From NCBI GenBank assembly GCA_009711825.1, contig VEMY01000048.1:1-40557 (forward strand): a DNA stretch of 40,557 nt, read 5' to 3'. The DNA is from Bacillota bacterium (GTDB taxonomy: Bacteria > Bacillota > Proteinivoracia > UBA4975 > VEMY01). This document shows, piece by piece, positions 1 to 40,557 of this stretch. Within the stretch, counting starts at the first letter, position 1, and the number at the start of each line of letters is the position of its first letter. The translations under genes and the position numbers were made by a program. A model generated the notes under the pieces. The model had not been told where the DNA came from, searched no databases, and was given only the letters and a program-made list of their open reading frames with translations.

Positions 1-125
1 TGGAATATGCCCAAAGACTTGCAACGACTTAGTTCAAGCCGAAACACATTGGTAAGCCGTATGCCTTAGCAGGGCACGTGCGGTTTGATGAGGGGGTAGC
101 CATGAGAGTGGTTACCCTACTCTAT
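1..125 (+). mobile_element. Group II intron, 3' end (domains V and VI)
   Basis: Positions 53-86 can fold into a domain-V-like hairpin: AGCCGTATGCC pairs with GGCACGTGCGGTT around a short loop, keeping the AGC start and the two-base CG bulge of the catalytic hairpin. Positions 91-125 then form a domain-VI-like hairpin (GGGGGTAGCC against GGTTACCCT) and end in CTCTAT, a typical group II 3' splice end (AY). The reverse transcriptase and the rest of the intron would lie left of the window. The intron reads toward lplA. The exact 3' boundary (124 or 125) is inferred. Confidence 0.68.
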
Positions 126-187
126 TTGCAGGAATGATTGACTGCGGTGTAGAATCTAATTGGGCATAAAACTCAGGAGGCGATAAT

Positions 188-1189
188 ATGCAATTTACAA
201 CCCGGGTAGTGCGTTCCCATAGTTTCGACCCCTGGTTCAACCTTGCTTTGGAAGAGCACCTGCTGCGGAGCGTGGCCGATAAAGCTCAGGTAATCCTCTA
301 TCTCTGGCAGAACAAACATACGGTGGTCATCGGCCGCAATCAGAACGCATGGAAACAATGTCGCTGCACGCTGCTGGAAGAAGAAGGTGGCAAACTTGCC
401 CGCAGGCTCTCCGGCGGTGGCGCCGTCTATCATGATTTGGGCAATTTAAACTTCACCTTTGTCATGAGTCGTTCCTTTTATAATCTAGAGAAGCAGTTGG
501 CCGTCATTCTCGATGCAGTTAAGCGCCAGGGAATTGCTGCGAGGTTCAGCGGTCGCAACGACTTGACCGCAGAAGGCCGCAAGTTCTCCGGCAATGCATT
601 TTATTTCAAGGAGAACATGGCCTATCATCATGGCACATTGCTGGTGGATGTAAATGTGGAAGATATGGTCAAGTACTTACAAGTGTCCGAGGAGAAGATG
701 CGGTCCAAGGCCGTGGAGTCAGTGCGTTCCCGGGTGGTGAACCTCAAGAGTTTGAATCCGGAGTTGACGATTGAGAAGATGGCAGAGAGTGTTCATGCCG
801 CCTTCAACGAGGCCTATGGCGCTGCCGAGAGCGTCGAAGAGTTTGATCCACAGAGCATAGACCTCTCGGAATTGTATGAGAAATACGCGTCCTGGGACTG
901 GCGCCTGGGCAGCACACCCAAGTTTGATGTAGATTTCTCCACCCGCTTCCCCTGGGGCGAAATCGAGGTGGGGCTGGTTGTACACAAAGGCCATATTAAG
1001 TCTGCCCGCTTCTTTTCCGACGCCATGAATTCTCAGCTGATTATGGACATCTCTCCGCTATTGGCCGGAGCTCCTCTGCAGGCAGAAGCTGTATCATCCC
1101 GTTTGGTGTTGCCGGAGCTTGCAGAGGAAGACCAGGTAATACTCAACGACATCCGCGGTTGGCTGCAAGAAAAGATCACCAATCTGTAG
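188..1189 (+). CDS. lplA: Lipoate-protein ligase A
   Basis: This 333-residue cytoplasmic enzyme activates lipoate with ATP and transfers it to the lysine of lipoyl domains (2-oxoacid dehydrogenases, GcvH). The family motif RRLSGGGAVYHD lies near residues 77-88, followed by GRNDLTAEGRKFSGNAFY around 122-140. The N-terminal two thirds match the BPL/LplA catalytic fold and the last ~90 residues match the lipoate-ligase C-terminal domain, so the protein is full length. The start is the ATG 8 bases after AGGAGG at 175-180. The gene stands alone between the intron end and a strong terminator at 1202, which shows that its TAG stop is a genuine stop. The lipoylated target proteins are not in this window. 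Confidence 0.93.
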   Translation: MQFTTRVVRSHSFDPWFNLALEEHLLRSVADKAQVILYLWQNKHTVVIGRNQNAWKQCRCTLLEEEGGKLARRLSGGGAVYHDLGNLNFTFVMSRSFYNLEKQLAVILDAVKRQGIAARFSGRNDLTAEGRKFSGNAFYFKENMAYHHGTLLVDVNVEDMVKYLQVSEEKMRSKAVESVRSRVVNLKSLNPELTIEKMAESVHAAFNEAYGAAESVEEFDPQSIDLSELYEKYASWDWRLGSTPKFDVDFSTRFPWGEIEVGLVVHKGHIKSARFFSDAMNSQLIMDISPLLAGAPLQAEAVSSRLVLPELAEEDQVILNDIRGWLQEKITNL

Positions 1190-1201
1190 TTAAACAACAA
1201 A

Positions 1202-1236
1202 CGCCGTGACGGCTTCTCGTCACGGCGCCTTTTTTA
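1202..1236 (+). terminator. Intrinsic terminator between lplA and cls
   Basis: Perfect 10-bp stem CGCCGTGACG/CGTCACGGCG with a 6-base loop and a T6 tract at 1230-1235. It ends lplA. It also sits at the 3' end of the convergent cls gene, so it is probably bidirectional. Confidence 0.92.
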
Positions 1237-2658
1237 TAATAGTGGTGATAACAATCTGGATACCGATTCCTTAAACTTGACCTTGAGTGGCAACTTCTGA
1301 TAGCGTTCCAGGGTCAGCTCTGAACTGTCGGCAATATCTCGGTCAAACTGGGCTTCCAGCTCACTGCAGACAGCGCTGTCGTATATAAACGCATTGATCT
1401 CGAAGTTCATTTCAAAACTGCGGATATCCATGTTTGCGGTGCCGACGCTGGCCACCGAACTGTCCACAGCCACAACCTTGGAGTGAATAAAGCCCTTTTC
1501 ATAGGTGTAACAGCGCACCCCGGCTTTCAGCAAGGTTCCGATATGGGAGAGGGTGGCCCAATAGATGAAGGGGTGATCAGGTTTGTTGGGAATCATAATC
1601 CGTACATCCACACCCGACAAAGCCGCCACCCTCAGGGCGGCCAGGATGCTGTCATCGGGAATGAAATAAGGTGTCTGGATGCTGATTCGACGCTGGGCGT
1701 TGTTAATCAATTTCATATAGCCATCCCGGACCGGACTCCATTTATGGTCGGGCCCGCTGGATACGATTTGGATGCTGGTGTTGCCGGCAGGTTGCTGGGC
1801 AGGGAACCAGCCGCTGTCCAAATCTTTTTCTTCGCGGGAAGCAAATTGCCAGTCGGCCATAAACCTCAAGTTCAGACAGTTGACGGCACCGCCGCGGATG
1901 CTCAGATGGGTGTCCCGCCAATAGCCAAAACGGGTTGAGAGGCCTAGATATTCATCGCCAATATTGAATCCGCCAATAAAGGCAATGTCCCCGTCGACGA
2001 CACATATCTTCCGGTGATTGCGGTAATTTACCCGGAGGTTCAGATAGGGAATAAAGGGAGGGAAGAAGCAGGCTACCTGACCGCCGGCGGCGATCAGTTC
2101 CCGGAAAAAGTTCTTGGGCAGACGGATGCCGCCCATGCCGTCATAAAGCACCCGGACGGCAATGCCGGTGGCAGCTTTTTTAGTCAGCAGCGCGAGAATC
2201 TCTCTGCCCAGTTTGTCATTACGGATAATATAGTATTCCAGGTGAACAAACTGTCTGGCGCCGGCAATTGCCGCCTTGAGGGCGGCGAATTTTTCCTTTC
2301 CGTCATCGTATATTGTGACAGCATTATCGGTCGTCAAATGGGAGCGACTGCCGGACTGATGAAATCTTATTACATCACGATTCAATAGAACTTCTGTCGG
2401 GGGAGTGGACTGTTGGCTTAAAGGGCAGGCCAGGCTCTGCATGTGGTCGGATACTTGCTTCTTTGCGAATATTTTTTGCTTGCGCAAATCCTGTCCGATG
2501 AACAGGTAGAGTACGAAGCCGATAATCGGCAGGAATAAAAGTACCATCAGCCACAGCCAGGTGGTGGTGGGGTTGCGACGCTCAAAGAACACCAATAAAA
2601 CAGCCAAGCCCATGTTGACTAGGTAGAGTAAGGCGACAAATAAATTAAGCCACGGCAT
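1234..2658 (-). CDS. cls: Cardiolipin synthase (phospholipase D family)
   Basis: This membrane enzyme condenses two phosphatidylglycerols into cardiolipin and glycerol. The 474-residue protein (usual length ~480) opens with two hydrophobic segments (about residues 3-22 and 32-54), then carries two HKD catalytic motifs: HRKICVVDGDIAFIGGFN in the middle and HSKVVAVDSSVASVGTANMD near the C-terminus. I chose the ATG at 2658, which begins MPWLNLF and is preceded by GGGGGTG; the open frame extends 26 codons further upstream without a ribosome site. It is transcribed alone and converges on lplA. Confidence 0.93.
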   Translation of the reverse strand: MPWLNLFVALLYLVNMGLAVLLVFFERRNPTTTWLWLMVLLFLPIIGFVLYLFIGQDLRKQKIFAKKQVSDHMQSLACPLSQQSTPPTEVLLNRDVIRFHQSGSRSHLTTDNAVTIYDDGKEKFAALKAAIAGARQFVHLEYYIIRNDKLGREILALLTKKAATGIAVRVLYDGMGGIRLPKNFFRELIAAGGQVACFFPPFIPYLNLRVNYRNHRKICVVDGDIAFIGGFNIGDEYLGLSTRFGYWRDTHLSIRGGAVNCLNLRFMADWQFASREEKDLDSGWFPAQQPAGNTSIQIVSSGPDHKWSPVRDGYMKLINNAQRRISIQTPYFIPDDSILAALRVAALSGVDVRIMIPNKPDHPFIYWATLSHIGTLLKAGVRCYTYEKGFIHSKVVAVDSSVASVGTANMDIRSFEMNFEINAFIYDSAVCSELEAQFDRDIADSSELTLERYQKLPLKVKFKESVSRLLSPLL

Positions 2659-2739
2659 GTTTTCACCCCCTGTTATGGATATTATATAGTCTTTTGGCCG
2701 TGTGGCAAGAGCAAAACCCACTGAATCAGGGGGCAAAGG

Positions 2740-3272
2740 TTATTGAGTTTCTGAAATTGTTTTCTCCAGTACAAAAACAGTAGTGGTTCCATCGCCAATT
2801 GGATAATCGTGCACAGTTTTTACTTCACGAAATCCCTGCTTGCTCCAGAACTTATACCCGCCCTTGTTCTCCTGTTGAACCCCCAGACGGATTCGTCTGG
2901 CGCCCCGCTCCCGGCACCAGCATTGGCAACAGTTGTAGTTAATTCGGTGCCAAGATGCTGTTGTCGGTAAGCAGGGTCGATGAGCATCAGGCCAAGATAC
3001 CAGGTTCCGGGGGCAGGATAATCTTTGACAATATCAATAAGCCCACGCAGTTCCTTGTTCAAAAACAGTCCGAGGATAAATTTATCTGAGCAAGCTTTGC
3101 CTGGTGGCAATTCTGAAAACAATTGCTCGGCTGAACTTGAGCCGGGCGGATTGTCACCAATCATGATAAAGAATTCTCTGCACCGCTCAAGCAACGCCTG
3201 GATTTCTTTAGTGTCTGCGGTTGAGAGCGGGCAGATTGACCAAGCTTGGGAACCGTTAAATTTTGGCGTCAT
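2740..3272 (-). pseudogene. GNAT acetyltransferase, frameshifted
   Basis: The first frame runs from ATG 3272 and encodes the N-terminal two thirds of a GNAT domain, including the acetyl-CoA-loop region YRQQHLGTEL. The frame then drifts into unrelated sequence and stops at 2820. In the overlapping frame the missing end is intact: GARRIRLGVQQENKGGYKFW, then SKQGFREVK, ending at the TAA at 2740-2742. A single-base deletion (or 2-base insertion) around 2925-2955 explains both. The substrate is unknown. The gene begins one base after the stop of the upstream regulator, so the two form an operon. It could be real decay or a base-calling error. Confidence 0.8.
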
Positions 3273-3273
3273 C

Positions 3274-4003
3274 TTAGATGTTTACCCAATAACGGCTGCC
3301 GTCCCGGTCACGGTTAAGGAAACCGTATTCAATCAGATAGCGGCGCAGGGTCACATAATCTTCATAGAAGTCGTTAAGAATTGCGTTAACTTCCCTTTCC
3401 GTATATTCACGGTTAGGCTCCAATCGCTCCGACAAGTACTTCAGGATAACCAATTTGCGTTTTTGCTTCTTTGGGAACTCAGTAAGTTTTCCGTCCCGAA
3501 TGTAGTTGGTAATAATTTTATCCCGTTCCTGCGCGGTGATTGCATAACGATCGTCCACCATTGTCGCACCTTTGTGTATGGGAATGAATTCGTCTTTTGG
3601 GGACAATAGCCCCATCAGGGCCAAAAAGATCCGTGCCTGCTTTTCTTTTTCCCGCAGTTTATAGCGGTGATGACGGATTGTTGAACTGCTGCCCCCTTGG
3701 CGTTCACTAATCTCTTTATCATTGAGTCCCGAATAAAACATTGTCATCAGTTCTTTTTGGGTATCGGTAAGTCCGGTAAGTTTTTTGTCAAGATTAAGCA
3801 AATACTTAAACATCGGGCCGTGTTCGCTCTGAACATGCTCGGATGCAGCACGTTCAGCTTCCAACAAAAAATCCCCTTGGGGGTAAACAATACCCCGCTG
3901 GAATTGTCGGCCACAAATCAGACAGAAAAAACTTTGTTGCTTTTGGCAATAGCCTTGCTTTAGCTCTTCAGCACTGCCAAAATAATTGATTTATATCCAG
4001 CAT
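3274..4003 (-). pseudogene. DUF2087-family transcriptional regulator, N-terminal frameshift
   Basis: Most of the protein is one open frame: a zinc-ribbon-like CLICG start, a LuxR-like helix-turn-helix (DTQKELMTMFYSGLNDKEIS, then STIRHHRYKLREKEKQ) and a C-terminal DUF2087 domain (FPKKQKRKLVILKYLSERLE, YVTLRRYLIEYGFLNRDRDG). Homologous-looking sequence continues upstream of the first TTG (3867) as far as YFGSAEELKQGYC, yet no ATG or GTG lies in that frame before a TAA. The only good start is ATG 4003, preceded by GGAAG, which reads MLDINQLFWQC in a different frame. A one-base loss near 3973-3978 would join the two. Function as a regulator of the adjacent GNAT gene is inferred from the operon. 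Confidence 0.72.
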
Positions 4004-4180
4004 GTATATGCACTTCCGCAAGCATAATACATTATTGTTTACGTTTATGTCAACAAATCATATGATTGTTTGTTTGAGAGCTTTGGGCCGCTTGTCCTGT
4101 TTTATTTGCCGTTTGTTTATGGTAAGCTGAAACTAACCGTTATAATGTTTGAACTCTTTTTCTCTACGGGAGGGAATTTC

Positions 4181-5122
4181 ATGAAATCGAAATATAAGCG
4201 GGTTTTTAAGGGCTATGGTTTTTTATTGCATTGGGCCCGGGTGCTCGTCGTTATTACCGGTATTGGAACTTTCATTTGGACTTTCCTGATGGCCAGGCTG
4301 ATGTCGGTTACGTTTACTGAGATGTTGATTCCCAACGGAATCGGATTTGGTCTGATTTTTGCTGTGATTTCCACATTAATTTTTGGTTTTGGTTTTGGCA
4401 TGTTTAAGTACGGTTTCTACTCCTATATTCGCGACCTGACGCCTGGGAAGCTTAAGGTGCCTTCCGGCATATTGTTGGTGGGTGATCCACTGCTCATGGG
4501 ACGACGTGATGGTGGCATGCAATCTGTCAAACTTCCCCCGGGAGAATATCCAGTGCAGTTAACTGTAGAGAGCTTACCCCGGGCTGAAAGTTCTGTACGC
4601 GCCAGTCTGCAAATATCCCAGCAGTCGATCGTTCGCCGCCGCCATTTGGCAGACTTGCCAGTGGTTTCGTTTATCAGCGCGTTTATTGACCAGCATAGTT
4701 TTGATAAACACTTTCAGCTGGTAGGGCCGGATCGCATCGGCTTGTTCAGTGGGCCGGGGCACAGGCAGATCGCGGAAAAACTCCAAGATAAGTTGGAGTT
4801 GGAATTGGAAGAAGAGAATTCCCAGATTATCCGGGTCAAGGGTGAAGTTAGCCCCAGTTTAGAGAATGGAATCATGACCTTTCTCAGTGGAGACGAAAAA
4901 AAGGCGTTTACTGTCATTACCAACAACACCTTTGATAGAATTGCCGAGAAAATAGCCGCCAATTATCGGCAGATGTTCAGTTATGTAGATTATCTCCTGG
5001 ACAGCGAGACCGGGGAAAATTTAATTGCAGTTACCACCAATTATAAAACCCGGGTTGCCCGCTTGTTCACATGCCTGGACAGTAACGGCGAAATGGTCCG
5101 GTTAGATCTAGAGCTTTCCTGA
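4181..5122 (+). CDS. Two-TM membrane protein of unknown function
   Basis: I do not recognise this 313-residue protein. Two hydrophobic helices lie near residues 12-40 and 46-80. The remaining ~230 residues look soluble and mixed alpha/beta, opening with a proline/glycine-rich turn (LKVPSGILLVGDPLL, LPPGEYPVQL). The start is ATG 4181, nine bases after GGGAGGG; the frame is open for 37 codons upstream, but those lack a ribosome site. A TATAAT at 4141-4146 could be its -10 box, although no good -35 is present. A terminator follows directly, so it is a single-gene unit. The soluble part may face the cytoplasm; that is inference. Confidence 0.75.
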   Translation: MKSKYKRVFKGYGFLLHWARVLVVITGIGTFIWTFLMARLMSVTFTEMLIPNGIGFGLIFAVISTLIFGFGFGMFKYGFYSYIRDLTPGKLKVPSGILLVGDPLLMGRRDGGMQSVKLPPGEYPVQLTVESLPRAESSVRASLQISQQSIVRRRHLADLPVVSFISAFIDQHSFDKHFQLVGPDRIGLFSGPGHRQIAEKLQDKLELELEEENSQIIRVKGEVSPSLENGIMTFLSGDEKKAFTVITNNTFDRIAEKIAANYRQMFSYVDYLLDSETGENLIAVTTNYKTRVARLFTCLDSNGEMVRLDLELS

Positions 5123-5125
5123 AAC

Positions 5126-5160
5126 ACAAAAGCAGGCACTGCGTCTGCTTTTGTTTATTA
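5126..5160 (+). terminator. Intrinsic terminator
   Basis: Stem ACAAAAGCAG/CTGCTTTTGT with a 9-base loop, followed by TTATTA. It ends the two-TM protein gene at 5122. Confidence 0.8.
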
Positions 5161-5279
5161 ATCCAGATACTGTTTGGCCAAATTGCCTATGCCCAGACAC
5201 GAAATGTGAACCGAAAAAGAGGAGGGGCAACGTCTGAGGGCGAAAGTATATGAGGAGATTTACCAAAGGGGGATTTAGT

Positions 5280-5573
5280 TTGGCAAAATACCCGGTTATT
5301 GGATTGGCAATTCTTTCCGTGCTGACGATGGTTGCCCTGATTCAGGGAGACATTTACAGGATGGGGATATATGCTTTTGTGGTTGCAGGTATACTATTTG
5401 CGGTGGCTGCGTTTTTAAGCGGCATGTTGGCCAGCGGTGACCGCAACCGGGCCAACATGGCAATGGAAAGTCGTGAGGACACCCGTTCCCGACAGGCCTT
5501 GGTTCTAAAGCTTGTATTAATTGGCATGCCGAATTTGATAGGCGCATTTTTGATTTGGTATTTTGGTGCTTAG
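5280..5573 (+). CDS. DUF5316-like small membrane protein
   Basis: This 97-residue protein has three hydrophobic stretches: two near the N-terminus and a C-terminal one (IGMPNLIGAFLIWYF). The segment SGDRNRANMAMESREDTRSR followed by a G-x-P-N-L helix matches the pattern I know for DUF5316 proteins of Bacillota; their function is unknown. I chose the TTG at 5280 because AGGGGG sits 7 bases upstream. An ATG at 5250 in the same frame adds ten basic residues and has no comparable site. It may be monocistronic, since a promoter for the next gene lies just downstream. Confidence 0.65.
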   Translation: MAKYPVIGLAILSVLTMVALIQGDIYRMGIYAFVVAGILFAVAAFLSGMLASGDRNRANMAMESREDTRSRQALVLKLVLIGMPNLIGAFLIWYFGA

Positions 5574-5580
5574 TTGTCAG

Positions 5581-5609
5581 TTGACCGCCCGGAGAACTTC
5601 CGGTAAACT
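5581..5609 (+). promoter_or_regulatory. Promoter with palindromic operator for the MFS gene
   Basis: A TTGACC -35 (5581-5586) and TAAACT -10 (5604-5609) are separated by 17 bases. The spacer contains the palindrome CCGGA-gaact-TCCGG (5589-5603), placed exactly where a repressor would block RNA polymerase. A second inverted repeat (CCGCCCG 5585-5591, CGGGCGG 5624-5630) ends at the ribosome site GGGGAGG. The regulator is not identified. Confidence 0.5.
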
Positions 5610-5643
5610 AAATAATATGTAATCGGGCGGGGAGGCTTGTATT

Positions 5644-6945
5644 TTGAAACTTAAGCTGCCGGTTTCCGGACAAGGGACGGAAACCTCATTTTTTTATGGT
5701 TGGATAATTGTCTTTGTGGCCGGGCTTGGTGTGTTTTTCTCCGGGCCGGGCCAGACCTATTCCGTGTCGGTCTATATCGACTCCTATATTCAGGAGTTTG
5801 GTTGGAGCCGCTCTTTTGTGTCCAGTTTGTATTCTTCGGGCACGCTGCTTGCCGGTTTATTTTTACCTTTTGTGGGCCGACTTGTCGACCGCTTGGGGTC
5901 GCGGATAATGGTTACGGCGGTCACTGTCAGCTTTGGTCTTGTTTGTGCTGGCATGAGTATGGTCGCTAGTCCGGCCATGCTCTTTGCCGGCTTTTTGCTG
6001 GTGCGTCTGTTGGGTCAGGGTTCAATGACCCTGACATCTTCTACATTGGTGCCCCAGTGGTTTGTGAGTAAACGGGGCCGGGCCCTCAGCATCATGACCT
6101 TGGGTGGGACTTTGAGCTCGGCGGTGTTGCCGCCACTCAACACATGGATTATACAAACCTATCACTGGCAGCTGGGGTGGCAGGTTTGGGCACTTTTGCT
6201 CCTGACAGTGATGGCGCCAACTGCCTGGTTACTGATTAGAAACCGGCCCGAAGACATTGGCTTGTTGCCGGACAATAAGTCAGCGCCGGAAAAAACTGAA
6301 ACGGAACAACCCGTCTCAGATAATTCCTGGACTGTTCGGGAGGCCATGGGGACCCGTGCATTCTGGCTGTTGCTATTTTGTGTCACAATACCTTCAGCAA
6401 TTAACACCGGTATCACATTCCATCTGGCTTCCATTATGCAGGACAGGGGGTTCGCAATCGATGCGGCTCCGGTGGTGGCGGCCTCCGTTCTCAGTACGTT
6501 GGCAATCACCCAGCTGCCTTGCAATTTTATCGCCGGTTGGTTGGCAGATAAATTTCGTGTCCATTTGCTGATGGCCATTGCCTTTATTGGCCAACTTCTT
6601 TCATTATTGCTACTGCTTTGGGTCAGTTCCTGGCCGTTGGCCATAGTTTTTGGTGTGATCTGGGGGACGCTTAACGCTGCCTACGCCATTAATAACAACG
6701 TTGTTTGGCCCAGTTATTTTGGGCGTGGCAATCTGGGCAGCATCCGCAGCATGGCAATGACTGCTACAGTAATTGGCTCCGCCTTTGGTCCGCTACCCTT
6801 TGGTTTTGCCTTTGATTTTTTTGGTGGATATCAGGAAATTATTATTGCTTCAATGTTGTTCCCACTTCTCGGCATATTGGCGGCATTGCTTTCGCCACCG
6901 CCACAAAAGTCAACTCAGCCATCGGGGACGTTTCTCAGTGGCTGA
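5644..6945 (+). CDS. MFS transporter (12 TM, oxalate/formate antiporter-like group)
   Basis: This 433-residue inner-membrane protein has about 12 hydrophobic helices split by a hydrophilic central loop (near residues 205-235). The loop between helices 2 and 3 carries the MFS signature-like GRLVDRLGSR (about residues 78-88). The pattern (WSRSFVSSLYSSGTLLAG, VPQWFVSKRGRALSI) resembles the monocarboxylate/oxalate-formate antiporter branch, so an organic anion is a plausible substrate, but none can be named. The start is a TTG with GGGGAGG 7 bases upstream. It has its own promoter with an operator-like palindrome and its own terminator, which suggests substrate-responsive control. Confidence 0.85.
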   Translation: MKLKLPVSGQGTETSFFYGWIIVFVAGLGVFFSGPGQTYSVSVYIDSYIQEFGWSRSFVSSLYSSGTLLAGLFLPFVGRLVDRLGSRIMVTAVTVSFGLVCAGMSMVASPAMLFAGFLLVRLLGQGSMTLTSSTLVPQWFVSKRGRALSIMTLGGTLSSAVLPPLNTWIIQTYHWQLGWQVWALLLLTVMAPTAWLLIRNRPEDIGLLPDNKSAPEKTETEQPVSDNSWTVREAMGTRAFWLLLFCVTIPSAINTGITFHLASIMQDRGFAIDAAPVVAASVLSTLAITQLPCNFIAGWLADKFRVHLLMAIAFIGQLLSLLLLLWVSSWPLAIVFGVIWGTLNAAYAINNNVVWPSYFGRGNLGSIRSMAMTATVIGSAFGPLPFGFAFDFFGGYQEIIIASMLFPLLGILAALLSPPPQKSTQPSGTFLSG

Positions 6946-6999
6946 TATACCAACGCTCGGCCAGTTTTGCCGGGCGTTTTTTAAGTGGAAACGTCCCCG
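6923..6999. repeat. 12-bp perfect inverted repeat flanking a terminator
   Basis: CGGGGACGTTTC (6923-6934) and GAAACGTCCCCG (6988-6999) are exact inverse copies 53 bases apart. The left arm lies inside the last codons of the MFS gene; the right arm lies just past its terminator and 5 bases before the deacetylase stop. They could extend the terminator stem or be the ends of a small repeat element. Confidence 0.6.
6952..6982 (+). terminator. Intrinsic terminator of the MFS gene
   Basis: Stem AACGCTCGGC/GCCGGGCGTT (one G-T pair) with a 7-base loop, followed by T4. It begins 6 bases after the MFS stop and may also serve the convergent deacetylase gene. Confidence 0.85.
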
Positions 7000-7003
7000 G
7001 TGG

Positions 7004-7705
7004 CTAGTGGTTTAATAATTCGCCGACAGTTGCAAAGGAGTAACCTTTTGCCCGCAGGCCGGTGATGATTTCCGGCAGTGCGTCTCGGGATTGCTGGCGC
7101 TGTTCATACATAATGTGGAGCAGGATTATCGAGCCGGGTTGCACATTGTCTAGCACAGTAGCTGTGATTAGATCAGCGCCAACGGTTGGATCCGAATCCG
7201 GCTCCAAGTCCCACATAACTGTCAGCATGTCCTCCTAGCGTAGGTAGCGGGGGAGCAGCAGCAGTTTTTTGCCGTTGGGCGGACGAAAATGAATCGGCCC
7301 CTGGTGACTGGCAGCACGAATCTGTTCGTTGGTGCGTTGGATTTCGTCACGGATGAATCCCGGACTCTTGAAGACCATACGTTGATGGGACCAGGAATGG
7401 TTGCCCAGCTCATGGCCGGCTTCGACAACCATTGCGCCTGCTTCAGGGTTTTCTGCCAGTTCTCTACCGGTTACAAAAAAAGTTGCCTGTACATCCAGTT
7501 CCGCCAGCAAGGACAGAATTTCTTCAGTGTAATGCGTGGGTCCATCATCAAAGGTAAGGGCAACAACCTTTTGTTCGGTTTCCACCTTGTGCACCAGGTT
7601 GCCGAAGAATTGAAAGGTGCGGGAGTTGCTGAGCTCTCGGGTTCCTATCCCCGCACCTGCAAATAAGATAATAGTTGTTGCTAAAATAATAAACTTCCGC
7701 TTCAA
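7004..7705 (-). pseudogene. Polysaccharide deacetylase (NodB family) with in-frame amber codon
   Basis: A TTG start at 7705 (GGAGGG upstream) opens a 232-residue protein with an N-terminal membrane anchor or signal (residues 4-20). NodB motifs follow in order: TFDDGP, then GNHSWSH (metal-binding H-x3-H), then RPPNGKK, then after the break DLEPDSDP and IILLHI. The reading frame is continuous from end to end except for one TAG at 7235-7237, between RYLR and EDMLTVMW. Such enzymes remove acetyl groups from cell-wall or extracellular glycans. The amber probably inactivates it, since the second half carries two conserved motifs; readthrough or suppression cannot be excluded. An asparagine replaces the usual tyrosine in RPPYG. 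Confidence 0.82.
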
Positions 7706-7820
7706 TAAAACAGCTCCCTCCGAAACTCGATGTATATGTGTACCTAGTTTAACATGCAGGAGAGCAGGGATGTAGTGGCGAATTTTTTACATTAAAGCAC
7801 TTAATGACTGGAGTGATTGT

Positions 7821-8711
7821 GTGACGTGGGGCATAGTATTTAATATCATGAAATATTCTATCAGCGATGGCCCTGGCATTCGCACCACTGTTTTTCTCAA
7901 GGGCTGCCCTTTATGTTGCGAATGGTGTCATAATCCCGAAAGCCAGGGCTGTGACCGGGAGCTAATCCTGCGTCCGGAACGCTGCATTCAGTGCGGCGCC
8001 TGCATGGATGCCTGTCCTGTGGGCGGTGATCAAGACCGCTGTCAACTCTGCGGGCGTTGTGTGGAGGCGTGTTTTAGCGGGGCCAGGGAGTTAGCGGGGC
8101 GCAAAATGACTGTGGCTGAAGTTCTGGCTGAGGTAAACAAGGATTTAATCTTCTACGATGAGTCGGGCGGCGGTGTTACCTTTTCAGGCGGTGAACCTTT
8201 GCAGCAACCCGACTTCTTGGTTGCACTGCTTTCTGCTTGCAAAGAGCAGGAATTGCACACTGCTGTTGACACATCCGGCTTTGCCCCACAGAAAGTAATC
8301 GATGCGGTGGCCGCTTACACCGACCTGTTCCTTTATGATCTGAAGCTACTGGATGATGAAATGCACAAACGTTATGTCGGTGTATCCAATCAGCAAATAC
8401 TCGATAATCTGCAAACGCTGGTGAACCTTAAAAAAACACTGATAATCAGGGTGCCTGTTATTCCCGGTATCACTGATAGCGAGAGTAATATCCAGGCAAT
8501 CGGGAAATTACTGCATGGTTTGCCAATAGAATATATTGAGCTATTACCCTATCACGCCACTGGTGCAGAAAAATATCGCCGCTTGGGACGCGAGTATAGT
8601 TTGCCATCGCTTCAGTCCCCGGATGCCGAGAGAATGCAAATGATAGCGGCTTGGTTGAGACCCAGTGGACATAGAATCAAGATTGGAGGAGCTGCCAATG
8701 GCAATGACTGA
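7821..8711 (+). CDS. hypE: Glycyl-radical enzyme activase, radical SAM (HypE-type)
   Basis: This 296-residue cytoplasmic iron-sulfur protein uses S-adenosylmethionine to put the glycyl radical on the partner dehydratase. The radical-SAM cluster motif is C29-x3-C33-x2-C36 (GCPLCCEWCHNPE). A ferredoxin-like insert with two CxxCxxCxxxC motifs (residues 55-65 and 74-84) binds two auxiliary 4Fe-4S clusters, as in activases outside the PflA type. The GGEPL motif that contacts SAM is present (FSGGEPLQQPDF). The start is GTG 7821. Its last 14 bases overlap the start of hypD, so the pair is translationally coupled. The symbol here means hydroxyproline activase, not the hydrogenase maturation gene of the same name. 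Confidence 0.88.
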   Translation: MTWGIVFNIMKYSISDGPGIRTTVFLKGCPLCCEWCHNPESQGCDRELILRPERCIQCGACMDACPVGGDQDRCQLCGRCVEACFSGARELAGRKMTVAEVLAEVNKDLIFYDESGGGVTFSGGEPLQQPDFLVALLSACKEQELHTAVDTSGFAPQKVIDAVAAYTDLFLYDLKLLDDEMHKRYVGVSNQQILDNLQTLVNLKKTLIIRVPVIPGITDSESNIQAIGKLLHGLPIEYIELLPYHATGAEKYRRLGREYSLPSLQSPDAERMQMIAAWLRPSGHRIKIGGAANGND

Positions 8712-11064
8712 ACGAGTACGCATACTGCGTCAACAATCCCTGGAGACAATTCCTTCAATAACCGATGAGCGGGCGCGACTGCTTACCGAGTTTTATAAAC
8801 AAGTGCCGGTGGATGCCCATCCTGTGCCGATTCACCGTGCCCTGGCGTTTAAATATATCCTGGAACATAAAGAAATCTGTATTAATCCCGGGGAGTTGAT
8901 TGTCGGCGAGCGGGGTCCTGGTCCCAAGGTCACCCCAACTTATCCGGAACTTTGCTGCCACAGTCTGGAAGATTTGGATCTGCTTCATAACAGGGAGAAG
9001 ATTCCCTTTACAGTTTCCGAATCGGTGCGCAATACCTATGCCGAAGAGATTATTCCCTTCTGGCAGGGCCGTTCAATGCGCGACCGGATTTTTGCCGCCA
9101 TGACCCAGGAGTGGAAGGATTGCTATGAGTCGGGAATTTATACTGAGTTCATGGAGCAGCGGGCGCCCGGGCACACTGTGGCCGATGAAAAGGTGTTTAC
9201 CCGCGGTTTCCTGGATTTTAAGGCGGAAATTGCCGAGAGTTTAGCTTCCCTCGATTGGTTAAACGATCCCCGGGCCCTGGATAAAAGCGAGCAGCTCAAG
9301 GCGATGGATATCTGCGCCGATGCAATTATAATCTTTGCCCGCCGCCACGCGGACGTAGCACGGAGACTGGCGGAGACTGAATCTGACCCCCGGCGCCGGT
9401 GGGAGCTGGAACAAATTGCTGCCAATTGTGAGCGTGTGCCGGCGCATGCGCCGGAGAACTTCTGGCAGGCGCTGCAGGGATACTGGTTTGTGCACCTCTG
9501 TGTGATTACCGAACTCAACACCTGGGATTCCTTTAACCCCGGACGCCTGGATCAGCATTTGTGGCCATTTTACCAAAAGGAAACTGAGTCAGGTGTGCTG
9601 GATAAAGAGCAGGCCCGTGAGCTGCTGCAGTGCTTCTGGGTTAAGTTCAACAATCAGCCGGCGCCGCCCAAGGTCGGTGTCACGGCAGCCGAAAGCGGGA
9701 CCTACACTGATTTCGCAAATATTAACAGTGGCGGCCTCCGCCCAGATGGCAGTGACGGCGTTAACGAAGTGTCCTACTTGGTACTGGATGTAATCGATGA
9801 AATGCAATTATTACAGCCCAGCTCCAACATTCAGTTAAGCAAAAAGAACCCGGATCGTTTCCTCAAGCATGCCTGTCGGGTTATCCGCAAAGGCTGGGGC
9901 CAACCTTCGATTTTCAATGCCGATTCGGTTGTTCAGGAGCTCATCAATCAGGGCAAGTCCTTGGTGGACGCACGGTGTGGTGGAACCAGCGGCTGCGTGG
10001 AAACCGGCGCCTTTGGCAAAGAGGCCTATATCCTCACCGGTTACTTTAACCTGCCCAAGGTGCTGGAAGTCGTTTTGCATAATGGCCGCGATCCGGAGAC
10101 AAAAAAGCAGATTGGTTTACAGACCGGGGACCCCCGGAGTTTCGCCAGCTTTGATGAGTTGATGGATGCTTATAAAAGGCAGCTCAATCATTTTATCGAC
10201 ATTAAAATCAGGGGCAACCATGTTATCGAGCGACTTTATGCAAGGGATCTACCCTGTCCTTTCCTGTCCCTGATTATCGATGACTGTATCAAGACAGGCA
10301 CCGATTATAATGCAGGCGGTGCCCGCTACAACACCAATTATATTCAAGGGGTCGGGATCGGCACTGTCACCGATTCTTTGGCGGCGATTAAAGATTTAGT
10401 ATATGACAAAAATCTAATAAGCATGGATGCATTGCTTGCGGCCCTCGCCGACAACCTGTCTGACCAGCGGATTCGCTTGTTGTTACAAAACAAGCCACCT
10501 AAATACGGAAACGATGACGATGCTGCCGATGAGCTGATGGTTGAAGTGTTTCGCATCTTCTATCAGGCAGTAGATGGTCGGGAGACCGTTCGGGGTGGCA
10601 CTTACCGCATCAATATGCTGCCCACTACTTGTCACGTCTACTTTGGTTCCCGGACCGGCGCTACTCCTGATGGACGTGTGGCCCATAAACCGTTTTCCGA
10701 GGGGATTTCTCCCGTACAGGGCGCTGATCGAAACGGCCCGACTGCGGCAGTAAAATCTGCCGCAAAGATGGATCATCTTCTCACCGGCGGTACTTTGCTG
10801 AACCAAAAGTTCACTCCCCAGGTGTTGGCGGGAGAGGAGGGCATTGAAAAGCTTACACGCTTGGTGCGGTCCTACTTCAAGCTGGACGGCCACCATATTC
10901 AGTTTAATGTTGTAGATGTTGTCACCTTGCAAGCAGCGCAAGAGGATCCTCAAGCATACAGGGACCTGATTGTCCGGGTGGCGGGGTATAGCGACTACTT
11001 TTGCGATCTAAGCAAGGAGTTGCAGGACGAAATAATTGCCCGCACCGAGCACAGTGCAATTTAA
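8698..11064 (+). CDS. hypD: trans-4-hydroxy-L-proline dehydratase (glycyl radical enzyme)
   Basis: This 788-residue enzyme removes water from trans-4-hydroxy-L-proline to give pyrroline-5-carboxylate, which ProC can reduce to proline. The catalytic motif GGTSGCVETGAFG puts the thiyl cysteine at residue 433 and its partner glutamate at 435. The glycyl-radical loop RVAGYSDYF puts the radical glycine at residue 763. Length and both positions agree closely with the characterised Clostridioides difficile HypD, and long stretches such as PTYPELCCHSLEDL and TEFMEQRAPGHTV look HypD-specific rather than choline- or glycerol-type. The ATG at 8698 follows GGAGGA. proC is not in the window. Oxygen destroys the active form, so an anaerobic life is implied. 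Confidence 0.87.
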   Translation: MAMTERVRILRQQSLETIPSITDERARLLTEFYKQVPVDAHPVPIHRALAFKYILEHKEICINPGELIVGERGPGPKVTPTYPELCCHSLEDLDLLHNREKIPFTVSESVRNTYAEEIIPFWQGRSMRDRIFAAMTQEWKDCYESGIYTEFMEQRAPGHTVADEKVFTRGFLDFKAEIAESLASLDWLNDPRALDKSEQLKAMDICADAIIIFARRHADVARRLAETESDPRRRWELEQIAANCERVPAHAPENFWQALQGYWFVHLCVITELNTWDSFNPGRLDQHLWPFYQKETESGVLDKEQARELLQCFWVKFNNQPAPPKVGVTAAESGTYTDFANINSGGLRPDGSDGVNEVSYLVLDVIDEMQLLQPSSNIQLSKKNPDRFLKHACRVIRKGWGQPSIFNADSVVQELINQGKSLVDARCGGTSGCVETGAFGKEAYILTGYFNLPKVLEVVLHNGRDPETKKQIGLQTGDPRSFASFDELMDAYKRQLNHFIDIKIRGNHVIERLYARDLPCPFLSLIIDDCIKTGTDYNAGGARYNTNYIQGVGIGTVTDSLAAIKDLVYDKNLISMDALLAALADNLSDQRIRLLLQNKPPKYGNDDDAADELMVEVFRIFYQAVDGRETVRGGTYRINMLPTTCHVYFGSRTGATPDGRVAHKPFSEGISPVQGADRNGPTAAVKSAAKMDHLLTGGTLLNQKFTPQVLAGEEGIEKLTRLVRSYFKLDGHHIQFNVVDVVTLQAAQEDPQAYRDLIVRVAGYSDYFCDLSKELQDEIIARTEHSAI

Positions 11065-11070
11065 ATGAAA

Positions 11071-11104
11071 ACAGGAGCATGGCGTGCATGCTCCTGTTTT
11101 GTTT
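11071..11104 (+). terminator. Intrinsic terminator of hypED
   Basis: Perfect 11-bp stem ACAGGAGCATG/CATGCTCCTGT with a 5-base loop, then TTTTGTTT. It lies between hypD and the convergent pepA gene, whose stop codon it touches. Confidence 0.92.
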
Positions 11105-12554
11105 ATCCGTTTTGTTTGGCCAGGTGGTAGAGCGTACGCACGCCCCAGCCGGTGCCCCCTTTGTCGCTATAATCACCTTCCTTGCTGGTCCAGGCGGTGC
11201 CGGCGATATCCAAATGCAACCAGGGTTTTTCTTCAGTGAACTCCTGCAGGAAGAGGCCGGCAGCAATGGTACCGGCCAGGCGCTGGGTGCCGGTATTCCG
11301 CAGATCCGCCACATCAGACTTAAGCAAGACCTTGTATTCCGGATCGTGGGGCAGGCGCCAGATTTTTTCGCCCGAAAGCTCCGCCGCATATTCCAGCTCG
11401 CCGAACAGGCTGTCATCGCTGGCCAGTACTGCAGTGTGGACGTCGCCCAGGGCAATTAACGCCGCACCGGTTAATGTCGCAATATCAAGGACATGGCTGG
11501 CCTTTTCTTCCCGAATGGCATAGGTAATCGCGTCGGCCAAGGTCAGGCGTCCTTCAGCGTCGGTATTGCCCACTTCAATTGTTTTTCCGCCCATTGAGCC
11601 GATGATGTCGCCGGGCTTGTAGGCGTTACCGGCAATCATGTTTTCGCAGGCAGCGACGATGCCCACCACATTGGCCGGAAGTTTCATTTCACCGATGGCC
11701 GCCATTGCCCCCACCACTGCAGCGGCGCCCCCCATGTCGCATTTCATAAATGCCATACCCTCGGTAGGTTTGATGCTGAGACCTCCGGAGTCATAGGTGA
11801 GTCCTTTGCCAACCAGCGCCAACATCCGGTCGCTCTCCGGGGCGCCCCGATGGCGCATGACAATCAGGCGCGGGCGGTTAGTGGAAGCACGGGCGACGGA
11901 CATGAATGCTTCCATGCCCAGTGCCTGAATTCTATCCTCTTCCAGGATTTCAACTTCTATGTTGTTGCTTTCTCCCATTGCCTCCGCTTCAGCTGCCAGT
12001 TGGGCCGGGGTCATTTTGTTCGCCGGTTCATTAACCAGGCGACGGGCTAAGCTTGTTGCTGTGGCCAGTGCCTTGCCTTCCGCCAGGGCCAGGGGGACCT
12101 CCTGGCTTTCTGCCCAGACCAGGTTGACAGATTCCAGGGTCGGCTGCTGACGCTCGGATTTGTAGCTGTCAAATTTGTAGGCGGCCAGCTCCGCTGCTTC
12201 CGCGATAGCTCTTGCCAAATGGGGCGGGGCAAAATCGCCAAACTCTGCCGGGAATATATCAAGACCACTAGTTTTAAGCTTCAGGGCTGCTTTTACTGCC
12301 TTGCCGACTATTTTGCGCACCTGTTCCAGGGTCAGCTCGCCCTGTTTGCCCAGCCCAATAACTATCACATGCCGGGGTGTGCCTTTCAGGCGGATAGTAT
12401 GGGTCTCGCCAAATTTACCCTTGAACTCATCATTGGCCTGCATATCAGTTACTAGTTCATGTAACTCTTGGGGCAGACCGACAGGCTCAAGGTCTTGAAA
12501 ACATGTGACCAGGCGCGCTGGTTCTGGCTCACCTTGGTAGATTTTGATTTCCAT
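11103..12554 (-). CDS. pepA: Leucyl aminopeptidase (M17 family)
   Basis: This cytoplasmic two-metal exopeptidase removes N-terminal residues, preferring leucine, and works as a hexamer. The 483-residue protein has the variable N-terminal domain (1-160) and the catalytic C-terminal domain: GKGLTYDSGGLSIKP supplies the metal-binding lysine and aspartate, KCDMGGAAAV a further ligand, and the M17 signature NTDAEGRL the remaining ligands. The start ATG follows AAGGAGG by 8 bases. It stands alone and converges on hypD. In this context it would help supply free amino acids, including hydroxyproline from collagen-like peptides; that link is inference. Confidence 0.93.
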   Translation of the reverse strand: MEIKIYQGEPEPARLVTCFQDLEPVGLPQELHELVTDMQANDEFKGKFGETHTIRLKGTPRHVIVIGLGKQGELTLEQVRKIVGKAVKAALKLKTSGLDIFPAEFGDFAPPHLARAIAEAAELAAYKFDSYKSERQQPTLESVNLVWAESQEVPLALAEGKALATATSLARRLVNEPANKMTPAQLAAEAEAMGESNNIEVEILEEDRIQALGMEAFMSVARASTNRPRLIVMRHRGAPESDRMLALVGKGLTYDSGGLSIKPTEGMAFMKCDMGGAAAVVGAMAAIGEMKLPANVVGIVAACENMIAGNAYKPGDIIGSMGGKTIEVGNTDAEGRLTLADAITYAIREEKASHVLDIATLTGAALIALGDVHTAVLASDDSLFGELEYAAELSGEKIWRLPHDPEYKVLLKSDVADLRNTGTQRLAGTIAAGLFLQEFTEEKPWLHLDIAGTAWTSKEGDYSDKGGTGWGVRTLYHLAKQNG

Positions 12555-12685
12555 TAAATCGCCTCCTTCGTTTAAGTTTATTTCTGTATGCGTATAATAT
12601 TATCCTCTTTTCTAAAGGGAAACAGCTTCGATTGTCGAATTAAATAGTAGGCAGTTAAACTGACATTAAAATGGGAGTCTTGATA

Positions 12686-13789
12686 ATGACAGATATTTTG
12701 ATACTTGTTGGCCTGGGGTGTTGCGGTTGGGGCGCGTTTAAGCTTCTAAGATTGCCGGTGGCGCCGCTTTTGGGGACAATTGCGGTGGTGGGGACGATGA
12801 GGATTCTCCAGTTGCCACTTCCAGATACCCCCGGTTTTGTTACCCCGGCGGTGCAGATTACCCTGGGGATTTATATTGGCACCAAGGTCACCCGGGACAC
12901 CGTCCGGGAATTGAAAAAGCTGCTGGTGCCCGCAACGGTAATCAGCGCCTGGGCCCTGACAGTAATTTTTGTGTTCGGCTTCCTGCTTTCACGACTTACC
13001 TGGTTGGATTCGTTTACGGCGATTCTTTCGTCCAGCATGGGCGGCTTGCCGGAAATGATGGTATTAGCGTTGGCTACTGATGCCGATACGGCTGTGATTA
13101 TTATGATGTCTACGGCCAGAATGTTGGCCACGATCGCAATCTTCCCTATTATTTTTAACTCCTGGTTCAAACTGCATAAGCAGAATGGTTCAGATGAAGG
13201 AGAAGTAACGGAAACGGAAGCTAATTTGACATTGAGGCAAGCTATTAGCCAGCAGGTACAAACTGTCTGGAGTGCCCGGGCAGATATTATCCCGTTAACC
13301 GCCAGGAGTCTGCTGACGGTGGGAATTGCACTCGCTGGCGGGATGCTGGTGGAGGCAATTGGGGTTCCCGCTGGCATCATGGTCGGCGGCATGTTTTCTG
13401 TTGCAATTGCCACAGTTAGCGGAGCGCCAGTGGCCAGTTTTAATCCAAAATTATTTGCCCCGCTTCTGGTGTTTGTTGGGATTATGGTTACAGAGAATTT
13501 TACCCCTGAGACCGCCAGAATGTTGGCCTCCGGTTCACTGTTGGCGCCGGTGCTGATTTCCACAACATTGATCTTTATGAGTTCTCTGCTGGTGGGCCGT
13601 ATAATCCATAAGCTCAGTGGTTGGGATATGCCAACAAGCTTTCTGGCGGCTGCCCCCGGTGGTTTTACAATCATGACCACGCTGGCGATAAAATATGACA
13701 AGGATCCCTTTTCGGTATCGATGCTCCATTTGGTGCGTTTGATGGCAATTAAGGCGTTTGTGCCCTTGATCTTTATGTTCTTGATTTAG
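12686..13789 (+). CDS. AbrB-family (ammonia monooxygenase-like) membrane protein
   Basis: This 367-residue integral membrane protein has about ten hydrophobic helices arranged as two related halves of ~170 residues. The first carries SSMGGLPEMMVLALATDAD and the second AAPGGFTIMTTLAIKYDKD; both are typical of the family long misnamed AbrB transcriptional regulator or ammonia monooxygenase. Transport is the likely role, but no substrate is established. I chose ATG 12686 (MTDILILV) because GGGAG lies 8 bases upstream; an ATG at 12671 has no ribosome site. It is followed by a terminator and looks monocistronic. Confidence 0.83.
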   Translation: MTDILILVGLGCCGWGAFKLLRLPVAPLLGTIAVVGTMRILQLPLPDTPGFVTPAVQITLGIYIGTKVTRDTVRELKKLLVPATVISAWALTVIFVFGFLLSRLTWLDSFTAILSSSMGGLPEMMVLALATDADTAVIIMMSTARMLATIAIFPIIFNSWFKLHKQNGSDEGEVTETEANLTLRQAISQQVQTVWSARADIIPLTARSLLTVGIALAGGMLVEAIGVPAGIMVGGMFSVAIATVSGAPVASFNPKLFAPLLVFVGIMVTENFTPETARMLASGSLLAPVLISTTLIFMSSLLVGRIIHKLSGWDMPTSFLAAAPGGFTIMTTLAIKYDKDPFSVSMLHLVRLMAIKAFVPLIFMFLI

Positions 13790-13798
13790 AATAGACTT

Positions 13799-13827
13799 CC
13801 GGCAGCTCTCACGCTGCTGGTTTTTTT
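13799..13827 (+). terminator. Intrinsic terminator
   Basis: Stem CCGGCAGC/GCTGCTGG (one G-T pair), 6-base loop and a T7 tract. It begins 10 bases after the TAG stop of the AbrB-family gene. Confidence 0.88.
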
Positions 13828-13909
13828 GTCGACTAGCCTGATCTGGCCGGTATAAACTGCTTGAACTCCGTGTATTTTATGGGTAAGAAAAGGTAGCGGA
13901 GGAAAATCT

Positions 13910-14536
13910 ATGATTGGAGCAATTGATTTTGATCTCAACTGGATCTGGAAAGCAATGGCGATTGTAATCGTTGGTTCGCTATTGCTACGATTTGCTGGTC
14001 GTAAATCAATATCTCAGCTTACTGTTGCCCAAACTGTGATAATGATTGCCGTAGGGGCGCTGCTCATTCAGCCTGTCAGCGGCGCCAGTATTGGTGTGGC
14101 ATTTTTTCTGGGGCTTGTAATTGTCCTCACCCTGATCATGATCGAATATGCTGAACTACAATTTAATTTCCTGGAGCAAATTTTTACCGGCAAGGCAGTG
14201 GTAATCATCGAAAACGGCGCCATTCGGGAAGACAACCTTAAAGCACTGCGGCTGACTGTGGATAAATTGGAGGTGCGCTTGCGCCAGCTGGGAATAAGCA
14301 AGGTTGAAGATGTACACTGGGCGACCCTGGAACCCAATGGGCAGCTTGGTTATCAGTTAAAACCACATGCGATGCCGGCCCGGCGTGAAGACATCCAGAA
14401 ATTGATGAAAATGCTGGAGGCAAAGTTACCAGAGCCGCCAGCAGATGAACTTGACATGAAGCCGGATGAGAATAACATTTTTGATGAAATTCTCTTTGGC
14501 CGGGGCGACGCCAAGCCGCCCAAGAAACTGAGGTAA
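13910..14536 (+). CDS. DUF421 (YetF/YkjA-type) membrane protein
   Basis: This 208-residue protein has three N-terminal membrane helices (about residues 12-30, 38-58, 63-83) with the family signature RFAGRKSISQLTVAQTVI at 27-44. A cytoplasmic domain follows, containing VVIIENGAIREDNLKALRLT and LEVRLRQLGISKVEDVHWAT, both typical of DUF421. The acidic tail after residue ~170 is less conserved. In spore formers, members of this family (YetF and relatives) belong to a group associated with spore membranes and germination; which role applies here is unknown. The ATG follows GGAGG by 9 bases. Confidence 0.87.
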   Translation: MIGAIDFDLNWIWKAMAIVIVGSLLLRFAGRKSISQLTVAQTVIMIAVGALLIQPVSGASIGVAFFLGLVIVLTLIMIEYAELQFNFLEQIFTGKAVVIIENGAIREDNLKALRLTVDKLEVRLRQLGISKVEDVHWATLEPNGQLGYQLKPHAMPARREDIQKLMKMLEAKLPEPPADELDMKPDENNIFDEILFGRGDAKPPKKLR

Positions 14537-14540
14537 ACAA

Positions 14541-14582
14541 AATGACCCGGGTCTTTGGTTGGAGCCAACATCCCGGGTCATT
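14541..14582 (+). terminator. Terminator hairpin between convergent genes
   Basis: Perfect 11-bp stem AATGACCCGGG/CCCGGGTCATT with a 20-base loop, then TTGGCGTTTC. It begins 4 bases after the DUF421 gene and overlaps the last codon of the convergent LuxR gene. The T-tract is weak. Confidence 0.7.
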
Positions 14583-15939
14583 TGGCGTTTCTTTTCTCGG
14601 CTACCAGGGAAAACAGTTCCCGCTTGTGGGAAATTCCCAACTTGGCATAGATATGTCTGAGATGTGTTTTGAGGGTGTTTTCGCTGATAAACAATAGGGC
14701 AGCCGTTTTTTTGTTGCTGTGACCCTGAAGCAAAAGTAATAGGATTTCCTCTTCCCGGGGGGTGAGTGGTTCACTGCAAGTGAGCTTATCTGCAAGAGAG
14801 ATGGATAGCGGTTTATGATCAGTGATAAATTTTTGGTCCAGATATTCGCTCAGCCAGGGTAAGAGGAGAAATGTTAGGAAAAGGGTTCCTGAGGCCACCA
14901 AACCGCTGGTAAACCGGTATTGCTCAGAAAGTAGAAGGTGGTCGCCTAGTATATAGCCAAGGAAAATCGAAGCAACATTGGCCGCCAATACCAAGCCGAA
15001 AACCCGGTATGTCCGCCCGTAGATTAACGCAATCGTGGCCGGCACAGTCCATACAAAGAGGTCCAGCAAGGCAAAAGCGCTTTCAGTGAGCACGACTATT
15101 ATGAGATTGCTGACAAAAGAGATATTGAGCAGGGCAAAGAACACAAAGGCCAGGCCCAGCAGCGCTGCTCCCAAATAAACAGGCAGTACTTTTTTCATCT
15201 TCCCGCCCAAACAGGCCATGATTACCAGCATACCCGTATATGGCAAAAGAATAACATATTCGAATGTCGGAGAAGCCGTAATGACAGAAGGGTAGAGCAG
15301 ATTGTAGAGCAGCCCGCCGTTTATGTAGATTATCAGCACCAGCAGGGCTAGAGCCGCGACCAGTAGCGTCGGGAACTCTTCTGAACCTTTTGCAGGTTTC
15401 CTGGGGTTGGTAACAGGGGTAATTATACCAGCAAGATACAGAGCCAGCGCGAGAGGCAGCGCAGCGACAACCATCATGACATTTGGATGTAAATGTCTAG
15501 ACAATATACTGAGAAAGAACAGAATCAGATTGGCGCCGATAATAATCGTGGCCATATATTTTATGCGCTGAGTGTCGGTAATCAAGTTTGTATAGGGAAC
15601 GCTCCATGCCAGGATAAATACGGCCGAGGCAATTCCCAGCAAACTAAAGCTCAGCCAAGGCACAACGGGACCAGCTGTCAGAATTAGAAGATGAATCAGC
15701 AGACAAGCAGTTCCCGCGGCACGCATGATATTCTTCCATGGCGCCAGATTCCATAGCCCGAAGCCGGCGAAAACATAAGCCAGGCCATGGGCCCCGATAA
15801 ACGTCAAGGTTATCGCTGCGCCATCAGTTCCAGTCGTTTGGAGTAGGTTTTCCAGAATGGGACCGCTGAAGGGGACAGCCAAAAGCCAGCCGAAAAAGCA
15901 GGCCAGTGACAATTGAACATTTAAATGATGGTTCTTCAT
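14578..15939 (-). CDS. LuxR-type regulator with 12-TM membrane sensor
   Basis: The first ~370 residues of this 453-residue protein form about 12 hydrophobic helices in an MFS-like arrangement. The last ~65 form a LuxR/GerE helix-turn-helix: LTPREEEILLLLLQGHSN, KKTAALLFISENTLKTHLRH, IYAKLGISHKRELFSL. No receiver domain is present, so the signal probably enters through the membrane part; that is inference. The ATG 15939 follows GGGGGCGAC. A good promoter lies upstream (15978-16007). It is divergent from the capA-like gene and convergent with the DUF421 gene, so either could be a target. Confidence 0.85.
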   Translation of the reverse strand: MKNHHLNVQLSLACFFGWLLAVPFSGPILENLLQTTGTDGAAITLTFIGAHGLAYVFAGFGLWNLAPWKNIMRAAGTACLLIHLLILTAGPVVPWLSFSLLGIASAVFILAWSVPYTNLITDTQRIKYMATIIIGANLILFFLSILSRHLHPNVMMVVAALPLALALYLAGIITPVTNPRKPAKGSEEFPTLLVAALALLVLIIYINGGLLYNLLYPSVITASPTFEYVILLPYTGMLVIMACLGGKMKKVLPVYLGAALLGLAFVFFALLNISFVSNLIIVVLTESAFALLDLFVWTVPATIALIYGRTYRVFGLVLAANVASIFLGYILGDHLLLSEQYRFTSGLVASGTLFLTFLLLPWLSEYLDQKFITDHKPLSISLADKLTCSEPLTPREEEILLLLLQGHSNKKTAALLFISENTLKTHLRHIYAKLGISHKRELFSLVAEKRNAK

Positions 15940-15977
15940 ACGATTGTCGCCCCCTTTAATTAATTTGCTTACTTTTT

Positions 15978-16007
15978 ATAATACATCTCTCTAAAAGTAT
16001 ATAACAA
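15978..16007 (-). promoter_or_regulatory. Sigma-A-type promoter for the LuxR gene
   Basis: On the minus strand TTGTTA (16007-16002) and TATTAT (15983-15978) are separated by 18 bases. The site lies 38 bases upstream of the LuxR gene start. It rests on consensus match only. Confidence 0.5.
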
Positions 16008-16114
16008 AGTGCCAGACTTAGGGCAAAATTATTTAAAAAAGTAGTAAAAAAGCCACAGCTTTCTGTCCGGCATCTTATCTGGTATATTTAGGATAGGATT
16101 GTGGAGGTGATTAT

Positions 16115-17431
16115 TTGAGGCGTTGGCTTGTACTGATCTTAATTTTCTTGCTTAGCGCTTGTGTTGTTGAAGATGAACCGGAACCGCCGCCTGTGGAGCC
16201 GGTAACGATTACATTCGAAACAGATTACCGGCATCCGCACGTATACCTGACGCTGAGCGAACCGGAGTCAGCTAATGAAATTGTCCGGAATCTGACGATA
16301 ACGCCCAAGGTGGAATATTCTGTAGAGAATGAGCAAGCTCAAATCTCAATTGTATTGCATGACTGGGACTATGAAACCGAATATACTTTGACAGTTGCGC
16401 CCTTTGCCAGTAAAAAGCAAGCATTGCCCACTGAATATGTGTACAAGTTTGAAACCGTCCCGTCGGTTTTTAAGCTTGTTGCCGTCGGTGATGTGATGCC
16501 AGCAATTCTCACTGAAAAGCGCGTTAACGAATATGACCCCGGGTACCCGTTGGCAAAGATTCGTGAACGCATCAAATCCGGCGACCTGGTGTTCGGCAAT
16601 TTGGAAGCGCCAATTTCTGATGTCGGTAACCCTATGGACAAGGCCTATGTTTTCCGGGCCAAGCCATTCACCATTGAAGTGCTTCTTGATGGTGGGTTTA
16701 ATCTTGTTTCGCTGGCAAACAACCATATCCTGGATTATGGAGCGGAGGCAATGTTGGACACGATTGATCTTCTGGACCAGCATGGTATTGCCCATGCGGG
16801 GGCCGGCAAAGATCAAGCTGCTGCCGGAGCGCCGGTATTGCGGGAGGTAAACGGGGTAAAAGTTGCCATGCTGGCTTACACAGGCGCTTTTCCCGCCAGG
16901 CTATATCCCGCCTGGCAGGCAGGGCCAGATACACCCGGAACGGCATTTTATTATGACGAGGATAGGCTGGTGGAGGCTGTCAAAAGCGCTCGCGAGCTTG
17001 CCGATGTGGTTATTGTTTCTATGCACTGGGGCTATGAATACACCTATGCTACCAACGCCGAGCAGCATCGATTGGGTAAACTGGTTGTCGACAGCGGCGC
17101 TGACCTGGTCCTGGGGCATCACAGTCATACGCCCCAGGGCATTGAGTTCTACGGAGGTAAACCGATAGTCTACAGTCTGGGGAATTTTTTGTTCTATCCC
17201 TTTGCCACCCAGAAACTTTGCAACGAGACTTATATTCTGGAAGCAGAAATTAATAAGGATGGGGTGCAGGCCATGAGTCTTGTGCCGGTACTGCTGGGAG
17301 ATAGTCAGCCTTTTGTTCCCGAAGGTGAGGAACTGGAGCGTATGCACGAGCTCTTAACCGGTCTGTTGGGTCGCTACGACACGCCGTGGGCAATTGACGG
17401 TGAACGGGTTGTAATTTCTCTGGATAACTAA
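16115..17431 (+). CDS. CapA-family lipoprotein (metallophosphoesterase-like)
   Basis: This 438-residue protein has a lipoprotein signal peptide with lipobox LLSAC (cysteine 16), so it is probably anchored outside the membrane. Residues ~30-110 look like a beta-sandwich, Ig-like domain. The CapA domain follows: AVGDVMP, GNLEAPISD, ANNHILDYG, SMHWGYEY, LVLGHHSHTPQGIE and IVYSLGNFLF give the metal-binding Asp, Asn and His residues of this phosphoesterase-related fold. In Bacillus, CapA/PgsA takes part in poly-gamma-glutamate export, but no capB or capC lies here, so the substrate is open. The start is TTG after GGAGGTG. It ends at a very strong terminator. Confidence 0.85.
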   Translation: MRRWLVLILIFLLSACVVEDEPEPPPVEPVTITFETDYRHPHVYLTLSEPESANEIVRNLTITPKVEYSVENEQAQISIVLHDWDYETEYTLTVAPFASKKQALPTEYVYKFETVPSVFKLVAVGDVMPAILTEKRVNEYDPGYPLAKIRERIKSGDLVFGNLEAPISDVGNPMDKAYVFRAKPFTIEVLLDGGFNLVSLANNHILDYGAEAMLDTIDLLDQHGIAHAGAGKDQAAAGAPVLREVNGVKVAMLAYTGAFPARLYPAWQAGPDTPGTAFYYDEDRLVEAVKSARELADVVIVSMHWGYEYTYATNAEQHRLGKLVVDSGADLVLGHHSHTPQGIEFYGGKPIVYSLGNFLFYPFATQKLCNETYILEAEINKDGVQAMSLVPVLLGDSQPFVPEGEELERMHELLTGLLGRYDTPWAIDGERVVISLDN

Positions 17432-17467
17432 ATCAAAAAGCATGGGATGTCCCATGCTTTTTGATTT
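17430..17467 (+). terminator. Long bidirectional intrinsic terminator
   Basis: Arms AAATCAAAAAGCATGGGA and its exact complement form a 17-bp stem with a 4-base loop, rich in T on the 3' side in both directions. It overlaps the last base of the capA-like stop and the stop of the convergent lipoprotein, so it serves both genes. Confidence 0.92.
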
Positions 17468-18096
17468 AGTTAAATTTTACCGAATCGATAATCTTTTCCA
17501 ACTCTGTGAGTTGATTTTCTGTAGTATAGCTAATAATCATGTTGATTGCATAACCGTTTTGGATAGTGGCGTAAAGTTTCTGATAAAGCCATTGCCAATA
17601 TCGATGCGGGCGTTCATAGTATAAAAATTTACGTCGTCCAATACCTCAAGATGGATATGCTCAAACTGCCAGGGCAGCCCGGCTTTCTGGAACAAATCTT
17701 TGCTATATTCTAGATAGTCTTTGCCGTTGTGAAACGTGGTGCCTGCGTCTTTGACATTTTCGGCGTTACAGACGAAATTGGGATTAAACGAAACCCGGTA
17801 ATTCAGTGGATGCTTGAGGGCATGGACAAGGTCTACGACGTCTTCGTCCTCCTCAATCTGCTTCGCAAGCTCTTCATTGAGTTCTGAAATGAACTCTACA
17901 GATAAATTGCCTACTTCTGTAACCTCGGCTTCAGTTAAAATTGTCCACCCCTCAGGCAGTTCAAAACTAAGATTAAAAAAATCATTGCGGTAGAGGTTCC
18001 CTTCCAATACGCCCGGTGTCAGCTCCTCTTTGCCAAAACAACCGGCCATGAATACAACACTGATAATCAGGAAGAAAATAATGACGGCCCTTTCAA
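17466..18096 (-). pseudogene. Lipoprotein of unknown function, frameshifted
   Basis: The main open frame begins at an ATG inside the lipobox (18049, MAGC) and stops at 17537. The C-terminus is intact in the next frame: KLYATIQNGYAINMIISYTT and then LTELEKIIDSVKFN, ending at 17466 on the shared terminator. Loss of one A in the AAA run near 17577 explains this. At the other end, the signal peptide AVIIFFLIISVVFMAGC is open upstream of 18049 but has no ATG, GTG or TTG; a TTG with AGGGG upstream (18096) is one base out of frame, suggesting a second indel near 18090. About 200 residues in all, probably surface-anchored. I do not recognise the family. Confidence 0.72.
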
Positions 18097-18165
18097 AAAC
18101 CCACCCCTTTTTCGTATTTTAACTGTATTCTATATACAAGCGTTTGTCCAGAGTAAAAGGATTAT

Positions 18166-18195
18166 TTTACAATTCCCATCCCTGTCCATTATAAT
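18166..18195 (+). promoter_or_regulatory. glnS: Sigma-A-type promoter of glnS
   Basis: TTTACA (18166-18171) and a perfect TATAAT (18190-18195) are separated by 18 bases. The expected transcript start near 18202 lies past an ATG at 18196, which excludes that ATG and supports the start at 18235. Confidence 0.75.
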
Positions 18196-18234
18196 ATGAT
18201 AAATAAGGAGACGGTAAATAAAGGGGAGATAGAC

Positions 18235-19902
18235 ATGAGCGAAGAAAAGAGTAATTTTATATTGGCCATCATTAATAAAGACCGGGAGGAAGGGAAGCAC
18301 GACGGTGTCGTCCATACACGGTTTCCGCCTGAGCCCAATGGTTGGCTGCACATCGGCCATGCCAAGGCCATTCTTTTAAACTACAGCATTGCGGAAATGT
18401 ATGGGGGTAAGTTCAACCTCCGTTTTGATGATACCAACCCAATCAAGGAAGACCAGGAATTTGTGGATTCAATTCTCAACGATATCCACTGGTTGGGCGC
18501 CGACTGGGAGGACCGGTTATTCTTTGCCTCCGACTATTTCGATATTAAATATGAGTTCGCCCGACGCCTGATAAAAGCGGGTCGGGCTTATGTTTGCGAC
18601 CTAAATCCTGAGCAAATCAGAGAATACCGGGGGACCCTCACCGAGCCCGGTAGGGAAAGTCCCTACCGCAGTCGTTCAGTGGAGGAGAACTTAGATTTGT
18701 TCGAACGTATGAAGAATGGCGAGTTCCCCGACGGCTCCCGGGTGCTTCGGGCTAAAATTGATATGAGTTCCGGCAATTTGAACATGCGTGACCCGGTTCT
18801 CTACCGGATTCTCCATGCCCACCATCATCGCACCGGCGACAAATGGTGCATTTACCCGATGTATGATTATGACCACCCCTTCTCCGACGCTGTCGAGGGG
18901 ATTACCCATTCGCTGTGTTCGATAGAGTACTCGGACCATAGGCCATTATATGACTGGGTGGTGGATAATGCCTTGGAGCTGATTCCCGAACATGTGGCCA
19001 GTCGCTCCAACCAATACGAATTTGCCCGCCTGAACATCTCCTACACTGTGCTCAGCAAGCGCAAGCTGCGCCGCCTGGTGGAAGAGGGTTTTGTGGAAGG
19101 TTGGGACGACCCGCGGATGCCTACCGTTGCCGGTCTCCGTCGTCGTGGTGTCACTTCCCGCGCCATCCGGGACTTCTGTGACCGTATCGGCGTTGCTCGG
19201 TCAGACAGCACTGTAGACCTAGCGCTGCTGGAACACTGCATTCGGGAGGACCTCAGCGACAGTCACCGGGTGATGGCAGTGCTGGCTCCGTTGAAGGTGG
19301 TTATCACAAACTGGCCCGAGGACGAGGTTGAATGGTTGGAGCTGGAGAACCTGCCAGGCGACGAAAGCGCCGGCACTCGCAAACTGCCCTTTGGCCGGGA
19401 GATCTATATCGAGCAGGATGACTTTATGGAGGAACCGGTGAAAAAGTTCCACCGGCTGGCGCCGGGCAAAGAGGTGCGGCTCAAGGGGGCCTATGTGATT
19501 GAGTGCCAGGAAGTTATCAAAGACGGTGCGGGCAATATCACCGAACTTCGTTGCACTTACGATCCGCAAACTAAGAGCGGACAGGATACCAGCGGCAAAA
19601 AGGTCAAGGGTGTAATTCACTGGGTATCCGCAGCCCATGGCATACCGGCAACGGTTCACCATTATGAAAACCTATTCATCACTGAAAACCCCGAGGAAGG
19701 CGAAGATTTTACGACAAATATCAACCCCGATTCTTTGCAGACAGTGACAGCCATAGTCGAGCCGACAGTGGCGGAAGCTGAGCCGGGCAGTCGCTTCCAG
19801 TTCATGCGCAAGGGGTATTTCTACCGCGATCCCCAAGCAGATGGACCAGTGTTTAACCGCACCGTTGGTTTGCGGGATACCTGGGCAAAGAAAAAGAAAT
19901 AA
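18235..19902 (+). CDS. glnS: Glutamine--tRNA ligase
   Basis: This class I aminoacyl-tRNA synthetase charges tRNA-Gln directly. The 555-residue protein matches the family length (E. coli 554). It has the HIGH-type motif [15 protein letters not shown] near residues 27-41, FDDTNP typical of the Glu/Gln group, a KMSKS equivalent VLSKRKL near 265, and the C-terminal two-barrel anticodon domain ([20 protein letters not shown]). Residues around [19 protein letters not shown] are GlnRS- rather than GluRS-like. The ATG at 18235 follows AGGGGAG by 6 bases. GlnRS is patchily distributed in Bacillota, many of which rely on GatCAB instead. Confidence 0.94.
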
Positions 19903-19905
19903 CGG

Positions 19906-19933
19906 AAAAGCCGCGGAATCGCGGCTTTTTTAA
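19906..19933 (+). terminator. Intrinsic terminator of glnS
   Basis: Perfect 10-bp stem AAAAGCCGCG/CGCGGCTTTT with a 4-base GAAT loop and a T6 tract. It starts 3 bases after glnS and reaches the stop of the convergent ATP-grasp gene. Confidence 0.92.
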
Positions 19934-20967
19934 TCTGTAAAATTTCGCGCCAGATAGCTGGCATATTCCAGCGGCCTGCCGAAGACTGCTTCTGCATGCC
20001 TGAAATCTTTTATTCCTTTGTAGAGTCTCTTTTGCGGAAATCCGTTGACCTCGATGAGCCACAGTTTATCTGCCCGGTCGAGAATGAAGTCTACGGATAA
20101 CTCGCCCAGCAAACCATAGTTTAGTTCCAACACCCGCGCCACAGCCAGGCTGGTTGTATTTAGGGTGTTGAGAAATGCCGGGGAGAAATGTTTGGAGGCC
20201 AGGGTTTCGATTTCATAAATAGCACGGATTTGGCTAGTGTTATAGAAGTACTTGAGCGCCAAACGGCAAACACTGCTGGAAACTGCCCATTGTCCGCGGC
20301 CATCCTTTTGCACCAGCACCCGAATATCAAAAAGATGACGGTCGATATTCGCCGACTCAATTCCCTGCTGAACCAGATACTGTTTATCAGGACTAAGATA
20401 ATCAGCCAGCTTCGCATCTAAGCTATCGCCTTGCTTGCAGAGCAGTCTGCGGACCATGGTATGAAAGGAGATATAGACATTCCCATTGGGCTCTAGCTCC
20501 AAACGGTATACCTCTGTACCTTTATAACCCAAACTAGCCTTGACAAATACTTGTCTGTAGGCTTCCAACATTGCCATCAGTTCTTTTTCTGTGTAAATTT
20601 GGGTCTCTGGCAGATAATCGACGAGACCGGCCGTGCTCAGAGAATTATACACAGCCCATTTTTCAAAGCGATTAACCGCATTGAAGCACTTATTTTTGCC
20701 AATTGCCTTTTCCAGGCGAATAAAGAACCGGTTCTTCTTTCGATTATAGCAGCGATTGTAGACCGCATCAGGAAACGGAAATGATTTATCCCTGAACTCC
20801 CCATCTTGTTGATGCAGTCCGTGGATTCGCCTATTTTTCCAGCTGATATCTTTGCGGGAGAATGCGAAGAGCTCCAGATTAGATTTATTGTACGGCTGAT
20901 GGAGTTCCAGGTGTTTTTTTTTGTCAGCCCAATTTGGGACCAGGAGACCGATTAATATTGGTTTCAT
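19930..20967 (-). CDS. YheC/YheD-family ATP-grasp protein (spore-associated)
   Basis: This 345-residue protein has an N-terminal part starting MKPILIGLLVP and a C-terminal ATP-grasp domain: the lysine segment QVFVKASLGYKGTEV, DIRVLVQKDGRGQW, and the metal-binding end GELSVDFILD...LWLIEVNG with glutamate and asparagine ligands. ATP-grasp enzymes join a carboxylate to an amine or thiol using ATP. YheC and YheD of Bacillus subtilis are associated with the spore coat, but their reaction is unknown. I chose the ATG at 20967, with AGGAG upstream, over longer starts. It is the third family member in the window, apart from the tandem pair at 34.8-37.0 kb. Confidence 0.83.
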   Translation of the reverse strand: MKPILIGLLVPNWADKKKHLELHQPYNKSNLELFAFSRKDISWKNRRIHGLHQQDGEFRDKSFPFPDAVYNRCYNRKKNRFFIRLEKAIGKNKCFNAVNRFEKWAVYNSLSTAGLVDYLPETQIYTEKELMAMLEAYRQVFVKASLGYKGTEVYRLELEPNGNVYISFHTMVRRLLCKQGDSLDAKLADYLSPDKQYLVQQGIESANIDRHLFDIRVLVQKDGRGQWAVSSSVCRLALKYFYNTSQIRAIYEIETLASKHFSPAFLNTLNTTSLAVARVLELNYGLLGELSVDFILDRADKLWLIEVNGFPQKRLYKGIKDFRHAEAVFGRPLEYASYLARNFTD

Positions 20968-21157
20968 TGCCCTCATCTCCTGTTCGGTGCCACTAGCGGT
21001 CAAATCCGGCTAGTACAGTTTATTAATGACAGCTCATTTAGTAGCTCAACATTTCCTTCCGGTCATATGTAGTGCAAGTTTTGGGGGCGTTGAAGGTGTT
21101 TAAAGCATGCGAGTGGAAATAATACTGTATTAAATCAATCCATGAGGGGAGATTGCT

Positions 21158-22258
21158 GTGACGCTAAAAATCCTGCATACAGGTGACTTACATATCGGAA
21201 TGCGCTATGGCGGCTATCCTGAGCATGTGCGCACCCATTTAGCCGAGGCGCGGGTGGATGTGCTTCGTCGGTTGGTTGCAGAAGCCAACAACCGTCAATG
21301 CGACTTGTTTGTAATTGCCGGTGATTTGTTCACAACCCATAAGCCCAAAAATAGTCTGATTGTCGAAGTTACAGAGATTATCAAGCAATTTGCCGGCGCT
21401 TGCACACTGATCTTGCCGGGAAACCACGACTATACCGATGCATTGTCTGAACTCTGGCAGACTTTTGTCACCCACAAAGGAGAAAACACTATCCTGCTGG
21501 AGGATGCGGCCCGTTTCAGCTTGGATGCCTTCGGCCTCTCTGTCGAAATCTGGCCCGCACCCTGCACTTCACTACATTCGGAGACCAACAACCTAGGTTG
21601 GATGCACGGGCAACAAGCTGACTCTGAGCGCTTCAATATCGGTATTGCCCACGGCAGTGTGCGCGGCCTATCTCCGGATTTGGACAACTCTTATTTTCCC
21701 ATGGAAGTTGCAGAGCTCAGGGCTTTGCCGCCTGATCTCTGGCTTTTGGGGCACAGCCACGTTCGCTACCCGGACCAAAATCAAGTGACCGGCGAGCAAA
21801 TTTTCAACGCCGGCACACCGGAGCCCGACGGTCTCGATTGTCGTCACCGGGGCCATGCCTGGATTATTACGGTGGATGCCGCGGGAAAGGTGAGCGCCGA
21901 AAGTACCACTTGTGGTCAGTACCGGTTCATGGATCTCAGCTACCAATTGACTAAAGATTTCAGTGTGTTGGAACAGGAGTTGCTGACCGCTGACGCCGAT
22001 AAGTCCATCGCCCGTCTGACTTTGACAGGTAATCTGCCGGCTGAGGTTCTGGCGGAGCGTCAGAACATCTACCGTAAACTTGCCGAAACACTCCTGCATG
22101 TGGATATCCGCGACTCTCGACTGGGACTGCGCTTGACGCCAACGATGTTGGATAAGGAGTTTACCGCCGGTTCTTTTCCCCACCGTTTATTGAAGAAGTT
22201 AACTGCTGACGGGGAAGCGATGCAAATCGCCTATCAGCTCATCAAAGAGGTGAAATGA
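21158..22258 (+). CDS. DNA repair exonuclease, SbcD/Mre11-like (YhaO-type)
   Basis: This 366-residue cytoplasmic metallophosphoesterase shows all the phosphodiesterase motifs of the Mre11/SbcD group: HTGDLHIG (residues 6-13), AGDLFTTHKP (52-61), LPGNHDY (~86-92), IAHGSVRG (~160), and LLGHSHVRYP (~200). Length and C-terminal extension fit the YhaO branch, which pairs with YhaN rather than with full-length SbcC. The start is GTG with GAGGGG upstream. The last 4 bases overlap the ATPase gene (ATGA), so the two are coupled and probably form a complex that processes DNA ends. Confidence 0.86.
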   Translation: MTLKILHTGDLHIGMRYGGYPEHVRTHLAEARVDVLRRLVAEANNRQCDLFVIAGDLFTTHKPKNSLIVEVTEIIKQFAGACTLILPGNHDYTDALSELWQTFVTHKGENTILLEDAARFSLDAFGLSVEIWPAPCTSLHSETNNLGWMHGQQADSERFNIGIAHGSVRGLSPDLDNSYFPMEVAELRALPPDLWLLGHSHVRYPDQNQVTGEQIFNAGTPEPDGLDCRHRGHAWIITVDAAGKVSAESTTCGQYRFMDLSYQLTKDFSVLEQELLTADADKSIARLTLTGNLPAEVLAERQNIYRKLAETLLHVDIRDSRLGLRLTPTMLDKEFTAGSFPHRLLKKLTADGEAMQIAYQLIKEVK

Positions 22259-24654
22259 TGCGACTGCTTAGATTCCAAACCAGCCGCTTTGGCGGCCTGC
22301 AGGATGTGGAAAGGACATTTTGCAGTGGGATAAATGTCATTGAAGGACCAAATGAATCGGGTAAGAGCACGCTGGTCAACGGTATTCAGGCGACCTTGTT
22401 CCGGGAAGTCCGGGTGGGCAAAAACACCAGGGAAGGCAGAGAGTTTTTCGCCCGTTTTTTGCCCTTTCCAGATGGGGACACGATCGATGGCGAGCTCACT
22501 TTTGCTGTCGATGATGCAGAGTATACTTTGTATCGGCAATGGGGGACATCTCCTCAGGTTAGATTAACTAAGCCCGACGGAACATTGCTCACTAGCGAAA
22601 GCGAAGTGGAAGCCTTTCTCGACACTCTTTTCCCTCTGGGACGACGGACTTATCAGACAATCGTGTTTGCCCGTCAAGAGCAGTTAAAGGATGTCTTAGA
22701 TCTTATTCGCTCGGATGAAACAGTGGATTCTATCGGCTCAATGTTGCGGAAAGCGGTTATGCAGCTGGACGGGGTATCGGTTGACCGCTTGGGGAATGCG
22801 CTGACTGAGCGAATTCAGGAGTTGCTTGGCCGCTGGGATATTGAGAGAGATGGCCCGGAGGGGAATCGAGGTTACCACAATCCCTGGAAGGCAGGGGTGG
22901 GCAGCGTTCTGCAGGCGTATTACACCAAAGAAGAGTTGAAAGCCAAACTGGAAGCTGTGGCCGCCGGTGAAGCGGAGTTGACCCGTCTGCGACAAGAGCT
23001 TGCAGTGCTGGACAAAGAAAAACAAGAGCTGACGGCGGAAATAAAAACTCTTGCCGACCTGGAAGCGGATGTGTTCAAGCGGACCTCACTGGAACCTAAG
23101 CTGAAGGAGCTGCAGGATGAGGCCGCTGCTTTCAAAACTGTGGTCGCAAAGTGGCCGGAGATACAGCAGGAGCACATCCGATTGGCGCAAGAAATTGCCG
23201 AGTTGGAAGCCCGCAAACAGGCGCTGGAAGCTGAACTAGATAGTCTGCAGGCCTGGCAGCGACATGCAGAGCTTGAGCAGCTCTACAAGCAGGTTTCCGA
23301 GCAGCAGCAAGAAATTAGGCGGCAGCAAGAACGTATCGCCCAACTGCCTGCTACTTCACCGACGCTGATCAAAAAATTGGATGCCCTGCAGCAAAAGGTG
23401 CTCCAGGCAGAAGCATCAATGCAGGCCGGCACTCTGTTGACCAGGATCTCTGTGGATCCCGACGTAGAGGTGTATGTGACCAGGGATTTGGATGCGGAGC
23501 AAAAACTTGTCGATCCAGAGGTGCGGGCCCAGGGCTGGGTAAGGTTCCGAATCGGCAAACTGGCAGAGATTGAAGTCCGCGCCGGTGAGCAGGATTTCGC
23601 TGAAATCAAGGAAAGTTATCGGCAGGCAACGGAAGAAATCAGAGAGTTGTTGGCCGCACTAAAATTAGAATCGGTGCAGGAAGCCAGGGATACCGAACGT
23701 GAACGCAAACAAGTGGAGGACGCGATTGCGGTGACTGAACAGACTATTCAGTCTTTGCTGGGAGGCAAGGAGCTCGACCAAATAAAGGCCGAGTTGGCAG
23801 CATTTGAGACCCGTGACGCTATGAGGACCAAGGAAGATATTGTCGCGGACCGGCAGGCTCTGGAGAATGAGCTGATTGATAAGACCGCTGTTCACCGAAA
23901 TCTGGAGCGAGATTTGGCTGCATGGACCCAAGAGTACGGCAGTTATCCGCAGCTGATTGAGAAGTTGGGCGATGTCATGGGAGATCTTCGGGCATTGGAA
24001 CGGGAACTGTCCGGGTTAAAGCCGGTTCCCGAGGAATTCCAGTCTCCACAAGCTTTTAATCAACACCTGGCCGCTCTGCGTGCCCGGTTGGAGAATGTAA
24101 ATAGTGAAATCGCGGCATCCCAAAAGGCAGTGTACGAATTGCAGAGGGAGCTGCCCGTGGAATCCCTGACAGACTTGGAGAATCAACATCAGGACGCTGA
24201 GCGTAGATTTAGCGAACTGAAACTGCGGGCAGAAAAAATTCTCCAGGTTCATCAAGCATTTCAGGAGACTGTAGCGGAGATGGATTCAACCACATTTGCC
24301 CCATTGGCCAGTTCTTTCAGCCGCTATCTCGCTGCCATTACCCGGGGTCAGTACAAACTTGGCCACGTAGACGACAAGTTTAATCTTGATTTGGTCACCA
24401 ATACTGATAAATCGATGCCGGTGAACCTCCTGTCCTCCGGAACCTATGACAGTACCGCCCTGGCGTTGCGTTTTGCGCTTTTGGAGAACATTTTTGGACG
24501 TGCCGGCGGATTGGTTGTTCTGGATGATTGTCTGGTAGACCTCGACCCAGGTCGCAAGCAGGCGGCTGTGGACATTATCCGGGACTATGCCAATTCCAAT
24601 CAAGTGGTGTTTACAACCTGTAGCCCTGAGACTGCACGCTTGCTGGAGGTATAA
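22255..24654 (+). CDS. SMC/SbcC-like ATPase (YhaN-type), partner of the nuclease
   Basis: This 799-residue protein has an ABC-type ATPase head split by long coiled coils. Walker A is GPNESGKSTLVNG near residues 31-43. Heptad-rich helices fill roughly 220-385 and 440-680. The ABC signature LLSSGTYDSTALALRFAL and Walker B LVVLDDCLVDLD lie at 723-765. A small non-helical segment (about 385-440) in the middle could be the hinge; it has no SbcC zinc-hook CxxC. It is shorter than Bacillus YhaN or E. coli SbcC. It overlaps the nuclease gene by 4 bases. DNA-end processing with the nuclease is inferred from the family and the coupling. Confidence 0.85.
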   Translation: MMRLLRFQTSRFGGLQDVERTFCSGINVIEGPNESGKSTLVNGIQATLFREVRVGKNTREGREFFARFLPFPDGDTIDGELTFAVDDAEYTLYRQWGTSPQVRLTKPDGTLLTSESEVEAFLDTLFPLGRRTYQTIVFARQEQLKDVLDLIRSDETVDSIGSMLRKAVMQLDGVSVDRLGNALTERIQELLGRWDIERDGPEGNRGYHNPWKAGVGSVLQAYYTKEELKAKLEAVAAGEAELTRLRQELAVLDKEKQELTAEIKTLADLEADVFKRTSLEPKLKELQDEAAAFKTVVAKWPEIQQEHIRLAQEIAELEARKQALEAELDSLQAWQRHAELEQLYKQVSEQQQEIRRQQERIAQLPATSPTLIKKLDALQQKVLQAEASMQAGTLLTRISVDPDVEVYVTRDLDAEQKLVDPEVRAQGWVRFRIGKLAEIEVRAGEQDFAEIKESYRQATEEIRELLAALKLESVQEARDTERERKQVEDAIAVTEQTIQSLLGGKELDQIKAELAAFETRDAMRTKEDIVADRQALENELIDKTAVHRNLERDLAAWTQEYGSYPQLIEKLGDVMGDLRALERELSGLKPVPEEFQSPQAFNQHLAALRARLENVNSEIAASQKAVYELQRELPVESLTDLENQHQDAERRFSELKLRAEKILQVHQAFQETVAEMDSTTFAPLASSFSRYLAAITRGQYKLGHVDDKFNLDLVTNTDKSMPVNLLSSGTYDSTALALRFALLENIFGRAGGLVVLDDCLVDLDPGRKQAAVDIIRDYANSNQVVFTTCSPETARLLEV

Positions 24655-24685
24655 TAAAAAGCCCTGATCAGGGCTTTTTATTATA
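24650..24685 (+). terminator. Perfectly symmetric bidirectional terminator
   Basis: Thirty-six bases form an exact palindrome (arm TATAATAAAAAGCCCTGA). The GC core AGCCCTGATCAGGGCT is flanked by A5 and T5, so it works in both directions. It overlaps the stop codons of both the ATPase gene and hcp. Confidence 0.93.
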
Positions 24686-25970
24686 CAAGCATGTTTGCCA
24701 GGTCCTCTTGAGCATTGCCAATCAGCTTGAGCCTGAAATTGTCCTGGAGTACTTTCAATACGCCGGCGGACACAAATTCCGGCGCCTTCGGTCCGATATA
24801 GATATCCTTGACTCCAAGACTGAACAGACCGAGCAAGATTGCCACTGCTTTCTGCTCAAACCAGGAGAGCACGATGCTCAATGGCAGCTCGTTGATATCA
24901 CAATTGAAGGCTTCTGCCAGGGCGATGGCAATCTTGGCGGCGGATCCCGAGTTGTTACATTGTCCAAGGTCAATATAGCGGGGAAGATTGGTGTCTGGAA
25001 CTGTGCCAAAATCGACATCGTTGAAGCGGAATTTGCCGCAGGAGGTGGTAAGAATTACACAGTCCTCGGGCAGGGATGTGGCCAGCTCACGGTAGTAGTT
25101 GCCACCGGGGCCCGGGGCGTCACATCCGGCAATCACAAAAAAACAACGAATTTTCCCTTCTTTAACGGCCGTCACTATTTCCGGGGCAATAGCCAGCACT
25201 GATTCATGATGGTAGCCGGTGACCATTGTTTTATCAGAGTCTATATTTGCCGGTTCCAGGGAAAGCGTTTTTTCAATCAGCGGGCCAAAGTCATCATTCT
25301 CAATCTTTTGCACGTTTTCAAGGCCAGCCACATCATAAGACCAAAAGCGGTCAGCATAGTCGCCGATGATGGGCATCAGACAGTTGGTGGTGCCCAGAAT
25401 ACAGCCGGGGAACTTTTGGAACAGCTGTCGCTGGTCATACCATGCTTTACCTACGTTTCCTTTTAGGTGGGGATACTTTTTTAGATGTGGATAACTGTGG
25501 GCAGGGAGCATTTCCGAATGGGTGTAGATATTGATCCCTTTGCCCGCAGTTTGTTTAAGCAATTCCTCCAGGGCAAATAGGTTGTGGCCGGTGACGAGAA
25601 CACAATGACCCTCGACTTTGTCGGAACTAACCGTTACCGGCTTCGGAACGCCCAAGCGCTGAGTATGCGCTTTGTCCAGTAATTCCATAATTCGAACCGT
25701 GCCTGTGCCAACTTTCAAAGCCATGGCAATATGTTCTTCCAGATTGAAGTTGACGTTGGTCAGGGTCATGTACAATGCTTCATTAACAATTTGGTCTACT
25801 TCCGGGTCCCGGTGTCCAAGCTGGGCCGCGTGGGTTGAATAGGCAGCAATCCCTTTAAGGGCCAGGACAATTGTATCCTGGAGACTGGCAATTTCCTCGT
25901 TTTTTCCGCACACACCAATTGCCCCCGTGCAGCCGCCAGTGGGTGTTTGTTCACATTGATTGCAAAACAT
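24681..25970 (-). CDS. hcp: Hydroxylamine reductase / hybrid cluster protein
   Basis: This 429-residue iron-sulfur protein reduces hydroxylamine in vitro; in cells Hcp is linked to nitric-oxide and nitrosative stress. The N-terminal cubane cysteines are C3, C6, C14 and C21 (MFCNQCEQTPTGGC...GVC). Hybrid-cluster ligand regions include GHCVLVTGHN, TTSCGKFRFN and LGQCNNSG, ending with EQKAVAILLGLFSLG. The length and short N-terminal part fit the compact class III type. The ATG at 25970 follows AAGGAGG; a 30-codon open extension upstream is not Hcp-like. The gene stands alone, without hcr. A 17-base palindrome lies 28 bases upstream and probably controls it. Confidence 0.92.
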   Translation of the reverse strand: MFCNQCEQTPTGGCTGAIGVCGKNEEIASLQDTIVLALKGIAAYSTHAAQLGHRDPEVDQIVNEALYMTLTNVNFNLEEHIAMALKVGTGTVRIMELLDKAHTQRLGVPKPVTVSSDKVEGHCVLVTGHNLFALEELLKQTAGKGINIYTHSEMLPAHSYPHLKKYPHLKGNVGKAWYDQRQLFQKFPGCILGTTNCLMPIIGDYADRFWSYDVAGLENVQKIENDDFGPLIEKTLSLEPANIDSDKTMVTGYHHESVLAIAPEIVTAVKEGKIRCFFVIAGCDAPGPGGNYYRELATSLPEDCVILTTSCGKFRFNDVDFGTVPDTNLPRYIDLGQCNNSGSAAKIAIALAEAFNCDINELPLSIVLSWFEQKAVAILLGLFSLGVKDIYIGPKAPEFVSAGVLKVLQDNFRLKLIGNAQEDLANMLV

Positions 25971-25997
25971 CAAAATTCCTCCTTGTGCAGTATCTGA

Positions 25998-26014
25998 GCT
26001 TAATATAATTAAGC
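25998..26014 (-). promoter_or_regulatory. hcp: Palindromic operator candidate upstream of hcp
   Basis: GCTTAAT-ATA-ATTAAGC is a perfect 7-bp inverted repeat with a 3-base spacer. On the hcp strand it falls between a TTGCTT -35-like and a GATACT -10-like hexamer spaced 17 bases apart. This placement suggests repression. The binding protein is unknown. Confidence 0.45.
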
Positions 26015-26161
26015 AACCGTTTGCTATCTTAACTGCCGGCTGCCAGTCTTTCCGTGACACTCGTCACAAAATAAGCTGTCAGGTGCTCTTTTGCTGGCGA
26101 TTGGCTAACAACAAGCACCCCGGCTTGCAAACTGCGCATATATTGAACTGGAGAGGTTAAC

Positions 26162-26299
26162 ATGAATTGCATTGTTAAAACTATTGGCAACAAAATTAAC
26201 ACCGCTGGCAACATCCATTCTGGTTGCAATCGGTCAGAGTTTCTGCGCAGATTGTCATCTGAAGCGCATACAACAAAGCCTGGGAAAAAGCAAAAGTAA
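26162..26299 (+). CDS. Possible 45-residue peptide
   Basis: An ATG at 26162 is preceded by GGAGAGG at 5 bases and opens a 45-codon frame ending in TAA at the base of a strong terminator. The peptide has two cysteines (residues 3 and 22), is basic, and ends KPGKKQK; it has no membrane segment or signal peptide. Ribosome site, frame and terminator together make a complete miniature gene, but length alone is weak proof. I do not recognise it. It is divergent from hcp and convergent with the TasA-like gene. Confidence 0.4.
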   Translation: MNCIVKTIGNKINTAGNIHSGCNRSEFLRRLSSEAHTTKPGKKQK

Positions 26300-26329
26300 T
26301 TACGGCCCCGTGACAGGGCCGTAATTTTA
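26298..26329 (+). terminator. Intrinsic terminator, both directions
   Basis: Perfect 11-bp stem AATTACGGCCC/GGGCCGTAATT with a 7-base loop and TTTTAA. It follows the 45-codon frame at once and abuts the stop of the minus-strand TasA-like gene. Confidence 0.85.
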
Positions 26330-26791
26330 ATCTTCTTGCTCTTCTGCTTCAGTAGCTACGAAGATAATATCGAAATCTACATTGATATCCTGATACAAAC
26401 TGCCGGTGTCGGCAGGTAGCGTGATGGTAAATGTCACATCTTCGCTCTCTGTGGCCAGGGACAGTTCTCTGCCGGCCTCGGGTTGATCGATTAGACCGGC
26501 CAGAGTGCCGGTGTACAGGGATTCGGTGTCTACCTCAACACTAACTTCCAGCTTGTTAGCCAATAAAGCGGCCATACGGGCGCTGGTTTCATCACCTGCA
26601 TGCCAGTCAGCGGATATATAATAGAGGCAGTCGACATCGCCAATATTGGTAACTGTAACATCTGCTGCATCAGAGTCGCCGGGCACCATGTCCTCCACAT
26701 CGAACAAACCGGTTTCCGGTGATACTGTTATCGCTATAGTCCCGGAGCTGACTGAGCTGTCAGCACTGGTTGTAAGAAAATTAAATGCCAA
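26327..26791 (-). CDS. Camelysin/TasA-like (CalY family) protein without signal peptide
   Basis: This 154-residue acidic protein has the fold pattern of the TasA/CalY family: a start like AFNFLTTSADSSVSSGTIAI, then the region DMVPGDSDAADVTVTNIGDVDCLYYISADW, which matches the family's MKPGD...V.N.G..Y block, and an IDVDFD-type final strand. Family members form extracellular or matrix fibres, or are processed by SipW. Unusually, the TTG start at 26791, fixed by GGAGGTGAT, leaves no signal peptide; the frame upstream is open but not signal-like. It may be cytoplasmic or a mother-cell spore protein. No sipW is nearby. Its leader can fold strongly. Confidence 0.65.
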   Translation of the reverse strand: MAFNFLTTSADSSVSSGTIAITVSPETGLFDVEDMVPGDSDAADVTVTNIGDVDCLYYISADWHAGDETSARMAALLANKLEVSVEVDTESLYTGTLAGLIDQPEAGRELSLATESEDVTFTITLPADTGSLYQDINVDFDIIFVATEAEEQED

Positions 26792-26799
26792 ATTATCAC

Positions 26800-26880
26800 C
26801 TCCTGCTGCCAGCCTATGAAACTTATCTCTGGAAAGGGACGTCCTGGCTCTATACGTTTGCACCGCCGGGCACGTATCCC
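26800..26880 (-). promoter_or_regulatory. Structured leader upstream of the TasA-like gene
   Basis: The 100 bases between the upstream terminator and the start contain a hairpin with perfect ATACGT/ACGTAT arms (26852-26877) and a second helix GCCAG/CTGGC (26808-26848) enclosing the palindrome GGACGTCC (26837-26844). The second helix ends beside the ribosome site. I could not match this to a known riboswitch class; c-di-GMP types were considered and do not fit. Confidence 0.3.
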
Positions 26881-26887
26881 GGGGGGT

Positions 26888-26938
26888 GAAACAAAACAAC
26901 AGCAATTCAGGTAGTGGTGGTACCTGCAGTGCTGTTGT
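26888..26938 (-). terminator. Intrinsic terminator of the small metal-protein operon
   Basis: On the minus strand, arms ACAACAGCA/TGCTGTTGT enclose an inner stem CAGGTA/TACCTG, followed by TTTTGTTT. It ends transcription of the two genes at 26988-27531 and separates them from the TasA-like gene. Confidence 0.8.
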
Positions 26939-26987
26939 CTATTTAAGGAGGGTTGTTTTAGATTTTAAAGATTAGATTAGGGAAGAA

Positions 26988-27269
26988 CTAGTGGCGGTCG
27001 GCGTGAAGCCCTGCCGCACACTCATCCATAAACTCATTGTGTTCTTGGCCAAGGTGATGATCGGGTTCATAGCACTCGTCACCTGTCATATGCCCCATAT
27101 GGTGCTGATGCATGCCGTCTGTAATCATATCATCATGCATGGAGTTGTGATGCCCAGACATGTTCGCTTGGGGGTTGTGGTCTCCGGGATGCTGCATAGC
27201 AAAAGAGGCGCCTGTTGCCAAGCTAAGAATTAAACCGACACCTGCAATGAGCCCAAGTTTGTTAGCCAT
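26988..27269 (-). CDS. Secreted His/Met-rich small protein, likely metal-binding
   Basis: This 93-residue protein has a clear N-terminal signal peptide (residues 1-24, ending near SFA). The mature part is crowded with histidine and methionine (HHNSMHDDM, GMHQHHMGHM) plus two cysteines near the C-terminus. Such composition suggests binding of copper, silver or another soft metal outside the membrane; no enzyme motif is seen. The ATG overlaps the stop of the gene before it by 8 bases, and the ribosome site AGGAGG lies inside that gene, so translation is coupled. Confidence 0.75.
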   Translation of the reverse strand: MANKLGLIAGVGLILSLATGASFAMQHPGDHNPQANMSGHHNSMHDDMITDGMHQHHMGHMTGDECYEPDHHLGQEHNEFMDECAAGLHADRH

Positions 27270-27531
27270 GTTGTGCCTCCTCCTTGCCTTTTCTAAACAT
27301 AAACCACATCATGCCTACATGTAGTAAAGGGCAGAGTAAGACAAATAACGTGCCCATGCTGTAGCCCCGTTGAATGAAGAAAAAGGCTAAGCCCAGAGGG
27401 ATTAGACAACATAGGACCATCAACAATGGGGAGTGTTGTCTTTTGTGCTTTACTTGTTCAGCATAGTTTGGATCATCTTCAAGGTGGTGTTCATCAACTG
27501 TTTGGTTGTCGTTGCCTCCACAACACTTCAT
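27262..27531 (-). CDS. DUF2933-like small membrane protein
   Basis: This 89-residue protein starts with MKCCGG, has a charged first 35 residues, then two hydrophobic helices and the motif LLCPLLHVGMMWFM, which resembles DUF2933 proteins (often CPLMH...MM) found next to copper-resistance and heavy-metal genes. The cysteine pair and the His/Met content fit metal handling. It overlaps the His/Met-rich protein gene by 8 bases. The exact role is unknown. The ATG is preceded by GGAGGTAAATAGA. Confidence 0.62.
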   Translation of the reverse strand: MKCCGGNDNQTVDEHHLEDDPNYAEQVKHKRQHSPLLMVLCCLIPLGLAFFFIQRGYSMGTLFVLLCPLLHVGMMWFMFRKGKEEAQHG

Positions 27532-27556
27532 TCTATTTACCTCCTGTTTTTGGTGG

Positions 27557-27584
27557 GGTGTCCGGGAGCTATGCCCCGGACACC
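27557..27584. repeat. GC-rich hairpin in gene-free stretch
   Basis: Perfect 10-bp arms GGTGTCCGGG/CCCGGACACC with an 8-base loop and no T-tract on either strand, so it is not a normal terminator. It lies in the 415-base gene-free region 27532-27946 and could be an element end or a regulatory structure in the leader of the minus-strand operon. Confidence 0.55.
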
Positions 27585-27663
27585 TAGAACTATATATACT
27601 TCCTGGTAGGGGAGAGATGGCGTTGGAATTAGGCAGGCATAGCTAAGGAGTTTGAGTTAGATC

Positions 27664-27715
27664 GAAGCCGCGTCTGTTGTTCCAGTTGCCTCCCCATACA
27701 TACAGAAGCGGCTTC
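27664..27715. repeat. Inverted repeat in gene-free stretch
   Basis: GAAGCCGC (27664-27671) and GCGGCTTC (27708-27715) are exact inverse copies. The right arm also belongs to its own short palindrome AGAAG-CGG-CTTCT. With the neighbouring hairpins this suggests a structured RNA or a remnant of a mobile element on the minus strand. Confidence 0.45.
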
Positions 27716-27806
27716 TGTTCTGAGTGATGTTCACTCACCTGTCTGTAATCGCAAGTCCCGTGCCACAGTCTTCCCAAGGCAAAAAAGAGAAGATAAAATA
27801 AGTTAT

Positions 27807-27844
27807 GCGTCAAACCCTACACTTCAACGTGGCATTTGACGCAG
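27807..27844. promoter_or_regulatory. 9-bp inverted repeat, operator or hairpin
   Basis: TGCGTCAAA (27807-27815) and TTTGACGCA (27836-27844) are perfect inverse copies 20 bases apart, about 100 bases before the M50 protease gene and upstream of the divergent metal-protein operon. It could be a binding site for a regulator of either unit. Confidence 0.45.
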
Positions 27845-27946
27845 TAATACAGAATTAATATAGTAATTATAGATATTATGCAGGATTTTGCTGTGATAAC
27901 AAGAATCATTATTACAAATCCTATTTTCTCTGGAAAGGAGGACAAT

Positions 27947-29041
27947 ATGTTTAATAATGCAATCACTATTGGGACAATTGCCAGGATCCCCATTCGCCTG
28001 CATCTGACCTTGCTGCTGGCTTTTCCACTGCTGACCTGGTTATTTGGCACACAAATTGCAACCATGGCCCAGGAAGCTGGTCTGGAGCTGTCTCAAAATG
28101 TCTTCGTGTTGGGGCTGATTCTGACATTGGCTCTGTTTGTAAGTGTCGGATTGCATGAGTTGGGGCATGCGTTGGTTGCCCGTGGGCGGGGGATTCACAT
28201 CAAAGACATTACCTTGATGTTGTTTGGCGGTGTCGCTCAACTGGATGAGGAGTTTAGCCACAATCCGGCAAATGAATTTGCGATTGCCCTGGCCGGTCCT
28301 GCTGTCAGCCTTGGTTTGGGGCTGGGTGCACTTGTGTTTGCCCAGCTAATGCCGGTGCCGGATTTATACGTGGTAATCTTTTATTTGGCCTGGTTAAACA
28401 TCGTATTAGCTGTATTCAACCTTTTGCCCGCGTTCCCCACCGACGGTGGACGGATCTTGCGTTCACTTCTGGCACGGAAAATGAGTTATCTGGCCGCCAC
28501 CCGGTTTGCCGTCAGTCTGGGACAGTTGTTTGCCGTCCTGTTTGGTGTCTTTGGTTTTTTGAGCGGAAACTTTTTTCTAATCTTTATCGCAGTCTTTGTC
28601 TATATGGGCGCCAGTCAGGAATACCAGGCCAGTCTTTTGCGCCAGACTCTTTCCGGTTTTACGGTCGCAGATTTGATGACCGCCAAAATATCCAGTGTTC
28701 CGGCCAATTACAGCGTGCAGCAGTTGGTGGAGCAAATGTATCGGGAACGCCACAGCGGTTACCCGGTTATGAAGGAGGGGCGTCTGGTAGGCTGTGTGAC
28801 CATGGAAGATATTCAAAAGGTTGAACCGCGACTGCGGGAGTTTAAAACCGTTGAGGATATCATGAGCACCGAGATAAAAGCGGTTGCTCCGGAAGATGAT
28901 ATCTACCTGGCCTTGCGCAGGCTTTCTGAACTGGAAATTGGTCGTTTGTTTGTGCTGAAAGACGAGCAATTGGTGGGGATCATCACCCGTACTGACATCA
29001 TGAAGGGGTTTCGCTTGCGTTTGCTGGAATCTGAACGCTGA
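27947..29041 (+). CDS. Site-2-type intramembrane metalloprotease with CBS pair
   Basis: This 364-residue membrane protease of family M50 has six or so helices in the first 215 residues. The zinc motif GLHELGHALVARG lies at about 73-85 and the second motif NLLPAFPTDGGRIL supplies the aspartate ligand. The C-terminal ~130 residues hold two CBS repeats (DLMTAKISSVPANYSVQQLV and DIMSTEIKAVAPEDDIYLAL) that may sense adenine nucleotides. The ATG at 27947 follows AAAGGAGG by 6 bases; codons upstream are not coding-like. Substrates are unknown; relatives include SpoIVFB, but the CBS form is widespread outside sporulation. Confidence 0.88.
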   Translation: MFNNAITIGTIARIPIRLHLTLLLAFPLLTWLFGTQIATMAQEAGLELSQNVFVLGLILTLALFVSVGLHELGHALVARGRGIHIKDITLMLFGGVAQLDEEFSHNPANEFAIALAGPAVSLGLGLGALVFAQLMPVPDLYVVIFYLAWLNIVLAVFNLLPAFPTDGGRILRSLLARKMSYLAATRFAVSLGQLFAVLFGVFGFLSGNFFLIFIAVFVYMGASQEYQASLLRQTLSGFTVADLMTAKISSVPANYSVQQLVEQMYRERHSGYPVMKEGRLVGCVTMEDIQKVEPRLREFKTVEDIMSTEIKAVAPEDDIYLALRRLSELEIGRLFVLKDEQLVGIITRTDIMKGFRLRLLESER

Positions 29042-29076
29042 CAGGGCGGGGTGCAATGTAACTGCGCCCCGCCCTG
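29042..29076 (+). terminator. Strong GC hairpin after the protease gene
   Basis: Fourteen-base arms (CAGGGCGGGGTGCA/TGCGCCCCGCCCTG, one G-T pair) with a 7-base loop. There is no T-tract, so termination may be weak or it may mainly protect the 3' end. It lies between convergent genes. Confidence 0.55.
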
Positions 29077-29082
29077 CGGTTG

Positions 29083-29828
29083 TCATCTCAGTTTAAGTTC
29101 GGTTATTTCGTATCTGAGGACACTCTCGTCAGCTGTCTCTACAGCCCATTCCACCGCCATGTCGAAACCGCCAACACTGCCCATCCAATAAGTCAGGGTC
29201 CATTCTAATTCACCGCTTAAGGGATTGTCCATGCGAACAAAGTGGTTGGTGACGGGAACTGACATGTGCACTAAGTTCCGAGTTTCGCTTCCCCTGTTCT
29301 CAATTTGAATGAACTCGTCGGGGCGTTGTAATACTGCTCATGAAAGGCATTGAACATAAACATGGGGGCAAACAGAGAGCCAAAAATATAATCACCGTTC
29401 GTATCGATTAATCCATACTCCATATCCTCAGGCTCAACCTTGACAATTATTCCATCATCAAGCCAAATATCGATTGACTGTTCCTATTGCTCCTCAATCA
29501 ACAAGGAGAGCTTCTCGCCGTAGGTATCACTGCCCTCTGTGCTTAACGTGAAGGATGAATCCCTGCCATCATCATCCCATCTGAGGCCAAAGATCGCAAA
29601 GGTGGTATAAATACCCTCTAGGTCTTCTACTGCATAAAGATTACGTTCCTCCCGTTCAATAGTTCCATTATCATCAGGGGGCGGTTCTACCGGCTCCTCC
29701 TGATTTGGCGGTGGTTCTGTATTGTTATCGTCTTGATTACCTTTGCTACTGCAACCTGTTGCCAGGATTAGCATTCCAAGGCAGCATATTAGCAGTATCC
29801 TCGAGTACTTACATGTACGCCGTAACAC
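29083..29828 (-). pseudogene. Lipoprotein of unknown function with amber codon and frameshift
   Basis: ATG 29828 opens a lipoprotein signal peptide with lipobox LATGC, then a low-complexity acidic/proline linker (PPPNQEEPVEPPPDD). The frame meets TAG at 29484-29486 (after IEEQ) but stays open beyond it for about 55 codons (EQSIDIWLDDGIIVKVEPED, FGSLFAPMFMFNAFHEQYYN). It then needs a one-base shift near 29315-29330 to continue as DEFIQIENRGSETRNLVHMS and end at 29083. The final 62 codons look like a beta-rich domain. The restored protein would be about 247 residues and surface-anchored. No family recognised. Two independent lesions favour real decay. Confidence 0.7.
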
Positions 29829-29850
29829 TTTTTCACCTTCAGGATTTTTT

Positions 29851-29875
29851 AAGGCAGAGCCTAGGGCTCTGCCTT
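29851..29875. repeat. Hairpin between lipoprotein and DUF4870 genes
   Basis: Perfect 11-bp arms AAGGCAGAGCC/GGCTCTGCCTT around TAG. The T-run lies on the 5' side on the plus strand, so neither direction gives a classical terminator; it may still stop or stabilise the DUF4870 transcript. Confidence 0.5.
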
Positions 29876-29880
29876 ATAGA

Positions 29881-30291
29881 CTACATACTGATTTCTTCAC
29901 CTGTATGTTTTGCTGCGATTTTGCCTGCAATCGGAAGCTTAATTTTTTGCCCGTTATAGGTTTTGTAGATAAGGATTGCCCAACAGATAAAGATGGCTAG
30001 GCCAATTACAATCGACAACAAGGTAAAAAGTCCGCTAAAAACGACATAACCGAAGGCATAGTAGCCAGCAGAACGAATAACTGCACGAAGAATTATCCCG
30101 CTAAGAAGACCAATAACCCAGAAAATTAAATGTAGGGTGCCGAAGGTAATAATCGATTGTAGTGCGTGAAAGCGTACAGTTTTGTTGTCTTTTTCGATGA
30201 AGAAGAAAACCAGCCCGCTCAGCCAGCCAAGAGCATAACAAAGGGCACTGGCAACGTTTTCTTCTAACCCGGTAGAAGATTTGACGCTCAT
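29881..30291 (-). CDS. DUF4870-type small membrane protein
   Basis: This 136-residue protein has about four hydrophobic helices. The pattern ALCYALGWLSGLVFFFIEKDNKTVRFHALQS is what DUF4870 proteins show (a helix pair, then an E-x(5)-V-R-F-H-A-x-Q-S segment), and the C-terminal WAILIYKTYNGQKIKLPIAG is also typical. The function is unknown; members are common in bacteria as small inner-membrane proteins. The ATG follows GAGGAGGTGA. It lies upstream of the broken lipoprotein on the same strand, separated by a hairpin. Confidence 0.82.
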   Translation of the reverse strand: MSVKSSTGLEENVASALCYALGWLSGLVFFFIEKDNKTVRFHALQSIITFGTLHLIFWVIGLLSGIILRAVIRSAGYYAFGYVVFSGLFTLLSIVIGLAIFICWAILIYKTYNGQKIKLPIAGKIAAKHTGEEISM

Positions 30292-30411
30292 TTTCTCACC
30301 TCCTCAATTTAGTCCTATTAATAATTATATTTACGTTGACCAGGTTTCCTGCAAAATTAAAATATATTTTTGTAAGTTGTTCCCTACAATGGGTTACGTA
30401 TATAAATAAAG

Positions 30412-30459
30412 GCCCGAAGGTTGCTTACAAAAGTTCGCACCATCGGGCCATTTTTTTTA
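30412..30459. terminator. Bidirectional terminator hairpin after argS
   Basis: Outer arms GGCCCGA/TCGGGCC with a partly paired inner stem. On the plus strand it is followed by T8 and on the argS strand by TTTATTTAT. It adjoins the argS stop codon. Confidence 0.75.
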
Positions 30460-32124
30460 CATTTGTTCAGGGGCTTCCACGCCGATGAGATTCAGGACAT
30501 TCTTTATAGTAATTTTAATTGCCTTCATCAGGGTGAGCCGTGCACGGGTGATGCTGGGATTATCGGGGTCAATCACTCGTTCTGCATTGTAATAGCTGTG
30601 CAGCTGAGATGCCAACTCAAATCCGTAATGGGTGACGGTATGGGGGGTACGCCTTTCAGCCGCTTCGGCAACGATGTCAGGAAATTCACCCACCTTCTTC
30701 AAGAGGTCAAATTCCCGTTCTGAATTAAGGGTCGTCAGATCCTGCTTGTCGTTGTCCTCAATGCCCTGGTCCGTGGCATTGCGTAACATGCTACAAATCC
30801 GGGCATGAGCATACTTGACATAATATACGGGGTTGTCGTTGGAACGAGATACCGCCAGATCCATGTCAAAATCCAGGGTGGAATCAGAGCTGAGTATTGT
30901 CAGGAAGTAGCGGGTGGGGTCAACACCCACATCGTCCATCAAATCCCGCAGGGTGACAGACTTACCTGTGCGTTTGCTCATTTTTACTTTTTCCCCGTCT
31001 TGGAAGAGGTTGACCATTTGCAAGATAAGAATTTCCAGCTGCTCGGCTTCGTAACCCAGGGCCTGCATTGCCGCCTGCATCCGGGCAATGTAACCGTGAT
31101 GGTCAGCGCCCCAAATGTTAATTAACTTATCATAGCCCCGCTGCATCTTGTCACGGTGGTAAGCGATGTCTGGCACCATATACGTGTAACTGCCATCATT
31201 TTTTATCAACACCCTATCCTTGCTGTCGCCAAACTCGGTCGTTTTGAACCAGGTTGCGCCGTCTTGCTCATAAGTGAGGTTGGCGGCCTGCAAAGTTGCC
31301 AGCGCAGCAGGGATTTTATCTTCGTAGAGGCTGGTCTCGGAAAACCATTTGTCAAACTCCACCCGGAAATCTTTAAGGTCTGTCCGCAGTTTATCCAGCT
31401 CGCGCTCCAGGCCATATTTGCGACAGAAAGCTAGCCGTTCCTGCTCCGACATCGCCAACAGCGCTTCCCCATGTTCTTGGGCCAGTTCCTGGCCAAAGCC
31501 CTGGATGTCCTGGCCATGATAACCTTCCGCCGGCAGTTCCGCTTGCTGTCCCAGGGCTTGACGGTAACGGGCCTCAACGGACAAGGCCAGGTTGTTTATC
31601 TGATTGCCGGCATCATTGATATAATACTCTCTTCCAACCTGGTATCCTGAAAGTTCAAGGATGTTGCATAATGAGTCGCCGACCGCTGCGCCCCGGGCGT
31701 GGCCCACATGCAGGTCCCCAGTGGGGTTGGCTGAGACATACTCCACCAGAATCTTTTGTCCGTTTCCGACATTGTTTGCGCCCCACTTGTCTCCGGCGTC
31801 AAGAACAGCCGGAACAATTGCCTGCAGGTAAGTGTTATCCATAAAGAAATTGATAAATCCGGGGCCGGCAATTTCAATTTTTTCAATTGATGCCTTTTCT
31901 TTATCAAAATTCGCCACAATTTCTTCAGCAATTTGGCGGGGGGGCTTTTTTGCTGCCCGGGTAAGCTGCATGGCAATATTGGATGCGAAGTCGCCATGGC
32001 TTTTATGTTTAGGTGTTTCCAAAATTACTTCCGGCAGTTCTTGCTCAGTTACCATGCCGGTCCTGAGGGTGGCCGCTGCTATTTCCGCTTTAAGGATTTC
32101 TCTGACTTGAAACAGTATGTTCAA
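30457..32124 (-). CDS. argS: Arginine--tRNA ligase
   Basis: This class I synthetase is 555 residues, the normal length. It has the N-terminal tRNA-contact (Add-1) domain, the HIGH-type motif [13 protein letters not shown] near residues 122-134, the KMSK motif VKMSKRTGK (about 373), and the C-terminal DALR anticodon-binding domain ([14 protein letters not shown]). The start is TTG 32124, which has AAGGAGG 7 bases upstream; a TTG seven codons earlier would overlap that site. It is transcribed alone and ends at the hairpin 30412-30459. Confidence 0.94.
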
Positions 32125-32333
32125 TTGTAAAACCTCCTTGAGCAAACCTTAACTTATTATGCCTCGTTCACAGGATTGATGCAAGTAATTGACGGCAGTA
32201 CTTTGCCTGGGCTCTTGCCCAAACAGCTTGTTCAAATGACATAGGTCTTAGTACGCTGAACATAAAGTGCAGCAGAAATAGTTGCTTGCGGGAAAATAAG
32301 TTTCTTGAGAGCAATTTATATAGGAGGATTTTC

Positions 32334-33488
32334 ATGTTCGGTGAAATTCTAGACCTTGTTATTGACAGCGCCGAGGGAGCATTCATTGAAGTTGGTGTAT
32401 TTGTTGGAGCAGTTTTATTGCTGTTCGGTTGGGTGGATTGTCGTTATAAAGGGCGTTTAGTTGGGTTCATTGCCAATTCAAAACGTTGGCAGCCTTTGCT
32501 GGGGGGATTATTAGGACTGACGCCAGGGTGTGGCGGCGCCATTTTTGTAATGCCTTTGTTTTTCAAAGGCAGCGTTACTTTTGGGACGGTAGTTGCAACG
32601 CTCATGGCTACAATGGGTGATTCAGCTTTCGTGCTGATTGTGAGCAGTCCTGTGCATTGGTTGCTGGTCAGCGGGTTAACTTTGTTCACCGGTGTATTAA
32701 CTGGGTACGCCGTAGATCAGGCAGGGTTGGGCCGGGTAATTCTTGCAAAATATCGTCGACAGGTTGGCGAAAATCCTGACTCTGCGTCTGGTGATGCGTC
32801 GGTGGTAGCTGACCGGTCAAGCTTGAAATTAGTAAACGTGTTTTCTATTGGTTTTTGGATTCTTGTCTCAATCGGGCTTATCCTGGGTATCCTGCAGCTT
32901 ATGCAGGTGGATATTAATGCTTTGGCTATTCCCGGCGCCGGACTAATTGTGGGCGTAACCGGTACAGTAATCTCAGTGTTGGTTACATTGTGGGGAAAAC
33001 ATTTGAAATTCAGTGGGCACGGAGAAAATTCTTGGTCTAGAACATTATTGCGTAATTTTAGAGAGACTGCCTTTGTGACCACATGGGTATTTATCGGCTA
33101 TTTGCTCTTTGAATTTTTAGTGCTGACTGCAGGCAGTGGCGATTATTTGGTCGGTGAACAGGTTGTTGAGGCAGTATTGCTGGCTGCCGGCGCGGCCTCA
33201 GTGTTTATTGCCGTAGCTGTGGGGATAATTCCGGGCTGTGGGCCACAGATAATTTTTGTCTCTTTGTTTGCTCAAGGATTAATTCCTTTTGCCGCTCTGG
33301 CTGCCAATGCAGTCTCCCAGGATGGGGACGCTCTCTTCCCAGTCCTGGCCATGGATCGACGCAGTGCTTTTTGGGCAACTGCGATTAATAAATTGCCGGC
33401 TCTTGCCCTTGGTTTGATAATCTTCTGGGTTGAGCGTAGTGTCGAATGGCAGCAAATAACGGCCTCCCTATGGAGTCTGTTCACGTAG
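32334..33488 (+). CDS. Putative manganese transporter (arsenic-efflux-like family)
   Basis: This 384-residue membrane protein has about ten helices built as two related halves. Each half carries the pore-like motif: GLTPGCGGAIFVMPLFFKG with ATLMATMGDSAF in the first, and GIIPGCGPQIIFVSLFAQG with ANAVSQDGDALF in the second. This matches the family annotated as putative manganese transporter. Export of Mn or a related cation is the likely role, by family. The ATG at 32334 follows AGGAGG by 6 bases. No yybP-ykoY-type manganese riboswitch was recognised in the 200 bases upstream. Confidence 0.8.
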   Translation: MFGEILDLVIDSAEGAFIEVGVFVGAVLLLFGWVDCRYKGRLVGFIANSKRWQPLLGGLLGLTPGCGGAIFVMPLFFKGSVTFGTVVATLMATMGDSAFVLIVSSPVHWLLVSGLTLFTGVLTGYAVDQAGLGRVILAKYRRQVGENPDSASGDASVVADRSSLKLVNVFSIGFWILVSIGLILGILQLMQVDINALAIPGAGLIVGVTGTVISVLVTLWGKHLKFSGHGENSWSRTLLRNFRETAFVTTWVFIGYLLFEFLVLTAGSGDYLVGEQVVEAVLLAAGAASVFIAVAVGIIPGCGPQIIFVSLFAQGLIPFAALAANAVSQDGDALFPVLAMDRRSAFWATAINKLPALALGLIIFWVERSVEWQQITASLWSLFT

Positions 33489-33610
33489 TATCTAATCCAT
33501 GCTGAACAACTGTCCTTGAAGGTGCGAGGTTTTTGCTTTTCCGGGTATTGAACTGAACCAGCTGACATATTGTTTAACAACAGATATGTAGTATTGGGAG
33601 GGGGAGTTTG

Positions 33611-34009
33611 ATGCCAGGGAAGTTATTGATCATCGATACCCATCGGTTTATGTACTCGAAGATAACCAACTATAGTTTTTCTCAGCAATCTGTGTATGTT
33701 GTCAAAGAAGATGTGGTCGATATGTTTTGGGGACTGCAATACAAGACCGGCCTCAGCGAACGGGAAGTAAAAGTTAATATCTTGCATTTGGAGTATGGCG
33801 ATGAGCATTGGTTTTTCCATGACTCGTCGGCTCTGTACCGGACCTTAAGTCTGTTTGACAAACTCCGGGCAAAGGGTGAATTGAGTCCAAAGGGAGCAGA
33901 AAAGATGGGAGTGGGCAGGGCCTATCGGGATAGCTTGGATAAGCAAGATTGGCATTATGTGGGGAATATAACTTCAGTAGTTCAAGAACTAGAAGAAAAT
34001 ATCACTTAA
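33611..34009 (+). CDS. Unknown 132-residue soluble protein
   Basis: I do not recognise this protein. It has no signal peptide or membrane segment, opens with MPGKLLIIDTHRF, is rich in aromatic and charged residues (W, Y, H), and its middle reads like a mixed alpha/beta domain (REVKVNILHLEYGDEHWFFH). The ATG at 33611 is preceded by GGGAGGGGGAG; a TTG one codon earlier is possible. It ends on a terminator and is the first gene of a co-directional run that leads to the spore-type ATP-grasp pair. Confidence 0.7.
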   Translation: MPGKLLIIDTHRFMYSKITNYSFSQQSVYVVKEDVVDMFWGLQYKTGLSEREVKVNILHLEYGDEHWFFHDSSALYRTLSLFDKLRAKGELSPKGAEKMGVGRAYRDSLDKQDWHYVGNITSVVQELEENIT

Positions 34010-34035
34010 GTCAGACGTTTCGTCTGACTTTTCTA
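34008..34035 (+). terminator. Intrinsic terminator
   Basis: Perfect 10-bp stem AAGTCAGACG/CGTCTGACTT with a TTT loop, followed by TTCTAT. It overlaps the stop of the gene at 33611-34009. Confidence 0.88.
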
Positions 34036-34101
34036 TATACATATGTCCAGAACCAGTTGCCAGGAATCAACATATCAATATAGCGGAAGGAGGTTTATAG
34101 C

Positions 34102-34761
34102 ATGACAATAGAAAAAAGTTTCCCGGTTGGAAAAGGGCCCATACCCCCGCCCACTGAGGTGGCATGCGTTTATGTAAAGAAAATCTATGATGCCTGCTCC
34201 CAACGCGAGTGTGACGAGTTCTTCTTTACCGACCTGGAGCTCCCCGAAGGTGTGCCGGTAGCAGACTTGGAAGTTGAATGTTCAATCGTTCCCGGCAGTG
34301 AATTTTTTGAGGACTGGTCAATTGAGCCAATTGATGGCGGACCACTGGGCTTGGTACGGGTCAATGTTTGCGCTATCCTGGAAATCCGGATATTTGACAC
34401 CAATGATCCCGGCAATTACACCATCAATGAGGAGACCGTTTGCTTCTTCAAAGAGGTAATTCTCTACGCTCCCGACCCGATACAGATGCAGGTACTTGTG
34501 GAATCTATTTTCGAGGCATTGGCCTGCGAAGCATTTATCGAGACTGGCGATGAAGAGGAAGAGGATTTCCTGTTGGTTATTGCCACCATCGGCGCATTTA
34601 TCATTGTCAAGACTGCCCTGCATGTCCAGCTCTTAGTTCCCGCCTTCGGTTTTTGCCCGGTGCCGCCTGAGTGTGAGGAGCTGGGAGACCTTTGCGAACA
34701 GTTCTTGCAGCGGCCGTTCCCGCCGTTTTTCCCGCCCCAGTTGAATGATCTAAATACCTGA
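34102..34761 (+). CDS. Cysteine-containing protein, possible spore-coat component
   Basis: This 219-residue acidic protein has no signal peptide. Its early motif VYVKKIYDACSQRECDEF resembles a K-I/V-Y-D-x-C-x-x-x-x-C element that I associate with uncharacterised proteins of spore-forming Clostridia. Cysteines are scattered along the chain (about nine in all), a hydrophobic stretch lies at about 150-180 (LLVIATIGAFIIVKTALHVQ), and the C-terminus is proline/phenylalanine-rich (RPFPPFFPPQ). It sits directly upstream of two YheC/YheD genes, so it may be their coat partner or substrate; that is inference. The ATG follows GGAAGGAGG. Confidence 0.68.
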   Translation: MTIEKSFPVGKGPIPPPTEVACVYVKKIYDACSQRECDEFFFTDLELPEGVPVADLEVECSIVPGSEFFEDWSIEPIDGGPLGLVRVNVCAILEIRIFDTNDPGNYTINEETVCFFKEVILYAPDPIQMQVLVESIFEALACEAFIETGDEEEEDFLLVIATIGAFIIVKTALHVQLLVPAFGFCPVPPECEELGDLCEQFLQRPFPPFFPPQLNDLNT

Positions 34762-34778
34762 TGACAACATTGTCTGTG

Positions 34779-34804
34779 ACCTGCGGCACATCCCGCAGGT
34801 TTTC
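34779..34804 (+). terminator. Hairpin, possible attenuating terminator
   Basis: Perfect 8-bp stem ACCTGCGG/CCGCAGGT with a 6-base loop and only TTT behind it. It lies 27 bases before the ATP-grasp start, so partial readthrough into the ATP-grasp genes is likely. Confidence 0.6.
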
Positions 34805-34830
34805 ACTTTCTGTACAAGGTGGTTTTAGCG

Positions 34831-35940
34831 ATGCATGAGCAACCGCTCTTAGGGGTGATGTTACCCCCCGATGTGCTAAAAGAAATGGAGCAGGGTTCGA
34901 TTCGACCACGGATGGGCATGTTGAACGCAGCCGCAGTGGAGGCCGGAGTGTCGGTGGTGTTCTTCAGCATGGAGGGTGTAGACCTCGAAAACCGACAGAT
35001 TAACTGTATCCGGTATAACCAACAGGCAGAGCGCTGGTGTCAAGGGGTTGCGGTTTACCCGAGGGTGTTTTATAAACGCTCTGGCAACGGTCCTTCAAAC
35101 CGTAAATTCGACAAATTTATACGACAGCTCAAAGCTTCCGGCGCACGGTTTTTAAACTATCCATTTCCCTACCCAAAAATGGAGGTCTACAATAAGCTCT
35201 ACAAGAATAAATCTGTCCGGCCATATCTGCCTGAGACTGTTCAGCTGTCCGGGCCTCGGATACTGGAAATGATGCTCAATCGCTACGGCGACGTCTATGT
35301 TAAGGCTAGCCTCGGTAGCCGCGGTAAGCGTGTTGTACGGATAAAGGCAATTGCGCCCCGTTGTTACAGGTTGACGTACTTCGACGATCAGCCGGAGACT
35401 GTGGTCTACAGGAATCTTTCCAAAATGATACAGGATTTGGAGCGGATGGCTTTATATCGAGATGTGCTTGTTCAGCCCGCTATCGATTTGATAAAAGTTA
35501 ATGGGCGTCTGGTGGATTTTCGGGCTGAAGTCCAGCGCACCGGTGACGGTCAAATAGTAGCGTATGCTATCCCGGTCCGGGTCGGTAGTTCCGCTTCCCC
35601 GATAACTACCCATGCTTCTAGTTATCAAATGGAGGAATTCCTAACTAAGTTTCTCAACTACGAAACGTCTGATGTTTCTGCCCTGCGCAATCGTGTGGAA
35701 GAGTTCCTGGTAAAAATCTATAGGGCTATTGAACAAAGCTATGGACAATGTGGTGAGATGGGTATCGACTTTGGCTTGGACACTACCGGCAAATTGTGGT
35801 TTATCGAGACCAATTCAAGATCTGCGAAAGTGTCTCTTTTTCACAGCTATGATGAAGCAACCATAAACCGTCATTTCCAGACACTTGTCCAGTATGCCGT
35901 CTCGATTGCAGGTGATGTCAATGAGCCCAGCGAAGAGTAG
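34831..35940 (+). CDS. YheC/YheD-family ATP-grasp protein, first of a tandem pair
   Basis: This 369-residue protein has an N-terminal PLLGVMLP entry domain and a C-terminal ATP-grasp domain: DVYVKASLGSRGKRVVRI supplies the ATP lysine and glycine-rich loop, VDFRAEVQRTGDGQI the central strand, and GEMGIDFGLD...LWFIETNSRSAK the metal ligands. It would catalyse ATP-dependent ligation, but the substrate is unknown; the family is tied to the spore coat in Bacillus. The ATG at 34831 follows AAGGTGG by 8 bases. Its last 20 bases overlap the next gene, so the pair is coupled. It differs enough from its neighbour to suggest an old duplication. Confidence 0.86.
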   Translation: MHEQPLLGVMLPPDVLKEMEQGSIRPRMGMLNAAAVEAGVSVVFFSMEGVDLENRQINCIRYNQQAERWCQGVAVYPRVFYKRSGNGPSNRKFDKFIRQLKASGARFLNYPFPYPKMEVYNKLYKNKSVRPYLPETVQLSGPRILEMMLNRYGDVYVKASLGSRGKRVVRIKAIAPRCYRLTYFDDQPETVVYRNLSKMIQDLERMALYRDVLVQPAIDLIKVNGRLVDFRAEVQRTGDGQIVAYAIPVRVGSSASPITTHASSYQMEEFLTKFLNYETSDVSALRNRVEEFLVKIYRAIEQSYGQCGEMGIDFGLDTTGKLWFIETNSRSAKVSLFHSYDEATINRHFQTLVQYAVSIAGDVNEPSEE

Positions 35941-37048
35941 CGGCAACGATCCCCGTCCATTAGTGGGAGTGTTTGTGACTAATAGCACCGTCAACAGCTT
36001 GCTGGCCGGTAATGCCCGTCCTAGGTTGGTAACTCTAAATGAGCAAAGTCAGCTGCTTGGGGTAAGTTTGTTTGTGTTTGCAGAAAGAAATATCGACTTG
36101 CAAAAGAGGAAGATCGCGGGTTTAGTGTATAATCCTGATGTGAAAAAGTGGGTTCAGCGGGTATTCCTGTTTCCTGACATTCTTTACACCCGTCGTGGCC
36201 CCGGCAAAAAGGGCAGCAAGGCTGATAAGTTTGTGCAAGCAATCGCCCAGATAGGGATTCCGCAGATAAATTCCTGTTCTGATTTTGACAAATGGGATAC
36301 CTACAGCCGATTTAGACGCTATCCCGAGTTAGTTTCCCACCTTCCTGAAACCTGTTTACTGACTACTGTTGACCAACTGAAAGATATGTTCGCCAGGTAT
36401 CAAAGCTTGTATATCAAAGGAACAATTGGTCGCCATGGACGGAAAGTGATTCGGGTTGACCGGCGACACCGCCAATATATAGCTAGTCACCTGGGTAAGC
36501 GTCTGCGGGTCTGGCGGTTCTCCAGCATCCGGGGATTGTTACACAAAGTGCGGGCTGTGTTGAATAGCAAAAGGCTTCTGGCGCAGCAAGCCGTGGGCTG
36601 TATCCAGCTGGCGGGAGGTAATGTGGACTTTCGCGCGGAAGTCCAAAGAGACGGGAACGGGGAACTGGGCGTAACCTGTATTGCCGGCAGGGTGGCCACA
36701 CCGGGAGCGCCGGTCAGCAGTTCTCGCACCGGTTCAACGGTTTTTACTTTTGCTGACACATTGCGACGCTGCAGCTATTCAGATACCCAGATTCGTTCCT
36801 TAGAGCAAGCGGCCGAAACCTTTTTGTGTAATATCTTTCAGTGTGTGGAGCAGGAATATGGTTCATTTGGTGAATTGGGCATTGATTTTATTATTGACAC
36901 CGATGATAAGTTCTGGTTATTGGAGGTAAATGCCAAGTCCGCCATGGGAGCGGCCGGTCAGGCATGGGATGCAGAGACAATCGCCTTGCTCTACAGGCGG
37001 CCGTTGGAATATGCCCGGTATCTCTTCGAAAGCAACAGCCAGCCTTAA
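35921..37048 (+). CDS. YheC/YheD-family ATP-grasp protein, second of the pair
   Basis: This 375-residue paralogue has the same layout: PRPLVGVFV at the start, the loop LYIKGTIGRHGRKVIRV, VDFRAEVQRDGNGELG, and the end GELGIDFIID...FWLLEVNAKSAMGAAG with intact acidic and asparagine ligands. Both copies look catalytically complete, so they may act in sequence or as a heterodimer. I chose ATG 35921, with AGGTGA 7 bases upstream; earlier ATGs in this frame lie deeper inside the upstream gene. The next gene starts 58 bases later on the same strand. Confidence 0.86.
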   Translation: MSPAKSSGNDPRPLVGVFVTNSTVNSLLAGNARPRLVTLNEQSQLLGVSLFVFAERNIDLQKRKIAGLVYNPDVKKWVQRVFLFPDILYTRRGPGKKGSKADKFVQAIAQIGIPQINSCSDFDKWDTYSRFRRYPELVSHLPETCLLTTVDQLKDMFARYQSLYIKGTIGRHGRKVIRVDRRHRQYIASHLGKRLRVWRFSSIRGLLHKVRAVLNSKRLLAQQAVGCIQLAGGNVDFRAEVQRDGNGELGVTCIAGRVATPGAPVSSSRTGSTVFTFADTLRRCSYSDTQIRSLEQAAETFLCNIFQCVEQEYGSFGELGIDFIIDTDDKFWLLEVNAKSAMGAAGQAWDAETIALLYRRPLEYARYLFESNSQP

Positions 37049-37106
37049 ACGGCTGGCTGCAATAATTAATCGCTATGAGCAGCAAACTAGCTTTGAGGTG
37101 ATTGAG

Positions 37107-37799
37107 ATGCGTGTGTGGGATGTGCATCCGGGCTACCTTTCCCGGTCCAGTCTCTTGGGGCAACATGTTGAAATCCATGCAGTGTACAGTGTTATTACTG
37201 GTAAGAAGCAAGGTTACGCCAGGCATCCAGAAACGATGCGTTGGCGCAATCATCTGGCTGAATTGGTGCGGATTCATGACCTCACTGTTGGCGAGATGCT
37301 GCTGCGGGGATTTGAGCATAACAGTCCACTGCACTTTGAACCGGCGACCGACTCAGTTAGCTTGACCTATGTGGATTCACCTCGGCGCCAGTTTGAGCTA
37401 CTGGTGGAAAAATACACCCAAAAAAACCAACAGGGTAGGATACCTCTGCCGAGAATAAACTCAGAGTTTTGGGCGCATCATCATTACTCGGTGCTGGCGC
37501 GGGGAGTAGAGGGTTACAAACTTGCGGCATCCAAGTTGCGGAGCTTACCCGCCAGGGAGCTGAGTGATTCGTTTGTTACTTACATTACCGAAATCCTGCG
37601 CCAACCAGTCGAGTCCGATGCTCTCAATGAAGTTGCCGAACGCATTTTGCATCTGATTGAGGACCGCGTAGATAGGGCTGAACAATTACGGAAAAAAAGT
37701 AGGGGTGAATTGTGGCGGAGTTGTTTTCACATGGCAGAGAAATATCACCTGCGTACTTTGTTGCAATCCACGATATTTGCCGATACAATTTTACCGTAA
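37107..37799 (+). CDS. Pyrimidine-dimer DNA glycosylase-like protein (endonuclease V family)
   Basis: The first ~75 residues of this 230-residue protein (MRVWDVHPGYLSRSSLLGQH, GYARHPETMRWRNH) match the T4 endonuclease V / Pyr_excise family. Glu22 in QHVEIH aligns with catalytic Glu23 of the T4 enzyme. Residue 2 is Arg, not Thr, so methionine removal would not expose the usual nucleophile. The remaining ~150 residues are helical and unfamiliar, making the protein much longer than T4 EndoV (138). The ATG follows GAGGTGATTGAG. Its position after the ATP-grasp genes could link it to UV damage repair in spores, by inference. Confidence 0.7.
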   Translation: MRVWDVHPGYLSRSSLLGQHVEIHAVYSVITGKKQGYARHPETMRWRNHLAELVRIHDLTVGEMLLRGFEHNSPLHFEPATDSVSLTYVDSPRRQFELLVEKYTQKNQQGRIPLPRINSEFWAHHHYSVLARGVEGYKLAASKLRSLPARELSDSFVTYITEILRQPVESDALNEVAERILHLIEDRVDRAEQLRKKSRGELWRSCFHMAEKYHLRTLLQSTIFADTILP

Positions 37800-37901
37800 T
37801 TACAGCGATGGCAGTTATGCGTATTTAATGAAGGCAGGTTACCCAATCACTGTATTATCGGCATCGATAATGGTAAAATGTACCGGTTGGAGGCGGTTGT
37901 A

Positions 37902-38357
37902 ATGAAAATTGTCATTGATGCCGATGCTTGTCCCCGGGCAGTGCTGCAGACTTGTTTTTCGTTGGGGAAAAAGTACGCGCTGCCGGTATGGACTGTAGCC
38001 AGCTTTGAGCATTGCATCGACAGCGAGAACCATTTGATTGTTGGCAACGACCCCCAGGCTTCTGACATCAAGCTGATGAATATTACCGAGGCCGGGGATA
38101 TAGCTGTTACACAGGACTGGGGTTTGGCTGCCATGCTGCTGGGAAAAAGGGTGCGTTGCCTCAATCCCGCCGGCCGCTTGTATGACAAGGGGAAGATTGA
38201 TTTTATGTTGGAGGAACGGAACTTGAAGTTTCGTCATCGCCGAGGTGGTGGACGGACCCGGGGGCCCAGAAAACGTAGCCGCGAGCAAGATCATAAATTT
38301 GCTGCCATCTTAGAACGAGCGATTCAGGAGCAGCTTGCCATTGATATTGACAGTTGA
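37902..38357 (+). CDS. YaiI/YqxD-family protein (DUF188)
   Basis: This 151-residue cytoplasmic protein has the family hallmarks: IDADACPRAV at residues 5-14, GNDPQASDIKL around 47-57, VTQDWGLAAMLL (~73), LNPAGRLYDKGKID, and the basic tail RHRRGGGRTRGPRKRSREQD. It resembles PIN/NYN-type nuclease folds by its spaced aspartates (D6, D8, D50, D54, D76), but no activity is established. The ATG at 37902 follows GGAGGCGG; an ATG 8 codons upstream lacks a site. It ends the co-directional cluster before a terminator. Confidence 0.9.
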   Translation: MKIVIDADACPRAVLQTCFSLGKKYALPVWTVASFEHCIDSENHLIVGNDPQASDIKLMNITEAGDIAVTQDWGLAAMLLGKRVRCLNPAGRLYDKGKIDFMLEERNLKFRHRRGGGRTRGPRKRSREQDHKFAAILERAIQEQLAIDIDS

Positions 38358-38418
38358 ATCAAGGTGTTGCAGAAAACCCAACTATGTTGATAAGGCTGTC
38401 GGTTAGCGCCGATAAACT

Positions 38419-38447
38419 CACAAGCCCGGCTACACCGGGCTTGTGTT
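38419..38447 (+). terminator. Intrinsic terminator
   Basis: Perfect 11-bp stem CACAAGCCCGG/CCGGGCTTGTG with a 5-base loop, then TTAATAAAT. It follows the YqxD gene by 61 bases. Confidence 0.75.
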
Positions 38448-38530
38448 AATAAATATTTCATATTTTTTTGCTAAAATAGATTTAAGTTCATTAACATGTC
38501 GAGATTGGGTGAAACTAATAGCGAAATCCC

Positions 38531-38559
38531 TTGTTAGAAAGAGTGGCGTAGTATAAGAT
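38531..38559 (+). promoter_or_regulatory. Promoter candidate of the SurA-N-like lipoprotein gene
   Basis: TTGTTA (38531-38536) and TAAGAT (38554-38559) with a 17-base spacer, about 35 bases upstream of the start. It rests on consensus only. Confidence 0.45.
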
Positions 38560-38596
38560 TATTATATTAAGATATTGGTATGGAGGTGAAGCCGCT

Positions 38597-39244
38597 ATGT
38601 ATAGAAAGCTTGGCCTGATCGGTTTAGCGATATTGATCTTTGCCGTCGCATGCAGCTCTTCAGAGCCTGCCGGGCCGGTGGCCATAGTCAACGGTTCAGA
38701 AATCTCTAGGTCCGCTTTTGAGACAGAGCTGGAATATGAGTTGGAGTTTTATGAAATGCTGGGAATTGAATTGAATGATGAGGATATTGCCGAAATTCGT
38801 GAGGGCGTGCTGGAGCGCTTGATTAACATTGAGCTGCTCCTTGGAGCAGCGGCGGCTGCGGGTATAACTACGGAAAGCGTGGACGTAGACGCAGAGCTGG
38901 ATTTAATTCGCGATATGTTCGACACTGAAGACGAGTTCCTTGGGGCATTGGAATCCGAAGGATACACCCTTGATACTTACAAGCAGATAATGCAGGAGCA
39001 TTTAATGGTGCAAGCGCTCCTTGATAAAGAACTTGATTTCGGTAATATAGAACTTACCCCAGAGGAATTGCAGGAGTTAGAGGAATTTTACGATGATGAA
39101 TTTGCTGACCTTGAAGATGCGCCGGAGAGGGAAGAAGTATTAGAATATTATTCGTCCCTGTGGATTGAAGAAAAGGCCGACATGATAGTTTGGGAATATA
39201 TCGAGGAGCTGCGGGCAGAAAGCGAAATTGAATACCTGGACTAA
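38597..39244 (+). CDS. SurA-N/foldase-like acidic lipoprotein lacking the PPIase domain
   Basis: This 215-residue protein has a lipoprotein signal with lipobox FAVAC (cysteine 19). The mature part starts VAIVNGSEISRSAFETELEY, the typical opening of SurA/PrsA N-terminal chaperone domains, followed by helices ERLINIELLLGAAAAAGITT and EDEFLGALESEGYTLDTYKQ. The parvulin PPIase domain that normally follows is absent; the remaining ~75 residues are very acidic helices. It could be a secretion chaperone outside the membrane. The ATG follows GGAGGTGAAG. A terminator comes 10 bases after the stop. Confidence 0.78.
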   Translation: MYRKLGLIGLAILIFAVACSSSEPAGPVAIVNGSEISRSAFETELEYELEFYEMLGIELNDEDIAEIREGVLERLINIELLLGAAAAAGITTESVDVDAELDLIRDMFDTEDEFLGALESEGYTLDTYKQIMQEHLMVQALLDKELDFGNIELTPEELQELEEFYDDEFADLEDAPEREEVLEYYSSLWIEEKADMIVWEYIEELRAESEIEYLD

Positions 39245-39253
39245 AGTGTCCGT

Positions 39254-39286
39254 AAAAAGCCGTCAGAAAACCGACGGCCTTTTTTG
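39254..39286 (+). terminator. Intrinsic terminator
   Basis: Stem AAAGCCGTC/GACGGCCTTT (one bulged C) with an 8-base loop and T6. It ends the SurA-N-like gene. Confidence 0.9.
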
Positions 39287-39386
39287 TGTATTCGTAAATA
39301 AATATTTATTTTTTAGATTTTTCTAAGGGAAATAGCTACTATTTGGACGAATATAGTTGTAAAAACAAGCACAAGGGGGATTTGGC

Positions 39387-40394
39387 GTGGTTAAGGGCAG
39401 CCAGCATCAGACCCTGTTAGACTGTTCGCTAGAATTTAACTGGCGGGGAACTTGTGGCGAGGAGTTAACCGCTGTAGAAGCAGCAGCCCGCCTTAGCGAT
39501 GAGAAGCTTGAGTTGATGCCGCGGTTTGGCGATGCTCTATCCTTTCCGCTTCGGCAAATATCTGACGTTTCTGAGGGAGAGCACCGGGTGGTTTTGTCTA
39601 TCGAAGGTGGAGAAAGTGTGGAGTTATATCACCTGGGTTACAAATACTCAGATTTTCACCGCATTCTCAACAGGCAGCGAAATGAGCTAATGCTTGCCGA
39701 TTTATTGATGTATGAATCTGTCCGCCGGGCTGGGATTGGCGCCGATTGTACGTACATAACTTCCGCCGGAAAATCCGAGCTTGGGAATTGCGAGTTGCGC
39801 CTCTGTGATACCGCATTGTTGGTTTTGCCGGACTCGGGTGAACCACGCCGGTTCCCTTATAGCTTTATTGAGCGCGTTGAGGAGCATGACTATAAGGTTT
39901 CCCTTTTTATTGAAACAGGTGAGGTTCTGAAGCTTTCACGTCTGGGCCGTGATTATGATTCATTTATTCAACTTCTGTCTCAGTTGCTCAATGAGTTGTC
40001 GTTAAAGGCCCAGGAGTTGTTGCGGGAGCTTGCGCCAAATGCCTCACCGGCGGTAATCCGCGGTGCGGCCCGGCTAATGCGGGAGGGACGGGTTGCCCGG
40101 CGTTGCGATTTGGATGAAGTTTCGCCCGACCTCTGGGGCAACCTTGAGCGGCGTTTGGATTTAGTCGGCATCCGGGATGAATACAGTTTTCTGCTCCAGT
40201 ATGCCAATCGGCAGCAGGTCGGTATTGGTTTCAAACGTCAGCTCCAGGCGGAAGGGGAATATGTTTGGTTTTTGCTGCCGTTGGTTGACAGCAATGCATT
40301 GGCAATGGAAGCTTCTTCCGGCCCCGACAGCGGCCGGGCCACATATTTTTTTAGGATTGCCTCTCGCCCCCGGTCTGGCATTGTACAGTGGTAG
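39387..40394 (+). CDS. Protein with two tandem PH-like modules, possibly 3'-truncated
   Basis: This 335-residue protein has no signal peptide or membrane helix. Residues ~35-103 and ~134-203 are two copies of one module: LSDEKLELMPRFGDALSFPL...VVLSIEGGESVELYHLG...F..IL against LCDTALLVLPDSGEPRRFPY...VSLFIETGEVLKLSRLG...FIQLL. Strand pattern and closing helix suggest a PH-like fold. A helical linker follows (~205-245), then a beta segment ending abruptly at GIVQW. The GTG start follows AAGGGGG. The function is unknown. The abrupt end 15 bases before the terminator of the gene coming from the right may mean the 3' part was lost. Confidence 0.72.
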   Translation: MVKGSQHQTLLDCSLEFNWRGTCGEELTAVEAAARLSDEKLELMPRFGDALSFPLRQISDVSEGEHRVVLSIEGGESVELYHLGYKYSDFHRILNRQRNELMLADLLMYESVRRAGIGADCTYITSAGKSELGNCELRLCDTALLVLPDSGEPRRFPYSFIERVEEHDYKVSLFIETGEVLKLSRLGRDYDSFIQLLSQLLNELSLKAQELLRELAPNASPAVIRGAARLMREGRVARRCDLDEVSPDLWGNLERRLDLVGIRDEYSFLLQYANRQQVGIGFKRQLQAEGEYVWFLLPLVDSNALAMEASSGPDSGRATYFFRIASRPRSGIVQW

Positions 40395-40409
40395 ACACAG
40401 CAAAGGCCT

Positions 40410-40448
40410 AAAAAAGCCCATGACACAGGGGCTAACCCGTCATGAGCC
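40410..40448 (-). terminator. Minus-strand intrinsic terminator at the right edge
   Basis: On the minus strand GCTCATGAC pairs with GTCATGGGC (with inner GGG/CCC) and is followed by T6 (40415-40410). It belongs to a gene entering from the right. Confidence 0.75.
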
Positions 40449-40464
40449 TAAAAACGTGTTGTGA

Positions 40465-40557
40465 CTACAATATGTACTGTTTTGGACTAGGAAACTCGAC
40501 AAATCTGGGTGGGGTATTTACCTTCAATTTGTCCATTAAGCTATGTAGCTCAGGGCG
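40465..40557 (-). CDS. Partial gene, C-terminal 30 residues (possible transposase)
   Basis: The minus strand is open from the window edge for 30 codons to TAG 40465-40467 and reads RPELHSLMDKLKVNTPPRFV and on to EFPSPKQYIL. A terminator follows 17 bases later, which supports a real gene end. I do not recognise the tail. A transposase is suggested only by the position at an apparent contig edge and the closeness to a possibly truncated neighbour. Confidence 0.45.
   Translation of the reverse strand, partial: RPELHSLMDKLKVNTPPRFVEFPSPKQYIL

Follow-up and report, generated by a model that had tools for sequence, protein, structure and literature searches.

A recurrent genomic neighbourhood of a putative spore-coat protein family and YheC/YheD-type ATP-grasp ligases in Bacillota

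ATP-grasp ligases catalyze the activation of a carboxylate, followed by its coupling to an amine. To our knowledge, YheC and YheD, two proteins of this class, have been recognized for two decades as spore-coat-associated, with neither a reaction nor a substrate assigned to them. A search for their family by name (PF14398) retrieved no paper in the literature consulted here. In Bacillus subtilis, both genes belong to the sigma-E regulon and their expression is raised by SpoIIID (PMC517825), and YheD is a SpoIVA-dependent coat protein that forms a shell round the spore, self-associates, and was still of unknown function in 2021 (PMC7911427; see also PMC7769602). The ligase pair described here, designated grA and grB, resembles the B. 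subtilis pair in belonging to the PF14398 family, in the genes being neighbours and in its probable spore setting; it differs in being preceded by a gene for a putative coat protein, designated P1. In turn, P1 bears a distant likeness to BMQ_0737, a protein that forms part of the outermost layers of the B. megaterium spore (PMC4656864).

The window analyzed in this work is a stretch of 40,557 nucleotides from a genome of 3.09 Mb (77 contigs, 99.8% complete), whose source organism is likely a spore former, since it encodes SpoIVA; the named relatives from the same order are uncultured Bacillota. Five genes are located on the + strand of the window within a span of 4.3 kb: P1 (34102-34761), encoding 219 aa with 10 cysteines and 40 acidic (D+E) vs 10 basic (K+R) residues; the YheC/YheD-type ligase genes grA (34831..35940) and grB (35921-37048), whose open reading frames overlap by 20 bp; a gene for an endonuclease-V-like protein with a DUF1722-like C-terminal part (37107-37799); and a gene for a YaiI/YqxD family protein (37878-38357). 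A third YheC/YheD-type ligase gene, grC, lies away from P1 on the - strand (19930-20967). For grA, the ATG at 34831 is the best start, with AAGGTGG upstream, and a GTG at 34819 is a possible alternative. A previous sequence-only reading had placed these genes, including the third ATP-grasp paralogue, at the same positions, which is borne out by the reading frames and the Pfam matches.

The same reading had included the two downstream genes in a candidate system, and the common strand and the 4.3-kb span of all five genes would suit a single operon for spore DNA repair and modification, in which the endonuclease-V-like and YqxD proteins would be working parts. The former resembles T4 endonuclease V and YbgA in its N-terminal PF03013 domain (pyrimidine dimer glycosylase family; 80.1 bits, E 1.6e-22, cut-off 23), and in the DUF1722 domain (PF08349, E 2e-10) that accompanies PF03013 in a homologue from a same-order relative (L191; 48% identity over the full length); what had been taken for a large novel helical domain corresponds to this DUF1722. 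This gene is only a neighbour here and is found outside the ligase locus in relatives: no ligase or P1 gene is located near the L191 homologue, and the protein has a match in only 3 of 61 genomes. The YqxD protein scores above the cut-off of PF02639 (113.2 bits, E 8.4e-33, cut-off 24.3) and below that of the equivalog model NF001095 (116.2 vs 139). Of 96 P1 loci, only 2 have a YqxD gene nearby, and they come from one genus (L056, L206), the sole case in which ligase, P1 and YqxD genes recur together, and only loosely. With this exception, both genes lie away from P1 and from the ligases in relatives; we consider the five-gene operon highly improbable. Judging from these sequence comparisons, the endonuclease-V-like gene is a bystander, and the YqxD gene is probably a bystander as well, rather than part of the system.

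All three window ligases scored far above the curated PF14398 cut-off of 26.8 bits (219, 222.3 and 180.7 bits, with E 8.6e-65, 8.3e-66 and 4e-53, for grA, grB and grC, respectively), and grA and grB were matched over the whole profile. Furthermore, the three proteins retain the ATP-grasp catalytic residues (Lys, Arg, Asp and E-x-N) that are invariably shared in a set of 79 family members (K158, R231, D313, E326 and N328, grA numbering). The AlphaFold model of grA (pLDDT 88.9) retrieved 606 PDB matches at E <= 0.001, the best being glutathione synthetase (3.4e-12), along with LysX/ArgX, RimK, the graspetide ligase PsnB and tubulin-tyrosine ligase. These last four share with grA the ATP-grasp fold and the class of chemistry (structure match E 1e-10 to 4e-12), but display only 10-17% identity to it, and no precursor-peptide or LysW-like carrier gene was recognized beside the grA/grB pair.

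With regard to P1, no family was matched in a Pfam search, no solved structure was matched by its sequence, and the scan of the named genomes with the P1 sequence alone returned no relative, whereas the scan with an alignment of the P1 family yielded 80 loci. Of 299 Bacillota genomes sampled, 104 encode P1 relatives. Two P1 contigs carry the labels Flavobacteriales (L119) and Actinobacteria (L135) and appear to be misbinned. The predicted model of P1 (pLDDT 85) is all-beta, with seven long antiparallel strands, and had no match among PDB folds at E <= 0.001. The likeness to the BMQ_0737 coat family (NCBIfam NF052457) consists of a weak profile match over P1 residues 22-155 (E 0.0047, 17.1 bits), a similar size, and the fact that both are proteins from spore formers; conversely, P1 falls far under the cut-off of 71 bits, and its family displays its own VQLLVPxYGFCP and cysteine pattern. 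The NF052457 profile matched 6 of 20 P1 family members, with a best E of 4.9e-11, and a search of 14 genomes with this profile gave nothing above the curated cut-off.

A sigma-K-like promoter (34052..34080, + strand; AC-N17-CATATCAATA) is predicted upstream of P1. The layout tested comprised a -35 AC, a spacer, and a -10 CATANNNTA; the spacing of the sigma-K motif has been published (PMC517825). In the P1 paralogue of the same genome and in the same-order relatives, an AC-N17-CATAACTTA box is kept upstream of P1, the layout being exact in these relatives, and the window promoter matches this conserved box in position with one extra base in the -10; because its -10 box is one base longer, it misses the strict sigma-K pattern. 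Among 88 P1 upstream regions, this strict pattern was found in 12, with 0.93 expected; six of these belong to one order and the other six are scattered. Taken together, the sigma-K-like promoter, the distant kinship to BMQ_0737 and the distribution of the family in Bacillota suggest that P1 most likely belongs to the spore coat and is made late. A terminator-like hairpin, likely partial (34778-34801, + strand; 9-bp stem and T-rich tail), occupies the gap between P1 and grA, and the folding energy of the region 34755-34830 is -22.4 kcal/mol (z -1.8). Since the hairpin leaves no space for a clear promoter ahead of grA, and a search for a sigma-E- or sigma-K-like promoter specific to the ligases found none, transcription of the ligases probably continues from P1 at a reduced level.

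The sequence-only reading had also proposed, as a check, to look for a conserved pairing of P1 with YheC/YheD in relatives, and this pairing did not hold within the same order. The source genome carries a P1 paralogue (80%) elsewhere (C46) with no ligase adjacent, and the place that it occupies, among genes for UvrC, a DUF2089-like protein, a CAP protein and a LuxR-type regulator (names read from the sequences, with CAP and LuxR confirmed on homologues), is common to the same-order relatives. These relatives possess a single grA-like ligase adjoining a ribosomal-protein region, apart from P1, and in none of them were P1 and a ligase side by side. Therefore, with the relatives' place of P1 devoid of ligases and their ligase located elsewhere, the window arrangement is lineage-specific and built on a P1 duplicate. 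Across the named P1 loci, a ligase was located within 10 kb of P1 in only 5 of 80, and a PF14398 match was absent in 52 of the 80 P1 genomes; thus, the ligases are not needed by P1. The ligase-free paralogue and the separate placement in same-order relatives would accommodate a chance event, in which a duplicated P1 landed beside the ligase pair here and the cases in other lineages were caused otherwise, all the more since the source genome has about eight PF14398 places, which makes chance adjacency in it not negligible.

The survey across Bacillota speaks against this explanation. Both families are present in 26 genomes, after exclusion of three whose only ligase matches were marginal; in 10 of the 26, P1 lay within 10 kb of a ligase, with 0.54 expected under random placement, a null that coat-gene islands would break. 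By family, and with the source genome omitted, the excess persisted: 6 of 12 lay within 10 kb, a count not reached in 200,000 simulations (0.44 expected). Alkaliphilus peptidifermentans (L133) is among the species in which the two genes are this close. At a distance of 3 kb or less, 7 genomes remained (0.18 expected). P1 and ligase genes are thus neighbours about 20 times more commonly than by chance in this spore-former survey, for which positions were copied by hand into the script, ligases were searched in 80 of the 104 P1 genomes, and some neighbours are hidden by draft contigs. The two control families, counted by eye, behaved otherwise, as CotF (PF07875) lay within 10 kb of a ligase in 0 of 26 of the same genomes, and SipL (PF12673) in 1 of 20 (G133). 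Hence, the P1-ligase neighbourhood is real and recurrent in Bacillota, and the pairing that failed in the same order is found across the phylum.

The ligase tree provided a second line of evidence. Ligases adjacent to P1 cluster in it, with 11 label changes vs 23.1 in shuffled trees (0 of 500 as low), although the method was a quick one that included no B. subtilis copies, and near-copies and long branches weaken the clustering. Both grA and grB fall inside a clade of 25 rows (support 98), 15 of which are P1-adjacent and represent several families; the clade also includes the ligases that same-order relatives carry away from P1. In contrast to these, grC belongs to another branch, outside this clade. 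Chance adjacency in the window is at odds with the placement of both genes in the ligase branch found beside P1 elsewhere, as well as with the survey excess, and we regard it as unlikely. What is new is that the putative coat-protein family of P1 and one branch of YheC/YheD ligases are repeatedly found as neighbours. Tandem ligases by themselves are ordinary in the YheC/YheD family, since L190 and L192-L196 carry at least three, and in some cases ten or more, in an array; the tandem-array ligases of L192 and L194-L197 form a separate group of the tree, and their genomes have no P1 match. From the candidate system as originally conceived, the spore-type P1, the complete ligases and a neighbourhood far above chance, unlike that of CotF and SipL, are retained, and the repair-like and YqxD members are not.

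The other neighbours of P1 form what looks like a spore-surface island. A 536-aa protein, with a coiled coil at its end in the members inspected, is encoded in 59 of 96 P1 loci, and a CAP-domain protein in 44 of 96 (the domain was confirmed in three); genes for NDP-sugar enzymes and glycosyltransferases are present in 19-29 of the 96 loci per family, with functions read from sequence and one glycosyltransferase tested by Pfam. With so many sugar and CAP-domain genes in P1 loci, the ligases could have a different target. The main rival to protein modification is a non-protein surface product: P1 and the ligases would merely share a common surface island, with the ligases making or decorating an amide-linked peptide or an amidated sugar polymer. 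The frequency of these island genes and the absence of ligases from 52 of 80 P1 genomes favour such a product; conversely, in the window and in the f9 loci (L189, L201) P1 directly adjoins a ligase with no sugar genes recognized there, and the other coat families, CotF and SipL, are not near ligases. We consider this explanation possible, if on the improbable side.

Our preferred reading, for which we judge the case evenly balanced, is that P1 would be a late mother-cell protein of the coat or outer surface, and grA and grB working ligases acting on the coat, with P1 as their substrate or scaffold. P1 would be made late by the mother cell and placed in the spore coat or on the outer spore surface, where the growing coat would be the site of action of grA and grB as ATP-grasp carboxylate-amine ligases within the mother cell. 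ATP would convert a carboxylate into an activated acyl phosphate, which an amine would then attack to yield an amide. The most likely target would be a protein, with amino acids being added to coat proteins at their termini or acidic side chains, or with cross-links being formed between these proteins. P1 would be the first candidate, either as a substrate or as a scaffold holding the ligases, because of its 40 acidic residues and its adjacent gene. Expression during sporulation, amide formation and the role of P1 as partner or substrate are what we infer, as is the modification of a protein by the ligases. The terminator-like hairpin counts against this reading in that it stands between P1 and grA; on the other hand, it would result in much P1 and little ligase, fitting a structural protein and its enzymes.

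A more specific version, which we put forward tentatively and regard as doubtful, is that paired YheC/YheD-type ligases add amide-linked amino acids to the neighbouring Cys-rich beta protein P1 after its synthesis, as a recurrent spore-surface module. If true, P1 would be the first substrate to be assigned to YheC/YheD enzymes, and the coat would be chemically finished by ATP-grasp enzymes. The occurrence of P1 near ligases in several lineages offers a concrete partner to test for YheC/YheD, and would give a view of spore-coat finishing beyond the Bacillus model. The Pro/Phe tail of P1, previously proposed as a special substrate feature, was ruled out as a mark of ligase-linked P1, as 44 of 91 P1 relatives carry such a tail and none of these is adjacent to a ligase in the named set. 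In support of the preferred reading, P1 loci repeatedly contain ATP-grasp enzymes in pairs. Frequent fused double ligases had been suspected from open-frame lengths; in the loci examined, only that of L203 was confirmed, a single 931-aa protein with two ligase modules. Tandem YheC/D genes are present in the window, L188 and L202, and the P1 locus of L174 combines a YheCD with a RimK-type ligase, with similar genes found in L170 and L151.

Domains related to P1, the acidic, Cys-rich, spore-coat-like protein of the window, are reused by different scaffolds. On contig C4 of the window's own genome, a 537-aa protein (L068:5090-6703) carries a P1-like domain at its end, preceded by a part whose sequence reads as a putative beta-helix repeat, and in Desulfosporosinus loci (e.g., L144:9050-10600) beta-propeller-like repeats and a P1 domain are found in one protein. 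The most frequent neighbor of P1 corresponds to a 536-aa family (e.g., L174:8282-9859), present at 59 of the 96 P1 loci; no Pfam match above cut-off was found for this family, and the members read display a coiled-coil end.

Variants of the YheC/YheD ATP-grasp ligases were identified as well. At locus L203, two such modules lie within a single 931-aa protein (6347-9142), which constitutes the ligase pair in fused form, ~3 kb from a P1 gene. Locus L193 (genome G054) harbors a tandem array of at least 10 YheC/YheD genes, a number well beyond what any known role accounts for. Another ligase of the window's genome, on contig C35 (L063:2669-3699), is interrupted by in-frame TGA and TAG stops and is probably a decaying copy.

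Within the window, the three ATP-grasp ligases are accompanied by a PGA_cap family protein of the capsule poly-glutamate type (PF09587, 16115-17431), and a radical-SAM activase (PF04055) is paired with a glycyl-radical enzyme (PF02901/PF01228) at 7821-11064. Finally, in the endonuclease-V-like protein (37107-37799) and its nearest homologue, from a same-order relative (L191:7851-8564), a DUF1722 (YbgA) domain, or in the window protein a DUF1722-like part, is joined to a PF03013 glycosylase-like domain, an architecture that may link YbgA with UV-damage repair.
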